Shown here: in pieces, positions 1 through 64,000 of the stretch
How positions within the stretch are numbered: position 1 is the first letter of the stretch
Layout of the letters: each line of letters starts with the position of its first letter
NCBI RefSeq assembly: GCF_001969445.1
Contig: NZ_CP017297.1
Span: forward strand, 4,278,001 to 4,342,000
Direction of reading: 5' to 3'
Length of the DNA: 64,000 nucleotides
DNA from: Brachybacterium sp. P6-10-X1
GTDB taxonomy: Bacteria > Actinomycetota > Actinomycetes > Actinomycetales > Dermabacteraceae
Position numbers and translations under genes: made by a program
The notes under the pieces: generated by a model
What the model was told of the DNA's origin: nothing
Databases searched by the model: none
Seen by the model: only the letters and a program-made list of their open reading frames with translations

Positions 1-293
1 CCGGCCGCGGCGGCCAGCTCGCTGATCCGCCGCGCCATCGCGAGGTCGCGCTGCGTGATCCCGCCGACGTCGTGGCTGGTCAGGGTGACGCCGACGGAGC
101 CGTAGCCGAGCGTCAGGTCAGGGTGGTGATTCGCCTCCTCCGCGGCCGCCCCGATCTCGGTCACGAGGGCCAGCGCGGCGGCGAAGTCCTTCGTGCGGTA
201 GCTGGCCGTGAGCACGGGGGTGGGCCGGCCGAAGTCGGCGAGATCGGCTGCGTCGATCTCGGCGGGGGTGAGGGCAGGGGTCTTCTCGCTCAT
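1..293 (-). CDS. 4a-hydroxytetrahydrobiopterin dehydratase (pterin-4a-carbinolamine dehydratase), 3' end beyond the window
   Basis: The minus strand reads from ATG at 293 to the window edge, giving 97 residues without a stop; the family is about 95-110 residues, so only the tail is missing. The family signature is visible: N55-H56-H57-P58, then a Tyr in the following strand, an S-H-D (usually T-H-D) segment, and G-G-x-T near residue 77. The enzyme dehydrates 4a-hydroxy-tetrahydropterin in the cytosol. Many actinomycetes carry it without an obvious aromatic hydroxylase, so the physiological substrate here is unknown. It is divergent from proS, and the 108 bases between the starts must hold both promoters. 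A weak -10 (CAGGGT, complement of 301-306) lies seven bases before the ATG, so the mRNA may be leaderless. Confidence 0.85.
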
Positions 294-354
294 GTCGGCC
301 ACCCTGCCACCGGCGCGCGGTGGGCGGAAGGGCGCGCACCGCTCGGTTCGCCGA

Positions 355-360
355 TAGGAT
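355..360 (+). promoter_or_regulatory. candidate -10 element for proS
   Basis: TAGGAT fits the actinobacterial TAnnnT -10 and lies about 40 bases before the proS start. No good -35 is seen, so support is limited to the hexamer and its position. Confidence 0.35.
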
Positions 361-401
361 CCTCCCTGGAGCTCCTGCCCACGATGAGAGGCCGTCCTGC
401 C

Positions 402-2174
402 ATGATCCGTATGTCGTCGTCGTTCGTCCGCACCCTGCGGGAGGACCCGGCCGACGCCGAGGTCGCCAGCCATCGGCTGCTCGTGCGCGCCGGGTACATC
501 CGCCGCAGCGCGCCGGGGGTCTACACCTGGCTGCCGCTGGGACTGAAGGTGCTGCGCAAGGTCGAGCGGATCGTGCGCGAGGAGCAGGACCGCATCGGTG
601 GTCAGGAACTGGTCTTCTCCGCGCTGCAGCCGCGGGAGCCCTACGAGGCGACGGGACGCTGGGAGGAGTACGGGCCCCTCCTGTTCCGTCTGCAGGACCG
701 GCGGGAGGGCGACTACCTGCTCGCGCCCACCCACGAGGAGATGTTCACCCTGACGGTGAAGGACCTCTTCAGCTCCTACAAGGATCTGCCGACGATGCTG
801 TACCAGATCCAGACCAAGTATCGCGACGAGGCGCGTCCCCGGGCGGGACTTCTGCGCACGCGCGAGTTCATCATGAAGGACGCCTACTCCTTCGACGTGG
901 ACGACGCCGGCCTGGACGCCTCCTACGAGAAGCAGCGCGGCGCCTACCAGCGCACCTTCGACCGGCTCGGACTGCCCACCGTGATCTGCCGGGCCGACGC
1001 CGGCGCGATGGGCGGTTCCCGCTCGGAGGAGTTCCTCCACCCCACGCTGGTCGGCGAGGACACCTTCGTGGTCTCCGACGGCGGCTTCGCCGCGAACGTC
1101 GAGGCCGTCACCACCGTCGGCCCCGCGCCGCTGGACGCCGCGGCGATGGCCGCGCTGCCGCCCTCCCGGGACGTGACCACGCCCGGCACGGGCACCATCG
1201 CGAGTCTCGTGGACCACCTCAACGGCCACGAGCCGCGTCAGGACGGCCGGGACTGGGACCGCACCGACACCCTCAAGGCGCTCGTGTACCAGCTCCACCA
1301 CCCCGACGGCTCCACCCAGCCGCTGCTGGTGATGATCCCGGGCGATCGCGACGCCGACCCCAAGCGGCTCGAGGCCGCCCTCGCCCCCGCCACCGCCGTG
1401 CCCTTCACCGAGGAGGACTTCGCGGCGCACCCCGTGCTCACCAAGGGATTCATCGGCCCGGTCGGGCTGGGGGAGGACTCCGACTCGGGCGTGAAGGTGC
1501 TGATCGATCCGCGCGCCGCCGACGGGACCCGCTGGGTGGTCGGCGGCCTGGCCCCGGACGTGCACACGCTCGACGTGGTGCCCGGGCGCGACTTCGTCCC
1601 GGACGGGTACATCGAGGCCGCTGAGGTGCGCGAGGGAGATCCGGCGCCGGACGGCTCCGGCCCCCTGCACCTGACCCGCGGCATGGAGATGGGGCACATC
1701 TTCCAGCTCGGCCGCACGTACGCCGAGGCCCTGGACCTGCGGGTGCTCGACGTGAACGGCAAGTCCGTCGTGGTGACCATGGGGTCCTACGGGATCGGGG
1801 TCACCCGCGCGGTGGCCGCGATCGCCGAGCTGAACCATGACGACAAGGGCCTCGTGTGGCCCCGCCAGATCGCTCCGGCCGACGTCCACATCATGGCCAC
1901 CGGCAAGGACCAGGAGGTGCATGACGAGGCCGAGCGGATCGCGTCCGAGCTCGAGGCCCGGGGCCTCGAGGTGCTCTTCGACGACCGCCCGAAGGTCTCC
2001 CCGGGGGTGAAGTTCAAGGATGCCGAGCTGCTCGGCGTGCCCACCTCCGTGGTGGTCGGCAAGGGGCTGGCGACCGGCATCGTCGAGGTCCGCGACCGCG
2101 CGAGCGGGGCGATCGACGAGGTGCCGCATCAGGAGGCGATCGAGGCCGTGCTCGCGGCGGTCCGCGCCGGCTGA
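402..2174 (+). CDS. proS: prolyl-tRNA synthetase (bacterial type with editing domain)
   Basis: The 590-residue product charges tRNA-Pro with proline. The N-terminus ([16 protein letters not shown]) matches the usual start of bacterial ProS, which is why ATG 402 is preferred over the in-frame ATG at 384 or the open frame reaching back to 72. Class II motif 2 is clear at residues 141-147 (RDEARPR) followed by the R-E-F-x-M-K-D-A-Y-S segment. About 180 residues between motifs 2 and 3 form the INS editing domain that clears Ala-tRNA-Pro. Motif 3 ([10 protein letters not shown]) and the anticodon-binding domain end the protein. It is followed tail-to-tail by the lipoprotein gene with a two-base gap. 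Confidence 0.97.
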
Positions 2175-2175
2175 G

Positions 2176-3267
2176 TCAGGTCGCGTCGCCCGGCGGCGGG
2201 TCCTCGGCCTCCAGGCTCGGCAGCGGCCGCATCTGCCCGGCGCGGCCCACCAGCGTCTCCGCCTCCTGCATCGCGGCGACGATGGACAGGGGACGACGGG
2301 CGAACGGCGCCGCCCCGACCAGGGCGACGTGGTCGACCATGAGAGCGCGGGCGAGCTGTGCGGGCAGGCGCGCGGCAGACCCCTCCTCGAGCGCGCCGTC
2401 CGGCAGGGCGTACACCGCCTGCCGAGGCACCACCGGCCCGCCGTCCTCCTCGGCGACCGCCGTGAGGGTCTCGGCCCGCTGCCGGTGGCGGTCGCGGAGG
2501 ACGAGGTGGCCCTCGCGCACATCACCGCTGGTGCGTGCCGCGAGCACCTCGTGGACGTATCCCGTGTACCACTCCTCCTGCTGGGCCTGCTCGAGCGTGG
2601 AGTGGTAGTCGACCTCCGCCCCGATCGACGGCGGATCCGTCTCGGGGACCTCGCGGCGCGGCCGGATCTCCTCGCTCGTGCGCAGGGCGGGCACCTCGCC
2701 CGCCTCCGCCGCCTGCTGCAGGACGTGCACGCTCCAGGCGGTCCGTGCCGCGATCGCGACCACCGGCCGAGCGAGGGAGCCGGAGACCTGACGGGCGGCG
2801 TCGGCCGCGGTCCGTCGCAGGTCGACGAGCACGGCGACCAGTGCCGCCGCGTCCTCGGGCGCCTCCGGGGGCGGGGGAGTGGATGCCACGGCGGGATCCG
2901 ATGCCGCGTCCTGCTCCCGCTCGTACTGCGCCCCGGTCAGCAGCGCGGTGCGCTGGACGGGAAGAGCGGAGCCGAGATCCCCGAGCGCCGCGTCGAGGGC
3001 GGAGGATGCTCCGCTCCCGGCATCGGCCCGCTGGGCCAGCAGGTTCCGTCCGGCCTCGGCCCGCTCGATCAGAGTCAGCAGGTCGGAGCGGTAGAGGTCG
3101 TCGATCCCCGGGGGTGGAGGCGTGTACTGCTCGGGCCCGCCGAGGCGGATCGGGCCGCAGCCGGACAGCGCGGCGGGCAGGGCGAGCACGCCGATCGTGC
3201 CCACGCTCAGCAGGCGGCGCCGGCTGACCGGGCGGGCCGGGAAGGACGGGCGAACGGGACGGTGCAC
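2176..3267 (-). CDS. DUF4439 ferritin-like lipoprotein
   Basis: GTG at 3267 starts a 363-residue exported protein. The N-terminus has a twin-arginine-like R-R-R-L-L stretch, a hydrophobic segment and a lipobox L-S-G-C, so it is probably lipid-anchored outside the membrane, possibly via Tat. The last about 130 residues, rich in Ala, Glu and helical pattern, resemble the DUF4439 ferritin-like domain often encoded beside rimP in actinomycetes. Its function is unknown; I see no confident di-iron motif. The frame stays open upstream to 3369, but that extension would bury the signal peptide, and GTG 3267 keeps it N-terminal. No clear Shine-Dalgarno precedes the GTG, so the start is moderately certain. 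Confidence 0.7.
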   Translation of the reverse strand: MHRPVRPSFPARPVSRRRLLSVGTIGVLALPAALSGCGPIRLGGPEQYTPPPPGIDDLYRSDLLTLIERAEAGRNLLAQRADAGSGASSALDAALGDLGSALPVQRTALLTGAQYEREQDAASDPAVASTPPPPEAPEDAAALVAVLVDLRRTAADAARQVSGSLARPVVAIAARTAWSVHVLQQAAEAGEVPALRTSEEIRPRREVPETDPPSIGAEVDYHSTLEQAQQEEWYTGYVHEVLAARTSGDVREGHLVLRDRHRQRAETLTAVAEEDGGPVVPRQAVYALPDGALEEGSAARLPAQLARALMVDHVALVGAAPFARRPLSIVAAMQEAETLVGRAGQMRPLPSLEAEDPPPGDAT

Positions 3268-3321
3268 AGGAGGATTCTCGCATCGGGACCCCCTGAGGAG
3301 GCACCGGCGGCCCGGGGCCAC

Positions 3322-3327
3322 TATCCT
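3322..3327 (+). promoter_or_regulatory. candidate -10 element for the rimP-nusA-rnpM-infB operon
   Basis: TATCCT lies 69 bases upstream of rimP in the divergent gap. The same hexamer occurs at dinG, nrdR, rpsO and the RsmC-like gene in this window. Confidence 0.45.
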
Positions 3328-3396
3328 GGGGGTGCACCGCGGGGCATCGCCCCCGGTGGGCACAAGCATTCATAGGCAGGAGGAGGTGAGCGAGCG

Positions 3397-4005
3397 ATGA
3401 GCGATCCTGGCGATCATCCGGCACACACCGCCCTGCGGGACGCGGCGACCGAGGTCCTGGCGCCCCATGGCCTCGTGCTCGAGGAGATCGTGGTGGCGGG
3501 CCCCCGGACGCGCCCCGAGGTGCGACTGGTCGTGGATCTGCCCGAGGACAGCCTGGGCAGCGTCGATCTCGACACCGTCACCGCGGCCTCGCGGGAGCTC
3601 AGCGCACGGATCGACGCCGACGACACCCTGCTCGGACCGGATCCGGCCGTCCTCGAGATCACCACCCCCGGAGTGGAGCGTGAGCTCACCGCCGCTCGCC
3701 ACGTCCGCCGCGCCCGCGGGCGCCTGCTGACGCTGACCGTCGCCGACGGCACCCGGTACCGGGCTCGTCTGCTCGCTCTCACCGCCGGGGACGTCCTTTT
3801 GCTGCGCCAGGAACCCGGCCGCGACGACCGCGGGCGTCCCCGCCGCCGCCCCGCGGGCACCCCCGAGAGGCTCGAGATCCCGCGGGCCGATATCGTCTCC
3901 GCCCGCGTGGAGATCGAGTTCGACCCGCCCGCCGATCTCGCGCAGCTGACCGCTGACGCCGAGAACACCGCATCGGACCACACCGCCACCACGAAGGAGA
4001 GCTGA
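3397..4005 (+). CDS. rimP: ribosome maturation factor RimP
   Basis: The 202-residue protein is a late assembly factor of the 30S subunit. The N-terminal domain (about residues 8-95) contains the conserved [12 protein letters not shown]-like segment around residue 90, characteristic of the DUF150/RimP family. An SH3/Sm-like C-terminal domain follows. It is longer than E. coli RimP (about 150 residues) because of an Arg/Gly-rich insert near residues 140-160 and a charged tail. An AGGAGG-type ribosome site precedes the ATG. One base separates its stop from nusA, indicating translational coupling. Confidence 0.93.
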
Positions 4006-4006
4006 G

Positions 4007-5014
4007 ATGGACATCGACATGGGTGCCCTGCGGGCCCTCGAACGCGAGCGGGACATCCGCCTGCCCGTCCTGCTGGACGCGATCCGCTCGGCTCTGCACG
4101 CCGCCTACCTGCACACCGACCACCCTGTGCGGGACTCCGAGGTGATCATCGACGAATCCACGGGCGAGGTCGCCGTCCTCGCCCGGGAGCGCGACGGGGA
4201 CGGCACCGTCCTCGAGCAATGGGACGACACCCCCGAGAACTTCGGGCGGGTGGCGGCCTCCACGGCGCGTCAGGTGATCTTCCAGCGCATCCGCGACCTG
4301 GAGGACGACGCGGTGCTGGGCGAGTACGCCGACCGGGCCGACGACATCGTCTCGGGGATCATCCAGCAGGGCCGTGACCCGCGCATGGTGCTGGTGGACC
4401 TCGGGGAGGTCGAGGCCGTCCTGCCGCCGCACGAACGGGTGCCGGGGGAGGACTACTCGCACGGACGCCGGCTGCGCGCCTACGTCACCGAGGCGCGCCG
4501 CGGCCCCAAGGGTCCGCAGATCACGCTCTCGCGCTCGCATCCGAACCTGGTGCGTCGCCTGTTCGCCCTCGAGGTGCCGGAGGTCGCCGACGGCACCGTC
4601 GAGATCACGGGGCTGGCCCGCGAGGCCGGGCACCGGACCAAGATGGCGGTGCACGCGACCGTGCCCGGGGTCAACGCCAAGGGATCGTGCATCGGCCCGA
4701 TGGGTGCGCGCGTCCGTGCCGTGATGAACGAGCTGGCGGGGGAGAAGATCGACATCGTCGACCACGACGAGGATCCCGCGACCTTCGTCGCCAACGCCCT
4801 CTCGCCCTCGAAGGTCTCCAGCGTGACGGTGATCGACGAGGTGGGCAGGGCGGTCCGTGCGATCGTCCCCGAGGCGCAGTTCTCGCTCGCGATCGGCAAG
4901 GACGGGCAGAACGCCCGACTCGCCGCGAAGCTCACCGGATGGAAGATCGACATCAGGCCCGAGGGAGATCCGGACGCCGGCACGGTGGTCGACGGCGGCC
5001 AAGGCGCCCAATAG
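4007..5014 (+). CDS. nusA: transcription termination/antitermination factor NusA
   Basis: The 335-residue protein binds RNA polymerase and nascent RNA and modulates pausing, termination and antitermination. Order: NusA N-terminal domain (about 1-120), S1 domain (about 125-185), KH1 with G-P-M-G at 230-233, and KH2 with G-K-D-G at 297-300. It ends shortly after KH2, without the acidic C-terminal repeats of proteobacterial NusA, as is normal for Gram-positive bacteria. It lies between rimP and rnpM in the classical order. Confidence 0.96.
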
Positions 5015-5067
5015 CGCCTGAGGTGTGGCTCACGCCTCCCGCAGGAGCGGGCGTCGCGGCGGTCCGC

Positions 5068-5073
5068 TACACT
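5068..5073 (+). promoter_or_regulatory. possible internal -10 element before rnpM
   Basis: TACACT lies 92 bases upstream of rnpM in the gap after nusA. No strong -35 is visible; it may add a promoter inside the nusA operon. Confidence 0.3.
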
Positions 5074-5159
5074 GGGGAGGCTGTTCGTCGAGGCGCTCCG
5101 CCGGCCGTCCGCGGTCCCGTGTCCGCCCCGACGAGAGTGCTCGGAACGGAGGTGGAGGC

Positions 5160-5465
5160 GTGGTCATCCACCGTTCGGCCTCCCGTCCCGAACGCACGTG
5201 CGTCGGCTGCCGTCAGGTGGTTGCGCGCGATCAGCTGGTGCGTCTGGTCCGGGAGCCCGCTCCCGACGGCGCCGCCCCGCGAGTCCGTCCCGATCCCACC
5301 GGATCGGCCAGCGGCCGCGGCGCGTGGCTCCATCCCGACGCGTCATGTCTCGACCTCGCCCTGCGGCGAGGCGGCTTCGCCCGGTCCTTCCGCGGCGCGG
5401 TCGACACCGGGCTCCTGGCCCGGGACCTCGAGAACCCCGATTTCACCCGAACGTGGAACAGGTAG
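5160..5465 (+). CDS. rnpM: YlxR/DUF448 family protein RnpM (RNase P modulator)
   Basis: The 101-residue protein has the YlxR signature: R-T-C-V-G-C-R at residues 12-18, then G-R-G-A-W-L-H and a conserved C-L-x-x-A-x-x-R-x-x-x-x-R-x-F-R stretch. B. subtilis YlxR was shown to bind RNase P RNA and lower its activity, hence RnpM. The open frame extends back to 5025, but a GGAGG ribosome site sits just before GTG 5160, and the family starts close to the R-T-C motif. It lies between nusA and infB as in most Gram-positive genomes. Confidence 0.9.
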   Translation: MVIHRSASRPERTCVGCRQVVARDQLVRLVREPAPDGAAPRVRPDPTGSASGRGAWLHPDASCLDLALRRGGFARSFRGAVDTGLLARDLENPDFTRTWNR

Positions 5466-5561
5466 AAGAACCCATGGACATCCGATGAGTACTCACCCAT
5501 GAGCACCCTCAGGAATTAATGGTCCGCGCCCTCTTGTCGGCCGGACCGAGACAGGAGAAAA

Positions 5562-8480
5562 GTGGCTAAGGTCCGCGTCCACGAGCTCGCCAAGGAGCTC
5601 GGACACCCCAGCAAGGCCGTTCTGCAGAAGCTGCAGGACATGGGCGAATTCGTGCGCTCCGCCTCATCGACCATCGAGGCGCCCGTCGCCCGCCGTCTGC
5701 GAGAGGAGCTCCCCGCCAAGAGCCGGGACGACGCCTCCTCCAGGAGCAGCTCCGGCAAGAGCGCCTCCGGCACGACCGGCTCCGGTGAGGCGTCCCCGGC
5801 GCGCAAGCCCGGTGGTGCCCCCAAGCCCGGCAGCGCGCCCAAGCCGGGAGCGAAGCCCGCGCCGGCCGCCGCGTCGGCCGAGGAGAAGCCCGCCGCTCCC
5901 GCACCGGCGGGCGGGAAGCCGGCCGCTGAGCGGCCGGAGCCGTCGGAGAAGCCGGCCGATCCCGCGCCTGAGCAGGCCCCGGCCGATCCGGCCCCGGCGG
6001 CGGAGGAGTCCCGTCCCGGTGCCCCGAAGCCCGGTGGCGCGCGTCCGACCGCCCCGAAGCCCGGTGGCGAGCGCCCGGGCGCCCCGAAGCCCGGTGGCGC
6101 ACGCCCGGGCAACAATCCGTTCGCCAGCTCGCAGGGCATGCCTCGCCCCGGCTCCCGCAAGCAGGACCAGGGCGGCGGCGGTCGCCCTCCGCGTGAGGGC
6201 GGTCCGCGTCCGGGTGGTCCCCGTCCGGGCAACAATCCCTTCGCCACCTCGCAGGGCATGCCCCGTCCCGGTGCTCGCAAGCCGGGCCAGGGCGGCGAGC
6301 AGTCCGGCTCCGGCCGTCCGCCCCGCGAGGGCGCCGGCTCCGGGTCCGGCGGTCCCCGCCCCGGGATGCCGACCCCCGGCATCATGCGGCAGCACTCGCA
6401 TGGCGGCCTCGCCGATGCCCGCCCGGGCGGCGGCTCCGGCGGCGGCCGCGGCCGCGGCGGACGTCCCGGTCCCGGCGGCGGTGGTGGGACGGGCGGCCCC
6501 GGTCGTCCCGCCGGCGGCCCCCGCGGTCGCGGCGGCCGCGGCAGCACCCAGGGTGCTTTCGGCCGTGGCGGCAAGCCCGCCCGCTCGCGCAAGTCGAAGC
6601 GCGCCAAGCGCCAGGAGTTCGAGCAGCAGCACCAGGCACCCGCGCCCGGTGGCGTCGCGATCCCGCGCGGTGACGGCGAGACCCCGATCCGTCTGCGCCG
6701 CGGTGCCTCGCTGACCGACTTCGCCGACCGCATCGACGTCAATCCCGCCTCGCTGATCACGGTGCTGTTCGCGATGGGTGAGATGGCCACGGCCACCCAG
6801 TCGCTGGACGAGGAGACCTTCGATCTGCTCGGCGCCGAGCTGGGCTACAAGATCGAGATCGTCTCCCCGGAGGACGAGGAGCGCGAGCTGCTGGAGCAGT
6901 TCGACATCGATCTGGATGCCGAGCTCGCCGAGGAGAGCGAGGAGGACCGTGTCCCGCGCCCGCCGGTCGTGACCGTCATGGGCCACGTCGACCACGGCAA
7001 GACCCGCCTGCTGGACACGATCCGGAAGGAGACGGTCGGTGCCGGCGAGGCCGGAGGGATCACCCAGCACATCGGTGCCTACCAGGTGCCGGTGGAGCAC
7101 GAGGATCAGGAGCGTTCCCTGACGTTCATCGATACCCCGGGCCACGAGGCGTTCACCGCCATGCGTGCCCGTGGCGCGGACGTCACCGACATCGCGATCC
7201 TCGTGGTCGCGGCCGATGACGGCGTCATGCCGCAGACCATCGAGGCGCTCAACCACGCCCAGGCGGCGAACGTGCCGATCGTGGTCGCGGTGAACAAGAT
7301 CGACAAGCCCGAGGCGAATCCGCAGAAGATCCGTCAGCAGCTGACCGAGTACAACCTGATCGCCGAGGAGTACGGCGGCGAGACGATGTTCGTCGACGTC
7401 TCCGCCCGGGAGAACCAGAACATCGAGGCGCTGCTCGAGGCGGTCCTGCTGACCGCGGACGCCGCCCTCGAGCTCTCCGCGAACGCCGACAAGGACGCCC
7501 GCGGTGTGGCCATCGAGGCGAACCTGGACCGCGGCCGCGGCCCGGTCGCCACGGTGCTGGTCCAGCAGGGCACGTTGCACGTCGGCGATGCCATCGTGTG
7601 CGGCGTCGGCCACGGCCGTGTCCGTGCGATGCTCGACGAGAACGGCGACACCGTCCGCGAGGCGGGCCCGTCCCGTCCGGTCCAGGTGCTCGGCCTGACC
7701 TCGGTCCCCGGTGCCGGCGACTCGTTCCTGGTCGCCCAGGACGAGCGCACCGCCCGACAGATCGCCGAGAAGCGCGAGGCCGCCAAGCGTGCCGCGTCGC
7801 TGTCCAAGGCCCGCAAGCGCATCAGCCTCGAGGACATCACCAAGTCGATGGCCGAGGGCAAGGTCGAGACCCTCAACCTCATCCTCAAGGGTGACGCCGC
7901 CGGTGCGGTGGAGGCCCTGGAGGAGTCGCTGCTGGGCATCGATGTCGGCGAGGGCGTGGACCTGCGCATCATCGACCGCGGCGTCGGCGCCATCACGATG
8001 AACAACATCAACCTCGCCGTCGCCTCGGACGCGATCATCGTCGGCTACAACGTGCGGGCCGAGGGTCCGAACGCGCAGTACGCCGACCGCGAGGGCGTGG
8101 AGATCAAGTACTACAGCGTGATCTACAACGCGATCGACGAGATCGAGCAGGCGCTCAAGGGCATGCTCAAGCCGGAGTACGAGGAGGTCGAGCTGGGCTC
8201 GGCGGAGATCCGCGAGATCTTCCGCTCCTCCAAGTTCGGCAACATCGCCGGTTCGATCGTGCGCAGCGGCCTCATCAAGCGCGGCGCCAAGGCTCGCATC
8301 ACGCGAGACGGCGTGGTGATCACGGAGAGCCTCGAGATCGCCGGGCTGCGTCGTTACAAGGACGATGTGACCGAGGTCCGGGAGGGCTTCGAGTGCGGCA
8401 TCAACCTGGGGTCCTTCAATGACCTGCAGACCGGTGACACCATCACGACGTACGAGATGCAGGAGAAGCCCCGCAGCTGA
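5562..8480 (+). CDS. infB: translation initiation factor IF-2
   Basis: The 972-residue GTPase delivers fMet-tRNA to the 30S subunit and promotes subunit joining. GTG 5562 follows an AGGAG site and gives the standard [13 protein letters not shown] start. Residues about 55-360 are a low-complexity Pro/Gly/Ala/Arg linker with A-P-K-P-G-G repeats. A second IF2_N module follows near 375-430. The G domain has G-H-V-D-H-G-K-T at 474-481, D-T-P-G-H-E and N-K-I-D, followed by domains II-IV. The length is typical of high-GC actinomycetes. It is the last gene of the nusA operon and is followed by a hairpin. Confidence 0.97.
6105..6281 (+). repeat. two 57-bp direct repeats inside the infB linker region
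   Basis: Units at 6105-6161 and 6225-6281, 120 bp apart, encode near-identical peptides ([22 protein letters not shown]). They lie in the disordered N-terminal part of IF-2, between G-G-A-R-P-type repeats. Confidence 0.8.
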
Positions 8481-8482
8481 TC

Positions 8483-8522
8483 CGACGACGCCCGGGCGAC
8501 CCCGCTCGCCCGAGCGTCGTCG
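8483..8522 (+). terminator. hairpin after infB
   Basis: A 17-bp stem (8483-8499 with 8506-8522, one mismatch) closes a six-base loop three bases after the infB stop. There is no T-run, as is common in high-GC actinomycetes. It probably ends or attenuates the nusA operon before the methyltransferase gene. Confidence 0.7.
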
Positions 8523-8539
8523 CGGGGGAGGAGCGACGC

Positions 8540-9643
8540 ATGGAGACGACGTCCCTCCTCCTCCGCGCCCCCTCGACCAACCGTGTCTACACGGCGGCGG
8601 CCGGGCCGCTCGCCCGCGCCGAGGCCCGCTGGGTCCTCGGCGCCCGTCTCGGCAGTTCCCCTCGGGTGCGCGAGCGCCGCATCGGAGGGATGGACGCCCT
8701 GGAGATCCACGCGTCCGCGCTCGCCTCCGACGAGAGTGCTCGCCTGCTGGGATCGCTCTCGACGACCCTCGGGGTGCTCGACCTCGTCGAGGACGATCCC
8801 GAGACCCCGTTGCTGCGACCGCGGACCCTGCCGGATCCTTTCCGACATCCTTCCGACCTGGAGACGATCCTCAGATACCCGGGCAAGACCAATGAGCAGT
8901 TCACCGCGTTGCTGGTGAATCTCGCCGCCGCGCTGAGCTCGCGCCGGTCCGGCCTGTTCGACGGCTCGCTGTCCCTGCTCGATCCCTTGTGCGGCCGGGG
9001 CACCACCCTGAACCGGGCGCTGCGCCTCGGTCTCAGCCCGATCGGTGCGGACCTCGACCGCACGGACCACGAGGCCTATCGGGCCTTCCTGTCCACCTGG
9101 CTGCGCGATCACCGCTACAAGCACACCGTCTCGGCCACGAAGCTCACCGTGCACGGGGAGCGGCTCGGCCCCCGCCTCGACGTCGAGCTCGCCGCCGACA
9201 AGCAGACCCTGCGCGCGGGGCGCGGCCAGACCCTGACCATGCTCGGCTGCGACACCACCCGCCTCGGGGAGCTGCTGCCGGCCCGCTCCGTCGACGCGCT
9301 GGTGGCGGATCTTCCCTACGGCGTCCAGCACGGCGCCCGCGCCGACGGCGCCTGGCAGCGATCTCCGCGCGAGGTGCTGCGCCGCGCCGCCGACGGGTGG
9401 CGTCGCCTGCTGCGCGACGGCGGAGGCCTCGCCCTCGCCGTCAATCGGCGCACTCTCGACCATGAGGCCGCCGACGAGGTGCTCGCCGCCGCCGGCTTCC
9501 GGCTCCTCAGCCGCGACGGCGCCTTCCGCCACCGCGTGGACCACGCCATCGACCGCGACGTCCTGCTCGCGGTCCCCACCGACCACCCCCAGCTCGAGCA
9601 GCTCGCAGCTCTCGACGCCGACCAGGAGACTGACCGACCATGA
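8540..9643 (+). CDS. TRM11/TrmG10-like SAM-dependent methyltransferase
   Basis: The 367-residue protein carries a Rossmann methyltransferase core in its second half: motif I D-P-L-C-G-R-G-T at 148-155 and motif IV D-L-P-Y-G at 257-261. The (D/N)-L/P-P-Y-G motif with this motif I is typical of N2-guanine tRNA methyltransferases of the Trm11/TrmG10 group and of related N-methylases. The first about 120 residues are not a recognisable THUMP domain. A GGGGAGG ribosome site precedes ATG 8540. The stop overlaps the rbfA start (ATGA), so the two are coupled. The placement between infB and rbfA suggests a role in tRNA or rRNA modification, but the substrate is inferred only. Confidence 0.75.
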   Translation: METTSLLLRAPSTNRVYTAAAGPLARAEARWVLGARLGSSPRVRERRIGGMDALEIHASALASDESARLLGSLSTTLGVLDLVEDDPETPLLRPRTLPDPFRHPSDLETILRYPGKTNEQFTALLVNLAAALSSRRSGLFDGSLSLLDPLCGRGTTLNRALRLGLSPIGADLDRTDHEAYRAFLSTWLRDHRYKHTVSATKLTVHGERLGPRLDVELAADKQTLRAGRGQTLTMLGCDTTRLGELLPARSVDALVADLPYGVQHGARADGAWQRSPREVLRRAADGWRRLLRDGGGLALAVNRRTLDHEAADEVLAAAGFRLLSRDGAFRHRVDHAIDRDVLLAVPTDHPQLEQLAALDADQETDRP

Positions 9644-10134
9644 ACGACAACCCCCGTGCCCTCAAGCTCGCCGACCGCATCAAGGTCATCGTCGCGACCA
9701 TGCTCGACACCCGGGTCAAGGACCCGCGGCTCGGGTTCGTGACCATCACCGACGTGCGCGTGAGCGGCGACCTCCAGCACGCCACGGTGTTCTACACCGT
9801 CTTCGGCACCGGCGAGGAGCGGGAGGGCACCGCCGCCGCGCTCGTCAGCGCCACCGGGATGCTGCGCCGCGAGGTGGGCCGTCAGACCGGGGTCCGCCTC
9901 ACCCCGACGCTCGAGTTCATCGCCGATGCGATCCCCGAGAACGCGCGCGTCATCGAGGACCTCCTGACCGAGGCCCGTGGCCGCGATGCCGAGCTCGCCC
10001 GCTCGAAGGAGGGCGCCGCCTACGCCGGGGAGGCAGACCCCTACCGCACCCCGCACGAGGAGCCGGCCGATGACGATCTCGCCGGCGATGACGAATCGCC
10101 CGGCACCGACGGGCGCGGCCGCGAGGACGCGTGA
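9640..10134 (+). CDS. rbfA: 30S ribosome-binding factor RbfA
   Basis: The 164-residue protein aids 16S rRNA 5'-end maturation and cold adaptation. It has the KH-like RbfA fold with a conserved start (R-A-L-K-L-A-D-R-I-K), the D-P-R-L-G-F-V-T-I-T-D-V stretch, and L-T-P-x-L-E-F near residue 90. An acidic tail of about 45 residues exceeds the core family length, as in other actinomycetes. Both ends overlap neighbours by four bases (ATGA with the methyltransferase, GTGA with truB). Confidence 0.95.
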   Translation: MNDNPRALKLADRIKVIVATMLDTRVKDPRLGFVTITDVRVSGDLQHATVFYTVFGTGEEREGTAAALVSATGMLRREVGRQTGVRLTPTLEFIADAIPENARVIEDLLTEARGRDAELARSKEGAAYAGEADPYRTPHEEPADDDLAGDDESPGTDGRGREDA

Positions 10135-11084
10135 GCGCCCCGCACGGGATCCTGCTGGTCGACAAGGCGCCGGGCCGCACCAGCCACGACGTCGTCGCCC
10201 GGGTCCGCTGGTTGCTGGGCACCAAGAAAGTGGGTCACGCCGGCACCCTGGACCCGATGGCCACCGGACTGCTGATCCTCGGCATCGGGCAGGGCACCCG
10301 GCTGCTCACGCACCTGGTGGGCCTGGACAAGACCTACGAAGCCACGATCCGCCTGGGCCGCGCCACCACCACGGATGACCGGGAGGGCGAAGACCTCGGC
10401 GAGGTCGTGGAGGCGAGCAGGCTCGAGGACGCCGCGATCGCTGAGCAGGTCGCCCCGCTGCGCGGTGACATCGAGCAGGTTCCCTCCACCGTCAGCGCCA
10501 TCAAGGTCGACGGCCGCCGTGCCTACGCCCGGGCACGGGCCGGGGAGGACATCGAGCTGGCGGCCCGCCCGGTGCGGATCTCCCGCTTCGAGATCACCGC
10601 GCGTCGCGCCGAGGGCCCGTACCTCGACCTCGACGCCGTGATCACCTGCTCCTCGGGCACCTATGTGCGCGCCCTGGCCCGCGATCTCGGCGCGGCCCTC
10701 GGCGTCGGGGGGCATCTGACCGAGCTGCGCCGCACCAGCATCGGCCCGTTCGCCGTGCAGGAGGGGTCACCCGTCCCTGCCCGCGGCGAGGGCGACGACG
10801 TCGAGCTGCCGCTGCACGGGCTGGGGGACAGCGCCGCCCGCGTGCTGGCCACCCTCGACGTGGACGAGCAGAGCTCCCGCGACCTCGCCGACGGCCGGCG
10901 CATCCCGCGCCGCGCGGAGCCCTCGCCGGCCCCCGAGGGTCTGCGGACGGATCCGCGCGGCGGGAGCGAGGAACGCGAGCTCGTCGCCGCCCTCGGCCCC
11001 GACGGCGTCCTGTGCGCCGTGCTCCGCCCCCGGGGCGAGCACTGGCAGCCCGTGCTGGTCGTCCCGGCCGACGCCCGCAGCTGA
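10131..11084 (+). CDS. truB: tRNA pseudouridine(55) synthase TruB
   Basis: The 317-residue enzyme makes pseudouridine 55 in the T-loop of tRNAs. The catalytic Asp is D41 in G-H-A-G-T-L-D-P-M-A-T-G. The K-T-Y-E-A-x-I-R-L-G segment and the G-T-Y-V-R-x-L-A-R-D-L-G segment follow as in the family. A C-terminal domain of about 100 residues includes an Arg/Glu-rich insert. It starts at GTG 10131 within the rbfA stop. A strong hairpin follows. Confidence 0.95.
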   Translation: MSAPHGILLVDKAPGRTSHDVVARVRWLLGTKKVGHAGTLDPMATGLLILGIGQGTRLLTHLVGLDKTYEATIRLGRATTTDDREGEDLGEVVEASRLEDAAIAEQVAPLRGDIEQVPSTVSAIKVDGRRAYARARAGEDIELAARPVRISRFEITARRAEGPYLDLDAVITCSSGTYVRALARDLGAALGVGGHLTELRRTSIGPFAVQEGSPVPARGEGDDVELPLHGLGDSAARVLATLDVDEQSSRDLADGRRIPRRAEPSPAPEGLRTDPRGGSEERELVAALGPDGVLCAVLRPRGEHWQPVLVVPADARS

Positions 11085-11134
11085 GCCGCCATCAGCGGGT
11101 CCGGCCCGCCGTCGAGCCGCGCTCGCCCTGACGG

Positions 11135-11170
11135 CGAAGGCCCCTCCCGCGCATTCGGGAGGGGCCTTCG
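11135..11170. terminator. perfect bidirectional hairpin between truB and the L,D-transpeptidase gene
   Basis: A perfect 15-bp inverted repeat (11135-11149 and 11156-11170) with a six-base loop lies between two converging genes and can terminate both. Confidence 0.85.
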
Positions 11171-11194
11171 ACCACCGGGATCAGACGCGGGAGG

Positions 11195-12763
11195 TCAGGT
11201 GTGGACCTCGACCCGGGTGCCCATCGACGCCCAGTCGTACAGCCACTTGGCATCGGAGACCGGCATGTTGATGCAGCCGTGCGATCCCGAGTACCCGAAG
11301 GACGAGCGCCACGGCGCGCCGTGGAAACCGTAGCCGTTGTGGAAGTACTGCACCCAGGGCACGTCCTCGGTGAGGTAGTACTTCGGATGCCCTTCGGGGT
11401 AGTAGGCGGCGTTGGTCATGTCCTGCTGGTCGTAGCGCAGGTAGATCTCATAGGTGCCGGTGGGCGTCTCATTGCCCTCCTTGCCGTCGACCATCGAGCG
11501 AGGGCCCCACACCGGGGTGTCACCGACATAGGCGGTGACCGTCTTGTTGGTCAGGTCGACGTCGATCCACTTCTCGCCCGTGGGCTCCGCCGCCTGCTCG
11601 GACTCCTCCTCGGTGCCCTTCTCCTCCGTGCCCTTCTTCTCGGAGTCCTTCTTGTCGGCGTCCTTCTCGTCGTCCGTGGACGGCGCGTCGACCTCTTCGA
11701 CCTCGGCCTTGACCGTCTTGGTCTCGAAGGCCGCTTCGAGGGGCGTGGTGCCGTTCAGCGCCGCGATCAGCTCCTCGGCGACCGCGTCGGCGTTGGTGAT
11801 CTTCAGCCCGTCCTGCTTCTCGGCGACGACCTTGACGACCTCACCCTTCTCGTCGACCTGCTCGATGCCGTCCTTGACCTCGACGGAGTCCTGATCGGCC
11901 TGGGCGGAGACCCACTCGCGCACCGCATCCTCGTCGACCGAGATCGTCAGGGCCTTGCCGGAGTCGTCCGGGGTGACCGCGAGCCAGCCGCTGCGACGCT
12001 CCGGCGAGACCTCGTGGGTCTCACCGTCGGCACCCTCGATCGACATCGGCTGCTCGAGCAGGGAGGACAGCGCGCCGACCGTCTCCTCGGCCTCGGCCGT
12101 GGTGATCGCCGGGGCGATCTCCTCGACCGGCTGCTCGACGCTGAAGTCCTCCAGCGACGGCGCCTTCTGCGTCACCGAGTCCACCAGCACCTGCGGATCC
12201 ATGCCCTGGCCCTTGGTGCCGGGCACGACCTTCCAGCTCTGCGCGTCCTCGTCGAAGGTGACCCCCGCATCGACCGGCTGGGTCCTGTCCTCGGGGATGA
12301 GCCCGGTGGCGAAGTCCGCGACCGCGGCCTCGTCGACCGTGACCACGGGATCGACCGGGTTCTCGCCGGACCAGGTGGAGGAGATGATATCCCCGAAGGA
12401 CTCCTCGGCGTCGACGGCCGCCTGCGCGGTGGCATCGGCATCGACGGACACCCCGAGATCGGCGAGCGAGACCTCGCGCTCCTGATCACCAGCGGTGACC
12501 GTGACGGTCACGGACTTCGCCTGCTCGGCGACGAGAGCGGCGATCTGCTCCGGCGTCTTGCCGGACACGTCCTGACCGAGCACCGTGGTGCCCGGCAGGG
12601 CCTTGCCCTCGTACTGCTTGGCATAGGCGAGCGCGCCGCTGGTGAGGACGACGGCGAGGACGGCGATGATGGCGCCCAGGATGATCAGCGCCCGTCGACG
12701 GCCGCGGCGGTCGGAGGGTCGGGACGGGCCGCCCATCGCGGCCTGCTCGGTCACGTTCGTCAT
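11195..12763 (-). CDS. L,D-transpeptidase (YkuD) with peptidoglycan-binding region
   Basis: The 522-residue protein has a short basic cytoplasmic start, one membrane anchor (about residues 25-47), a large extracytoplasmic region resembling the PG_binding_4 repeats that precede YkuD domains, a Lys/Glu-rich linker (about 361-390) and a C-terminal YkuD domain. The active site is visible: H481 (F-H-G-A-P-W) and S-H-G-C-I-N with C497. It would form 3-3 cross-links between meso-DAP residues or attach ligands to peptidoglycan. meso-DAP is expected here because MurE in this window has the DAP-type motif. It is divergent from ribF. Confidence 0.92.
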   Translation of the reverse strand: MTNVTEQAAMGGPSRPSDRRGRRRALIILGAIIAVLAVVLTSGALAYAKQYEGKALPGTTVLGQDVSGKTPEQIAALVAEQAKSVTVTVTAGDQEREVSLADLGVSVDADATAQAAVDAEESFGDIISSTWSGENPVDPVVTVDEAAVADFATGLIPEDRTQPVDAGVTFDEDAQSWKVVPGTKGQGMDPQVLVDSVTQKAPSLEDFSVEQPVEEIAPAITTAEAEETVGALSSLLEQPMSIEGADGETHEVSPERRSGWLAVTPDDSGKALTISVDEDAVREWVSAQADQDSVEVKDGIEQVDEKGEVVKVVAEKQDGLKITNADAVAEELIAALNGTTPLEAAFETKTVKAEVEEVDAPSTDDEKDADKKDSEKKGTEEKGTEEESEQAAEPTGEKWIDVDLTNKTVTAYVGDTPVWGPRSMVDGKEGNETPTGTYEIYLRYDQQDMTNAAYYPEGHPKYYLTEDVPWVQYFHNGYGFHGAPWRSSFGYSGSHGCINMPVSDAKWLYDWASMGTRVEVHT

Positions 12764-13065
12764 GAGTCATCGATCCGTTCTCAGCGGCCGTCGTGTCAGC
12801 CCCCGCATGAAACGCGGGAGGGCACAGGGGTCCCTCCCCGGCGCCGCATTGCCCTTCAGGGTAACGGAGAGGACGGGCGGGGCGGGTTGTCCGCCGCACC
12901 GACCTTCGTCACAGCTCGGTCACGCCACGGGTCTCGAGCGTGCCGCCGCGGGCGTTACAGTGTTCTGCGGCGTGCTGACACCGCAGCCTCCGCAGCGCGT
13001 GTGCGACCGCCGCGCCACCCGTGGGTGCCCGAGAGCACCCGGCCCCGGAAGGACATGACCGCGCC
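12764..13065. promoter_or_regulatory. 302-bp divergent promoter region between the L,D-transpeptidase gene and ribF
   Basis: No gene is supported here. TACAGT at 12956-12961 is a candidate -10 for ribF (leader of about 100 bases). The complement of 12858-12863 reads TACCCT and is a candidate -10 for the transpeptidase gene (leader of about 90 bases). A GGGAGGG/CCCTCCC inverted repeat lies near 12824-12846, in the transpeptidase leader. Confidence 0.45.
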
Positions 13066-14082
13066 GTGACCCGCACCCCCATCTGGCACACCCTGCAGGA
13101 CGTGCCCGCCGATCTCGGGGCGACGGCCGTCTCGATCGGCAACTACGACGGGATCCACCGCGGCCACCGCTTCGTGCTCGACCAGCTGCTGCGCCACGCC
13201 GAGTCCCGCTCGCTGACCCCGGTCGCCCTCACCTTCTGGCCGCACCCCCGCCACGTCATGCGCGGCGTCGCCGAGCCTCCGCTGATCACCGGGCACGCCG
13301 ACCGGGATCGCCTCCTGCTGCTGGCCGGGGTCACCGGAGTGCTGGACCTCGAGTACACCCTCGAGTTCGCCCAGTACTCCCCGGAGGACTTCGTGCGGAT
13401 CTTCCTCGTCGAGGGTCTGCACGCCCGGTGCGTGGTGCTCGGTCAGGACGCCCTGTTCGGGAGGGGGAACTCGGGGGACATCGAGACGATGCGCGAGCTC
13501 GGGAGGCGGTACGGCTTCGAGGTGGTCACCGTCACGGAGCTCGGACCGGAGGGGGAGGGCACCGGACGCATCTCCTCCTCGAGGATCCGCGACAGCCTGC
13601 TCGCCGGTGACGTCGAGATCGCGGCGGAGGGTCTGGGGCGACCGCACACCGTCACCGACACCGTCCACCACGGCCATCGACGCGGCCGCGAGCTCGGCTT
13701 CCCGACCGCGAACCTGGGGCCGACGCCCGAGGGGCTGATCCCCGCCGACGGCGTCTACGCCGGCCGCCTCACCGTCGTCGAGCAGGACCGCGCCCACGCG
13801 GGCGTCCCGCCGCTGACCGGGGCGCCCGCGACCATCTCGATCGGGACGAACCCGACCTTCGAGGTCGACGGCGCCCCGCGACGGACCGTCGAGGCCTACG
13901 TCCATGGTGATCACGACCTCGATCTCTACGGGGACCGGGTCCGGCTCGAGTTCGTGGCCTTCCAGCGCCCCACCCTGACGTTCGACTCGGTCGAGACCCT
14001 GGTCCAGGAGATGCAGCGCGATGTCGAGGTGACCCGCCGCACTCTCGGCGCGGAGCGCTCCCGTCCGGCCCTGACCGACTGA
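13066..14082 (+). CDS. ribF: bifunctional riboflavin kinase / FMN adenylyltransferase
   Basis: The 338-residue enzyme converts riboflavin to FMN and then FAD. The adenylyltransferase half has [11 protein letters not shown] at residues 24-34 and the I-S-S-S-R-I-R segment near 165. The kinase half has [11 protein letters not shown] and the P-A[10 protein letters not shown] segment. GTG 13066 is chosen because the domain begins about 20 residues later and a GGAAGGA site lies upstream; the frame is open to 13021. The gene precedes rpsO, a conserved actinobacterial pairing. The leader is too short for an FMN riboswitch. Confidence 0.94.
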
Positions 14083-14088
14083 TATCCT
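14083..14088 (+). promoter_or_regulatory. candidate -10 element for rpsO
   Basis: TATCCT directly follows the ribF stop codon and would give rpsO a leader of about 140 bases. Confidence 0.45.
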
Positions 14089-14191
14089 GCGCAGGCCGTG
14101 AATATCGGCCGCGGAGAGTTCGTCCGCCCCTCCTGCTGCCCGCGTCCCGGACGCGAGCGGTCCACGACGGGGCGACGCTCGTCCAGAGAGC

Positions 14192-14210
14192 CCGGGACAT
14201 CAGGTCCCGG
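14192..14210 (+). promoter_or_regulatory. hairpin in the rpsO leader
   Basis: A perfect 7-bp inverted repeat (14192-14198 with 14204-14210, five-base loop) ends 27 bases before the S15 start. S15 autoregulates through leader structures in several bacteria, so this is a candidate regulatory element. The function is inferred. Confidence 0.4.
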
Positions 14211-14237
14211 TGCGCCGCGCAACGACCCAGGAGAGCC

Positions 14238-14507
14238 ATGGCCTTCGACACCGCCACCAAGCAGGAGATCATCAAGGAGTACGCGACCGCCGAGGGCGAC
14301 ACCGGCTCGCCCGAGGTCCAGGCCGCGCTCCTGACCCACCGCATCAAGTACCTGACCGAGCACCTGAAGACCCACAAGCACGATCACCACACGCGCCGTG
14401 GTCTGATGCTGCTGGTCGGTCAGCGCAAGCGCCTGCTGAAGTACCTGCAGGCCTCCGACATCACGCGGTACCGTGCGCTGATCCAGCGCCTCGGCATCCG
14501 CCGCTGA
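14238..14507 (+). CDS. rpsO: 30S ribosomal protein S15
   Basis: The 89-residue protein binds 16S rRNA early in 30S assembly. Its sequence is canonical: K-Q-E-I-I-K-E-Y-A at the start, [11 protein letters not shown]-x-D-H-H-T-R-R-G-L and the C-terminal [12 protein letters not shown]. The AGGAGA site lies just before the ATG. It precedes pnp, the most common bacterial arrangement, with a hairpin between. Confidence 0.98.
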
Positions 14508-14513
14508 CACCCG

Positions 14514-14542
14514 CCGCCGCTCGCCCTCGGGGCGGGCGGCGG
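14514..14542 (+). terminator. rpsO-pnp intergenic hairpin
   Basis: A 13-bp GC-rich stem (14514-14526 with 14530-14542, one G-U pair) with a three-base loop starts seven bases after the rpsO stop. It may terminate rpsO, allow partial read-through to pnp, or protect the rpsO 3' end. Confidence 0.65.
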
Positions 14543-14704
14543 TTGCGTCTGCCCGCCTCCCGGCGGGGGACCAGACCCCGCCCCCGACCAGGTTCGGTCC
14601 TCGGCAGTGACCTGCGGTCCGGTCGTCGGAAGATCCCGACCGCACCGCGCGTGACTGGCGAAGGCCGCACCGGCAGGGGCACCCCCTGAACAAGGAGATA
14701 CCCC

Positions 14705-16963
14705 ATGGCCATGGAAGGCCCTGACGTCACCACCACGACCGCGGTCATCGACAACGGCTCCTTCGGCCGTCGCGAGGTCCGCTTCGAGACCGGGCGCCTC
14801 GCGCAGCAGGCCGCCGGCGCCGTCTCCGTCTACCTCGACGACGACACCATGATCCTGTCGGCCACCGCCGTCTCGAACCGTCCCAAGGACCAGTTCGACT
14901 TCTTCCCGCTCACGATAGATGTCGAGGAGCGGATGTACGCGGCCGGGCGCATCCCCGGAGCGTTCTTCCGCCGCGAGGGCCGCCCCAGCACCGACGCGAT
15001 CCTCGCCGCCCGCCTCACCGACCGCCCGCTGCGCCCGGCCTTCGTCAAGGGTCTGCGCAACGAGGTCCAGGTCGTGCTGACGGTCATGGCCAACGGCCCG
15101 GACGACGCCTACGACGTCGTCGGCATCAACGGCGCCTCGGCCTCCACCCAGATCTCCGGCCTGCCTTTCTCCGGCCCGATCGGCGCCGTGCGCATCGCGC
15201 TGCTGCCGACCGCCCAGGGCGGCCAGTGGGTCGCGTTCCCGACCTTCTCGCAGCTCGAGGAGGCCGTGTTCTCCATGGTCGTCGCCGGCCGCATCGTCGG
15301 CGAGGGCGACCAGGCCGACGTCGCGATCATGATGGTCGAGGCCGAGGCCACCGACAATTCCTGGAACCTCGTCAAGGAGCAGGGCGCGATCGCCCCCACC
15401 GAGGAGATCGTCGCCGAGGGCCTCGAGGCCGCGAAGGTCTTCGTCCGCAGCCTGTGCGTGGCCCAGCAGGAGCTGGCCGCGGCCGCCGCCAAGCCGGTCC
15501 GCGAGTTCCCGCTGTTCCTGGACCATCAGGACGACGCCTACGAGATCGTCGCCGCGGCCGCGACCGACCGGCTCGCGGAGGTCATGTCGATCGCCGCCAA
15601 GACCGAGCGGGAGGAGCGCACCGACCAGCTGCAGGCCGAGGTCACCGAGGAGCTCGCCGGAGAGGGCAAGCAGCTCGAGGGCCGCGAGAAGGAGGTCGGC
15701 GGGGCGTTCCGCGCCCTGTCCAAGCAGGTCGTGCGCCAGAAGGTGCTCACCGACGGCATCCGCATCGACGGCCGGGGCCTGCGGGACATCCGGGCGCTCT
15801 CCGCCGAGGTCGAGGTGCTCCCGAGGGTGCACGGCTCGGCGCTGTTCCAGCGCGGTGAGACCCAGATCCTGGGCGTGACCACGCTGAACATGCTCAAGAT
15901 GGAGCAGCATCTGGATTCGCTCTCGCCGGTCCGGCACAAGCGCTACCTCCACCACTACAACTTCCCGCCCTACTCCACCGGTGAGACCGGTCGCGTCGGC
16001 TCCCCGAAGCGTCGCGAGATCGGCCACGGCATGCTCGCCGAGCGCGCCCTGGTGCCGGTGCTGCCCAGCCGCGAGGAGTTCCCCTACGCGATCCGTCAGG
16101 TCTCCGAGGCCCTCGGGTCCAACGGCTCGACCTCGATGGGTTCCGTGTGCGCCTCGACCCTGGCGCTGATGAACGCCGGTGTGCCGCTGCGCGCCCCGGT
16201 CGCCGGCATCGCCATGGGCCTGATCTCGGACACCGTCGACGGTGAGACCCGCTACGCGGCGCTGACCGACATCCTCGGCGCCGAGGACGCCTTCGGCGAC
16301 ATGGACTTCAAGGTCGCCGGGACCAGCGAGTTCATCACCGCGATCCAGCTGGACACGAAGCTCGACGGCATCCCCGCCTCCGTGCTGGCCAGTGCCCTGT
16401 CGCAGGCCAAGGAGGCGCGTCTGGCGATCCTCGGCGTGATGCACGAGGCGATCGACGCGCCCGACGAGATGAGCCCGCACGCCCCGCGCGTGCTCGCGGT
16501 CACCGTCCCCGTCGACAAGATCGGAGCGGTCATCGGCCCGAAGGGCCAGATCATCAATCAGATCCAGGACGACACGGGTGCCGACATCACCATCGAGGAC
16601 GACGGCACCGTCTACATCGGCGCGACCGACGGACCCTCGGCCGAGGCCGCCCGCTCCGCGGTCAACGCCATCGCCAACCCGATGGTCCCCGAGGTCGGCG
16701 AGCGCTACCTCGGCACCGTGGTGCGCGTGGTCGACTTCGGCGCGTTCGTGTCGCTCACCCCCGGCAAGGACGGCCTGCTCCACGTCACCCAGCTGCGCAA
16801 GCTGAACGGCGGCAAGCGGGTCGAGAACGTCGAGGACGTCGCCCAGGTCGGCCAGAAGCTCGAGGTCGAGATCCGCGAGATCGACTCGCGCGGCAAGATC
16901 TCCCTGGCCGTGAGCGAGGACGAGGAGAAGCCCGCCGAGGAGGACTCCTCCGTGGCGAAGTGA
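14705..16963 (+). CDS. pnp: polynucleotide phosphorylase
   Basis: The 752-residue enzyme degrades RNA phosphorolytically from the 3' end and can add tails. It has two RNase PH domains separated by an all-alpha domain; the second contains the F-P-P-Y-S-T-G-E and [10 protein letters not shown] segments. KH follows with G-P-K-G at 611-614, then S1 at about 665-740 and a short acidic tail. AAGGAGA precedes the ATG. The 197-base gap after rpsO is GC-rich leader. Confidence 0.97.
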
Positions 16964-16993
16964 TCCTTGCGGCGGCCTGAGAGCCGCCCACCC

Positions 16994-17031
16994 CAGGACG
17001 GGGAGGCACCGCACGGTGCCTCCCCGTCCTG
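16994..17031 (+). terminator. strong hairpin after pnp
   Basis: A perfect 17-bp inverted repeat (16994-17010 and 17015-17031) with a four-base loop lies 30 bases after the pnp stop. Confidence 0.85.
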
Positions 17032-17125
17032 CTGCGCGGAGGTCCTCGGCGGTCTCCCGATCGGGGGCGTCCGCCGGTGACGAACCCCGCGATCACCATG
17101 CCGCACGGCGTGGAACAATCAGTCG

Positions 17126-18460
17126 ATGCCTTCCCTCCTGACCTACGACGATCCCGCCTCCGACGTGATGCTCGATGCCGCCACCGGCGTGCGGCGCAGC
17201 ATCCTTCCCGGAGGCGTCCGCCTGCTGACCCAGACCGATCGCAGCGTGCGCAGCGCGTCCATCGGACTGTGGCTGCCGGTGGGCTCGCGCGACGAGCGCC
17301 CCGAACACGCCGGGTCCACCCACGCCCTCGAGCACCTGCTGTTCAAGGGCACCGAGCGCCGCACCGCGATGGACATCGCCACCGCCTTCGACGAGGTCGG
17401 CGGGGACTCCAACGCCGTCACCGCCAAGGAGCACACCCTCTACTACGGCCGGGTGCGCTCCTCGGACGTGCCGCGCGCCATCGACGTGCTCACGGACATG
17501 ATCACCGCGAGCCTCCTCACCCCGGAGGCCCTGGAGACCGAGCGTCAGGTGATCCTCGAAGAGCTCGCCATGGCCGAGGACGACCCCACCGACATCGGCT
17601 ACGAGACCTTCCTCGCCGACGTGCTCGGCGCGGACACCGCCGTCGGCCGGCCCGTCGGCGGCACCGCCCGGAGCGTCGCCGCGCTGGACATCGAGGACGT
17701 GCGCGCCCACTGCCGCGAGCACTACCGCCCCGAGAACCTGGTCGTCACCGCCGTCGGCGACATCGACCACGACGAGCTCACCGAGCTGCTGGTCGAGGGA
17801 CTGCGCCGCGGCGGCTGGGAGCTGGAGACGGGGACGCTTCCCCGTCGTCGGCCCGACGCGGACGGTGACCTCCTGGCCGGGCCCGACCCGACCACCGACG
17901 TCGCCGCGATCTCCCCCCACCGACTGATCCGCCCCACCGAGCAGAACCACATCTTCCTCGGCGGACCGGGCATCAGCGCCGTCAGCGAGGACCGGCACAC
18001 CATGTCGGTGCTCATGTCCGTCCTCGGCGGCGGCATGTCCTCCCGCCTGTTCCAGAACATCCGCGAGCAGCGCGGACTGGCCTACTCCGTGTACTCCTTC
18101 ACGGCCGGCTACCGCGACGTCGGCCTTTTCGGCATGTACGCCGCCTGCCGCCCCGGTCGCACCGAGCAGGTCGTCGAGCTGCTCGCCGCCGAGCTCGCAC
18201 GGATGGGCACGTACGGCATCGGCGAGGACGAGCTGACGCGGGCGAAGGGCCAGATCACCGGGACCTTCGCCCTCGGCCTCGAGGACACCAGCAGCCGCAT
18301 GGGCCGCCTGGGCACGATCGAACTGGTCCACGGGCGGTACACCAGCGTCGACGAGACCCTGGCGAAGATCTCCCGGGTCGATGTCGCCGCGGTGCGCGAG
18401 CTGGCCGGCCGTCTCGGGCAGTCCTTCAGCACACGCGTCGAGATCGGCCCCGACGCCTGA
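17126..18460 (+). CDS. M16 (insulinase/pitrilysin) family zinc peptidase
   Basis: The 444-residue protein has the inverted zinc motif H-A-L-E-H at 66-70, with the distal Glu in the E-x-x-x-x-x-E-E-L segment about 75 residues later, as in bacterial M16B peptidases near pnp. A second inactive-type M16 half contains G-G-x-M-S-S-R-L-F and R-G-L-A-Y-S-V. Substrates are unknown; homologues are often called processing proteases. No Shine-Dalgarno is seen. AACAAT ends six bases before the ATG, the same geometry as other likely leaderless genes here. Confidence 0.9.
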   Translation: MPSLLTYDDPASDVMLDAATGVRRSILPGGVRLLTQTDRSVRSASIGLWLPVGSRDERPEHAGSTHALEHLLFKGTERRTAMDIATAFDEVGGDSNAVTAKEHTLYYGRVRSSDVPRAIDVLTDMITASLLTPEALETERQVILEELAMAEDDPTDIGYETFLADVLGADTAVGRPVGGTARSVAALDIEDVRAHCREHYRPENLVVTAVGDIDHDELTELLVEGLRRGGWELETGTLPRRRPDADGDLLAGPDPTTDVAAISPHRLIRPTEQNHIFLGGPGISAVSEDRHTMSVLMSVLGGGMSSRLFQNIREQRGLAYSVYSFTAGYRDVGLFGMYAACRPGRTEQVVELLAAELARMGTYGIGEDELTRAKGQITGTFALGLEDTSSRMGRLGTIELVHGRYTSVDETLAKISRVDVAAVRELAGRLGQSFSTRVEIGPDA

Positions 18461-18512
18461 GCGCACCGGCCACCGCACCCCACCCCATACCGCGAGCACT
18501 CAGGAGAGCATC

Positions 18513-19280
18513 ATGACCCCCACCGACACCACCCCGCTGCGCGTCGCCGTCCTCGGCGCCGGAGGCCGCATGGGCTCCGAAGCCTGCCGCGCCGTCGAGG
18601 AGGCCGCGGACCTGGAGCTGGTGGCCCGGATCGGTCGCGAGGACCCCCTCGGGAGGATCGCCGAGGCCGGCGCACAGGTCGCCGTCGACCTCACCGTCCC
18701 CGCCGTCACCGCCGAGAACGTCAGCTGGCTCGTCGAGCACGGCATCCACGCCGTGGTCGGTACCACCGGGTGGACCGAGCAGTCCCTCGACCCGCTGCGC
18801 TCCCAGCTCGAGGGGGCCGACGGGGTCGGGGTGCTGATCGCCCCGAACTTCGCCCTCGGGGCCGTGCTGGCCATGCGCTTCGCCGAGATCGCCGCCCGGT
18901 ACTACGACAGCGCCGAGGTGATCGAGATGCATCACCCGAACAAGCTCGACGCCCCCTCCGGCACCGCCCGCCACACGGCGGCCGCCATCGCCCGCGGTCG
19001 GGCCGCCGGCGGCCTCGGTCCCGTCCCGGACGCCACCGAGAAGGACCCCGACGGAGCCCGTGGAGCGGTCGTCGACGGCATCCACGTCCACGCGGTGCGC
19101 CAGCGCGGCCTCGTCGCCCACGAGGTGGTCCAGTTCGGCGGACCCGGGGAGCAGTTCCAACTGCGTCACGACTCCTTCGACCGTGCGAGCTTCATGCCCG
19201 GGGTGCTGCTGGGCGTGCGCGAGGTCGCCGCGCACCCCGGCCTCACCGTGGGCCTGGACGGCTACATGGATCTCGGCTGA
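18513..19280 (+). CDS. dapB: 4-hydroxy-tetrahydrodipicolinate reductase
   Basis: The 255-residue enzyme reduces hydroxy-tetrahydrodipicolinate in the DAP/lysine pathway. The nucleotide-binding G-A-G-G-R-M-G is at 15-21. The catalytic/substrate motif H-H-P-N-K at 140-144 is followed by D-A-P-S-G-T-A. AGGAGA precedes ATG 18513; the frame opens further back, but nothing there resembles DapB. dapA is about 5.3 kb downstream and dapF lies near 37.7 kb. Confidence 0.96.
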   Translation: MTPTDTTPLRVAVLGAGGRMGSEACRAVEEAADLELVARIGREDPLGRIAEAGAQVAVDLTVPAVTAENVSWLVEHGIHAVVGTTGWTEQSLDPLRSQLEGADGVGVLIAPNFALGAVLAMRFAEIAARYYDSAEVIEMHHPNKLDAPSGTARHTAAAIARGRAAGGLGPVPDATEKDPDGARGAVVDGIHVHAVRQRGLVAHEVVQFGGPGEQFQLRHDSFDRASFMPGVLLGVREVAAHPGLTVGLDGYMDLG

Positions 19281-19294
19281 GGCCGGCGGGACAG

Positions 19295-19696
19295 ATGCGA
19301 TCGAAGATCTTCGTCGCCGCGCTCGTGCTGATCACCGCGGCGTATTGCTGGGGCCTGGGTTGGATCGCCTGGGGCTTCCTGCGCGTCGGCAGCGCCCTAG
19401 GGTACGGACTCGCCCTGGGCATCGCGATCCTGCTGGCGCTGAGCGTCTGGGTGATCTGGCGGGAGGTCCTCTTCGGCGTGCATGCGGGCGACCTCTCGCG
19501 CCGCTACCAGGTGCCCCCCGATGCCGTTCCCGGCGATCCGCGGGCCGAGTTCGAGGCCGCCCGGACCGCGGTCCAGGACAGCGGCGAGGCGGACTGGACC
19601 GCCTGGTACCGCCTGGCGCTGGCCTACGACGCCCTGCGTGATCGAGCGGGGGCGCGGCGAGCGACCCGGCGGGCGATCGACGCCGCGCGGCGCTGA
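19295..19696 (+). CDS. small two-helix membrane protein with a helical C-terminal tail
   Basis: I do not recognise a named family. The 133-residue product has two predicted membrane helices (about 4-26 and 33-52) and a soluble C-terminal half with Ala/Arg-rich helical segments resembling a single TPR-like pair (W-Y-R-L-A-L-A-Y-D-A-L-R-D). It starts 14 bases after dapB and is probably co-transcribed. Similar short proteins follow dapB in other actinomycetes. Confidence 0.65.
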   Translation: MRSKIFVAALVLITAAYCWGLGWIAWGFLRVGSALGYGLALGIAILLALSVWVIWREVLFGVHAGDLSRRYQVPPDAVPGDPRAEFEAARTAVQDSGEADWTAWYRLALAYDALRDRAGARRATRRAIDAARR

Positions 19697-19715
19697 GCGT
19701 CGCGGCGTCCGCGTC

Positions 19716-20030
19716 TCACCCCCATCCGAGAGCTCGCAGACCGGCCGCGACCAGGGCCGCACCGATCACGACCACCAGGAACGGGGCACGCAGCGCGAGC
19801 AGCCCGGCGGCCACTCCGAGCGCGGCCAGACGGGCGTCGAGCACGATCTCGGGCCCGCTGGTCGCTGCCTGCGTCGCGACCAGCGCCCCCAGCAGGGCGA
19901 TCGGCAGCATCGTGGTGATCCGCGCGACCCGCGGACGCTCGAGCACGTCGGGCGGTGCCTGGTAGCCGATCCATTTCTGGGCGAAGGACAGCAGCGAGGC
20001 CGCGATCACCACGATCCACAGCACGCTCAT
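19716..20030 (-). CDS. azlD: AzlD-type branched-chain amino acid exporter subunit
   Basis: The 104-residue, highly hydrophobic protein has about four membrane helices and the R-x-x-x-x-P-x-A-L-L-G segment of AzlD. With AzlC it forms a two-part exporter of branched-chain amino acids. Its ATG overlaps the azlC stop by four bases, so the pair is translationally coupled. Confidence 0.85.
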   Translation of the reverse strand: MSVLWIVVIAASLLSFAQKWIGYQAPPDVLERPRVARITTMLPIALLGALVATQAATSGPEIVLDARLAALGVAAGLLALRAPFLVVVIGAALVAAGLRALGWG

Positions 20031-20827
20031 GAGATCTCCTCCTCGCCGGCTCGGTGCGGGGCATCGCCTCCGCGCTCGGCATCCGCCCCGGTCGCTGCAT
20101 CCGCCTCGGCCCGGACAGCGCGCCGCCGCACCGGGATCAGACCGGCGCCGACCGCCACCAGCGCCGCCGCCAGCACCGGCAGTCCGGCCGGCAGCGCCGG
20201 GGTGGTCACCAGGGCCACGAAGGCCGCCGCCACCGCGATCGCGACCGCGTCCCGGGACCGCAGACGCGGCCACAGCAGGGCGAGGAAGGCGGCGGCCGCG
20301 GCGGCGTCGAGCCCCCACGCGGCCGGGTCCGCGATGTGCCGGCCCCCGAGCGCACCGAGCAGCGAGAACAGGTTCCAGAAGACGTAGACCCAGACCCCCG
20401 CGGACCAGAAGCCCGCCCGCCGCGACTCCTCGTCCGCGCCGGTCGCCGCGAGCGCGGCGGACTCGTCGATCGTCAGCTGGACCCGCGCCAGCGCCCTCCA
20501 CCCGCGGCGGGGGAGGTTCGGGGCCAGGATCAGTCCGTACAGGGTGTTGCGCACGCCCAGCAGGAGCGCGGCGAGCGCTGCGCCGAGCGCGGATCCGCCC
20601 CCGCCGAGCACCCCGACGAAGGCGAACTGGCTGCCACCGGTGAACATCACCGCCGAGAGCACCATCGCCTGCCAGACGTCGAGTCCGGAGGCGGTGGCGA
20701 GCGCCCCGTAGGAGATGCCGTACAGGCCGGTCGCGAGCCCGATCGAGAAGCCGGTGCGGCGCACGCTGCGCACGCGGTCCGGGGTCTCGTGGGGGCGGCG
20801 CCCGAGGGGCTGGGAAGCGGTGGACAT
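20027..20827 (-). CDS. azlC: AzlC-type branched-chain amino acid exporter, large subunit
   Basis: The 266-residue membrane protein matches AzlC: an early F-S-I-G-L-A-T-G-L-Y-G-I-S-Y-G-A-L stretch, the hydrophobic V-M-F-T-G-G-S-Q-F-A segment, and R-N-T-L-Y-G-L near residue 95. Six to eight helices are expected. The open frame extends to 21298, but that extension is Arg/Ala-rich and non-membrane. ATG 20827 precedes the conserved region. TACCGT (complement of 20838-20843) is a candidate -10 just upstream. A charged C-terminal tail of about 30 residues is exposed. Confidence 0.85.
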   Translation of the reverse strand: MSTASQPLGRRPHETPDRVRSVRRTGFSIGLATGLYGISYGALATASGLDVWQAMVLSAVMFTGGSQFAFVGVLGGGGSALGAALAALLLGVRNTLYGLILAPNLPRRGWRALARVQLTIDESAALAATGADEESRRAGFWSAGVWVYVFWNLFSLLGALGGRHIADPAAWGLDAAAAAAFLALLWPRLRSRDAVAIAVAAAFVALVTTPALPAGLPVLAAALVAVGAGLIPVRRRAVRAEADAATGADAERGGDAPHRAGEEEIS

Positions 20828-20901
20828 GATGACCCTCACGGTACGGTCACCTGGGCGGACACCGTCGTCGCGTCCGCCGGGTGGTGTGAGATCGTAGAAC
20901 C

Positions 20902-21630
20902 ATGACGGCCTCCCAGGACACCTCCGACGCGCCCCGGCCCACCGCTGCGCTCCCGTTGCGCGCCCGAGCTCTCCTGCTGGACATGGACGGCACCCTGATC
21001 GACTCCGGACCGGCGGTCGAGCGGGCCTGGAACACGCTGCTGCGCGAGCTCGGCACCGACCTCGAGTTCGGGCACGCCCAGCACGGCCGCCCCGCGCGCC
21101 AGGTGCTCGCCGAGCTGCTGCCCGGCCTCGACGCGGAGGAGCTCGACGCCGCGCATGCGCGCGTCGAGCAGCTCGAGATCGCCGACGTCGACTCCATCGT
21201 GACGCTGCCGGGCACCGAGCGCCTCCTGCGGGAGCTCGACGCGGCCGCCCGGCAGCTGGGCCGGGACACGTGGGCGATCGTGACCTCCTGCACCGCACCG
21301 CTGTTCGCGGCCCGCTGGGGCCGGACGGGGCTGGCCGAGCCCGCCCAGCTGGTCACCGCGGACCAGGTCCGACGGGGCAAGCCCGACCCAGCGCCGTACC
21401 TGCTCGGCGCCGAGCGCCTGGGCATCGCGCCGGGGGAGACCGTCGTCCTGGAGGATTCCGTCGGCGGCCTGGTCTCGGGGGCCGAGGCGGGGGCCCGCAC
21501 GGTCGCCGTGACGAGCACCACGCCGGCCGCGGAGCTGGCCCCGCTGGCGGACGCCCTGGTCACCTCGCTCGACGACCTGGAGATCCGCGTCGACGGCGAG
21601 GACCTCGTGCTGGCCCGCCGCGGTAGCTGA
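20902..21630 (+). CDS. HAD-superfamily phosphatase (GPP/beta-PGM-like)
   Basis: The 242-residue protein has catalytic D27-M-D29-G-T, the V-T-S motif II, a Lys in R-G-K-P-D-P (motif III) and the D-S-V-G-G motif IV. The small helical cap after residue 35 is typical of sugar-phosphate phosphatases and beta-phosphoglucomutase relatives. The substrate cannot be assigned. It is divergent from azlC. Confidence 0.85.
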   Translation: MTASQDTSDAPRPTAALPLRARALLLDMDGTLIDSGPAVERAWNTLLRELGTDLEFGHAQHGRPARQVLAELLPGLDAEELDAAHARVEQLEIADVDSIVTLPGTERLLRELDAAARQLGRDTWAIVTSCTAPLFAARWGRTGLAEPAQLVTADQVRRGKPDPAPYLLGAERLGIAPGETVVLEDSVGGLVSGAEAGARTVAVTSTTPAAELAPLADALVTSLDDLEIRVDGEDLVLARRGS

Positions 21631-21671
21631 ACGTCACGTCGCGCCTGGGCTCTCGGGGGCGGCGGCGTTGA

Positions 21672-21677
21672 TAGGCT
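21672..21677 (+). promoter_or_regulatory. candidate -10 element for the asnB fusion gene
   Basis: TAGGCT lies 82 bases before the ATG. The same hexamer serves dapA, dapF and lexA. No clear -35 is visible. Confidence 0.35.
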
Positions 21678-21759
21678 CAGGCGGCCGATCCTGGATCCTG
21701 CGTCGACCTGTGGCGTTGTCATCGCGGATCGGAGCAGCCCCCTCGAAAGGACTCGCCTC

Positions 21760-24549
21760 ATGTGCGGAATCTCCGGCAGCTACGGATTCGGCGCCGACGC
21801 CGAGGGCATCGCCCGGCAGATGAACAGCGCCCTGGCCCACCGCGGCCCCGACGGTGAAGGCCTGTTCACGCACGGCCAGGCGTCCCTGGCGCACCGTCGC
21901 CTGTCCATCATCGACCGTGAGCACGGCGCCCAGCCGATGACCACGGCCGACGGCCGCTTCACGATCGTGTACAACGGCGAGACCTACAACTACCTCGAGC
22001 TGCGCGCCGAGCTCGAGGGGCTCGGGCGCACCTTCCGCACCGCCTCCGACACCGAGGTGCTGCTGCAGGCGCACGCCGAATGGGGCACCGCGGCCTACGA
22101 CCGTTTCAACGGCATGTTCGCCTTCGCGATCCACGATGCGTCCACCGGCACGGTCACCGTCGCCCGCGATCACTTCGGCATCAAGCCCCTCTACTACTGG
22201 ATCGACGAGACCGCGGGATCCGGCGGAGACGGCCCCCAGGTGCTGTTCGGCTCCGAGATCCGAGCCCTGCTGGCTGCGCAGCGCTTCGAGGCGGCGCCCG
22301 ACGATCGTGCCGTCTACCGCTACCTGAAGTACCGCGTGCAGGACGACGACTCCCGGACGTTCTTCCGCGGCGTGCGCCGCCTGATGCCCGGACAGGTCCT
22401 CGAGATCAGCGCGGACGGCACCTCGATCACGGCCTTCACCTCCCTGCAGCAGGAGCTGCGCGAGATCGCGGCGCGTCCCAGCCGCCCGTACAGCGCCGAG
22501 GTGGTCGACGAGTACCGCGAGCGCTTCGGTGAGGCGGTGCGGCTGCGCCTGCAGTCCGAGGTGCCGGTCGGCACCTCGCTCTCCGGCGGTCTGGATTCCT
22601 CCGCGGTCGCCGCCGTCATCGCCCGTCACCTGCGCGAACAGCCCCAGGACGAGAGCTTCAGCGCCGTGGGCGCACGGCAGAACACCTTCTCCGCGGTGTT
22701 CCCCGACTCCTCGAACGACGAGGAGCGGTACGTCGATGCGCTGCTGGAGGAGAACGCCGGCCAGATCACCTCCCACAAGATCCATCCGCAGCCGGAGACC
22801 TTCCTCGAGGACGTGCGCGACTTCGTGCGCACCCAGGAGGAGCCGATCATCTCCACCGGGCCCTACGCGCAGTACGCGGTGATGCGTGCGGCGAGCGAGC
22901 ACGTCACCGTGCTGCTGGACGGCCAGGGCGCCGACGAGATGATGGCCGGGTACAACCCCTACTTCTACGTCTACCTGCGCCAGCTGCGCCGCCAGAAGCG
23001 GTTCAAGGAGCTCGCGAGCGAGGTCGTCGGCTCGCGCGACATCCTGCGCAAGCTCGCCCGCACGAAGTACTCCGGGCGCACCTCGGTCCCGGTCGAGGCG
23101 CTGCTGAACTCGAGCTTCGTCGCCGAGCACAGCGCCGAGAAGGTCACATCCGTCCAGGACGACCTCAAGGAGCGTCTGCTCGAGGACACCTTCCGCTCCT
23201 CACTGCCCTCGCTGCTGCGCTACGAGGACAAGAACACGATGCGCTTCAGCATCGAGGGCCGCGTGCCGTTCGTGGACAAGGAACTGCTGAAGTTCCTGTT
23301 CTCCCTCGACGAGTCCGCGATCATCCATGACGGCTGGAACAAGCGGATCCTGCGCGAGTCGATGGACGGGATCCTGCCCGACGCGATCTCCAAGCGGCGC
23401 AACAAGATCGGCTTCACCACGCCGGAGGGGGAATGGTTCCGCACCATCGCCCCGGAGCTGATGGAGATCTTCGCCTCCGAGTCCTTCGCGAGCCGCCCCT
23501 ACTTCGACGCCCCCAGCGTCATCGCCCTGTTCGAGGACTACATCGCCCACCCCGGCAATCACGGCACGATGATGTTCTGGCGCCTGCTGAACGTCGAGCT
23601 GTGGATGCGCACCTTCTTCGACGACACCGAGGGCTCCACGCGGGCCCTGGGGGACGAGGCCGCCGCCGACGAGCGCGCGGCCCTCGCCGCCGCGGGCGAG
23701 AGCTCCGCGCCCGAGGAGACCAGGACCGCCGCAGCGGGGACCGCGGGTGCCGAGGCCGAGGAGCCCAAGAGCGACTACGTCGCCAACCCGGACAAGCAGC
23801 TGGACCTGGTCTCCGACACCGATCGCCACACCTGGCGCCGACTGCCCCTGCAGACCGCACTGGTGGCCCGCGGCGACGACCTCCAGGCGCTGGTGCGCGA
23901 GCGGGTCGAGCGCTTCGCCGCCTCCCTGCCCGCCGACGTCGTGCCCGAGGGGTCCCCGTGGTACTTCGTGATCAGCGAGAAGATCATCGCGATCACGCAG
24001 GGCCGCTCGTGGTTCACCTGGGAGATCGCGCCGCGTCCCGCCGCGAAGGTGCTCAGCCGCTTCGTGACCCGCACCCCGGCCGGCATCGGCCTGGGAGACC
24101 CGACCACCATGGAGCTGGCCATCCGCGAGGTCGGTCTGCCGCGGGTGGTGGCGGCCTCCGCGGCCGGCGCGGTCGGCAAGGTGATCGGCAGGAAGGGGCT
24201 GTTCTACGAGGTGGTCGGCGCGAACGTGCGCGCGATCGACGGGCCGACGCCGTACTCGGCGTTCCCCTCGAACGTCTCCGCGAAGCTGCCCCCGAAGGAT
24301 CCCGACGCCGTGTCCGCCTCGCTCTCGGCGGCGATCCGCGGGGCCGACATCCCGGTGGCGCTGCGCGACAGCTTCGTGGGCACGGTCGTCATGGACGCCA
24401 ACGACATCGGACGCAACGTGCTGGGCTCGGACGTCTCCGTCCCGCACGAGCGGCTCGAGGCGACGTTCGCCGACAATCCCCTCGGTCAGGGCCGCCAGCG
24501 CACCCCGCTCGCGATCCTGGTCGATCTCGGCGCCGCGTCACAGCGTTGA
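21760..24549 (+). CDS. asnB: asparagine synthetase B fused to a CofE-like (F420 gamma-glutamyl ligase superfamily) domain
   Basis: The 929-residue protein is about 300 residues longer than usual AsnB. Residues 1 to about 620 form a complete glutamine-dependent asparagine synthetase-type amidotransferase: catalytic C2, the H-R-R-L-S-I-I-D and Y-N-G-E-T-Y-N glutaminase motifs, and the pyrophosphate loop S-G-G-L-D-S-S at 275-281. A low-complexity Ala/Glu linker (about 625-670) joins it to a C-terminal domain (about 685-929). That domain resembles the coenzyme F420-0 gamma-glutamyl ligase fold: an I-S-E-K-I-I-A-I-T-Q-G-R strand at 738-749, G-D-P-T-T-M, I-D-G-P, K-D-P-D-A and V-V-M-D-A-N-D. No F420 genes are in the window. 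It lies between dapB and dapA, so an amidation step on DAP or peptidoglycan is possible. That role is inference. Confidence 0.9.
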   Translation: MCGISGSYGFGADAEGIARQMNSALAHRGPDGEGLFTHGQASLAHRRLSIIDREHGAQPMTTADGRFTIVYNGETYNYLELRAELEGLGRTFRTASDTEVLLQAHAEWGTAAYDRFNGMFAFAIHDASTGTVTVARDHFGIKPLYYWIDETAGSGGDGPQVLFGSEIRALLAAQRFEAAPDDRAVYRYLKYRVQDDDSRTFFRGVRRLMPGQVLEISADGTSITAFTSLQQELREIAARPSRPYSAEVVDEYRERFGEAVRLRLQSEVPVGTSLSGGLDSSAVAAVIARHLREQPQDESFSAVGARQNTFSAVFPDSSNDEERYVDALLEENAGQITSHKIHPQPETFLEDVRDFVRTQEEPIISTGPYAQYAVMRAASEHVTVLLDGQGADEMMAGYNPYFYVYLRQLRRQKRFKELASEVVGSRDILRKLARTKYSGRTSVPVEALLNSSFVAEHSAEKVTSVQDDLKERLLEDTFRSSLPSLLRYEDKNTMRFSIEGRVPFVDKELLKFLFSLDESAIIHDGWNKRILRESMDGILPDAISKRRNKIGFTTPEGEWFRTIAPELMEIFASESFASRPYFDAPSVIALFEDYIAHPGNHGTMMFWRLLNVELWMRTFFDDTEGSTRALGDEAAADERAALAAAGESSAPEETRTAAAGTAGAEAEEPKSDYVANPDKQLDLVSDTDRHTWRRLPLQTALVARGDDLQALVRERVERFAASLPADVVPEGSPWYFVISEKIIAITQGRSWFTWEIAPRPAAKVLSRFVTRTPAGIGLGDPTTMELAIREVGLPRVVAASAAGAVGKVIGRKGLFYEVVGANVRAIDGPTPYSAFPSNVSAKLPPKDPDAVSASLSAAIRGADIPVALRDSFVGTVVMDANDIGRNVLGSDVSVPHERLEATFADNPLGQGRQRTPLAILVDLGAASQR

Positions 24550-24573
24550 GAGCGGACGGGGCTGGACTAGGCT
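24546..24573 (+). promoter_or_regulatory. dapA promoter (-35 TTGAGA, -10 TAGGCT)
   Basis: TTGAGA at 24546-24551 and TAGGCT at 24568-24573 are 16 bases apart. The -35 overlaps the asnB stop codon. The GGGAGGAG ribosome site follows before the dapA ATG. Confidence 0.55.
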
Positions 24574-24604
24574 CCGTGCAACAGATCTTTCTCGGGAGGA
24601 GACC

Positions 24605-25543
24605 ATGACCAGCACCGCCCCGCGACCCGCCCGGCCGTTCGGCACGGTGGGGACCGCCATGGTCACACCGATGACCGAGGACGCCCACGAGATCGACCTC
24701 GATGCCGCCCAGGAGCTCGCGGTGCACGTCACCGAGCACGGCAACGACATGATCGTCGTCTCCGGCACCACCGGAGAAGCCCCCACCCTGACCGACGTCG
24801 AGAAGCTGGAGCTCGCGCGGGCGGTCCGTGCGGCCGTCGGCCCCGAGATCAAGGTCATCGCCGGCGTGGGCACCTACGACACCGCGCACTCGATCGACCT
24901 CGCCCGCGAGCATGCGAAGCTCGGGCTCGACGGCCTGCTGGTCGTGACCCCGTACTACTCCAAGCCCACCCAGGCCGGGATCGTCGCGCACGTCTCCGCG
25001 ATCGCCGACTCCACCGACCTGCCCCTGATGCTGTACGACATCCCCGGCCGCACCGGTACCCCGCTCGCCTACGAGACGCTGCTGCGCCTGGGCGAGCACG
25101 AGAAGGTCCTGGCGATCAAGGATGCCAAGGCGAACCTCCAGCAGGCTTCCCTGGTGATGGAGCAGACGGACCTGACGTACTACTCCGGCGAGGACGCCCT
25201 GAACCTGGCGTGGCTGGCGATCGGCGCCTCCGGCATGGTGTCCGTGGTCGGCCAGGTCGCCGGTGACCTGGAGCGGAAGATGGTCGATGCCGTAGACCGC
25301 TCCGACCTCGCCGCCGCCCGGGACGCCCATCACGGCCTCGTCCCCATCGTCGAGGCCATCATGAATCGCATCCCCGGGGCCGTCGCCGCCAAGGCCGCCC
25401 TCGCCCTGCAGGGGGTGCTGCCCCACGCCGCCATGCGTGGTCCCCACGTCCCCGCCGACGTCGATCAGCTGCGGGCGCTGGCCGAGGCGCTGGAGGCGGT
25501 GGACGGCATCCCCTCCTGCGACCCGGCTCGGAGACCCCTGTGA
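24605..25543 (+). CDS. dapA: 4-hydroxy-tetrahydrodipicolinate synthase
   Basis: The 312-residue TIM-barrel aldolase condenses pyruvate with aspartate semialdehyde, the first committed step to DAP and lysine. The Schiff-base lysine is K172 in A-I-K-D-A-K. Also present are S-G-T-T-G-E-A-P-T-L, Y-Y-S-K-P-T-Q and Y-D-I-P-G-R-T with the conserved tyrosine. It has its own promoter. Its stop overlaps the RNase J GTG start (GTGA), a pairing conserved in actinomycetes. Confidence 0.97.
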   Translation: MTSTAPRPARPFGTVGTAMVTPMTEDAHEIDLDAAQELAVHVTEHGNDMIVVSGTTGEAPTLTDVEKLELARAVRAAVGPEIKVIAGVGTYDTAHSIDLAREHAKLGLDGLLVVTPYYSKPTQAGIVAHVSAIADSTDLPLMLYDIPGRTGTPLAYETLLRLGEHEKVLAIKDAKANLQQASLVMEQTDLTYYSGEDALNLAWLAIGASGMVSVVGQVAGDLERKMVDAVDRSDLAAARDAHHGLVPIVEAIMNRIPGAVAAKAALALQGVLPHAAMRGPHVPADVDQLRALAEALEAVDGIPSCDPARRPL

Positions 25544-27234
25544 CCACCGCCTTCTCCCAGCGACTGCATCAGGCGCCGAAACTGCGCAGCGGCTCGCTGC
25601 GCATCACGCCGCTGGGCGGACTCGGCGACGTCGGCCGGAACATGACCGTGTTCGAGATCGAGGGCCGCCTGCTGATCATCGACTGCGGCGTGCTCTTCCC
25701 CGAGGACGCACAGCCCGGCGTGGACCTGATCCTCCCGGACTTCGACCTCCTCCGAGACCGCCTCGACGACATCGCGGCGATCGTGCTGACCCACGGGCAC
25801 GAGGACCACATCGGGGCGGTGCCCTACCTGCTGCGCATGAGGCCGGACATCCCCCTGGTCGGCAGCGCGCTCACCCTCGCGTTCATCGAGGCGAAGCTCC
25901 GCGAGCACCGGATCAGGCCCGTCACCCACGCGGTCGCGGAGGGGCGGACCGAGAGCTTCGGGCCCTTCGACTGCGAGTTCATCGCCGTGAACCATTCGAT
26001 TCCCGACGCCCTGGCGGTCCATGTCTCGACCCCGGCGGGGACGGTGCTGCACACCGGGGACTTCAAGATGGACCAGCTGCCGCTGGACGGCCGGATCACC
26101 GACCTTCGCGCCTTCGCCCGACTCGGCGAGGCCGGCGTGGATCTGTTCATGACCGACTCCACCAATGCCGAGGTCCCGGGGTTCACCGTCGGGGAGCAGG
26201 AGATCGGCCCGACGCTGGACGCGATCTTCGCCAAAGCCCGGCAGAAGATCGTGGTGGCCTCGTTCTCGAGCCATGTCCACCGGGTCCAGCAGGTCCTCGA
26301 CGCGGCCGCGGCCCACGGGCGCCGGGTCGCCTTCGTCGGCCGCTCCATGGTGCGCAACATGGGCATCGCCGCCGAGATGGGATACCTCGACGTCCCCCCG
26401 AACACCCTCATCGACGCCAAGAAGGTCGGTGACCTGCCCGACGAGCAGGTGGTGATCATGTGCACGGGCAGCCAGGGAGAACCGATGGCCGCCCTCAGCC
26501 GCATCGCCAACCGCGACCACCGCGTCAGCGTGGGCCCGGGAGACCTGGTCGTGCTGGCCTCCTCCCTGATCCCCGGCAACGAGAACGCCGTGTTCCGCGT
26601 GGTCAACGGGCTGATGGCGCTCGGCGCCGAGGTGGTCCACAAGGGCAACGCGAAAGTCCACACCTCCGGGCACGCGAGCGCCGGCGAACTGCTGTACTGC
26701 TACAACATCGTGCGCCCCAGGAACGTGATGCCCATCCACGGCGAGGTGCGCCACCTGATCGCCAACGGGCGCCTCGCCGAAGCCACCGGCGTCCCACCGG
26801 AGCGCATCGTCCATGCCCAGGACGGCCATGTCGTCGACCTCCGGGACGGGGTGGCGGCGGTCGTCGGCGAGGTGCCCAACGGGTACGTGTACGTGGACGG
26901 CTCCAGCGTCGGCGAGATCTCCGAGGCCGATCTGAAGGACCGCCGCATCCTCGGCGACGAGGGCTTCATCTCCCTGTTCGCCGTGGTCAACTCCGAGACC
27001 GGCGCGCTCATCGCGGGCCCCGAGATCCACGCCCGCGGCGTGGCGGAGGACGATGCGGTGTTCGAGAGGATCCGCCCGGAGATCGTCTCGGCCCTCGAAC
27101 AGGCCGTCGCCGACCAGCCCACCCGTCGCGACACCCATCAGCTGCAGCAGGTCATGCGCCGGGTGATCGGTCGTTACGTGTCCCAGCGCCTGCGCCGCCG
27201 CCCGATGATCATCCCGATCGTCATCGAAGCCTGA
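25540..27234 (+). CDS. rnj: ribonuclease J
   Basis: The 564-residue metallo-beta-lactamase/beta-CASP nuclease combines endonuclease and 5'-3' exonuclease activities in mRNA decay and rRNA maturation. The metal motif H-G-H-E-D-H is at 85-90; later motifs include H-S-I-P-D, H-T-G-D-F-K, T-D-S-T-N and the beta-CASP S-G-H-A-S. It starts at GTG 25540, inside the dapA stop. The stop codon falls within the first unit of a 55-bp tandem repeat. Confidence 0.96.
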   Translation: MTTAFSQRLHQAPKLRSGSLRITPLGGLGDVGRNMTVFEIEGRLLIIDCGVLFPEDAQPGVDLILPDFDLLRDRLDDIAAIVLTHGHEDHIGAVPYLLRMRPDIPLVGSALTLAFIEAKLREHRIRPVTHAVAEGRTESFGPFDCEFIAVNHSIPDALAVHVSTPAGTVLHTGDFKMDQLPLDGRITDLRAFARLGEAGVDLFMTDSTNAEVPGFTVGEQEIGPTLDAIFAKARQKIVVASFSSHVHRVQQVLDAAAAHGRRVAFVGRSMVRNMGIAAEMGYLDVPPNTLIDAKKVGDLPDEQVVIMCTGSQGEPMAALSRIANRDHRVSVGPGDLVVLASSLIPGNENAVFRVVNGLMALGAEVVHKGNAKVHTSGHASAGELLYCYNIVRPRNVMPIHGEVRHLIANGRLAEATGVPPERIVHAQDGHVVDLRDGVAAVVGEVPNGYVYVDGSSVGEISEADLKDRRILGDEGFISLFAVVNSETGALIAGPEIHARGVAEDDAVFERIRPEIVSALEQAVADQPTRRDTHQLQQVMRRVIGRYVSQRLRRRPMIIPIVIEA

Positions 27235-27340
27235 TCGACGTGCTGCGAGGGACGAGCGGTAGGGGATCTGGCAGGTGAGCGACGTCTGATCGACGTGCTG
27301 CGAGGGACGAGCGGTAGGAGATCTGGCAGGTGAGCGACGC
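27231..27340 (+). repeat. 55-bp tandem repeat, two copies, spanning the RNase J stop codon
   Basis: Copy 1 is 27231-27285 and copy 2 is 27286-27340. They differ at two positions (g/a in the middle, t/c at the last base). The unit begins with the bases of the RNase J stop codon and is directly repeated without spacer; CTGA after copy 2 starts a truncated third copy. No strong hairpin is visible in a single unit. Confidence 0.9.
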
Positions 27341-27422
27341 CTGAGTCCGGCGCGGGCGTGAGATGCGCCCGCTGCGACCGGCCGCAGCGCGCCGCCTCCT
27401 CGGGCTGAGGGGAGGGGAGCGG

Positions 27423-27428
27423 TACCCT
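27423..27428 (+). promoter_or_regulatory. -10 element of ftsK, likely leaderless
   Basis: TACCCT ends seven bases before the ftsK ATG and there is no good Shine-Dalgarno, so transcription should begin at or next to the A of ATG. Confidence 0.5.
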
Positions 27429-27435
27429 GGGGTCC

Positions 27436-30366
27436 ATGGCGACACGTACGTCTTCCCCCGCACGTGCGTCGAAAGGCTCGTCGCGGACCTCGGCTGCCGG
27501 CACGTCCCGCACCTCCGGCTCCGCGAACCACGACCCGTCGACGCTCCCTCTGCCGGTGCGCGCAGTGCGCTCCGGCTATCTCGCGATCGCCCGCATGGTC
27601 GGCGGATTCATCCGCTCCATCGGCGTGGCGCGCTGGGAGGTCGGCCCGGAGCAGAGGCGCGACGGCTACGCGCTGTTCCTGCTGCTGATCGCGGCCCTGG
27701 TGGCCGTCGTGGAGTGGTGGCAGTCCGCCGGTCCCGTCTTCGGGGCCGTGCACACCGTGGTCGCCGGCACCTTCGGCATCTCCTCCATGGTGATCCCGCT
27801 GCTCGCCGCCGGCTGGGCGATGCGCATGTTCCGTCGGCCCGACCACGTGCGGGCCAACACCCGCATCGCGATCGGCATCGCCCTGCTGCTCACCGCGATC
27901 TCGGCGATCGCCTCCGTCTCCGCTCGCCTTCCCGCACCGGCCGACGGCATCGACGCCCTGGCCCGCGGCGGCGGCGTGCTCGGCTTCCTCGCCGCCGCCC
28001 CGCTGCAGGCCCTGGTGCCCCCTGTCGCCGTGGTCGTCCTCCATGCCGTCGTGATCGCCTTCGGGATCCTCGTGCTCACCGCGACCCCGGTGGAGTCGAT
28101 CCCCGCGCGCCTGCGCGGCGTCTACGACGTGATGGTCGGCACCAGCGAGGAGGAGGACGCCGAGCGCGTCGCGCTCGGTCTGCGCTCCCGTCGGCCGGAC
28201 CCTGCCGTCCATGACCAGGCCACCGAGGCGCAGCCGGCCGGTCGCCCGCGCCGCCGCAGCCGCAAGGAGAAGGCCGAGGACGCGGCCCAGCGCGATCACG
28301 AGAACTTCGGCTACGCCGGCGACGAGGCCTTCGAGCAGGGCGTGGCCGAGGGGGAGGGCGCCACGGCCACGCCGAAGAAGAACCGCACGAAGGGTCCGAA
28401 GCGCGGCGCACCCACCGACTCCACCCAGGCTCTCGACGCCGTGGAGGGCGAGAACTCCCGGGCCAAGACCTTCCCCGGCACCGGGGCCGCCGCCGAGGCT
28501 TCGGCCGGCGCCGCCGGGGCGACCACCCCGATGCCCACCGCCGCGAAGGGGGGGCGACCCACCAAGCCGGCGCCCACCCAGGCGACCCCGAGCTCGGCGG
28601 CCGCCGAGGAGAAGCCCGAGCTGGTGCCGCCGCCGATGGGCGACCTCCCGCGAGCCGGGGAGCAGCTCGAACTGGCCGGTGACGTCGTCTACACGCTGCC
28701 GGAATCCTCCTACCTGCTGGAAGGGCCGCCCCACAAGACCCGCTCCGAGGTCAACGACCAGGTCGTCGCTGCGCTCGAGGAGGTCTTCGAGCAGTTCAAC
28801 GTCAATGCCAAGGTGGTCGACTTCTCCCGCGGGCCGACGGTCACGCGCTACGAGGTCGAGCTCGCCCCGGGCACCAAGGTCGAGAAGGTCACGGCCCTGG
28901 ACAAGAACATCTCCTACGCCGTGGCCAGCTCCGACGTGCGCATCCTCTCGCCGATCCCCGGCAAGAAGGCGATCGGCATCGAGATCCCGAACACCGACCG
29001 CGAGACCGTCGTCCTCGGCGATGTGCTGCGCAGCTCCGTCGCACGCCGCACCGAACACCCGCTGGTGATGGGTGTGGGCAAGGACGTCGAGGGCGGCTAC
29101 GTGGTCGCGAACCTCTCCAAGATGCCGCACCTGCTCGTGGCTGGCGCCACCGGCGCCGGCAAGTCGGTCTTCGTGAACTCGATGATCACCTCGATCCTGA
29201 TGCGCGCCACGCCCGAGGAGGTGCGCATGGTGCTGGTCGACCCCAAGCGCGTCGAGCTCAGCATCTACGAGGGCATCCCGCACCTGATCACCCCGATCAT
29301 CACGAACCCCAAGAAGGCCGCCGAGGCCCTGGAGTGGGTGGTCAAGGAGATGGACGCGCGCTACGACGACCTCGCCACCTTCGGGTACAAGCACATCGAC
29401 GACTTCAACAAGGCGGTGCGCGCAGGGGAGGTGCAGGTGCCCCCGGGCAGCGAGCGCCGACTGGCCCCGTACCCGTACCTGCTGGTCGTGGTCGACGAGC
29501 TCGCGGATCTCATGATGGTCGCCCCGCGCGACGTGGAGGCGTCCATCCAGCGCATCACGCAGCTGGCACGCGCCGCGGGGATCCACCTGATCCTCGCCAC
29601 GCAGCGCCCGTCGGTCGACGTCGTCACCGGCATCATCAAGGCCAATGTGCCCAGCCGTCTGGCCTTCTCGACCTCCTCCCTGCAGGACTCGCGCGTCATC
29701 CTCGACGCCGTCGGCGCGGAGAAGCTGATCGGCCAGGGCGATGCCCTGTTCCATCCGATGGGCAAGGCCAAACCCATGCGCGTGCAGGGCGCGTGGGTCA
29801 ATGAGTCGGAGATCCACAAGGTCGTCGACCACGTCAAGACCCAGATGAAGCCCAACTACCGCGAGGACGTGCAGGTCGTCGCGGCCAAGAAACAGATCGA
29901 CGAGGACATCGGCGACGACCTCGACGTGCTCCTGCAGGCGGCCGAGCTGGTGGTCACCACACAGTTCGGCTCCACCTCGATGCTCCAGCGGAAGCTGCGC
30001 GTGGGCTTCGCGAAGGCGGGTCGCCTGATGGATCTGCTCGAATCCCGCGAGATCGTCGGGCCCTCGGAGGGGTCCAAGGCCCGGGACGTGATGGTCCATC
30101 CCGACGAGCTCGGCACTGCGCTCGCCCGCATCCGCGGCGAGGAGGTCGCCGAGGGCGACCAGGCGTACGGTGCGGACCAGGCCGTCGAGCTCGGCGACGC
30201 CCCGGGAGGCGCGCCGGCGCCCGAGGCGACCGACGGGTCCGACGGGACGGAGGACCGCTACGGCAGCGATCCGCTGGCCGACGACGGCTCCGAGCCCGCC
30301 ACCGACTACTTCGACGAGGACGACGACGAGGACAGCGAGGACGCCTGGAGCCTGACCGGCCGCTGA
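27436..30366 (+). CDS. ftsK: DNA translocase FtsK/SpoIIIE
   Basis: The 976-residue protein couples chromosome segregation to division. A Ser/Thr/Arg-rich start is followed by about four to five membrane helices (residues 75-215), a charged Ala/Lys/Pro linker to about 400, and the FtsK motor: alpha and beta domains with Walker A G-A-T-G-A-G-K-S at 570-577, Walker B V-V-V-D-E-L-A-D, and the A-T-Q-R-P-S motif. A gamma winged-helix domain (F-A-K-A-G-R-L-M-D-L-L-E region, about 855-910) reads chromosome polarity. A strongly acidic tail of about 65 residues follows, longer than in most FtsK. Confidence 0.96.
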   Translation: MATRTSSPARASKGSSRTSAAGTSRTSGSANHDPSTLPLPVRAVRSGYLAIARMVGGFIRSIGVARWEVGPEQRRDGYALFLLLIAALVAVVEWWQSAGPVFGAVHTVVAGTFGISSMVIPLLAAGWAMRMFRRPDHVRANTRIAIGIALLLTAISAIASVSARLPAPADGIDALARGGGVLGFLAAAPLQALVPPVAVVVLHAVVIAFGILVLTATPVESIPARLRGVYDVMVGTSEEEDAERVALGLRSRRPDPAVHDQATEAQPAGRPRRRSRKEKAEDAAQRDHENFGYAGDEAFEQGVAEGEGATATPKKNRTKGPKRGAPTDSTQALDAVEGENSRAKTFPGTGAAAEASAGAAGATTPMPTAAKGGRPTKPAPTQATPSSAAAEEKPELVPPPMGDLPRAGEQLELAGDVVYTLPESSYLLEGPPHKTRSEVNDQVVAALEEVFEQFNVNAKVVDFSRGPTVTRYEVELAPGTKVEKVTALDKNISYAVASSDVRILSPIPGKKAIGIEIPNTDRETVVLGDVLRSSVARRTEHPLVMGVGKDVEGGYVVANLSKMPHLLVAGATGAGKSVFVNSMITSILMRATPEEVRMVLVDPKRVELSIYEGIPHLITPIITNPKKAAEALEWVVKEMDARYDDLATFGYKHIDDFNKAVRAGEVQVPPGSERRLAPYPYLLVVVDELADLMMVAPRDVEASIQRITQLARAAGIHLILATQRPSVDVVTGIIKANVPSRLAFSTSSLQDSRVILDAVGAEKLIGQGDALFHPMGKAKPMRVQGAWVNESEIHKVVDHVKTQMKPNYREDVQVVAAKKQIDEDIGDDLDVLLQAAELVVTTQFGSTSMLQRKLRVGFAKAGRLMDLLESREIVGPSEGSKARDVMVHPDELGTALARIRGEEVAEGDQAYGADQAVELGDAPGGAPAPEATDGSDGTEDRYGSDPLADDGSEPATDYFDEDDDEDSEDAWSLTGR

Positions 30367-30439
30367 GCGCCCGGGCCCGCTGAGCAGCCCCGGCCGCAGC
30401 GGACGTCACCCCTTTCCACCACCCACCGCAGGAGCACCG

Positions 30440-31033
30440 ATGACCACACCGCGCACGGAGCCGGTCCCGCTCTGGAACATCGCCAACATCCTGACCATGG
30501 TGCGGTGCGCGATGGTCCCGCTGCTCGTGGTGCTCGCCATCCTGTACCCGGACACGGTCCCGGGCCGGCTGGTGGTCGCCGGAGTGTTCGTCCTGGCGAT
30601 GATCACCGACTTCCTGGACGGCCACCTGGCCCGCAGCCGGAACCTGATCACCGACTTCGGCAAGATCGTCGACCCCATCGCCGACAAGGCGATGACCGGG
30701 GCGGCCCTGATCATGCTGTCGGTGTGGGAGTACGTGCCGTGGTGGATGACCGTGCTGATCCTGGTGCGCGAGATCGGGATCACCGTCATGCGCTTCACGA
30801 TCCTGAAGTACGGGGCGCTGCCGGCGAACATGGCCGGGAAGGCCAAGACGATGGTGCAGACGATCGCGATCACGTTCTGTCTGATCCCGTTCGAGCTGTG
30901 GTGGGAGCCGGCCCGCTGGATCGGCCTCGCCCTGGTGCTGCTCGCCGTGGTCCTGACCGTCTGGTCCGGCCTGGTGAATCTCAAGGACGGCCTGCGCCTG
31001 CGCCGTGAGGCTCTCGCCGGCCCCACGTCGTGA
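30440..31033 (+). CDS. pgsA: CDP-diacylglycerol--glycerol-3-phosphate 3-phosphatidyltransferase
   Basis: The 197-residue integral membrane enzyme makes phosphatidylglycerol phosphate. The CDP-alcohol phosphotransferase motif D-x2-D-G-x2-A-R-x8-G-x3-D-x3-D is complete in the L-D-G-H-L-A-R ... F-G-K-I-V-D-P-I-A-D-K region (about residues 60-85). Five to six helices are expected. The start after a Cys-His-free, Pro-rich leader fits the family. The stop overlaps the cinA GTG start. Confidence 0.95.
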   Translation: MTTPRTEPVPLWNIANILTMVRCAMVPLLVVLAILYPDTVPGRLVVAGVFVLAMITDFLDGHLARSRNLITDFGKIVDPIADKAMTGAALIMLSVWEYVPWWMTVLILVREIGITVMRFTILKYGALPANMAGKAKTMVQTIAITFCLIPFELWWEPARWIGLALVLLAVVLTVWSGLVNLKDGLRLRREALAGPTS

Positions 31034-31506
31034 GCACGGACCCTGCTGCGGTCATCGCCCGGGCGGCGGAGCGCGGGCTCACCCTCGCCACGGCCGAGTC
31101 CCTGACCGCCGGTGCCGTCGTGGCCCGTCTGGTGGACGTCCCCGGGGCGAGCGCCGTGGTCGCCGGGGGAGCGGCCTGCTACTCCTGCTCCGCGAAGACC
31201 CGCGTGCTGGGGGTGGACGCCGAGCTCCTGGAGGAGACGGGTGCGGTGACCGCCGAGATCGCCGCCGCGATGGCGGAGGGAGCGCTCGGTCTGTACGCCG
31301 CCGACCTCGCGATCGCGACCACGGGGGTCGCCGGCCCGGGGCCCGACGCGCGCGGCGTCCCCGCCGGGACCGTCCATCTGGGGCTGGCCCGATCCGGCCG
31401 CGCCCCGCGCACGCGTGAACTCCATCTCACCGGCGGGAGGGCCCGCATCCGGGCCGCGACGGTCGCTGCGGCGATCGACGAGCTGGCGGCGGCGCTCGAT
31501 CTCTGA
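31030..31506 (+). CDS. cinA: CinA C-terminal domain protein (nicotinamide-nucleotide amidohydrolase type)
   Basis: The 158-residue protein corresponds to the stand-alone CinA C-terminal domain (PncC), which deamidates NMN. It has L-A-T-A-E-S-L-T-A-G near residue 18 and the G-V-A-G-P-G-P-D segment. The N-terminal MoCF-like domain of full CinA is absent, as in many actinomycetes. It overlaps pgsA by four bases (GTGA) and precedes clgR, the standard actinobacterial order. Confidence 0.92.
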   Translation: MSTDPAAVIARAAERGLTLATAESLTAGAVVARLVDVPGASAVVAGGAACYSCSAKTRVLGVDAELLEETGAVTAEIAAAMAEGALGLYAADLAIATTGVAGPGPDARGVPAGTVHLGLARSGRAPRTRELHLTGGRARIRAATVAAAIDELAAALDL

Positions 31507-31596
31507 CCTGGTGCGCTGGTCAGCGTCGCACGGGCGGTGCCGCCCTCCGGCGCCTCGTCGTGCACACCTCCCGGTCAGGTGTGAGCGAGGAGCTAC

Positions 31597-31602
31597 TAGA
31601 CT
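31597..31602 (+). promoter_or_regulatory. candidate -10 element for clgR
   Basis: TAGACT lies about 109 bases before the clgR ATG in the 204-base gap after cinA. The -35 is weak. Confidence 0.35.
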
Positions 31603-31710
31603 CTGGGGAACACACCGGGCGGCCGGGGCGTTGTGGTCGCCATGATGACTTCGATGCACCGCACCCCCGAGGTGTTCCACCAGTTCCATCAGAGGAAGGG
31701 AGGCAAGGCC

Positions 31711-32016
31711 ATGGTGCTGTTCCGTCAGGAGCTCGGAGACGTGCTGCGCGACGCGCGCCGCTCACAGGGTCGCACCCTGCGGCAGGTGTCCTCCGACGCC
31801 CGCGTGTCCCTGGGGTACCTCAGCGAGATCGAGCGGGGACAGAAGGAGGCCTCCAGCGAGCTGCTGGTCTCCGTGACGGAGGCTCTGGGCCTCCCGCTGT
31901 CCTTCGTCCTGCGCGAGGTGTCCGACCGCATCGCCCTCGCCGAGCGCGTCACCATCCCCGACACCGTGCCCGAGGGCCTCGCCGACGACGCGAGCCCGCT
32001 GGTCGGCGCGCACTGA
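31711..32016 (+). CDS. clgR: Xre-family regulator ClgR
   Basis: The 101-residue helix-turn-helix protein matches Clg[13 protein letters not shown] at the start, [22 protein letters not shown] (recognition region) and [12 protein letters not shown]. ClgR activates clp protease and DNA repair genes under stress in actinomycetes. ATG 31711 has an AGGAAGGGAGG site; the open frame to 31633 is not conserved. It ends in G-A-H, not the LAA-like degron known for some ClgR proteins. It lies in the pgsA-cinA-clgR-DUF3046-recA order. Confidence 0.9.
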
Positions 32017-32017
32017 G

Positions 32018-32242
32018 GTGCGCCGCAGCGAATTCGCGGAGCTGGCCGACCACGTGTTCGGCCCGACCCTGGCTCGCACCTATGTCCGGGACCTCGTGCT
32101 CGTGGACGTCGGCGGCATGACCGCCGAGCAGGCCCTCGAGCACGGGGTCCCCGTGCGTGCGGTGTGGACCGCCCTGTGCGAGGCGATGGACGTTCCCGAG
32201 CAGCGACGCTGGGAGATCCCTCTCGCGCAGCGACGTCGCTGA
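32018..32242 (+). CDS. DUF3046 protein
   Basis: The 74-residue protein matches DUF3046, a small actinobacterial family encoded between clgR and recA. Features are R-x-S-E-F, D-L-V-L-x-x-x-G-G-M-T-A-x-Q-A-L-E-x-G-x-x-x-R-x-V-W and C-x-x-M-D-V-P. Function unknown. It starts at GTG 32018, one base after the clgR stop, so it is coupled to clgR. Confidence 0.85.
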   Translation: MRRSEFAELADHVFGPTLARTYVRDLVLVDVGGMTAEQALEHGVPVRAVWTALCEAMDVPEQRRWEIPLAQRRR

Positions 32243-32365
32243 GGCCGCTGACGCCGCCGGGCGGGCCGATGACCGCTCGGATCGGGCACGGCGCCGGTGC
32301 GTCCGCGCCGGGCAGCCGCGGACGCGACATGCGACACGCCGCCAGGAGCCCTCGCTGTCGAGTGT

Positions 32366-32387
32366 TCGAACGCCTGTTCGGTACAGT
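32366..32387 (+). promoter_or_regulatory. LexA (SOS) box and -10 of the distal recA promoter
   Basis: TCGAAC-gcct-GTTCGG at 32366-32381 matches the actinobacterial LexA box except the last base. TACAGT at 32382-32387 follows directly as the -10, so bound LexA would occlude the promoter. Confidence 0.85.
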
Positions 32388-32478
32388 GGGGTCCGACGGT
32401 CTCCCCGGCACGACGTCCACCACCTCGTCGATCCTCCCCACCGCCCGGCCATCCACATCGGGAACGGGGCGGCGACGA

Positions 32479-32501
32479 ATGTCGGGGGCCCGGCTTAGTG
32501 T
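32479..32501 (+). promoter_or_regulatory. RecA-NDp-like (PafBC-type) proximal recA promoter
   Basis: ATGTCGGGG at 32479-32487, eight bases, then TAGTGT at 32496-32501. The published mycobacterial consensus is TTGTCRGTG-N8-TAnnnT; this has 7 of 9 matches with exact spacing. It lies 54 bases before the recA start. Confidence 0.55.
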
Positions 32502-32554
32502 GGCCGCACGGTCACAACGTCGGCCCACCCGGCCACCCGGAAGGAACGAAGCAC

Positions 32555-33673
32555 ATGCCTGCACCGAAGTCCGCTGCCCCCAAGTCCACCGCGAAGGATC
32601 GCGGGTCCTCCCTCGACAATGCGCTCGCGCAGATCGACCGCCAGTTCGGCAAGGGATCGATCATGCGACTGGGCGATGACACCCGCCCGCCGGTCGAGGT
32701 CATCCCCACCGGCTCCGTGGCGCTGGACGCCGCGCTCGGCGTCGGCGGCCTGCCCCGTGGCCGCATCGTCGAGATCTATGGCCCCGAGTCCTCCGGCAAG
32801 ACCACGCTCGCCCTGCACGCGGTCGCCAATGCCCAGCGCAACGGCGGCATCGCCGCCTTCATCGACGCCGAGCACGCCATGGACCCCGACTACGCCAAGA
32901 AGCTCGGCGTGGACACCGACGCCCTGCTGGTGTCCCAGCCGGACACCGGTGAGCAGGCCCTGGAGATCACGGACATGCTGATCCGTTCCGGGGCGCTGGA
33001 CGTGGTCGTTGTCGATTCCGTCGCGGCCCTCGTCCCCAAGGCCGAGATCGAGGGCGAGATGGGAGATTCCCACGTCGGTCTCCAGGCCCGCCTGATGTCC
33101 CAGGCTCTGCGCAAGCTCACCGGTGCGCTGTCCTCCTCGGGCACCACCGCGATCTTCATCAACCAGCTGCGCGAGAAGATCGGCGTCTTCTTCGGCAGCC
33201 CCGAGACCACCACCGGCGGCAAGGCGCTGAAGTTCTACGCCTCCGTGCGCATGGACATCCGTCGCATCGAGACCCTCAAGTCCGGTACGGACTCCGTGGG
33301 CAACCGCACCCGCGTCAAGGTCGTCAAGAACAAGATGGCTCCGCCCTTCAAGCAGGCCGAGTTCGACATCCTGTACGGCGAGGGCATCTCCCGCGAGGGC
33401 GGCCTGATCGACCTCGGGGTCGAGCACGGGGTGGTCCGCAAGTCCGGTGCCTGGTTCACCTATGAGGGTGATCAGCTGGGCCAGGGCAAGGAGAACGCCC
33501 GCCAGTTCCTCAAGGACAACCCGGACCTGGCCGTCGAGATCGAGGAGAAGATCCTGCGCACCCTCGGCGTGGGCAAGTACGCCGCCGAGCAGGAGACCCC
33601 GGAGGCTGCGCCCGCGGAGGACGCGCTCGGCGAGGACGAGTTCCTCGACGAGGACGTCCCTGCCACCATCTGA
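32555..33673 (+). CDS. recA: recombinase RecA
   Basis: The 372-residue ATPase drives homologous recombination and LexA self-cleavage. Walker A G-P-E-S-S-G-K-T is at 76-83. Also present are [16 protein letters not shown], the L2 region and the [10 protein letters not shown] motif. No intein interrupts it. ATG 32555 follows an AAGGAACG site, and the extended N-terminal tail (Ala/Pro/Lys-rich) is typical of actinomycetes. An acidic C-terminal tail is present. It is followed by recX after three bases. Confidence 0.98.
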
Positions 33674-33676
33674 CCC

Positions 33677-34348
33677 ATGGCGGATCTCCGCCCCGCCGGG
33701 AGCGACAGCGCGCCCGCAGCCGCTCCCGGCGCCCCGGGCCACCTCCCGACCGCCGCCGAGGTCCGCACCGACCTCGGCCGGCGCACCCAGGAGATCCTGG
33801 AGGCCCCCCGCGACCCGGTCGCTCCCGGAGCCCGCGAGCGCGAGAAGGCCGTCGTGCACGAGTGCCGCTACCTGATGCGCCTGCTGGCGATGCGGCGGCG
33901 GTCGGAGGGGGAGATGCGCACCCGCCTGGCCCGACGTGAGGTGTCGACCGACATCGCCCACGAGGTGATGGCGCGCATCGACCGGGCCGGACTGATCGAT
34001 GACGCCGCATTCGCCCGGGACTGGGTCGCCCAGCGGCGCGCGCTGCGCGCACTCGGCGACGAGGCGCTGCGCCGAGAACTCCGCGATCGAGCGGTAGAGC
34101 CCGCGCACATCGAATCCGCTCTGACCACGGGCCGGAGCGATGAGGAGACGCGGTGCCGGGACCTGGTCCGCTCCCGGATCGGTCACCGGGACCGGCAGCG
34201 GCTGCGCGCGGAGGGCGACGGCAGCCACCGCCGCCGCCTCTCCCGGCGGCTCGATGCGCTGCTGACCCGCAAGGGCTACCCGGGCTCGCTGGCGGTCCAC
34301 GTCATCGCCTCCGAACTGCGCGAGGCCGCAGATCCCGCGCTGCGCTGA
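33677..34348 (+). CDS. recX: regulatory protein RecX
   Basis: The 223-residue protein modulates RecA filaments. Three tandem three-helix repeats are seen, including L-M-R-L-L-A-M-R-R-R-S-E-G-E-M-R-T-R-L and I-D-R-A-G-L-I-D-D-A-A-F-A-R-D-W. It starts three bases after recA, so expression follows recA and its damage-inducible promoters. Confidence 0.92.
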   Translation: MADLRPAGSDSAPAAAPGAPGHLPTAAEVRTDLGRRTQEILEAPRDPVAPGAREREKAVVHECRYLMRLLAMRRRSEGEMRTRLARREVSTDIAHEVMARIDRAGLIDDAAFARDWVAQRRALRALGDEALRRELRDRAVEPAHIESALTTGRSDEETRCRDLVRSRIGHRDRQRLRAEGDGSHRRRLSRRLDALLTRKGYPGSLAVHVIASELREAADPALR

Positions 34349-34363
34349 GACCGGCGCGCACCG

Positions 34364-34369
34364 TATTCT
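34364..34369 (+). promoter_or_regulatory. candidate -10 element for miaB
   Basis: TATTCT ends nine bases before the miaB ATG. A GGAGG lies between, so initiation may use a very short leader or none. Confidence 0.4.
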
Positions 34370-34378
34370 GGAGGCACT

Positions 34379-35977
34379 ATGTCCCTCAGCTCCCTGCCCA
34401 CCGACTCCGCACCGCCCGCGGAGGGCGGAGCCGCGTCCCGCGGCACGTACCAGGTGCGCACCTTCGGGTGCCAGATGAACGTCCACGACTCCGAACGCCT
34501 GACGGGCCTGCTCGAGGAGTCCGGCTACGTCGCCGCCCCGCCGGAGGCGGAGGCCCGCCGCGGCGAGGTCGACGTCGTCGTGTTCAACACCTGTGCAGTG
34601 CGCGAGAACGCCGACAACAAGCTCTACGGCACGCTCGGCGGTCTGCGACCGGGCAAGGACGTCCACCCCGGCATGCAGATCGCCGTCGGCGGCTGCCTCG
34701 CCCAGAAGGACCGCGAGGCCATCGTCGAGCGCGCCCCCTGGGTCGACGTCGTCTTCGGCACCCACAACATCGGCTCCCTGCCCGTGCTGCTGGATCGTGC
34801 CCGGCACAACTCCGAGGCCCAGGTGGAGATCCTGGAGTCGCTCGACGTCTTCCCCTCCACGCTGCCCACCCGCCGCGAGTCCGTCTACGCCGCCTGGGTC
34901 TCCATCAGCGTCGGCTGCAACAACACCTGCACCTTCTGCATCGTGCCCTCCCTGCGCGGCACGGAGAAGGACCGCCGTCCCGGCGACGTCCTCGCCGAGG
35001 TGCGCGACGTCGTCGAGACCGGGGCCACCGAGGTGACCCTGCTGGGCCAGAACGTGAACTCCTACGGTGTCGAGTTCGGCGACCGCGGCGCCTTCGCGAA
35101 GCTGCTGCGCGCCTGCGGCGAGATCGACTCCCTGGAGCGGGTCCGCTTCACCTCCCCGCACCCGGCGATGTTCACCGACGACGTGATCGATGCGATGGCC
35201 GAGACCCCCAACGTCATGCCCCAGTTGCACATGCCGCTGCAATCCGGGTCCGATGACGTCCTGCGCCGCATGAAGCGCTCCTATCGGTCCAAGAAGTTCC
35301 TCGGCATCCTCGAGCGGGTGCGCGAGCGCATACCGGACGCGGCCATCACCACGGACATCATCGTCGGCTTCCCCGGCGAGACCGAGGACGACTTCCAGCG
35401 CACCCTCGACGTGGTCGAGGCCTCCCGCTTCTCCAGCGCCTTCACCTTCCAGTACTCGATCCGCCCGGGCACCCCGGCGGCGGCGATGGACGATCAGATC
35501 CCCCAGGACGTCGTCCAGGAGCGCTACGAGCGGCTGATCGCCCTGCAGGACCGGATCACCTACGAGGAGAACCGCAAGCTCGAGGGCAGCACCGTCGAGG
35601 TCCTGGTCGCCGAGGGGGAGGGGGAGCGTGACGCGGTCACCCATCGCCTCTCCGGACGCTCCCGGGACCATCGCCTGGTCCACCTGTCCCTGCCGACCGA
35701 GCTGCCGGAGTCCCGGCGCCCTCGCCCCGGCGACCTGGTGACCGCGACGGTCACCCGCGCCGCCCCGCACTACCTGATCGCCGACAGCGCCCTCGAGCCG
35801 GCCCCCGGCGCCTCCCCGACGCGGGAGCAGTTCTCGGTGCGTCGCACGCGCTCGGGGGATGCCTGGGAGGCCGGCGTGCAGGGGACCGACAGCGGGCCCG
35901 CCTGCGGCACCGGCCACGGCGGCGCGGCGACGGCGGGTCCTGTCACTCTCGGGATACCGAGCCTGCGCCGGGCCTGA
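34379..35977 (+). CDS. miaB: tRNA-2-methylthio-N6-dimethylallyladenosine synthase
   Basis: The 532-residue radical-SAM methylthiotransferase adds the ms2 group at A37. UPF0004 cysteines ([15 protein letters not shown] and G-C-L-A-Q) bind the auxiliary cluster. The radical-SAM cluster C180-x3-C184-x2-C187 is in the G-C-N-N-T-C-T-F-C region. A TRAM domain follows (about 405-480), then a 50-residue non-conserved tail. It acts on i6A made by MiaA, encoded nearby at 36.7 kb. Confidence 0.96.
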
Positions 35978-35994
35978 CCTGCCCGGACAGCGCA

Positions 35995-36024
35995 GCGGCC
36001 GGTACCCGGGAGGGCACCGGCCGC
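35995..36024. terminator. hairpin between converging miaB and the YbjN gene
   Basis: A 9-bp GC-rich inverted repeat (35995-36003 with 36016-36024) with a 12-base loop lies in the 72-base convergent gap. Confidence 0.55.
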
Positions 36025-36049
36025 GGCGTGGACGGGGAGGGGGCCGGCG

Positions 36050-36535
36050 TCAGCCGTCGAGCTCGTCGAGCTCCGGGCCCAGCCTCTCCTCGAGACTGTG
36101 GAAGAAGGCGATCACCGTGCTCAGCCCGCACTTGATCGCGCTGTCGACCTGGGAATCCAGGGCACCGGCGCGGAAGTCGGCGGCGAGCTCGCCGTAGACA
36201 CCCAGCAGCCCCTCGGACTCCCGGCGCACGTAGACCTTGGGCCAGACGCGGTTCATGTTCCACTCGTTGCACAGCTTGACCATCTCCACCTTGCGGGAGA
36301 TGTCCACGGAGTGGTTCCAGCGACCACGCGTCTGCATCACGGCGTGGTCCTCGCCGGAGAGCATGAACTGGAAGCGGTAGTCGTCGAACCGGGCGCGGAG
36401 GATCTCGGGGTGCTCCTCGTCCTCGACGAAGGCGTACCCGTGACGGGTGAGACTCTCCTCGACCCTCGTCAGGGACATCGGAGCCAGAGAAGCGGCCGAG
36501 TCCGGCAGCGCGGAGGACTCGTTCGGTGCAGTCAC
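36050..36535 (-). CDS. YbjN domain-containing protein
   Basis: The 161-residue protein has the YbjN fold, related to type III secretion chaperones: F-x-F-M-L-S-G-E-D, R-G-R-W, and K-V-E-M-V-K-L-C-N-E-W-N near the middle. YbjN proteins occur as pairs near miaA in actinomycetes; only one copy is seen here. Function unknown. GTG 36535 is favoured because GAGG lies six bases upstream; an in-frame GTG at 36556 lacks a site. The gene is divergent from miaA. Confidence 0.75.
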   Translation of the reverse strand: MTAPNESSALPDSAASLAPMSLTRVEESLTRHGYAFVEDEEHPEILRARFDDYRFQFMLSGEDHAVMQTRGRWNHSVDISRKVEMVKLCNEWNMNRVWPKVYVRRESEGLLGVYGELAADFRAGALDSQVDSAIKCGLSTVIAFFHSLEERLGPELDELDG

Positions 36536-36644
36536 TTCCAACCTCAGGTATCGCACTAGGAGATGAGGACGGCCCGGGGACCCGGACCGCGGCTCACCCT
36601 ACTCCCTCCCCCTGGTATTCGGCCCCTCACCAGGAGTGATCCGC

Positions 36645-36673
36645 CTGACCCTGGGTGAGTGCGCAGGTAGGAT
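36645..36673 (+). promoter_or_regulatory. miaA promoter (leaderless)
   Basis: CTGACC at 36645-36650, a 17-base spacer and TAGGAT at 36668-36673, which ends six bases before the ATG. No Shine-Dalgarno is present. Confidence 0.65.
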
Positions 36674-36679
36674 GCGGGT

Positions 36680-37693
36680 ATGGACGACCCCTCGGACCCC
36701 GGTGGCGGACCACCAACCGGCTCCGCGCCGCTGATCGCGATCGTCGGCGCCACCGCCACCGGGAAGTCCGACCTCGCCATCGCCCTGGCCCGACACCTGG
36801 ACGGCGAGGTCGTGGGCGCCGACGCCCTCCAGCTCTACCGCGGCATGGACATCGGCACCGCCAAGGTCCCCCCGGCCGAGCGCGAAGGCGTCCCCCATCA
36901 CCTCGTCGACGTGCTCGAGGTGACCGAGGAGGCGAGCGTCTCCGCCTATCAGCGTGCCGCACGGGAGGCGATCGCGGCGATCCGTGCCCGGGGCCGCACC
37001 CCGATCCTGGCCGGCGGCTCCGGGCTGTACGTGCGAGCCGTGCTCGATGACATCGAGTTCCCGCCCACCGACGCCGCCACACGCGCCCGTCTGGAGGCCC
37101 GCGCCGAGCAGGAGGGGCCCCAGGTGCTGCATGCGCAGCTGACCCGCACCGACCCCGAGGCCGCCGCCGCGATCGGAGCCCGGGACACCCGGCGCATCGT
37201 GCGCGCTCTCGAGGTGGGGCAGCTGACCGGGCGCTCCTTCACCGCTTTCCTGCCCCGTCCGCAGTACGTCCAGCAGCGGACCGTCCAGATCGGCCTCCGC
37301 CTCGACCGCGCCGATCTGCACGCCCGCATCGCCCGCCGCGTGCACCGCATGGTGGACCTCGGCCTGCTCGAGGAGGTCCGCGAGCTGCGCCGCCGCGGGC
37401 TCGGCCGGGGTGCGACCGCCCGTCGGGCGATCGGCTACGAGCAGGCACTGGCGGTGCTCGAGGGCCGCATGAGCTGCCCCGACGCCATCGATTCCACCAT
37501 CGCCGGCACCCGCCGCCTGGTGCGCAAGCAGGACACCTGGTTCCGCCGCGATCACCGCGTGCGCTGGATCGACGCCCCGACGGACCCGGCGGCCGGACGG
37601 CGTCGCACGGTCGGCAGCGCCCTGGCCGAGATCGAGGCGGGCATCACGGCGGATCCCTCCGACCAGGCTCGGGGCCCTAGGCTCGAGCCATGA
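36680..37693 (+). CDS. miaA: tRNA dimethylallyltransferase
   Basis: The 337-residue enzyme adds dimethylallyl to A37 of tRNAs reading UNN codons. Walker A-like G-A-T-A-T-G-K-S is at 23-30; also present are D-A-L-Q-L-Y-R-G-M-D-I-G-T-A-K, G-G-S-G-L-Y and D-T-R-R-I-V-R-A-L-E. A short C-terminal extension overlaps dapF by four bases (ATGA). It supplies the substrate for MiaB. No clear ribosome site precedes the start; the promoter geometry suggests a leaderless mRNA. Confidence 0.95.
   Translation: MDDPSDPGGGPPTGSAPLIAIVGATATGKSDLAIALARHLDGEVVGADALQLYRGMDIGTAKVPPAEREGVPHHLVDVLEVTEEASVSAYQRAAREAIAAIRARGRTPILAGGSGLYVRAVLDDIEFPPTDAATRARLEARAEQEGPQVLHAQLTRTDPEAAAAIGARDTRRIVRALEVGQLTGRSFTAFLPRPQYVQQRTVQIGLRLDRADLHARIARRVHRMVDLGLLEEVRELRRRGLGRGATARRAIGYEQALAVLEGRMSCPDAIDSTIAGTRRLVRKQDTWFRRDHRVRWIDAPTDPAAGRRRTVGSALAEIEAGITADPSDQARGPRLEP
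37678..37683 (+). promoter_or_regulatory. internal -10 element for dapF, inside the miaA 3' end
   Basis: TAGGCT ends six bases before the dapF ATG, the same spacing as miaA, dinG and nrdR. It lies within the last codons of miaA, so dapF may be made both by read-through and from a leaderless transcript. Confidence 0.5.
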
Positions 37694-38541
37694 CCGAGAG
37701 CGTGCGTTTCACCAAGGGGCACGGCACCGAGAACGACTTCGTGCTGCTCGACGACCCCGAGGGCCGGCTGGACCTGGGTCCTGAGCAGGTCGTCGCCCTC
37801 GCCGACCGTCGGGCCGGCATCGGCGGTGACGGCGTGATCCGGGCCGTCCGCACCCGGCGGGCGGGGATCGACGCCCCGTCGGACGCCCCCGAATGGTTCA
37901 TGGACTACCGCAACGCCGACGGCTCCCTCGCCGAGATGTGCGGGAACGGGGTCCGGGTGCTCGCCGCCCACCTGCGGCGCGCCGGTCATGTCCGCGAGGA
38001 CGGCTTCGCGATCTGGACCCGGGCCGGGGTGCGCACCGTCGAGATCCTCGAGCACCCCGCCCGCCAGGGGGCCTCCTGGTCGGTGCGGGTGGGGATGGGC
38101 GCGAGCGATCTCGTCCCCGCGGCGCGCACCGTCGAGATCGACGGGCATCGGCTCGAGGCGACCGACGTCGACATGGGCAACCCCCACGCCGTCGCCTTCC
38201 TGCCCGCGGACCTCGACCTGACGGATCTCGACCTGATGCGTCGGCCCCCGACCCTCGATCCGGCACCCGCCGGCGGCGCCAACATCGAGCTCGTGGCGGC
38301 GCGCGGCGACCGCCACGTCGCGATGCGGGTCCTCGAGCGCGGGGTGGGGGAGACCCGCTCCTGCGGGACGGGCGTGGCCGCCGTCGCCGTCGCCGCGGCC
38401 CATCGCGCCGGCGACGAGACCGGGGAGCCCTGGACGGTCGACGTCCCGGGAGGACGGCTCCAGGTCGGCTGGAGCGCCGCGGGCGACGTCACCCTCACCG
38501 GCCCGGCCGTGCTCGTGGCCGACGGGGTCATGCGCGGCTGA
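37690..38541 (+). CDS. dapF: diaminopimelate epimerase
   Basis: The 283-residue cofactor-free racemase converts L,L-DAP to meso-DAP. Both catalytic cysteines are visible: C84 in E-M-C-G-N-G and C225 in S-C-G-T-G. The N-terminal K-G-H-G-T-E-N-D-F segment matches the family. It supplies meso-DAP for MurE and for lysine. It overlaps miaA by four bases, and may also have its own leaderless promoter. Confidence 0.96.
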   Translation: MTESVRFTKGHGTENDFVLLDDPEGRLDLGPEQVVALADRRAGIGGDGVIRAVRTRRAGIDAPSDAPEWFMDYRNADGSLAEMCGNGVRVLAAHLRRAGHVREDGFAIWTRAGVRTVEILEHPARQGASWSVRVGMGASDLVPAARTVEIDGHRLEATDVDMGNPHAVAFLPADLDLTDLDLMRRPPTLDPAPAGGANIELVAARGDRHVAMRVLERGVGETRSCGTGVAAVAVAAAHRAGDETGEPWTVDVPGGRLQVGWSAAGDVTLTGPAVLVADGVMRG

Positions 38542-38576
38542 GCGGGCCCGGCCGGGTGCCCCGGGCGCAGCCGATC

Positions 38577-39191
38577 TCAGCGGCGCGGCCCGATCTCGAG
38601 CACCCGGAAGCCCTTGGCGCTGGCCACCTTGGCGACGTCGCGGCCGTCGAGCTGCTCGGCGAGCCAGCGGGCCAGCGGATCCGCCCCCAGATTCTTGCCG
38701 ACCACCAGGGCGGCGGTGCCCTGCGGCGTGAGCCGCGCCGTCCACCGCAGCAGCAGCTCGTGCAGGGCCTGCTTCCCGATCCGGATCGGCGGATTCGACC
38801 AGATCGCGTCGAACATCATCTCGTCGGGCACGTCCTCGGGGGCTGCCACGTGCACGGTCCCGGCCGCGGCGCGCACCGCGTTCTCGGCGGTCAGCTCCCG
38901 GGCCCGCTCGCTGACGTCCACCGCCCACACCTCCGCGTCGGGGTGCTCCAGCGCTGCCGTCAGGGCGATCGGCCCCCAGCCGCAGCCCAGGTCCAGGATC
39001 CTCGCACCGGCGGGAGGCTCGGTGAGCGTGTCGAGCCGAGCCAGCAGCACCGCGGTGGCCTTGTCCAGGCCGTGCCCGCTGAACACCGAGGCGCTGGAGA
39101 CCAGGTCGAGATCCCTGCCCGCCAGCCGCACGGGCAGCGGGAAGCGTCGGTCGTCGGTCGCCGGGGAAGGGGTGAAGTAGTGCTCGTCCAC
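38577..39191 (-). CDS. RsmC-like class I SAM methyltransferase (rRNA guanine-N2 type)
   Basis: The 204-residue protein has motif I D-L-G-C-G-W-G-P, acidic strand-2 E-V-W-A-V-D-V-S, and a motif IV S-N-P-P-I-R-I-G, which place it with RsmC/RlmG-type 16S/23S rRNA m2G methyltransferases. It corresponds to a single-domain RsmC. The start is chosen at GTG 39191 because it begins just before the conserved H-Y-F region. The -10 TATCCT (complement of 39198-39203) ends exactly six bases upstream. It converges with dapF. Confidence 0.8.
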   Translation of the reverse strand: MDEHYFTPSPATDDRRFPLPVRLAGRDLDLVSSASVFSGHGLDKATAVLLARLDTLTEPPAGARILDLGCGWGPIALTAALEHPDAEVWAVDVSERARELTAENAVRAAAGTVHVAAPEDVPDEMMFDAIWSNPPIRIGKQALHELLLRWTARLTPQGTAALVVGKNLGADPLARWLAEQLDGRDVAKVASAKGFRVLEIGPRR

Positions 39192-39197
39192 CCCAGC

Positions 39198-39203
39198 AGG
39201 ATA
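39198..39203 (-). promoter_or_regulatory. -10 element of the RsmC-like gene (leaderless)
   Basis: On the minus strand TATCCT ends six bases before GTG 39191, which also decides that start codon. Confidence 0.55.
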
Positions 39204-39323
39204 CGGACCCCGCCGCGGGATCCTCGCCCCTGCTCCGCCCAGCGCAAAATCGCTCGACCGCGGCGACACGACGTGGGATTCTGGAAGCACAGCTCGTCCC
39301 CGACCCCAAGGAGCGCTCCGATC

Positions 39324-40880
39324 GTGCCCATCGCTTTCCATCCCGAACCCGAATCCGACACGGACGTCGACGGGACCACCACGGGAGGGACCGGGGCCGC
39401 GGCGCGCACCGAGACCACGGACGCCGCGACCACCCCGTCCCGCCGGGACCCGCTGACCGAGCGGATCCTCTCCCGCGGCGATGCCTCGGTCTCCGCCGTC
39501 ACCTACGACTCCGAGGCCGACGGCGCGCAGTACGACCTCGCCGACCGCCAGGCCCTGCGGCGCGTAGCGGGGCTGTCCACCGAACTCGAGGACGTCACCG
39601 AGGTCGAGTATCGCCAGCTCCGCCTGGAGCGGGTCGTGCTGGCCGGGCTGTACACCTCCGGTGGCACCGCCGAGGCGGAGACCAGTCTGCACGAGCTCGC
39701 GGCGCTCGCGGAGACCGCCGGCTCCACGGTGCTCGACGGTGTGCTCCAGCGCCGTGCCCACCCCGACCCGGCCACCTTCCTGGGCAAGGGCAAGGCCGCG
39801 GAGCTGGCGGAGGTCGTCGCGGAGCACGGTGCCGACACCGTGATCACCGACGGCGAGCTCGGCCCCGGCCAGCGCCGTGCGCTCGAGGACATCGTCAAGG
39901 TCAAGGTCATCGATCGCACCGCTCTGATCCTGGACATCTTCGCCCAGCACGCCAAGTCCCGCGAGGGCAAGGCGCAGGTGGAGCTCGCCCAGCTCGAGTA
40001 CCTGATGCCGCGTCTGCGCGGCTGGGGCGAATCGATGTCCCGCCAGGCCGGCGGCCAGGTGGGCGGTGCCGGTGCCGGTATGGGCTCGCGCGGCCCCGGC
40101 GAGACGAAGATCGAGCTGGACCGGCGTCGCATCCGCGACCGCATGGCCAAGCTGCGTCGCCAGATCGCGGCGATGACCCCGGGCCGGGACACCCAGCGCG
40201 CCGACCGCAAGCGCAATCAGGTGCCCGCGGTCGCCATCGCCGGGTACACCAACGCCGGCAAGTCCTCCCTGCTGAACCGGCTCACCGGTGCTGGTGCGCT
40301 GGTCGAGAACGCTCTGTTCGCGACCCTCGATCCGACGGTCCGGCGCTCGAGGACGCCCGACGGCCGGGAGTTCACCTATGCCGACACCGTCGGTTTCGTG
40401 CGGCACCTGCCCACCCAGCTGGTGGAGGCGTTCCGCTCCACCCTCGAGGAGGTCGGGGACGCCGACCTCCTGCTGCATGTGGTCGATGCCTCCCACCCGG
40501 ATCCCGAAGGGCAGATCCGGGCTGTGCGCACCGTGCTCGGCGAGCTCGAGGGCTTCGACGTCCCCGAGATCGTCGTGCTCAACAAGGCGGACATCGCGGA
40601 GCCCGAGACGATCGCGCGCCTGCGCAGCCAGGTCGGCGAGGCGATCGTCGTCTCCGCCCGCACCGGGATGGGCGCGGCGGAGCTGCGCGATCTGATCGCG
40701 GAGCGCCTGCCGCGGCCCGCGGTCGAGATCGACGTGGTCGTGCCGTACTCCCGCGGCGATCTCGTCTCGCGCGTGCACAGCAGCGGAGAGGTCATCGCCG
40801 AGGAGCACGTCATGGAGGGCACCCACCTCCATGCCCGCGTGGACGAGGCGCTCGCCGCAGAGCTGCACGGCGCGGCCTGA
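39324..40880 (+). CDS. hflX: ribosome-associated GTPase HflX
   Basis: The 518-residue GTPase splits stalled or hibernating ribosomes. The N-terminal HflX domain has the H-P-D-P-A-T-F-L-G-K-G-K segment. A Gly-rich linker around residue 250 (G-S-R-G-P-G-E-T-K) precedes the G domain with G-Y-T-N-A-G-K-S at 307-314, D-T-V-G-F and N-K-A-D. GTG 39324 has an AAGGAG site ten bases upstream. The first about 75 residues are a low-complexity Thr/Gly extension. The frame is open further upstream but without homology. Confidence 0.94.
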   Translation: MPIAFHPEPESDTDVDGTTTGGTGAAARTETTDAATTPSRRDPLTERILSRGDASVSAVTYDSEADGAQYDLADRQALRRVAGLSTELEDVTEVEYRQLRLERVVLAGLYTSGGTAEAETSLHELAALAETAGSTVLDGVLQRRAHPDPATFLGKGKAAELAEVVAEHGADTVITDGELGPGQRRALEDIVKVKVIDRTALILDIFAQHAKSREGKAQVELAQLEYLMPRLRGWGESMSRQAGGQVGGAGAGMGSRGPGETKIELDRRRIRDRMAKLRRQIAAMTPGRDTQRADRKRNQVPAVAIAGYTNAGKSSLLNRLTGAGALVENALFATLDPTVRRSRTPDGREFTYADTVGFVRHLPTQLVEAFRSTLEEVGDADLLLHVVDASHPDPEGQIRAVRTVLGELEGFDVPEIVVLNKADIAEPETIARLRSQVGEAIVVSARTGMGAAELRDLIAERLPRPAVEIDVVVPYSRGDLVSRVHSSGEVIAEEHVMEGTHLHARVDEALAAELHGAA

Positions 40881-40903
40881 CGGGGCGGGAACGGTGGCAC
40901 GGA

Positions 40904-40909
40904 TATCCT
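40904..40909 (+). promoter_or_regulatory. -10 element of dinG (leaderless)
   Basis: TATCCT ends six bases before ATG 40916, with no Shine-Dalgarno between. Confidence 0.6.
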
Positions 40910-40915
40910 GATCCG

Positions 40916-42946
40916 ATGACCACCGCCACCGCTCACGAGGCCGCTCCGGCGGCCGCCGAGATCCAACTGTCGACCCTCATGGACGCGGCGGTCACGGCCA
41001 TCGGCGGCACCCAGCGCCCCGGACAGCAGGCCATGGCGGAGGCCGTGGAGACGGCCATGACCGGCGGGCGCCATCTGCTGGTCCAGGCGGGCACCGGCAC
41101 CGGAAAGTCGCTCGCCTATCTGGTGCCGGCGCTGCGCCATGCGCTGGTCAGCCGTCGGCCCGTGGTGATCTCCACCGCGACCATCGCGCTGCAGACGCAG
41201 ATCGTGCGCAAGGATCTGCCGTACCTGGTCGAGGCGCTCTCTCCGCATCTGCCGCGCACCCCGACCTTCGCGCTGCTGAAGGGCCGGGCGAACTACCTGT
41301 GCCGCCACAAGATCGACGGCGGCTATCCCGTGGACATCGATCCCGGCGCGCTGTTCGCCGAGGCCTCGGCGGACCCCGGCCGCGGGGGCGGCGAACGCCT
41401 GGGCGATCAGGTGCGTCGCCTGCGGGAGTGGTCTGAGGAGACCGACAGCGGCGACCGCGACTCGCTCGAGGACCCGGTCTCCGACCGCGCCTGGAGGCAG
41501 GTCTCCGTCACCGGCTCCCAATGCCTGGGCGGCACCTGTCCGATGATCGAGTCCTGCTTCGCCGAGCGCAGTCGGGAGCTCGCCCGCGAGGTCGACATCG
41601 TGGTGACCAACCATGCCCTGCTGGCGATCGACTCCTTCGACCATCACGGCATCATCCCCGACCACGACGTCGTCGTCTTCGACGAGGCCCACGACCTCAC
41701 CGGCCGCGTCACGGGAGCCGTGACCGAGGTCCTCAGCCCCGGCATGCTGCGGGGCGCGGTGCGCGAGCTGCGCGGGCTGGGGGTCGGGGCGACCGCTCTC
41801 GACGACGCCGCCGAGGAGCTGCGCGAGTCCCTCGAGCTCGCACCGGACGGCCGGGTGCTCGGCGACCTGCCCGACCGCCTGGCCGATGCCGTCCAGCAGC
41901 TGCGCATCCAGGCCCGCACCGCCCACTCCGACGCGAAGGACGCCGGCGACGACGGTTCCGCGGCCACGGCCGGGACCCGCAAGACGGTCCGGGCGAACCT
42001 GCAGGAGATCATCGACGTCTGCGAGCGGCTCGGTGCGCCGGGGGAGGACGACGTGGTCTCCGTCTCCCACTCCCAGGCCACCGGGCGCTCGAGCATCCAG
42101 GTGGCCCCGCTCAGCGTCGCCGCGGCGATGCGCGGGGCGATCCTGGAGGACCGCACCGCCGTGCTCACCTCGGCGACCCTCGCCCTCGGCGGCCGCTTCG
42201 ACCCCGCTGCCGGGGATGTGGGCCTGGGCCGGGCCGGCCGCACCGAGGTGGACGAGTTGCCGCCCGGGGAGGACAGCGGGGCCTGGGCGGGCCTGGACGT
42301 GGGCAGCCCCTTCGCCTATCGGAGCCAGGGGATCCTCTACACCGCCCGGCACCTGCCGCAGCCCGGGCGGGAGGGGCCCTCACAGGCAATGCTCGATCAC
42401 CTGACCGATCTCGTGGAGGCCTCCCGCGGGGGAGCGCTGTGCCTGTTCTCCTCGCGCCGCGGCGCGGAGCTGGCGGCCGAACACGTCCGTGCCCGCCTCG
42501 ACCTCACGATCGAGGTGCAGGGGGAGGACTCGATGGCGAACCTGGTGCGAAACTTCCGCGAGGACGAGGACGCGTCCCTGTTCGGCACCCTCACGCTGTG
42601 GCAGGGGGTGGACGTCTCGGGGCGGTCGCTGCGTCTGGTCACCATCGACCGGATCCCGTTCCCGCGGCCCGACGACCCGCTGACCTCCGCCCGCCAGGAA
42701 CGGATCGCCCGCCACGGCGGCAACGGCTTCATGGCGGTCTCCGCCCAGCATGCCGCGCTGCTGCTGGCCCAGGGGGCGGGGCGCCTGATCCGCTCGCGGG
42801 AGGACCGGGGCATGGTGGCCGTGCTGGATCCGCGCCTGGCCACCGCGCGCTACGGGGGCTTCCTGCGCGAGGCGATGCCGCCGCTGTGGCCGACGGCCGA
42901 TCCCGAGGTCGCGCTCGGCGCTCTGCGCCGTCTCGCCGATTCCTGA
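40916..42946 (+). CDS. dinG: DinG/XPD-type ATP-dependent DNA helicase
   Basis: The 676-residue superfamily 2 helicase has Walker A G-T-G-T-G-K-S at 59-65 and D-E-A-H. Four cysteines suited to an iron-sulfur cluster are at 129, 203, 208 and 214, as in XPD and bacterial DinG. The C-terminal half has D-V-S-G-R-S-L-R-L-V-T-I-D-R-I-P-F and the Q-G-A-G-R-L-I-R-S motif VI. It unwinds 5'-3' and resolves R-loops or damaged forks. It lies opposite lexA but shows no LexA box of its own. Confidence 0.94.
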   Translation: MTTATAHEAAPAAAEIQLSTLMDAAVTAIGGTQRPGQQAMAEAVETAMTGGRHLLVQAGTGTGKSLAYLVPALRHALVSRRPVVISTATIALQTQIVRKDLPYLVEALSPHLPRTPTFALLKGRANYLCRHKIDGGYPVDIDPGALFAEASADPGRGGGERLGDQVRRLREWSEETDSGDRDSLEDPVSDRAWRQVSVTGSQCLGGTCPMIESCFAERSRELAREVDIVVTNHALLAIDSFDHHGIIPDHDVVVFDEAHDLTGRVTGAVTEVLSPGMLRGAVRELRGLGVGATALDDAAEELRESLELAPDGRVLGDLPDRLADAVQQLRIQARTAHSDAKDAGDDGSAATAGTRKTVRANLQEIIDVCERLGAPGEDDVVSVSHSQATGRSSIQVAPLSVAAAMRGAILEDRTAVLTSATLALGGRFDPAAGDVGLGRAGRTEVDELPPGEDSGAWAGLDVGSPFAYRSQGILYTARHLPQPGREGPSQAMLDHLTDLVEASRGGALCLFSSRRGAELAAEHVRARLDLTIEVQGEDSMANLVRNFREDEDASLFGTLTLWQGVDVSGRSLRLVTIDRIPFPRPDDPLTSARQERIARHGGNGFMAVSAQHAALLLAQGAGRLIRSREDRGMVAVLDPRLATARYGGFLREAMPPLWPTADPEVALGALRRLADS

Positions 42947-42954
42947 CCCCGCCG

Positions 42955-42982
42955 CCGCGGACCTGAGGGTCGGCGTCCGCGG
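42955..42982. terminator. weak hairpin between converging dinG and lexA
   Basis: A 7-bp GC-rich inverted repeat (42955-42961 with 42976-42982) with a 14-base loop lies in the 48-base convergent gap. Confidence 0.35.
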
Positions 42983-42994
42983 GTCGGAGGGCGC

Positions 42995-43690
42995 TCAGAC
43001 GGCGCGCAGCACCGCGACGACCTTGCCGAGGATCTCGGCGTGGTCGCCCAGGATCGGGGCGAAGGCGGGGTTGTGGGGCATGAGCCAGACGTGGTCGTCG
43101 CGCTGGACGAAGGTCTTCACGGTGGCTTCCCCGTCGATCATGGCGGCGACGATCTCGCCCTTCTCGGCCGAGCGCTGACTGCGCACCACCACCCAGTCGC
43201 CGTCGCAGATGGCGGCGTCGATCATGGAGTCGCCGACGACCTGCAGCAGGAAGAGGTTCCCGTCGCCGACCAGGCGCGAGGGGAGGCTGAAGACGTCCTC
43301 GACCTGCTCCTCGGCGGTGATCGGCACGCCAGCCGCGATCCGGCCGACCAGCGGCACCGTGACCGACTCGGGGGTGATGTCCGGGAGCGGCACGGCTGCG
43401 GGGGCGCCGTCGTCCTCGGGCATCACGACCTCCATCGCCCGCGGACGCTTCGGATCCCGGCGCAGGAAGCCCTTGCGCTCGAGCGCCTGGAGCTGATGGG
43501 ACACCGAGGAGGACGAGGTCAGCCCGACGGCGTCGCCGATCTCGCGCATCGTGGGTGGGTACCCGCGAGCGGCGACGGCGTCGTTGATGGTCTCCAGGAC
43601 GAGGCGCTGGCGACGGGTGAGCCCGGCCGTGGCGGGATCCGCCGGGGCGTCGCCGCGGGACCGGATCGGCTGGGGGGTGCTCGGCGTCAT
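42995..43690 (-). CDS. lexA: SOS repressor LexA
   Basis: The 231-residue repressor has an N-terminal winged helix (L-T-x-R-Q-x-x-V-L-E-T-I-N, [15 protein letters not shown]) and a C-terminal peptidase. The cleavage site is A120-G121, catalytic Ser is S155 (G-D-S-M) and Lys is K192. An AGGAGG site precedes the ATG. Its -10 TAGGCT is the complement of 43748-43753. A LexA box just upstream indicates autoregulation. It is divergent from the LysM gene. Confidence 0.97.
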
Positions 43691-43747
43691 CGTGCGGCCT
43701 CCTGGCTTCGTCTGTCGGACCCTCGCGGTTCCGTTGTCCTGTCACCC

Positions 43748-43753
43748 AGCCTA
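43748..43753 (-). promoter_or_regulatory. -10 element of lexA
   Basis: On the minus strand TAGGCT lies about 57 bases before the lexA ATG. The SOS box at 43773-43788 is about 20 bases upstream of it, at the -35 region. Confidence 0.5.
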
Positions 43754-43772
43754 GGGCGGCGCGCATCGGATG

Positions 43773-43788
43773 CCAAACAGGTGTTCGA
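43773..43788. promoter_or_regulatory. LexA box 1 (lexA side)
   Basis: CCAAAC-aggt-GTTCGA: the right half is perfect and the left half has two mismatches. It is placed to repress lexA. Confidence 0.65.
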
Positions 43789-43796
43789 GATTCCTC

Positions 43797-43826
43797 TTGC
43801 GTGTCGCGCCGCCTCCCGGCTACAGT
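43797..43826 (+). promoter_or_regulatory. promoter of the LysM gene (-35 TTGCGT, -10 TACAGT)
   Basis: The elements at 43797-43802 and 43821-43826 are 18 bases apart. TACAGT is also the -10 of the LexA-controlled recA promoter. Confidence 0.6.
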
Positions 43827-43841
43827 CGCACAGAGATTCGA

Positions 43842-43857
43842 TCGAACAGGAGTTCGG
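43842..43857. promoter_or_regulatory. LexA box 2 (LysM gene side)
   Basis: TCGAAC-agga-GTTCGG is almost perfect and lies between the -10 and the ATG at 43860. It overlaps the AGGAG ribosome site of the LysM gene. Confidence 0.85.
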
Positions 43858-43859
43858 AC

Positions 43860-44255
43860 ATGGCTACGCAGACCGCGACGGTCCTTCCCTTCCCGCAGCA
43901 TCACGACCAGCACGACGTCCAAGAATCTCGAGCGGACGTTCGACTCGAGCCCACGCGGCGGGGCCGCGCTCTGCTGACGCTGATCGCCTTCCTGCTCGGG
44001 CTCCTCGTCGCCGGCGCCCTGCTGCTGGTGTTCGACGTGTCCACCGCCCTGGCGGGCCCCGAGCCGGAACCGCCGACGACCATCACCGTCGAGGCCGGCG
44101 ACACCCTGTGGGGCTACGCCGAGCAGTACGCACCGGCGCAGATGAGCGAGAGGGAGTACATCGCCGAGGTGCGCACCCTGAACCAGTTGCCCACCGGTCG
44201 CGTCACCGCCGGTCAGCAGATCGAGCTGCCGGCCGCGGGGTCCCTCACCCCCTGA
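43860..44255 (+). CDS. SOS-induced LysM membrane protein (YneA / Rv2719c-like division inhibitor)
   Basis: The 131-residue protein has a short cytoplasmic start, one membrane helix (about 37-58) and an extracytoplasmic LysM domain (about 74-127; [11 protein letters not shown]). Position and regulation match B. subtilis YneA, C. glutamicum DivS and M. tuberculosis Rv2719c: it is divergent from lexA, upstream of nrdR, with a LexA box between promoter and start. Those proteins halt division during SOS. The role here is inferred from context and domain; the sequence does not prove it. ATG 43860 is favoured over an upstream in-frame start at 43770 that would lie inside the promoter. Confidence 0.85.
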
Positions 44256-44271
44256 GCCTCCGGCGTGCCGC

Positions 44272-44277
44272 TATCCT
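44272..44277 (+). promoter_or_regulatory. -10 element of nrdR (leaderless)
   Basis: TATCCT ends six bases before ATG 44284, with no Shine-Dalgarno between. Confidence 0.55.
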
Positions 44278-44283
44278 GACCGG

Positions 44284-44745
44284 ATGCACTGTCCGTTCTG
44301 CCGCCATCCTGACTCCCGGGTCGTGGATTCGCGCACGTCCGATGATGGCGCGACCATCCGACGCCGTCGTCAGTGCCCGAACTGCTCGCGGCGCTTCTCG
44401 ACCTCCGAGACGGCCTCGCTGTCCGTGCTCAAGCGCTCCGGGGTCAGCGAGCCGTTCAGCCGGGCGAAGGTGATCTCCGGGGTGCGCAAGGCCTGCCAGG
44501 GTCGCCCGGTCAGCGACGACCAGCTGGCGATGCTCGCCCAGCGGGTCGAGGAGACCATCCGCTCCAGCGGCCAGGCGGAGATCGATGCGCACCAGGTCGG
44601 TCTGTCGATCCTGCAGCCGCTGCAGGAGCTCGATCTGGTCGCCTACCTCCGGTTCGCGAGCGTCTACCAGGACTTCGACTCGCTCGAGGACTTCGAGAGC
44701 GAGATCGCCCGGCTTCGCGCCGAGGCGGCCTCCGCACCGGCCTGA
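44284..44745 (+). CDS. nrdR: transcriptional repressor NrdR
   Basis: The 153-residue protein represses ribonucleotide reductase genes in response to dATP/ATP. The zinc ribbon cysteines C3, C6, C31 and C34 are intact (M-H-C-P-F-C, C-P-N-C). An ATP-cone domain follows (V-L-K-R-S-G to about residue 136). No nrd genes or NrdR boxes are in the window. It follows the LysM gene as in other actinomycetes and seems to have its own leaderless promoter. Confidence 0.96.
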
Positions 44746-44841
44746 GGACGGCCGCCGGGACGATCCCGGCATAGCGTGCGGGTTTCGGGAATTCTGCCCC
44801 GATCGGTTCGAAGCATCCGCCGGCTGTGCATAAGATGTCCC

Positions 44842-44864
44842 TCGTGCACTCTCGCAGTGCACGA
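44842..44864. terminator. hairpin downstream of nrdR
   Basis: A perfect 9-bp inverted repeat (44842-44850 and 44856-44864) with a five-base loop lies 96 bases after nrdR. Confidence 0.6.
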
Positions 44865-44866
44865 CC

Positions 44867-44904
44867 GATCGGCGGTCGCGGAGGGGAAGCCGCGGCCGCC
44901 GATC
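44867..44904. terminator. strong hairpin downstream of the HelD gene
   Basis: A 15-bp stem with one mismatch (44867-44881 and 44890-44904) lies seven bases after the HelD stop on the minus strand. It may serve both converging genes. Confidence 0.7.
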
Positions 44905-44910
44905 CCCGTC

Positions 44911-47157
44911 TCAGGCCGGGCCGATCCCCTCCGGCAGATCCCGCGCGTGGACCACGCCGAGGTGCCGCGTCGCCCGGGTCATCGCGACGTACAGATCGCC
45001 GGCGCCGTGGGCGTCGATCAGCTCGGCCGGCTCCAGGATGATCACCCCGTCGAACTCCAGCCCTTTCGCGTCCTGCGCGGTCATCACGGCGATCTCGTCG
45101 TCCACGCCGGCGGAGCCCGCACCCGCCCGGGGCAGGTCCGGATGATCGCGCAGCCGCGCGAGCACGGCGTCCACGCGCTCGGTCACCGTGATCACGGCCA
45201 GACGGCCCGTGCCGGCGGCGTGCGCGGCGGCCACTGATGCGGCCGTGCGGTCGACGAGCCCGGTCTCCTCGTCGCGCTCGATCAACGGGTCCCGATCACC
45301 CTCGCGCACCGAGCTCACCTCGGTGACCGGCAGCTGATGGGCCTTGGCCATGGCCACGGCCCGGTCCATGATGCGGCTCGGGGTGCGGTAGTTGACGGTC
45401 AGGTGCTCGACCTGCAGGCGATCCTGGATGTAGGGACCCAGCGCATCGGTCCAGGACGAGGTGCCCCCGGCCGAGGAGGTCTGGGCGACGTCCCCGACCA
45501 CGGTGAAGGATTTGGTGGGGGCGCGCCGCATCAGGGCCCGCCAGCTCATGGGGGAGTGCTCCTGGGCCTCGTCGACCACGACGTGTCCGTAGGTCCAGCT
45601 GCGCTCGGCCGAGGCGCGCTCGGCGAGGGTGCGGCCGTCACGGACCTGGCTGACCTGGTCGGCGAGGTCCTCGGCACGCACGATGCCCGAGGTGTCGATG
45701 TTCTCGATCACCCGGCGTGCGTAGTCGACGTCGGCCTCCCGACGGTCGGCCGCCTCCCGTGCCCGGGCCTCGGCCGGAGCGGCGTCCTCGCCCAGCAGCT
45801 CGGCCACCTCGTCCAGGAGCGGGACGTCCTCCACGGTCCAGGCGGAGTCCTTCGCGCGGACCAGCAGCTCGAGCTGCCGGGTGAGGGCCGGCGGTGCCGC
45901 GGCGCGCAGACGGTCCGGACGTGACAGCAGGATCCGCAGGAAGCCCTGCGGGGTGTAGGGCAGCCAGGCCAGGTTCAGCCGACGCTTGACCTCGCTGTCG
46001 TGGCGGAGGTCGGACAGCAGATCGGGGCGGTCCTCCGGCACCACGGTGCGACCCTGTGCGACCAGCGCCTTCTCGTACGCCTCGACCAGGCGGTCCATCG
46101 CCGCCCGGACGAACACGGTGCGCGCGGCGTTGTGCGGCTTGTGCGTGGCGCGGGCTTCCCGTCGGGCCCCGCGGAGCGCGTCGCGGGTCAGCGTGACCGG
46201 GGTGCCGTCGATCCGCAGCTCGATGTCTTCCGCCGGGATGAGCTGACGCTGCTTGACCGCACGGGCGAGGAGGTCGGCCATCGACGCATCGCCTTTGACA
46301 CGGGCGACGTCGTCGACGTCGTGCAGGAAGGTCTCGATGCCGGGGAAGAGCTCTCCCGGAGTGAGCATGACCACCCCGGACTCGCCGAGGCTCGGCAGCA
46401 CGCGTTCGATGTACCGCAGGAAGCCCGAGGTGGGAGCCATGATCAGCACGCCCGTGTGCTCGAGCCGCCGGCGATGGGTGTAGAGCAGGTAGGCCGCCCG
46501 GTGCAGCGCGACGGCCGTCTTGCCCGTGCCGGGGCCGCCCTGGACCACGAGCACCCCGCGGTTCGACGAGCGGATGATGCGATCCTGCTCGGCCTGGATC
46601 GTCGCGACGATGTCGCCCATGCGCCCGGTGCGCTGCCCGGAGACCGCTGCGAGCAGGGCACCCTCACCCTGCAGGACGACGTCGTGCTGGTCGCCCTCGA
46701 GCACCGACTGGTCCAGGACGTCGTCCTCGAGCCCGATCACCGTGCGTCCCCGACTGATCAGGTGGCGGCGCAGGCGCACGTCCTGGCGGTCGGTGCTGGT
46801 GGCCTGGTAGAAGGCGGCGGCGGCGGGAGCCCGCCAGTCCACCAGGAGCTGCTCGCGATCGGCGGTGAACAGACCGATGCGGCCGATGTAGTGCCGGGCG
46901 GCCTCATCGGTGTCCAGTCGGCCGAAGACGACGCTGCGGGCCACGGAGCGCAGCAGGGCCAGACGGTCCTCGTACAGCGCCATGAACGAGTCCCTCTCGG
47001 ACCGGTTCTGGTGGGTGGAGGCGTGCTGGGAGGCCTGGATGCCCTCCAGGTTCCCCTCGACCTGCGCGATGAGCTCGTCGAGCCGAGCATAGAGTCGGTC
47101 GGCGTAGGCCTGCTCGCGCGCGATCTCCCGGGCGATCTGCTCTTCCGCATCGTCCAC
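44911..47157 (-). CDS. helD: HelD-type superfamily 1 helicase (RNA polymerase recycling factor, actinobacterial class)
   Basis: The 748-residue protein has an N-terminal coiled-coil arm (about 1-70), Walker A G-G-P-G-T-G-K-T (about 206-213), the SF1 D-E-A-Q motif II, N-Y-R-T motif IV, and the C-terminal K-G-L-E-F-D ... Y-V-A-M-T-R-A-T segment. Actinobacterial HelD (class II) removes stalled RNA polymerase from DNA; Streptomyces HelR confers rifamycin tolerance. GTG 47157 has an AAGGGGGG site; upstream extension to 47232 is not conserved. No rifamycin-associated element was seen upstream. Confidence 0.88.
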   Translation of the reverse strand: MDDAEEQIAREIAREQAYADRLYARLDELIAQVEGNLEGIQASQHASTHQNRSERDSFMALYEDRLALLRSVARSVVFGRLDTDEAARHYIGRIGLFTADREQLLVDWRAPAAAAFYQATSTDRQDVRLRRHLISRGRTVIGLEDDVLDQSVLEGDQHDVVLQGEGALLAAVSGQRTGRMGDIVATIQAEQDRIIRSSNRGVLVVQGGPGTGKTAVALHRAAYLLYTHRRRLEHTGVLIMAPTSGFLRYIERVLPSLGESGVVMLTPGELFPGIETFLHDVDDVARVKGDASMADLLARAVKQRQLIPAEDIELRIDGTPVTLTRDALRGARREARATHKPHNAARTVFVRAAMDRLVEAYEKALVAQGRTVVPEDRPDLLSDLRHDSEVKRRLNLAWLPYTPQGFLRILLSRPDRLRAAAPPALTRQLELLVRAKDSAWTVEDVPLLDEVAELLGEDAAPAEARAREAADRREADVDYARRVIENIDTSGIVRAEDLADQVSQVRDGRTLAERASAERSWTYGHVVVDEAQEHSPMSWRALMRRAPTKSFTVVGDVAQTSSAGGTSSWTDALGPYIQDRLQVEHLTVNYRTPSRIMDRAVAMAKAHQLPVTEVSSVREGDRDPLIERDEETGLVDRTAASVAAAHAAGTGRLAVITVTERVDAVLARLRDHPDLPRAGAGSAGVDDEIAVMTAQDAKGLEFDGVIILEPAELIDAHGAGDLYVAMTRATRHLGVVHARDLPEGIGPA

Positions 47158-47305
47158 GGACCTGCCCCCTTCGACGGTTGATCCTGCCGCCGCCCAGGAA
47201 ACACCCGGGGTCGGCGAAGCACGGTGGTCCATTATGGTGGACAGGCCTGGGTGCGCGTGTCATCCGGACCCCGACATCTGGCCGGCCACGAGGGAGGAGA
47301 CACCG

Positions 47306-48283
47306 ATGCGTGACCCACGTGACCTGTACCGGTTCGAGGACGCCGAGGTGCTGGCCGCGGTCCCGCGCACGGGGCTGACGCTGGTCCACGCCCTGCCAGG
47401 CCTGGTCGACGCCGGCAACGCCTGCCGGATCGCCTCCACCTATCTCCGGGACGAGCTGCGGCACCTGCGCCTGGTCACCTTCGACATGGACGAGCTGCTG
47501 GACTACCGCGGATCCCGCCCGCAGGCGGTGTTCGACGGCACGTCCTATGCGAGCGTCGACATCCCCGAGCTCACCCTGTCGCTCATGTACGACGAGGCCG
47601 ACCGCCCGTTCCTGTTCCTGGACGGCCCGGAGCCGGATCTGCAGTGGCGGCGTCTGTCCGAAGCGCTCATCGACCTGGTCGAGTTCTTCGACGTCGAGCG
47701 CGTGGTGGGCATGCAGGCCGTGCCCATGGCGGTTCCGCACACCCGCCCGATCGGGCTGATCGCCCATGCCAACGACCCCTCCCTGCTGGGGCGCCCCGGC
47801 ACCCGCCCCACGCCGGCTCCGGGCACCGGTCCGTCGGAGGACGGAGAGGAGGCCTCCGAGGTCGTGGTGCCGGCCGCCTTCGGGGCCATGGTGGAGCATG
47901 AGCTGGGCCGCGCGGACCATCCGGCGATGGGCTATGCGGCGCAGATCCCGCACTACCTCACACGGACCGACTTCCCGGCCGGCGCCCTCGCCCTGCTGCG
48001 CCGGGTCAGCGACGCGGCCGGGCTCGACCTGCCGCTGGTCCACCTCGGTGACCTCACCGATGCGGCGACCGTCGCCCTGCAGGGGACCCTCGCGCAGAAC
48101 AGCGAGGTGCGTCAGATCGTCACCGCCCTGGAGGAGCAGTACGACTCCCTGAGCGAGGGCGGGGACGCCTCGGCGCTCGCGACCACCATGGACCTGCCGA
48201 CGGCCGACGAGATCGGCGAGCACTTCGAGCGATTCCTGGCCGACCACGAGGGCGACGGCCCGGACGATCCCCGCTCGCCATAG
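47306..48283 (+). CDS. PAC2 (proteasome-assembly-chaperone-like) family protein
   Basis: The 325-residue protein matches the actinobacterial PAC2 family: L-V-H-A-L-P-G-L-V-D-A-G-N-A near residue 25, F-D-x-D-E-L-L-D-Y-R-x-x-R-P near residue 55, and G-M-Q-A-V-P-M-A-V-P-H-T-R-P. Function is unknown; similar genes co-occur with the proteasome in many actinomycetes. GGGAGGA precedes ATG 47306. It is divergent from helD. TATGGT near 47233 is a possible -10. Confidence 0.85.
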   Translation: MRDPRDLYRFEDAEVLAAVPRTGLTLVHALPGLVDAGNACRIASTYLRDELRHLRLVTFDMDELLDYRGSRPQAVFDGTSYASVDIPELTLSLMYDEADRPFLFLDGPEPDLQWRRLSEALIDLVEFFDVERVVGMQAVPMAVPHTRPIGLIAHANDPSLLGRPGTRPTPAPGTGPSEDGEEASEVVVPAAFGAMVEHELGRADHPAMGYAAQIPHYLTRTDFPAGALALLRRVSDAAGLDLPLVHLGDLTDAATVALQGTLAQNSEVRQIVTALEEQYDSLSEGGDASALATTMDLPTADEIGEHFERFLADHEGDGPDDPRSP

Positions 48284-48553
48284 GCCCCGGGGGACCGCCT
48301 CGGCGGCGCGTCGCGCGACGAGTTGTTACTGCTTCGTGACCGCTGATCGCCGATCGGTGTGTGAACGAGGACACTGTCGTGAGAGAATGACGGCGTTGCG
48401 GTGATGCAGGTCCAGCAGGACAGTCCGTCGAAGGTGCCTCGGCACAGCAGTACGGCTTGCACCTGACGCCACCCGCCTCGGCGGGGGACGGCTTCACGCG
48501 GCGCCGCGATCGCGTACTGCGATCGTTGATGGACGACACAGAAGGTGACAGGT
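48284..48553 (+). promoter_or_regulatory. 270-bp cold-shock leader with tetraloop hairpins
   Basis: No gene is supported. The leader has two mini-hairpins with a CTCG loop (48434-48445 and 48472-48485) and a perfect 7-bp hairpin (48507-48513 with 48519-48525, five-base loop). Long structured leaders are typical of csp mRNAs. The promoter is not clear. Confidence 0.5.
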
Positions 48554-48757
48554 ATGGCACAGGGCTCGGTCAAGTGGTTCAACGCTGAAAAGGGCTACGG
48601 ATTCATCGAGATCGACGGAGGCGGCGCTGACGTCTTCGTGCATCACAGCAAGATCGACATGGACGGCTACCGCGCCCTCGACGAGGGTCAGCGTGTGGAG
48701 TTCGAGGTCAGCCAGGGAGACAAGGGTCCGCAGGCCGAGCAGGTCCGCCCCCTCTGA
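48554..48757 (+). CDS. cspA: cold-shock protein CspA family
   Basis: The 67-residue OB-fold RNA chaperone has RNP1 K-G-Y-G-F-I-E at 13-19 and RNP2 V-F-V-H-H-S at 27-32. The start [10 protein letters not shown] is canonical and follows a GAAGGTG site. A short upstream extension (M-T-G) is less likely. A long leader and a strong terminator make it a single-gene unit. Confidence 0.97.
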
Positions 48758-48778
48758 TTCCGGGTTACCCGAGATCTC

Positions 48779-48816
48779 ACGGGCCGGGCAGGAGCAAATG
48801 CTCCTGCCCGGCCCGT
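48779..48816. terminator. strong hairpin after cspA
   Basis: An 18-bp perfect inverted repeat (48779-48796 and 48799-48816) around a tiny AA centre starts 22 bases after the cspA stop. It also faces the converging spermidine-synthase-like gene. Confidence 0.85.
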
Positions 48817-48856
48817 CGCCGTGCGGGCGGCGGGCGAGCGGCGGCGGCCGCGGAGC

Positions 48857-49708
48857 TCAGTGCTCGGTCAGCACTCTGCCCGCCCGTGCCAGGGCCTGGA
48901 CCTGGGAGGGCTGCGCGAGCCGCACCGAGACCGCGTCCGAGCGCAGGCCACGGTCGATGCCCTCCGGCAGCGGCCCGTCGGAGGCCAGGAGTACGCAGTT
49001 GCCCCGACGCTTGCCGGACAGGTGCGCCGGCTCGGCGATCACTCCGACGTGGGCGAAGACGGTGCTGAGGGTGGCGACCTCGTCGGCCATCAGCCCCGTC
49101 CCCGCAGGAGCGGCGCAGTTGGCGAGGTAGAGCCCGCCGGGCTTCAGGACCCGGGCGGCGTGCTCGGCGGCCTCGCGGGAGATCAGCGGTGGCGGCGTCG
49201 TCGCCCCCGCGAACACGTCGCGCACCAGGACGTCGAAGCGGTCCTCCCGCCAGGAGGTCAGAGCGCCGAGGGCGTCGTCGATCCGCAGTCGCAGCTGGGG
49301 CGAGCGCGGCAGGTCGAACCAGACGCGCACCTGGTCGACGAGCAGCTCGTCGAGCTCGACCACGATCTGCCGGGAGCGGGGTCGGCCCGCGGCGATCGCC
49401 CGGGGCAGCGAGCAGCCGCCCCCGCCGAGATGGGCGAGCTGGGGACGGGAGCGTCCTCCCGCCGACGGGCCGGGCTCGACGGGTCCGAGATGCGCGTCGA
49501 TGGCGATCAGCATCCACCGCATGTACTCGAAGACGAGGTGCTCGGGGTCGGGGTGCAGCTGCGAGGAGGGCACTCCGTTGACCTCGAGCAGGACGGACCC
49601 GTCGTTCTCGAGGGTGAGGCGGGCGGTCCCCGTGGAGATCGGGAGGGCGGCACCGAGCGGACCGAGGTGCTCGAAGGGGGCGTGGCGCACACGCTCGCGA
49701 CGGGGCAT
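48857..49708 (-). CDS. spermidine-synthase-like (PABMT family) protein
   Basis: The 283-residue protein resembles the aminopropyltransferase/spermidine synthase fold: Y-M-R-W-M-L near residue 60, a Gly-rich H-L-G-G-G-G-C-S-L-P-R-A loop near 95, V-V-E-L-D-E at strand 2, and D-V-L-V-R-D-V-F-A-G near residue 165. The Asp of the decarboxylated-AdoMet site is replaced here, so catalysis is uncertain; such proteins in actinomycetes are often methyltransferase-like and not true SpeE. The ATG is set by a -10 six bases upstream. Confidence 0.75.
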   Translation of the reverse strand: MPRRERVRHAPFEHLGPLGAALPISTGTARLTLENDGSVLLEVNGVPSSQLHPDPEHLVFEYMRWMLIAIDAHLGPVEPGPSAGGRSRPQLAHLGGGGCSLPRAIAAGRPRSRQIVVELDELLVDQVRVWFDLPRSPQLRLRIDDALGALTSWREDRFDVLVRDVFAGATTPPPLISREAAEHAARVLKPGGLYLANCAAPAGTGLMADEVATLSTVFAHVGVIAEPAHLSGKRRGNCVLLASDGPLPEGIDRGLRSDAVSVRLAQPSQVQALARAGRVLTEH

Positions 49709-49714
49709 CGCCCC

Positions 49715-49720
49715 ACTCTA
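49715..49720 (-). promoter_or_regulatory. -10 element of the spermidine-synthase-like gene (leaderless)
   Basis: On the minus strand TAGAGT ends six bases before ATG 49708, with no Shine-Dalgarno between. Confidence 0.55.
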
Positions 49721-49838
49721 GAAGACGTCCTGCTCCCGGCGAAGGCGCCCTGCGGCCCGAGACGCGTCGGCGGGGGAGCGGGCCGCGACCGCCCTCCCCA
49801 CCACCTGGTCGTCCCCATCGGGGCCTCGCCCCGGCCGT

Positions 49839-49861
49839 CTGTCGGACCCCGCCCCTAGCGT
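49839..49861 (+). promoter_or_regulatory. RecA-NDp-like (PafBC-type) promoter for the HEPN gene
   Basis: CTGTCGGAC at 49839-49847, eight bases, then TAGCGT at 49856-49861. Six of nine positions match TTGTCRGTG, including the TGTCGG core, and the N8 spacing is exact. Confidence 0.45.
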
Positions 49862-49931
49862 GATGGACATCAGCAGTCGAGGCGGTTCCGAGCTCGTGCG
49901 GGCGACGGGACCCAGGGAAGGAGGAGCAGCG

Positions 49932-50411
49932 ATGGCCACCACCACGTCCCGCCGCCGAGGGCGGGCCCGGGAGCTCCCGGCCGACGGCCGCAGCCTCCGC
50001 CTGCGGCTCGCGCACCTCGACCAGGACCAGGCGGACCTCGACCGGGCCCGCGACCTGCTGCGTCAGGCGAACGATGCCGCCGACGATCCGCGCGAGGCCT
50101 TCGAGCTCGTGCACCGGGCCGCGCTGCGCGGAGCGGGCATCCTGGTCGCCCGGGCCAACCGCGACCGGCGGCGCCGGCTCCCGCTGAACGTCTGGACCGC
50201 GCTGGAGAAGCTCGGCGGCGCGGAGGCCGAGCGGGCGAGCGCCCTGCCACCGCTGGTGGCGGAGCGGGCGCGCCTGGACCGCGACCCGTCAGCACGCCCC
50301 GATCCGCAGCTGCTCGGCGAGCACCTGCAGGGCACGGCGGAGCACCTCGACGAGGTCTCCCGCCGACTGCTCGCCGACCTTCCGGACCACGTCGCCTCCC
50401 TGGCCGGATGA
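49932..50411 (+). CDS. SAV_6107-type HEPN domain protein
   Basis: The 159-residue helical protein matches the SAV_6107 HEPN family often encoded next to dinB in actinomycetes. A possible HEPN catalytic pair R54-x6-H61 lies in R-E-A-F-E-L-V-H; many HEPN proteins with R-x4-6-H are RNases, but activity is not shown here. A GGAGGAG site precedes ATG 49932. The gap to dinB is 64 bases. A damage-type promoter lies 70 bases upstream. Confidence 0.75.
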   Translation: MATTTSRRRGRARELPADGRSLRLRLAHLDQDQADLDRARDLLRQANDAADDPREAFELVHRAALRGAGILVARANRDRRRRLPLNVWTALEKLGGAEAERASALPPLVAERARLDRDPSARPDPQLLGEHLQGTAEHLDEVSRRLLADLPDHVASLAG

Positions 50412-50448
50412 CCCGTTCCGCCGCTGCGACGCCCCGCCCGGCGCCGGG

Positions 50449-50454
50449 TACAGT
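50449..50454 (+). promoter_or_regulatory. candidate -10 element of dinB
   Basis: TACAGT lies 21 bases before the dinB ATG. No LexA box is present. Confidence 0.45.
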
Positions 50455-50475
50455 GCCTGCACGAAGGAGGTGCCG

Positions 50476-51726
50476 ATGCACGCACGGACGGGCGCGGAGT
50501 CGTCATCGGAGATCCCCGGGATCCTTCACCTGGACATGGATGCCTTCTTCGCCTCCGTCGAAGTGCGCGACGACCCGGGACTGCAGGGCCTGCCGGTCGT
50601 GGTGGGAGGAGCCGGTACCCGCGGCGTGGTCGCCGCCGCCAGCTACCCTGCCCGCACCCGCGGGATCCGCTCGGCGATGCCGATGGCCACGGCACGACGC
50701 CTCGCCCCGGACCTGGTCATCGTCCCTCCCCGGATCGCCCGCTATCGCGAGGCCTCCGCCCGGGTGATGGAGATCCTCGGGTCCGTGGTCGCCGAGGTGG
50801 AGCAGATCAGCATCGACGAGGCGTTCCTCGACGTGCGCGGGGCACGCCGACTGTTCGGCGAGCCCCAGCAGATCGCCGCCCTGTTGCGCCGGACGATCCG
50901 CGAGGAGCTGGACCTGCCCAGCTCCGTGGGCGGCTCGGTCTCCCGCGCGGTCGCCAAGATCGCCTCGGCCCGGGCGAAGCCCGATGGCCAGCTGATCGTG
51001 CCGGCGGCGGGAACGGCCGACTTCCTGGCCCCGCTGCCGGTCTCCGTGGTCTCCGGGATCGGCCCCAAGGCCGTCGCCTCCCTCGAGCGGATCGGGGTCC
51101 GCACCATCGGCCAGATCCGTGAGATCCCTCCGTCCGCCCTGGCCCGCGCTCTCGGTCCCCGCGCGCCGGAGATCGCTCGCCTCGCCGCGGGCAGCGACCG
51201 CACGGGCCTGGGCCGTCGCGTGCGGGACAAGTCCGTGGGGACCGAACGCACCTGGGACGAGGACCTCACGGACGCCGATCAGGTGCGCCGCCGCATCACG
51301 GTGATGGCGGACGACGTCGCCCGGCAGCTGCGCCGCGGGGAACTCGTCGCGCGCACCGTCGTGCTCAAGCTGCGCAGCCCGGACGGGACCACCATCACCC
51401 GCTCGGCGACCCTGGACCAGCCGACGGCCAGCGGGGAGCGGTTGCGCGAGCACGTGGTGGCGCTGTGGGAGCGGGAGAGCCACCGGCTGCACCGCATCCG
51501 CCTGGCCGGGGTGCGCGCCACCCATCTCGAGCCCGAGGCCTCGACCCCGTACCAGCACGAGCTGACCGCCCGGTCGGGACAATGGAGGGATCTCGAGGCG
51601 GCGATGGACCGCGCCGTGGACCGGTTCGGGACCACCAGCCTCAGCCGCGGGTCCACCCTTCAGAGGGCCCCGGAGGAGGCGCCGCGGGTCGGCTCCCCGG
51701 CCTCTCCCGACCAGGATCGGCCCTGA
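50476..51726 (+). CDS. dinB: DNA polymerase IV
   Basis: The 416-residue Y-family polymerase performs error-prone translesion synthesis. Catalytic residues are D20 (H-L-D-M-D-A-F-F-A-S-V-E) and D114-E115 (S-I-D-E-A-F-L-D). A thumb HhH region (G-I-G-P-K-A-V-A-S-L) and a little-finger domain follow. No clear beta-clamp QL-type motif is visible at the very C-terminus. ATG 50476 is used because AAGGAGG ends five bases before it; the in-frame GTG 50470 would overlap that site. Confidence 0.95.
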   Translation: MHARTGAESSSEIPGILHLDMDAFFASVEVRDDPGLQGLPVVVGGAGTRGVVAAASYPARTRGIRSAMPMATARRLAPDLVIVPPRIARYREASARVMEILGSVVAEVEQISIDEAFLDVRGARRLFGEPQQIAALLRRTIREELDLPSSVGGSVSRAVAKIASARAKPDGQLIVPAAGTADFLAPLPVSVVSGIGPKAVASLERIGVRTIGQIREIPPSALARALGPRAPEIARLAAGSDRTGLGRRVRDKSVGTERTWDEDLTDADQVRRRITVMADDVARQLRRGELVARTVVLKLRSPDGTTITRSATLDQPTASGERLREHVVALWERESHRLHRIRLAGVRATHLEPEASTPYQHELTARSGQWRDLEAAMDRAVDRFGTTSLSRGSTLQRAPEEAPRVGSPASPDQDRP

Positions 51727-51785
51727 AAGCCGCCTGTCCGTGTGATGCGTCGCGGCCGGAGTTCCCATAACTCAGGAACTGGCTC

Positions 51786-51791
51786 TAAACT
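51786..51791 (+). promoter_or_regulatory. candidate -10 element of the DUF3040 gene
   Basis: TAAACT lies 88 bases before the ATG. A short GTTCC/GGAAC inverted repeat lies just upstream near 51761-51779. Confidence 0.4.
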
Positions 51792-51879
51792 GGGGGAAAC
51801 GCCGATGGAGGCTCCGGACCACGATCGGCGGTCGGTGCGCCCACCAGCGCGAGAGGACCGGGGACAAGGAGCGGGAATC

Positions 51880-52290
51880 ATGCCGCTGTCTGACCATGAG
51901 CAGAAGATGCTCGACGAGATGGAGCGTCAGCTCTTCGCTGACGACCCACATCTCGCGAAGGCGTTCGCGCCGGCCAGGAACCGTCGTCGCAGCGGGCGAC
52001 GGATCGCGATCGGGCTCGGCGGCGTCGTCGTCGGCCTCGCCGTGCTGGTCCTGGCCGTCTCGTTGCCCGCGATCTGGCTGGGCGTCATCGCCTTCATGGG
52101 GATGCTCGCCGGCGCCGTCTTCGCGGTGACCACCCCGAGCTCGTCCTCCCAGGAGGGCCCCACCGATTCCGACGGCGGCGGTGGCGGGGGCAGCGGCCCC
52201 AGCACCCCGCGCGGCTCGGACGGCGGAAACTTCATGAGCAAGCTCGAGGCGCGATGGGAGAAGCGCTCCGGGGACGACCCCCGCCTCTGA
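51880..52290 (+). CDS. DUF3040 membrane protein
   Basis: The 136-residue protein begins M-P-L-S-D-H-E-Q-K-M-L-D-E-M-E-R-Q-L, the DUF3040 signature, followed by two adjacent membrane helices (about 45-85) and a Gly/Ser-rich tail. It is found next to mraZ in most actinomycetes and is presumed linked to envelope or division. Function unknown. AAGGAG precedes the ATG; the frame to 51742 is not conserved. Confidence 0.88.
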   Translation: MPLSDHEQKMLDEMERQLFADDPHLAKAFAPARNRRRSGRRIAIGLGGVVVGLAVLVLAVSLPAIWLGVIAFMGMLAGAVFAVTTPSSSSQEGPTDSDGGGGGGSGPSTPRGSDGGNFMSKLEARWEKRSGDDPRL

Positions 52291-52334
52291 GACGAGCTCC
52301 CCGACGCGCCCCCGCGCGCCGCACCACGACCCCT

Positions 52335-52364
52335 GAAGCCCCGGCTCCCACGAGCCGGGGCTTC
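52335..52364 (+). terminator. hairpin after the DUF3040 gene
   Basis: A perfect 12-bp stem (52335-52346 and 52353-52364) with a six-base loop starts 45 bases after the stop. Confidence 0.8.
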
Positions 52365-52560
52365 GTCGTGCCCGGACCTGGGTGACCTTCCCGCCGCCTG
52401 CTCGCGATCCCTGACCGGAACCGGGGGTGACCCGCCCCTCGGACACGGGCGATCCGCGGTCGGCCCCGGCAGCACGGGCCTCTGGCCGACCGCGCGGTCC
52501 GTGCGGTGATCCGGCGCCGTCGGGTCTGCTGCGCGGGTCGCCCCGGTGCATCGTCCCCGG

Positions 52561-52580
52561 GGACCCCCACTTCGCTCCAC
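52561..52580 (-). promoter_or_regulatory. reverse-strand MraZ-like half-site pair 1
   Basis: On the minus strand GTGG and GTGGGGG start exactly 10 bp apart, the period of MraZ operators. It is about 325 bp upstream of mraZ. Confidence 0.3.
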
Positions 52581-52740
52581 CGCAGCCCTCCCCGGCCCTC
52601 CACCATCGCCCTCGTTCGGCCTCCGAGAGGCCGTGAGTGGCTGTGACCTGCGAGATTCCTGGGGTGCCGTGGGGGGAGGGGTGGGGAAGCGCGGCACATC
52701 GCGCCGACCGAGCTCCGCCGGCGACGCGCCGTGCGCCATA

Positions 52741-52760
52741 TTCCCCCCACTTCCCACCAC
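52741..52760 (-). promoter_or_regulatory. reverse-strand MraZ-like half-site pair 2
   Basis: On the minus strand GTGG and GTGGGG start exactly 10 bp apart, 180 bp from the first pair and facing the main operator. Confidence 0.35.
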
Positions 52761-52820
52761 CCTGTTGACCTGTAGTGATGCTCGCCATGAGGGGTCTTTT
52801 CGCCGTTCTGATAGCACGAC

Positions 52821-52868
52821 GTGGGGATTAGTGGGGTAAAGTGGAGCGCGTTGGGAGGAGATGGGTGT
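52821..52868 (+). promoter_or_regulatory. MraZ operator: five direct repeats with 10-bp period
   Basis: GTGGGG, GTGGGG, GTGGAG, TTGGGA and ATGGGT begin at 52821, 52831, 52841, 52851 and 52861. MraZ binds TGGGN repeats with a 5-base spacer. TAAAGT at 52836-52841 inside it is a candidate -10. Confidence 0.8.
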
Positions 52869-52904
52869 CGGATCGCGAGTCTCGGCGAGTGAAGGAGGGC
52901 CTGG

Positions 52905-53336
52905 ATGTTCCTCGGCACCTTCACGCCCAAGCTCGACGACAAGGGTCGCCTGATCTTCCCGGCCAAGTTCCGCGACGAGCTCGCCTCGGGACTGGTCATG
53001 ACTCGTGGGCAGGAGCACTGCATCGCCGTGTACCCGCTCGCCGAGTTCCGCCAGAAGCTCGAGGAGGCCCGTCGGGCGCCCACCACCGACCGGCGCACCC
53101 GCGACTACCTGCGTGTGCTGCTGTCCGGAGCGGAGGACGTCATCCCGGACAAGCAGGGCCGCATCACCATCCCGGGCCACCTTCGCGGGTACGCGGACCT
53201 GGACCGGGAATGCGCCGTCATCGGCGCGCTCGATCGACTCGAGATCTGGTCGCTCCCGGCCTGGGAGACCTATCTCGAGCAGAAGGAGGAAGGCTTCGCC
53301 GAGACCTCCGAGGAGGTGGTCCCCGGCTTGTTCTGA
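52905..53336 (+). CDS. mraZ: MraZ, transcriptional regulator of the dcw cluster
   Basis: The 143-residue protein has two AbrB-like swapped-hairpin modules ([13 protein letters not shown] near residue 11, and [12 protein letters not shown] near residue 80). It forms ring oligomers binding the tandem operator just upstream and controls the division/cell-wall operon. It is the first gene of the cluster. Confidence 0.96.
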
Positions 53337-53372
53337 GCTCGGCCGGACGGACATCCGTCCCGTGAGACCTCT

Positions 53373-53422
53373 CGTCGTTCCCGCCCCGATGCAACTTCCC
53401 CGGTGGCGGGTCGGGAACGACG
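53373..53422 (+). promoter_or_regulatory. long-loop hairpin between mraZ and rsmH
   Basis: A perfect 11-bp inverted repeat (53373-53383 and 53412-53422) with a 28-base loop lies in the 192-base gap. Its inner part can also form a competing CCCGCC/GGCGGG pair, so it may be an attenuator. The rest of the gap shows no gene. Confidence 0.45.
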
Positions 53423-53528
53423 GGGAATCTGACAGGACGGCACCGCGCGACCGGACGGCGGAGCCGAGAGGAGCAGGGGGACCCGGTCCTCGCCCGCAGC
53501 ACACGAACGACCCAGGACAGGGGGGGAC

Positions 53529-54524
53529 ATGGACGAGACGACGGACGGCCCGCCGGCCCGGGACCGACACCTCCCGGTCCTGCTCGCCACGTCGGTCGAG
53601 CTGCTCGTGCCCGCGCTCCAGGAGCCGGGCGCGATCTACGTCGACGCCACCCTGGGAATGGGCGGGCACGCCGCCGCCGTGCTCCGCGCCGCCCCGCAGG
53701 CGCAGCTGGTGGGCATCGACCGTGACCCCCAGGCGCTCGAGCTGGCCCGGCGGCGGCTGGACGGCGAGGGCGTGGGCGACCGCGCCACCCTCGTCCATGC
53801 CACCTACGACGAGATCCCCGACGTGCTGACGGAGCTCGACCTGTCCGGCGCCCACGCCGTGATGATGGATCTGGGCCTGTCCAGCTTCCAGATCGACACC
53901 ACGGATCGCGGCTTCTCCTACGCGGCCGACGCCCCGCTGGACATGCGCATGGACACCGCCTCCGACGGCCCCACGGCCGCGGACCTCCTGCGGGAGCTGC
54001 CTGAGGCGGAGATCTCCCGGATCCTCCACGACCTCGGTGACGAGCGCTTCGCCCGCCGCATCGCGCGCCGCATCGTTCAGCAGCGCGAGACCGCGCCGCT
54101 GGAGCGCAGCGGCGAGCTGGTCGCCCTGCTGGACCGGGCGATCCCCGGCGCCTCCAAGGCCGGCGGCGGCCATCCCGCCAAGCGGACCTTCCAGGCGCTG
54201 CGGATCGCCGTGAACCAGGAGCTCGAGATCCTCGCCTCTGCGCTCGAATCGGCCCTCGACTGCCTGCACGTCGGCGGACGCATCGTCGTGGAGTCCTACC
54301 ACTCGGGTGAGGATCGCCTGGTCAAGACCGCCTTCGCGCGGCGGACCCACTCCTCGGCCCCGCCCGGACTGCCGGTCGAGCTCGACGAGCACCTCCCGAC
54401 GTTCACCCCGCTCGTGCGGGGAGCCCTGAAGGCCGACGACGCCGAACGGGACACCAACTCCCGCGCCGCCTCCGTGCGGCTGCGGGCCCTCACCCGTACC
54501 CGATCCGCCCGGAGAGGTCACTGA
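53529..54524 (+). CDS. rsmH: 16S rRNA (cytosine(1402)-N4)-methyltransferase
   Basis: The 331-residue enzyme methylates C1402 in the ribosomal P-site. It has H-L-P-V-L-L near the start, D-A-T-L-G-M-G-G-H at strand 1, G-I-D-R-D-P at strand 2, the M-M-D-L-G-L-S-S-F-Q and D-M-R-M-D motifs, and S-Y-H-S-G-E-D at the end. AGGACAGGGGGG precedes the ATG. One base separates it from ftsL. Confidence 0.96.
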   Translation: MDETTDGPPARDRHLPVLLATSVELLVPALQEPGAIYVDATLGMGGHAAAVLRAAPQAQLVGIDRDPQALELARRRLDGEGVGDRATLVHATYDEIPDVLTELDLSGAHAVMMDLGLSSFQIDTTDRGFSYAADAPLDMRMDTASDGPTAADLLRELPEAEISRILHDLGDERFARRIARRIVQQRETAPLERSGELVALLDRAIPGASKAGGGHPAKRTFQALRIAVNQELEILASALESALDCLHVGGRIVVESYHSGEDRLVKTAFARRTHSSAPPGLPVELDEHLPTFTPLVRGALKADDAERDTNSRAASVRLRALTRTRSARRGH

Positions 54525-54525
54525 T

Positions 54526-55044
54526 ATGGCCAGCACGTCAGCCGTTCACGCCCCGGCGGTCCGCCCCGCTCGCGGACCGCGATCCTCTGCCGCCCCTCGC
54601 CCGCGCCTGACCGTCGTCGCGGCGCCGCGGACCACCGGCGGCACGATGCCGTTCACCCTCCTGTGCACCCTGATCGTGGTCTCGACGCTGGCCGCGCTGC
54701 TGTACCTGAACATCCAGATGTCCGACACCAGCTACGAGATCACCCGGCTCCAGAGCCAGTCGCAGCGGCTGACCGAGGAGAAGCAGGCGCTCTCGGAGAC
54801 CAACGAGCGCCTGGGCACCCCGCAGTCGCTCGAGCGCCAGGCGCGGGAGCTCGGCATGGTCCCGGTCACCGATCCGGCCTATATCGACCTCGACACGGGC
54901 GAGATCCTCGGCGAGACCTCTCCGGCACAGCAGACTGAGGTCAACCCGGAGCTGGCGGACGTCCCGGCCGAGAAGGCCGTTCCGCCGGCTGAGATCTACG
55001 ACGAGCCCACCACCTACCACGGCATGGGCAACGAGGGAGCCTGA
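54526..55044 (+). CDS. ftsL: cell division protein FtsL-like
   Basis: The 172-residue protein has a basic cytoplasmic start of about 40 residues, one membrane helix (about 41-62) and a coiled-coil segment (about 66-105, I-T-R-L-Q-S-Q-S-Q-R-L-T-E-E-K-Q-A-L). The L-A-R/Q-L-G-M-V-like part follows. An acidic extracytoplasmic tail is longer than typical. Sequence identity is low in this family; assignment rests on topology and position between rsmH and ftsI. Confidence 0.85.
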   Translation: MASTSAVHAPAVRPARGPRSSAAPRPRLTVVAAPRTTGGTMPFTLLCTLIVVSTLAALLYLNIQMSDTSYEITRLQSQSQRLTEEKQALSETNERLGTPQSLERQARELGMVPVTDPAYIDLDTGEILGETSPAQQTEVNPELADVPAEKAVPPAEIYDEPTTYHGMGNEGA

Positions 55045-55046
55045 CC

Positions 55047-56855
55047 ATGGCGCGGTCCCGCACGACCCGGTCCGCCGGGGGCACGCGCCGCCCACGCGGC
55101 GGCAGCACGCGCGACGGCAGCGGCACCCGGGCGGCGACGTCCCGGATCGGGGCGCCGCGCGTCCGCCACCGCCTGCTGATCTGCATGATCCTCGTCGCCG
55201 TGCTGATGATCTCCGGACGACTGGTCTGGGTCCAGGGCCTCGATGCCAGCGCCCGCGCCCAGGAGGCCATCGAGCAGCGCACCGTCACCCGCTCGATCCC
55301 CGCCCTGCGCGGAGACATCCTGGACCGCGACGGCACCACCATGGCCAGCTCCGTGGAACGGTACGACCTCTGGGTGAACCAGCTGCAGGTCGACCAGTAC
55401 CGCCAGGGCGCCGACGAGGGCCCCACCGGCATCGAGGCCGCCGCCCAGGAGCTCGCCCCCGTGCTCGGCTGGTCGATCAGCGACACCGAGAAGGCGCTGA
55501 CCGGCGACCGCGGTTTCGTCTACCTCTCCAAGAACGTCGAGCCCAAGGTGCGCGATGCGGCCCTCGCCCTGAAGATCCCGGGCATCGGCGCGGACCGGGT
55601 CGCCGACCGCATCTACCCCTCCGGCTCGGTGGGCGGCAACGTCCTCGGCTTCGTCGGCGCCGACGGAACGCCCCTGGCCGGCGTCGAGTACTCCTACGAC
55701 GACACGCTCAGCGGCACCGACGGCGAGCGGACCTATGAGCGTGGCGCCGGCGGCCAGATCATCCCGACCGGCGAGCAGCACACCACCCCTGCGGTCGACG
55801 GCAGCGATCTGCTGCTGACCATCGACCGCGACCTGCAGTGGAAGGCGCAGCAGATCGTCGCCGGGGCCGTGGACAAGTGGGGCGCCGAGGGCGGCAGCGC
55901 CGTCGTGCTGAACTCGCACAGTGGTGAGGTCCTGGCCCTGGCCGAGTACCCCTCCTACGACCCCAACGCCCCCCAGGAGGACGAGTACCTCGGCAATCGG
56001 TCGATCTCGAACGTCTTCGAACCCGGCTCGACGGGCAAGCTGTTCACGCTCGCCGCCGCCCTCGAGGAGGGCACGGCGACCCCGGACTCCGAGTACGAGG
56101 TCCCTTACGAGCAGTACTTCGAGGGGGAGCGCATCAAGGACTCCCACTACCATCCGGACCAGCAGCTCACCCTCGCGGGCGTGCTCAAGCACAGCTCGAA
56201 CGTCGGCACCGTGCAGATCGCCGAGGAGATGTCCCCGCAGGTCCGCTACGACTACCTGCGGGCCTTCGGGCTCGGCGAGCCGACCGGCGTGCAGCTGCCC
56301 GGCGAGTCCGCCGGCACCGTGCACCCGCCGGAGGACTGGAACGGCCGCACCCGGTACACCACCGCCTTCGGGCAGGGCTACAACGTCAACGCCCTGCAGA
56401 TGGTCTCCGCCGTCGGCACGTTCGCCAACGACGGGGTGCGCGTCCAGCCCTCCCTCGTCTCCGGGGTCCGGCAGGACGACGGCACCGTGCGGCCGGTGGG
56501 CCAGCCCGAGAGCACCCGGGTGATCTCCTCCGAGACCGCCGCGACCATGCGCACGATGATGGACAACGACGTCGACGAGGAGAAGGACCGCGCCGCCGTG
56601 AGCGGCTACGCCACGGCCGGCAAGACCGGCACCGCGCAGGTCGCCGACGGCACCTACACCGCGTCCTTCATCGGCTACGCCCCGGCGGACGACCCCGACA
56701 TCGTCATCGGCGTGTTCGTCTTCGGCCTGAACTCGTTCATCTCCGGCAGCCGCGCCGCCTCCCCGGCGTTCTCCGAGCTGATGACCTTCACCCTGCAGAA
56801 CCAGGGCATCCCGCCGACCGGGGTCCCCGGTCGTGAACTCGAGAACGAGTGGTGA
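55047..56855 (+). CDS. ftsI: peptidoglycan transpeptidase FtsI (class B PBP3)
   Basis: The 602-residue septal transpeptidase has a basic start, one membrane helix (about 46-63), a PBP dimerisation region (R-G-D-I-L-D-R-D-G near 90) and the penicillin-binding domain. Active-site motifs are S328-T-G-K331, S383-S-N385 and K526-T-G-T529. It lies two bases after ftsL. It works with FtsW, encoded downstream. Confidence 0.97.
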   Translation: MARSRTTRSAGGTRRPRGGSTRDGSGTRAATSRIGAPRVRHRLLICMILVAVLMISGRLVWVQGLDASARAQEAIEQRTVTRSIPALRGDILDRDGTTMASSVERYDLWVNQLQVDQYRQGADEGPTGIEAAAQELAPVLGWSISDTEKALTGDRGFVYLSKNVEPKVRDAALALKIPGIGADRVADRIYPSGSVGGNVLGFVGADGTPLAGVEYSYDDTLSGTDGERTYERGAGGQIIPTGEQHTTPAVDGSDLLLTIDRDLQWKAQQIVAGAVDKWGAEGGSAVVLNSHSGEVLALAEYPSYDPNAPQEDEYLGNRSISNVFEPGSTGKLFTLAAALEEGTATPDSEYEVPYEQYFEGERIKDSHYHPDQQLTLAGVLKHSSNVGTVQIAEEMSPQVRYDYLRAFGLGEPTGVQLPGESAGTVHPPEDWNGRTRYTTAFGQGYNVNALQMVSAVGTFANDGVRVQPSLVSGVRQDDGTVRPVGQPESTRVISSETAATMRTMMDNDVDEEKDRAAVSGYATAGKTGTAQVADGTYTASFIGYAPADDPDIVIGVFVFGLNSFISGSRAASPAFSELMTFTLQNQGIPPTGVPGRELENEW

Positions 56856-56862
56856 GCGCCTC

Positions 56863-58434
56863 ATGACCGCGCAGCGCGATCCCGCCCCCGAGCCGCCCCG
56901 GCCGCGCCGCCCCCTCGGCGCGACCGCGGCAGCCCTCGCCGCCGCCCTCGGGGCCGAGGCCCCCTCGACCGACCTGACCGTCACCGGGGTCACGCTGGAC
57001 TCCCGCAGCGTCGCCCCCGGGGAGCTCTGGTGCGCGCTGCCGGGGGCCAACGCCCACGGCGCCGACTTCGCGGCCCAGGCGAGCGCTCGCGGAGCGGTGC
57101 TGGCGCTCACCGATCCCACCGGGGCCGGGCGCTGCCGCGACGCCGGTCTGCCCACCCTCGTCGTCGCCGACCCGCGCGAGGCCACCGCCCGGGCCGCGGC
57201 CCTGGTCCAGGGCCGACCCGCCGAGCGCCTGGCCACCCTCGGAGTGACCGGCACCAACGGGAAGACCTCCGTGACCACGGTCGTCACCCGCTCCCTGGAC
57301 GCCCTCGGCGTCGCCGCCGGCATGATCGGCACCAGCGGCACCACCTACCGCGACGAGGCCGGCAGTGATCACGCCATCGCGACCGTCCGCACCACCCCGG
57401 AGTCCCCCGAGCTGCACGGCATCCTCGCTCGCATGCTCGAGGACCGGGTCCAGGTGGCCTCCATGGAGGTCTCCAGCCACGCGCTGGTCCTGCACCGGGC
57501 CGACGAAGTCGTCTTCGACGTCGCCTGCTTCACCAACCTCACCCAGGACCATCTCGACTTCCACGGCACCATGGAGGCCTACTACGAGGCCAAGCGACGC
57601 CTGTTCACCCCGGAGCACTCGCGCCGCGGCATCGTCTGCGTCGACGACGAGTGGGGCCGGCGCCTGGCCCGCGAGGCGCGGGTCCCCGTCACCACCTACG
57701 CCACGGCGCCCGACGCCGTGGCCGACCACAGGGTCCGCGAGATCGTCCCCGAGGGCTACGGCAGCACCTTCACCGTCGAGGGCCCGGAGGGGACGCGGAC
57801 GCTGCACGCCGCGCTGCCCGGACGCCACTACGTCGCCAACACCCTCGCCGCCGAGCTGCTGCTGGCCGGTATCGGCCGGCACGGCCCCGAGGTCGCCCGT
57901 GCCCTCGGTGAGGCCGGGACGGTCCCCGGCCGCATGGAGCTGGTCGTCCGCGCCCCGATCCGCGGCGTGGTCGACTACTCCCACACCGCCGCTGCTCTCG
58001 AGCAGGCCCTGACCACCCTGCGCGCCGTGCCCGGCACCCGCCGGCTGATCGTCGTCATGGGCGCCGGCGGCGACCGCGACCGGGGCAAGCGGCCCGCCAT
58101 GGGAGAGGCCGCCGCTCGCCTGGCCGACGTGGTCATCATCACGGACGACAACCCCCGCACGGAGGACCCCGCGGAGATCCGCCGAGCCGTCCGCGCGGGC
58201 ATTCCCGCCACGGCGAATGCGCAGGTCCACGAGGTCGACGGACGCGGGCCCGCGATCGAGCTGGCCGCCGACCTGGCCGACGTGTCCGACACCATCCTGG
58301 TCGCCGGCAAGGGCGCCGAGACGGGGCAGCAGATCGGCGGTATCGTCCATCCGTTCGATGACCGTCTCCGCCTGCGCACCGCGTTGGCCGGCCCTGGCGG
58401 CACGGGCGACGACGACACGGACGGAGAACGCTGA
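56863..58434 (+). CDS. murE: UDP-MurNAc-tripeptide synthetase (meso-DAP-adding)
   Basis: The 523-residue cytosolic ligase adds the third residue to UDP-MurNAc-L-Ala-D-Glu. The P-loop G-T-N-G-K-T is at 130-135. D429-N-P-R432 is the motif of meso-DAP-adding MurE, in contrast to D/N-P-A of lysine-adding enzymes, consistent with DapA, DapB and DapF here. ATG 56863 is used; the frame reaches into ftsI. Confidence 0.96.
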   Translation: MTAQRDPAPEPPRPRRPLGATAAALAAALGAEAPSTDLTVTGVTLDSRSVAPGELWCALPGANAHGADFAAQASARGAVLALTDPTGAGRCRDAGLPTLVVADPREATARAAALVQGRPAERLATLGVTGTNGKTSVTTVVTRSLDALGVAAGMIGTSGTTYRDEAGSDHAIATVRTTPESPELHGILARMLEDRVQVASMEVSSHALVLHRADEVVFDVACFTNLTQDHLDFHGTMEAYYEAKRRLFTPEHSRRGIVCVDDEWGRRLAREARVPVTTYATAPDAVADHRVREIVPEGYGSTFTVEGPEGTRTLHAALPGRHYVANTLAAELLLAGIGRHGPEVARALGEAGTVPGRMELVVRAPIRGVVDYSHTAAALEQALTTLRAVPGTRRLIVVMGAGGDRDRGKRPAMGEAAARLADVVIITDDNPRTEDPAEIRRAVRAGIPATANAQVHEVDGRGPAIELAADLADVSDTILVAGKGAETGQQIGGIVHPFDDRLRLRTALAGPGGTGDDDTDGER

Positions 58435-58436
58435 CC

Positions 58437-59909
58437 ATGCTGCAGATCACGGCACGGGAGATCGCCGACATCACCGGCGGTCGCCTGGTGGCCGGAGCCA
58501 CCGGGGACGAGCTCGTCACCGGGACGGCCCGGATCGACTCCCGCGAGGTCGTCGGCGGAGACCTCTTCGCCGCCTTCCCCGGGGAGCACGTCGACGGGCA
58601 CGGGTACGCCGCCGCCGCGCAGCAGGCCGGGGCCGCGCTGGCCCTGGTCTCCCGGGAGACCGCCGCCCCGGCGGTGCTGGTCCAGGACGTCCGCACGGCC
58701 CTGTGGGATCTCGCCCACGCCCAGCTGGAGCGCGCCCGGGGCGAGAACCCCGAGCTGGTGGTCCTCGCGATCACCGGCAGCGCCGGCAAGACCGGCACCA
58801 AGGACCTGCTCGGCACGATCCTGCGCACGGCCGGCGAGACGATCGCCCCGGCCGGCAGCTTCAACAACGAGCTCGGTCTGCCGCTGACGGTGCTGCGCCT
58901 CACCGCGAGCACCCGCTTCCTGGTCCTCGAGATGGGCGCGCGCGGCATCGGCCACGTCGCCCAGCTGACCGCCATCGCCCGCCCCGACATCTCCCTGGTC
59001 CTCAACGTCGGCAGCGCCCACCTCGGGGAGTTCGGCAGTGTCGAGGGAATCGCGCGCGCCAAGGGCGAGCTGGTCGAGGCGCTGACCCCTGCGGGCCGCG
59101 CCGTCCTGAACGCCGAGGACCGCCTGGTCGCCGCCATGGCCGAGCGCAGCAGCGCCCCCGTCCTCACATGGGGCTTCACCACCGGTGAGGTGCGCGGACA
59201 GGAGCTCACGCTGGACGACGACGCCCGCGTCGCCTTCACCCTCGTCGTCCCCGAGGGCCTGCGGACCCTGGGCGGGACGCCGATCACGGCCGGCCGCTTC
59301 GCCGTCCGGCCCGATCTGATGGGCGAGCACCAGGCCGCGAACGTCCTGGCCGCCCTGGCCGCCGCGCTGAGCGCCGGCGTCGACCCCGGCGCGGCCGCGG
59401 CCGCGCTCGACGGGGCCAAGCTCGCCTCCGGCCAGCGGATGGAGGCCCTGCGCGCCGGCGGGGTGCTGGTGATCAACGACGCCTACAACGCCAATCCCGA
59501 TTCGATGCGCCAGGCGCTGAAGACCCTCGCCCACCTCGGACGCGGTCGCCGCACCATCGCCGTGCTCGGCGAGATGCTGGAGATGGGTCCGGACACCATC
59601 GCTCTGCACGACGAGATCGGCCGTCTCGCGGTGCGGCTGAACATCGGCCAGCTGTACGTGATCGGCGACGGCGCGGCCCCTATCCACCACGGCGCCAGCC
59701 TCGAGGGCAGCTTCGGCGGGGAGTCCGAGTACCTCGACACCGCGGACGACGCGATCACCGTGCTGAAGGAGACCCTGGCGCCCGGCGACGTGGTGCTCCT
59801 GAAGTCCTCCCGGGACGCCGGCCTCCGGCAGATCGCCCGCCCTCTCATCGACCATCTGGGACGATGTGAGACGCCCGAGGGACGGGCGGACGGAGGGGAC
59901 GACGCATGA
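58437..59909 (+). CDS. murF: UDP-MurNAc-tripeptide--D-alanyl-D-alanine ligase
   Basis: The 490-residue ligase adds D-Ala-D-Ala to the precursor. ATP site G-S-A-G-K-T-G-T is at 114-121, with D-A-Y-N-A-N-P-D-S-M near residue 345. It starts two bases after murE and its stop overlaps the mraY ATG (ATGA). Confidence 0.96.
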   Translation: MLQITAREIADITGGRLVAGATGDELVTGTARIDSREVVGGDLFAAFPGEHVDGHGYAAAAQQAGAALALVSRETAAPAVLVQDVRTALWDLAHAQLERARGENPELVVLAITGSAGKTGTKDLLGTILRTAGETIAPAGSFNNELGLPLTVLRLTASTRFLVLEMGARGIGHVAQLTAIARPDISLVLNVGSAHLGEFGSVEGIARAKGELVEALTPAGRAVLNAEDRLVAAMAERSSAPVLTWGFTTGEVRGQELTLDDDARVAFTLVVPEGLRTLGGTPITAGRFAVRPDLMGEHQAANVLAALAAALSAGVDPGAAAAALDGAKLASGQRMEALRAGGVLVINDAYNANPDSMRQALKTLAHLGRGRRTIAVLGEMLEMGPDTIALHDEIGRLAVRLNIGQLYVIGDGAAPIHHGASLEGSFGGESEYLDTADDAITVLKETLAPGDVVLLKSSRDAGLRQIARPLIDHLGRCETPEGRADGGDDA

Positions 59910-61006
59910 TCGCGATCATCATCGCGGGAGCCGCCTCTCTCGCCCTGTCCATCCTCGGCACCCCGCTGTTCATCAAGCTGCTGGTCAAGAAGAGCTACGG
60001 CCAGTTCGTCCGCGACGACGGCCCCACCTCCCACGCCACCAAGCGCGGCACGCCCACCATGGGCGGTGTCGCCATCATCCTGGCCACCTTGCTCGCCTAC
60101 GGCCTCTCCCACCTGCTCACCCAGACCTGGCCGAGCGTCTCGGTGCTGCTGGTGCTGTTCCTCATGGTGGGTCTCGGCGTCGTCGGCTTCCTCGACGACT
60201 ACCTCAAGATCGCCCAGCAGCGCAGCCTGGGGCTCCGCCCCCGCGCGAAGCTGCTCGGCCAGTTCCTGGTCGCCACGGCCTTCGCCGTGCTCGCCCTGCT
60301 GTTCCCCGACGGCACCGGGAACACCCCGGCCTCCACGCAGATCTCCTTCGTCCGCGACATCGAGTGGCTCGACCTCGCCTTCGCCGGGACCGTGGTCGGT
60401 TTCATCCTCTTCGCCATCTGGGCGAACTTCCTGGTCGCCGCGTGGTCCAACGGCGTGAACCTCACCGACGGGCTCGACGGTCTGGCCAGCGGGGCGACCA
60501 TCATCTTCACCGCCGCCTATCTCGTCATCTCCTTCTGGCAGTGGCGCCAGGTGTGCAACGTCGACCTCGACGCCGGGGGAGTGGTGCACTGCTACGCCTC
60601 CCGCGATCCGCTGGACGTCGCCGTCCTGTGCGCCGCGATCATCGGGGCCTGCGTCGGCTTCCTGTGGTGGAACACCTCGCCCGCGAAGATCTTCATGGGC
60701 GACACCGGCTCCCTCGCGCTCGGCGGCGCGATCGCCGGACTGACCATCGTCTCGCGCACCGAGGTCCTCGGCGCCATCATCGGCGGCCTGTTCGTCCTCA
60801 TCTCGCTGTCGGTGATCATCCAGGTCGGCAGCTTCAAGATGACCGGCAAGCGCGTGTTCCGGATGGCACCGCTGCAGCACCACTTCGAGCTCAAGGGCTG
60901 GAACGAGGTCACCATCGTGGTGCGCTTCTGGATCGTCGCCGGCATCCTCGCCGGCGTCGGCCTGGGCATCTTCTACCTCGACGCCCTGCCGAGGCTCACC
61001 TCATGA
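59906..61006 (+). CDS. mraY: phospho-MurNAc-pentapeptide-transferase
   Basis: The 366-residue membrane enzyme transfers phospho-MurNAc-pentapeptide to undecaprenyl phosphate (lipid I). About ten helices are predicted. Motifs are H-A-T-K-R-G-T-P-T-M-G-G near residue 45, D-D-Y-L-K near 95 and N-L-T-D-G-L-D-G-L near 190. A 20-residue extracytoplasmic loop (C-N-V-D-L-D-A-G-G) with cysteines is present. It overlaps murF and murD by four bases each. Confidence 0.97.
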   Translation: MIAIIIAGAASLALSILGTPLFIKLLVKKSYGQFVRDDGPTSHATKRGTPTMGGVAIILATLLAYGLSHLLTQTWPSVSVLLVLFLMVGLGVVGFLDDYLKIAQQRSLGLRPRAKLLGQFLVATAFAVLALLFPDGTGNTPASTQISFVRDIEWLDLAFAGTVVGFILFAIWANFLVAAWSNGVNLTDGLDGLASGATIIFTAAYLVISFWQWRQVCNVDLDAGGVVHCYASRDPLDVAVLCAAIIGACVGFLWWNTSPAKIFMGDTGSLALGGAIAGLTIVSRTEVLGAIIGGLFVLISLSVIIQVGSFKMTGKRVFRMAPLQHHFELKGWNEVTIVVRFWIVAGILAGVGLGIFYLDALPRLTS

Positions 61007-62496
61007 GCGCGCCCGTCGCGGATCGTCCCTGGCCCGGACTCGACGTCTCCGGGGTGTCGATCCTGGTCGCCGGGTTCGGCGTCTCCGGCTACGCGGTGGC
61101 CGACCAGACCATGCAGCGCGGCGCCGACGTGCTCGTCGTCGACGGCGCCGAGACCCCTGAGATCCGCGAGCGTGCCGAGGTCCTCGAGGTCCTCGGCGTC
61201 GAGGTCCGTCTGGGCGGCGAGCACGCCCTCGTCCTGCCGAGCGACCGCGCCGTCGACCTCGTGGTCACCTCGCCCGGCTGGCGCCCCGACCAGCCCTTGC
61301 TGGCCGCCGCGGCCGCAGCGGGGATCCCGATCTGGAGCGAGGTCGAGCTGGCCCGGCGCATGCAGAGCGCCGACGGCCCCGACTGGCTGGCCGTCACCGG
61401 CACCAACGGCAAGACCACCACGGTCACCATGCTCGAATCGATCCTCCAGCAGGCGGGACTGCGCGCCGTCGCCTGCGGCAACGTGGGCCTTCCCGTGATC
61501 GAGGCGGCCCTGGACCCCGAGGGCTTCGACGTGCTCGCCATCGAGCTCTCCAGCTTCCAGCTGCACTGGACCGAGCACCTGGACTGCGAGGCGGCAGCCG
61601 TGCTGAACGTCAGCCCCGACCATCTGGACTGGCACGGCGGTGCCGCGGAGTACGCCCGCGCCAAGGGCCGGATCTTCGAGGGTGTGAGCACCGCCTGCGT
61701 CTACAACACGGCCGACGTGATCACCCGGGAGCTGGTCGAGGACGCCGACGTCCGCGAGGGCGCCCGCGCCGTCGGCCTCACGCTGGGATCCCCGGGGCTC
61801 TCCGAGCTCGGGGTCGTCGACGGCATGCTCGTCGACCGGGCGTTCCTCACCCAGCGGCGCACGTCCGCGGCGGAGCTCGCGACCCTCGAGGACCTCGCGC
61901 ACCTGGGCCCGCAGGGCGCCGGCCCCCACGTCGTGCTCGACGCCCTCGCCGCCGCGGCCCTGGCCCGCGCCCACGGCATCCAGGCGATCGCGATCCGCGA
62001 CGGGCTGCGGGCCTACCGGATGGGCAGCCACCGCGCCCAGCTGCTGGCCACGATCGAGGGCATCAGCTACGTCGATGACACCAAGGCCACCAACCCCGCG
62101 GCCGCCTCCGCCTCGCTGCGCGCGGCCGAGCGGATCGTGTGGATCGCCGGCGGCGACACCAAGGGCGCGGACCTCGACGAGCTCGTCGGCCAGGTCCGCG
62201 ACCGGCTGGTCGGGGTGGTCCTGCTGGGGGCCGACGAGCGGCCGTTCACCGCTGCCCTGACGCGACACGCCCCCGAGGTCCCCGTCCGCCGGGTCGATCC
62301 GGGTGACACTGACGACGTCGCCGGGCGCTCCCGACTCATGGAGGACGCGGTGCGGGCCGCACGATCCCTCGCCTCGGCCGGGGACGTGGTGCTGCTGGCA
62401 CCGGCCGCAGCCTCCATCGATCAGTTCCGTGACTATGCGGAACGGGGGGATCTGTTCGCGGCGGCCGTGACCCGAGGGCCAGGAGCGAGCTCATGA
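61003..62496 (+). CDS. murD: UDP-N-acetylmuramoyl-L-alanine--D-glutamate ligase
   Basis: The 497-residue ligase adds D-Glu to UDP-MurNAc-L-Ala. The P-loop G-T-N-G-K-T-T-T is at 133-140, with a Rossmann start G-F-G-V-S-G and the conserved Y-V-D-D-T-K-A-T-N-P-A-A near residue 350. ATG 61003 overlaps the mraY stop; the end overlaps the ftsW ATG. Confidence 0.96.
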   Translation: MSAPVADRPWPGLDVSGVSILVAGFGVSGYAVADQTMQRGADVLVVDGAETPEIRERAEVLEVLGVEVRLGGEHALVLPSDRAVDLVVTSPGWRPDQPLLAAAAAAGIPIWSEVELARRMQSADGPDWLAVTGTNGKTTTVTMLESILQQAGLRAVACGNVGLPVIEAALDPEGFDVLAIELSSFQLHWTEHLDCEAAAVLNVSPDHLDWHGGAAEYARAKGRIFEGVSTACVYNTADVITRELVEDADVREGARAVGLTLGSPGLSELGVVDGMLVDRAFLTQRRTSAAELATLEDLAHLGPQGAGPHVVLDALAAAALARAHGIQAIAIRDGLRAYRMGSHRAQLLATIEGISYVDDTKATNPAAASASLRAAERIVWIAGGDTKGADLDELVGQVRDRLVGVVLLGADERPFTAALTRHAPEVPVRRVDPGDTDDVAGRSRLMEDAVRAARSLASAGDVVLLAPAAASIDQFRDYAERGDLFAAAVTRGPGASS

Positions 62497-63950
62497 CGAT
62501 CGAGGAGACCCGGCGGGATGGCCGACGGTCCACCGGTGTCGTCCGCCCCGACGAGGACCAGCCGCTGGGCAACATCAGCTCCCGCATGCGCGAGGGGGTC
62601 GGGTCCTGGCTGAGGTCCCCGGCCCTGGACTTCTACGGCCTGATCGTCATCGGAGCCCTGTTGATCAGCGTCGGGCTCGTGATGGTGCTGTCCTCGACCG
62701 CGGTGCTGAACATCGCCAAGGGCAACTCCGGCTATGCGGGACTGCTGCGCCAGGGCACCTTCGCCGCCATGGGGCTCGTGCTGCTGGTCGTCGCCGCCTG
62801 CCTGCCCCCGGGCTTCTACCGCAAGGCGGCCTGGCCGTTGTTCGGGATCGGCCTCGCGCTGCAGTGCCTGGTGTTCGTCCCCGGACTGGGCGTGGCCGTG
62901 GACGGCAACCGCAACTGGGTCAGCATCGGCGGGCAGACCCTGCAGCCCTCCGAGTTCCTCAAGCTCGCCCTCGCCGTGTGGCTGGGAGCGCTGCTGTCCA
63001 CCAAACGTCCGCTGCTGCACAAGCCCGGCCACCTGCTCTTCCCGCTGCTCCCGGGGGTGGTCCTCGCACTCGGCCTGGTGATGGCCGGCCATGACCTCGG
63101 CACCATGATGATCATGGCGATGCTCGTCGCGAGCGCCGTCTGGGTGTCCGGCGTCCCGCGGCGCTGGTTCATGGCGGCCGGCGTGGCGGGGGCCCTCGGG
63201 ATCGTCGCGATGACCGTCACCAGCGCGAACCGCATGGCCCGCATCGGCAACTGGCTCCACGGGGTCTGCGAGGGCGATTCCTGCTACCAGTCCGACCAGG
63301 GGCTGATGGGCCTGGCCGAGGGCGGCTGGTGGGGCGTCGGCCTCGGGGAGTCCCGCCAGAAGTGGGGGCGCCTGCCCGCCGCCGAGGACGACTACATCTT
63401 CGCCATCATCGGCGAGGAGCTCGGGCTGATCGGCACCCTCGGGGTGCTCGCCCTGTTCACGGTGCTGGCGCTGCTCATGTTCCGCATGATCACCCGCATC
63501 GACGACCACTTCCTGCAGATCACCATCGCCGGCATCAGCGCCTGGCTGCTCGGTCAGGCCTTCGTGAACATGATGGTGGTCACCGGCCTCCTGCCCGTGA
63601 TCGGTGTGCCGCTGCCGTTCATCTCCTCCGGGGGCTCCGCCCTGCTCGCCTCCATGACGGCGCTGGGAGTGCTGATCTCCTTCGCCCGCCGTGAGCCCGG
63701 TGCCCCGGAGGCGATCAGCGCCCGCCTGGGATCGGTGCGCCGCTCCATCAGCGTGCTGCCCGCCCCCCGGGACGCCGCGTCCTCCTCGCGTCCCCGCCGC
63801 GCGAGCCGCGCCAAGGGCACGAAGCGCGCCCCCGGATCGAACCGCCCGAAGCGCGCGAGGGGGTCGAAGCGCTCGACCCGTCGGACGGGTCGATCCTCGG
63901 CGTCGTCCTCCTCGTCCGCCTCGTCCTCCTCGTCCCGAAGGACCCGATGA
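62493..63950 (+). CDS. ftsW: lipid II polymerase FtsW (SEDS family)
   Basis: The 485-residue membrane protein polymerises lipid II into glycan at the septum with FtsI. About ten helices are seen. The catalytic-type Asp is in N-R-N-W / Q-P-S-E-F-L-K regions and the E-E-L-G-L-I-G-T, P-F-I-S-S-G-G-S segments are canonical. A cytoplasmic tail from about residue 420 is rich in Arg, Lys and Ser, ending in a poly-Ser/Arg stretch. It overlaps murD and murG by four bases. Confidence 0.96.
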   Translation: MTIEETRRDGRRSTGVVRPDEDQPLGNISSRMREGVGSWLRSPALDFYGLIVIGALLISVGLVMVLSSTAVLNIAKGNSGYAGLLRQGTFAAMGLVLLVVAACLPPGFYRKAAWPLFGIGLALQCLVFVPGLGVAVDGNRNWVSIGGQTLQPSEFLKLALAVWLGALLSTKRPLLHKPGHLLFPLLPGVVLALGLVMAGHDLGTMMIMAMLVASAVWVSGVPRRWFMAAGVAGALGIVAMTVTSANRMARIGNWLHGVCEGDSCYQSDQGLMGLAEGGWWGVGLGESRQKWGRLPAAEDDYIFAIIGEELGLIGTLGVLALFTVLALLMFRMITRIDDHFLQITIAGISAWLLGQAFVNMMVVTGLLPVIGVPLPFISSGGSALLASMTALGVLISFARREPGAPEAISARLGSVRRSISVLPAPRDAASSSRPRRASRAKGTKRAPGSNRPKRARGSKRSTRRTGRSSASSSSSASSSSSRRTR

Positions 63951-64000
63951 CCACCCAGCCCCCGCCCCGCATCCTGCTCGCCGGGGGCGGCAGCGCCGGA
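63947..64000 (+). CDS. murG: MurG glycosyltransferase, 5' end only
   Basis: Eighteen codons are present before the window ends. M-T-T-Q-P-P-P-R-I-L-L-A-G-G-G-S-A-G fits the MurG N-terminus (L-L-A-G-G-G-T/S-A-G-H), which binds the undecaprenyl-pyrophosphoryl donor side of lipid II synthesis. The position after ftsW and the ATGA overlap support it. Confidence 0.9.
   Translation, partial: MTTQPPPRILLAGGGSAG

Follow-up and report, generated by a model that had tools for sequence, protein, structure and literature searches.

Within the window, the whole 64,000-nucleotide stretch of Brachybacterium sp. P6-10-X1 DNA that was analyzed, one gene encodes an AsnB-type amidotransferase joined to a CofE-fold domain (Table 1). 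The CofE-like domain and MurT are mutually exclusive in the 47 genomes of the host family (Dermabacteraceae), and the two swap in place at two unrelated loci. Sequence comparisons further indicate repeated evolutionary loss of the active sites in the AsnB half, with the CofE-like half retained. Our preferred reading, held with somewhat more belief than doubt, is that the fusion acts as a two-headed peptidoglycan-precursor-modifying enzyme in the place of MurT-GatD.

Table 1 Features of the fusion gene and its flanks, in positions of the window
Feature	Position	Strand	Basis or size
dapB, upstream flank	18513..19280	+	start by comparison with L068; named by eye
HAD phosphatase flanking the exchange slot	20902..21630	+	PF00702/PF13419
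AsnB-CofE fusion gene	21760..24549	+	929 aa
Class II glutaminase domain, residues 1-240	21760..22479	+	PF13537, 8.4e-43
Synthetase domain, residues 241-622	22480..23625	+	PF00733, 2.9e-70
Linker, disordered, residues 623-666	23626..23757	+	pLDDT <50 in predicted model
CofE-like ligase domain, residues 690-925	23827..24534	+	profile matches, predicted fold, alignments
dapA, downstream flank of the slot	24605..25543	+	named from sequence by eye

Residues 1-622 of the fusion form a complete AsnB-type amidotransferase, in which the glutaminase nucleophile Cys2 (21763-21765), an NGE motif (residues 72-74) and the ATP loop SGGLDSS (22582-22602) can be read from the sequence, and which scores over the cut-off of TIGR01536 (asparagine synthetase B). 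The full-length predicted model had a pLDDT of 84.9 and a pTM of 0.68, and the CofE-like domain modeled alone reached a pLDDT of 91.3. Strong structural matches of the domain model were to CofE structures only (CofE and the FbiB N-domain, PDB 2PHN and 7ULD), at 22-24% identity over the structural alignment. PF01996 matched the C-terminal piece alone at 25.1 bits, just at the cut-off, and 19 of 19 members of an alignment of the domain (A1). By fold and profile the C-terminal domain falls within the CofE superfamily (PF01996), which bears out the earlier note's reading of an AsnB fused to a CofE-like ligase. An hhalign comparison with three canonical F420_ligase proteins (46 columns, probability 27, E 7e-4) was weaker than the fold result. 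The domain has motifs of its own relative to CofE (SEK..QGR, GIGLG, IDG, D-x-ND-x-G and DNP), and 21 columns were invariant among 52 domain sequences, in all of which D147, D199, N201 and D202 (domain numbering) are conserved. By analogy with CofE, D827 (IDGP, 24238-24240) and D879 (MDANDIG, 24394-24396) are candidate metal ligands; the D-T-N motif of CofE aligns near D199-x-N201, and the other metal-binding Asp is paired by motif order only.

Homology to CofE would also suit a role of this half in F420 or folate polyglutamylation, as would a second, canonical PF01996 protein in the host genome and a folate precedent, the CofE-type Chlamydia protein CT611 (FolC2), which is described as complementing an E. 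coli folC mutant (PMC1971073). However, true CofE (F420-0:gamma-glutamyl ligase) needs the F420 pathway, and CofD (TIGR01819) was over the cut-off in none of the 47 family genomes, on which ground an F420 role was rejected; the earlier judgement that ordinary F420 glutamylation lacks support stands. A folate role was rejected as well, since FolC is present, over the cut-off in 46 of the 47 genomes and below it in the 47th (G321), and no FolC2-like replacement of FolC was seen. We regard either role as highly improbable. What the fusion would share with CT611 is the recruitment of a CofE homologue to a non-F420 substrate. The canonical F420_ligase protein (152 bits; L036:7354-8622, C1:1447353-1448621) adjoins a WhiB gene in this host without CofD over the cut-off.

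MurT (PF08353, MurT_C) was found in 9 of the 12 family genomes that lack the CofE-like domain and in none of the 35 that carry it (Fisher p 1.6e-7, uncorrected for relatedness); restricted to genomes with a completeness of 90% or more and a contamination of 5% or less, the counts were 9 of 10 and 0 of 32 (p 2.2e-8). The search covered 80 genomes, namely the 47 of the family, 21 named domain-positive genomes (24 in total, the other three being counted among the family) and, from the class sample, 10 domain-positive and 2 domain-negative genomes. As the 33 non-family genomes were hand-chosen, only the family test is unselected. The class sample gave MurT_C in 0 of the 10 genomes with the domain (four hold only distant relatives of it) and in both without it. 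Two of the 21 named genomes, Actinomadura roseirufa (68 bits) and Microlunatus speluncae (28.5 bits), combine the domain with MurT, and GatD adjoins MurT in both. MurT outside Dermabacteraceae scores as low as 28-38 bits, and its absences in Arthrobacter, Terrabacter and others are therefore less certain. Profile searches detected PF08353 neither in the fusion protein nor elsewhere in its own genome; relative to MurT-GatD the fusion is at most a functional analogue and not a family member. The function can be lost, because one genome (G313, 99% complete) holds neither system at the locus (dapB-HAD-thyX-dapA) and gave no MurT or domain match genome-wide; two less complete genomes (G320, G323) likewise matched neither.

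The first slot has the order dapB ... HAD-[fusion or murT-gatD]-(thyX)-dapA-RNase J. It holds murT-gatD in all five MurT-positive Brachybacterium of the 47 (G300, G302, G306, G308 and G328; loci L269-L272 and L295), which lack the fusion, and a HAD homologue flanks it in fusion and MurT-GatD genomes. At one of these loci (L270), two proteins are encoded between HAD and dapA, one matching MurT_C/Mur_ligase_M (4e-26) and the other GATase_3 (1.6e-30). In NCBIfam their top matches are the MurT and GatD models of lipid II isoglutaminyl synthase, at scores that do not reach the equivalog cut-offs. The second slot, Microbacterium-like, follows sigA and holds a standalone CofE-like gene in L023-L025, L027, L028, L195 and L210, or murT-gatD in L291 and L292. 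Two genomes (G106, G187) have murT-gatD after sigA, in the place taken by the standalone gene in their domain-positive congeners and in Microbacterium records. Among the 27 loci L190-L216, 19 have a sigA motif upstream of the CofE-like gene. Both tested domain-negatives of this genus, two of at least eight in its family, have MurT (33 and 38 bits); none of the five domain-positive genomes of that family has it.

On a tree of dapA and RNase J, the MurT/CofE state at the dap locus changes only twice, the family genomes being related. So few changes would fit an enzyme that makes a soluble small molecule (a peptide amide or osmolyte), the exclusion of MurT being a coincidence of lineage. This would also agree with the similarity of the AsnB half to TIGR03104 (N-acetylglutaminylglutamine amidotransferase; 304 bits, below its 570 cut-off) and with neighbor clustering, in which 54 loci (51 fusions, L144, L168 and the standalone L207) revealed no neighbors shared across different host groups. 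Two independent in-place exchanges with murT-gatD and the repeated loss of the AsnB half alone speak against such a product, and we consider it unlikely.

For a two-headed enzyme in MurT-GatD's place, our preferred reading, the displacement itself points to the alpha-carboxyl of D-Glu at position 2 as the target. On the lipid-linked stem peptide, the CofE-like half would convert this carboxyl of residue 2 into an acyl phosphate with the help of GTP and two metal ions, much as CofE treats the carboxyl that it activates. Either ammonia, with D-isoglutamine as the product, or a small amino acid would then be coupled to it, and the AsnB half would hydrolyze glutamine and either feed ammonia to the ligase reaction or amidate the new terminal carboxyl. 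CofE is described as phosphorylating, with GTP and two metal ions, a carboxyl that the amine of an amino acid attacks (PMC10861534); for MurT, the proposed course is phosphorylation of the carboxyl of D-Glu and attack by GatD-derived ammonia (PMC6085368). Carboxyl phosphorylation followed by amine attack is, by this analogy, the chemistry that we propose as common to both. It counts against the proposal that the natural amine of CofE is an amino acid, not ammonia. The fusion would resemble MurT-GatD in its genomic slots, in the proposed site and in pairing a glutaminase with a carboxyl-activating ligase. In contrast to the Mur ligase and CobB-type glutaminase of MurT-GatD, it combines a class II AsnB and CofE in one chain, GTP is expected in place of ATP, and the amidotransferase half appears dispensable. 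A 2018 paper describes murTgatD as universal among Actinobacteria and amidation of the stem-peptide D-Glu as essential in several Gram-positive bacteria (PMC6085368). The open literature searched contained nothing joining MurT and GatD with a gamma-glutamyl ligase, or F420 and glutamate ligase with peptidoglycan and isoglutamine; "CofE-like" led to FbiB only, and nothing about the fusion or a glycine amide was among the matches listed. Were a CofE-fold enzyme to take this role in many Micrococcales, a core step of wall synthesis would have a second enzyme unrelated to the first, and a large family that currently carries an F420 name by default would gain a function.

Cys2 and SGGLDSS are intact in 23 of the 35 domain-bearing family genomes. 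Nine others encode full-length proteins without Cys2 and with an altered loop (G230, G307, G317, G327, G329, G332, G333, G335 and G336), the mildest loop changes being those of G329 (LGGLDTA) and G327 (AGGLGSS); contig ends truncate two more (G311, G314), and G298 has a frame break between its halves. The nine dead forms retain 94-100% of 72 invariant positions in the CofE half, compared with 17-70% of 66 in the glutaminase half and 20-61% of 102 in the synthetase core, as defined on 23 intact rows (G190 of another family included) and leaving out G298 (frame-broken), G311 and G314 (contig ends) and G321 (frame run-on). On the domain tree (G321 dropped, G311 unscored), the intact or dead state of AsnB changes five times, and a single clade of all 11 dead forms was rejected (AU p 6e-62). 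Across 15 pairs, dN/dS of a dead AsnB half was always well above that of the CofE half of the same pair, the values being rough because several pairs are near saturation. AsnB/CofE values were 0.22/0.05, 0.21/0.04 and 0.18/0.05 for Dermabacter pairs; 0.57/0.21, 0.44/0.10 and 0.62/0.23 for G307 with G314, G336 and G317; and 1.03/0.26 and 0.88/0.31 for G327 with G230 and G311. Five close intact pairs gave 0.13-0.19 for the AsnB half and 0.10-0.18 for the CofE half, and two distant intact pairs gave 0.41/0.33 and 0.51/0.48. Among the 51 fused GTDB loci from the best 80 of at least 468 relatives, 45 were intact by the same test; four are dead (L139, L157, L159 and L161), L154 carries DA in place of DS, and in L155 the Cys lies in a frame break.

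The CofE-like half alone appears to suffice for the exchange, given that AsnB is inactivated in some lineages and that a search for AsnB in two Microbacterium genomes came back nearly empty (no match in one, a 50-residue match at E 5e-4 in the other). G336 and Microlunatus speluncae (G349, where AsnB-like similarity extends upstream through one stop codon) each encode a fusion whose AsnB half is dead and, separately, an intact AsnB of that kind standing alone, as though the two activities had been divided between duplicates. Survival of the intact standalone form in two genomes speaks for an AsnB reaction of its own. On the preferred reading, the fusion would also offer a directly testable example of repeated decay of the first half in an enzyme that stays fused.

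A plain asparagine synthetase with an accessory domain would explain the TIGR01536 match and why the fusion is the only strong PF00733 protein of the host genome (241 bits; next best 26). We find this quite improbable: L485 and Y488 occupy the positions of the Asp-binding D and R of E. coli AsnB, presumably residues 384 and 387 (placed by carrying an E. coli alignment, residue 490 against 389, upstream by eye), and only G336 among the nine genomes with an inactivated half shows further AsnB relatives. TsnB9 hydroxyamidotransferase (PDB 7YLZ; 29% identity) is a 623-residue chain without a CofE domain. LtsA and other meso-DAP-amidating AsnB enzymes are not known to be fused to a ligase.

In mDAP-amidating AsnB, the positions of this D and R are likewise described as occupied by other residues (PMC8554201). 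The AsnB half could on this basis be an LtsA-like meso-DAP amidase and the CofE-like half could add Glu to a DAP precursor, given also the shared AsnB architecture with its TIGR01536 match, the mDAP-containing A4gamma peptidoglycan described for Dermabacteraceae, and the dapB/dapA neighbors, between which the earlier note had placed the gene. Such a pair of activities is improbable nonetheless. Fusions with intact AsnB occur in Arthrobacter and Sinomonas, A3alpha genera, leaving a meso-DAP substrate unsupported; the assignment is made at genus level, not for the strains carrying the loci, from descriptions of Sinomonas as a genus with A3alpha peptidoglycan (PMC6617354) and of L-Lys-L-Ala3 peptidoglycan in one Arthrobacter species (PMC3563742). 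The dapB-dapA placement is found in Brachybacterium only, and not for every copy (G307, G314 and G317 have theirs at other sites or on short contigs), and the AsnB half is inactivated in 9 of 35 family genomes. With the cytochrome oxidase motif used as a sign of LtsA-type synteny, no such neighbor was recognized beside the 30-35% AsnB relatives in L247, L248, L250 and L251, a result of little weight for or against.

Addition of D-Glu or D-Asp to the peptidoglycan bridge was also rejected, because a separate cluster independent of the fusion exists in its own genome (L256:7653-11419, C1:113652-117418), with two ATP-grasp-like proteins around an Asp/Glu-racemase-like gene. On sequence resemblance, these genes are candidates for building the D-Asp/D-Glu bridge in A4gamma peptidoglycan, and the ATP-grasp-like query matches 47 of 47 family genomes, those without the fusion included. 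The ATP-grasp label comes from a weak PF02786 match of a paralogue, the 422-aa query itself having no Pfam match, and the racemase label from a PF01177 match in L250. From the earlier idea of DAP-precursor modification, a cell-wall role probably survives through the displacement of MurT-GatD; the meso-DAP substrate and the bridge addition are unsupported.

Of 296 genomes sampled across the class, 14 matched the domain at E ≤0.001, two of them (G088, G285) by chance in unrelated proteins. A scan of GTDB contigs gave at least 468 relatives, and the best 80, retained for reading, comprised 51 AsnB fusions, 26 standalone genes and 3 others (contig-end fusions L144 and L168; standalone L207 in a long frame). 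Among these 80, the survey that had been suggested across actinomycetes places the fusion in many genera: Brachybacterium, Dermabacter, Helcobacillus, Terrabacter, Humibacillus, Flexivirga, Ornithinibacter, Schaalia, Gleimia, Sinomonas, Arthrobacter and relatives, Tersicoccus, Microlunatus and Actinomadura. Standalone genes occur in Microbacterium and in records of Clostridiales, Ruminococcaceae, Thermotogota, Bacteroidetes, Fimbriimonadales and Kaiserbacteria, mostly metagenome-assembled outside Microbacterium. On the domain tree, Dermabacteraceae copies form three to four separate groups, none with MurT.

B-type cross-linking chemistry in Microbacterium requires a free residue on the D-Glu alpha-carboxyl. 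A broader and doubtful extension, offered tentatively, is that the CofE-like family is a so far unrecognized, GTP-driven second solution for capping D-Glu-2, spread through Micrococcales, Actinomycetales and other actinomycetes and, as standalone genes mostly from metagenome-assembled genomes, reaching Clostridia, Thermotogota and Patescibacteria. An amino acid such as glycine would be ligated to the alpha-carboxyl and amidated where the fused AsnB is active; with AsnB dead or absent it would stay free, as Microbacterium would require. The available description of B. faecium peptidoglycan lists Ala, Glu and mDAP and no glycine, glycine is reported for B. vulturis and B. avium, and of three further Brachybacterium species two have it and one does not. 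The genomes taken for B. faecium (G303) and B. vulturis (G331) both carry an intact fusion and no MurT, and glycine therefore does not simply follow the fusion.

Several individual loci deserve mention. The CofE domain of a fused 888-aa protein (L026:8078-10744, G190) groups with the standalone Microbacterium form rather than with other fusions (support 97/95, with a long-branch warning), perhaps reflecting a second, independent fusion. An intact AsnB-CofE fusion in a Candidatus Nomurabacteria record (L167:6102-8735) may represent transfer or a binning error, and a Sporosarcina beigongshangi record (L188), with an Arthrobacter-type fusion locus and neighbors, may be mislabeled. The partner gene of the fusion in Arthrobacter and Sinomonas resembles an M3-type peptidase by eye and is uninformative. 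Terrabacter aerolatus (L149 and L162) has two AsnB-CofE fusions per genome, read directly, as do G341, G343 and G346, judged by open-frame length. Three distant CofE-like genes (L030:7996-10296, L033:7332-9635 and L029:2773-4986) overlap at their ends with a convergent MurJ-like gene, seen by eye, and in Microbacterium maritypicum (L195:8747-11585) the CofE-like gene adjoins an ATPgrasp_ST protein and two alanine-racemase-like genes.
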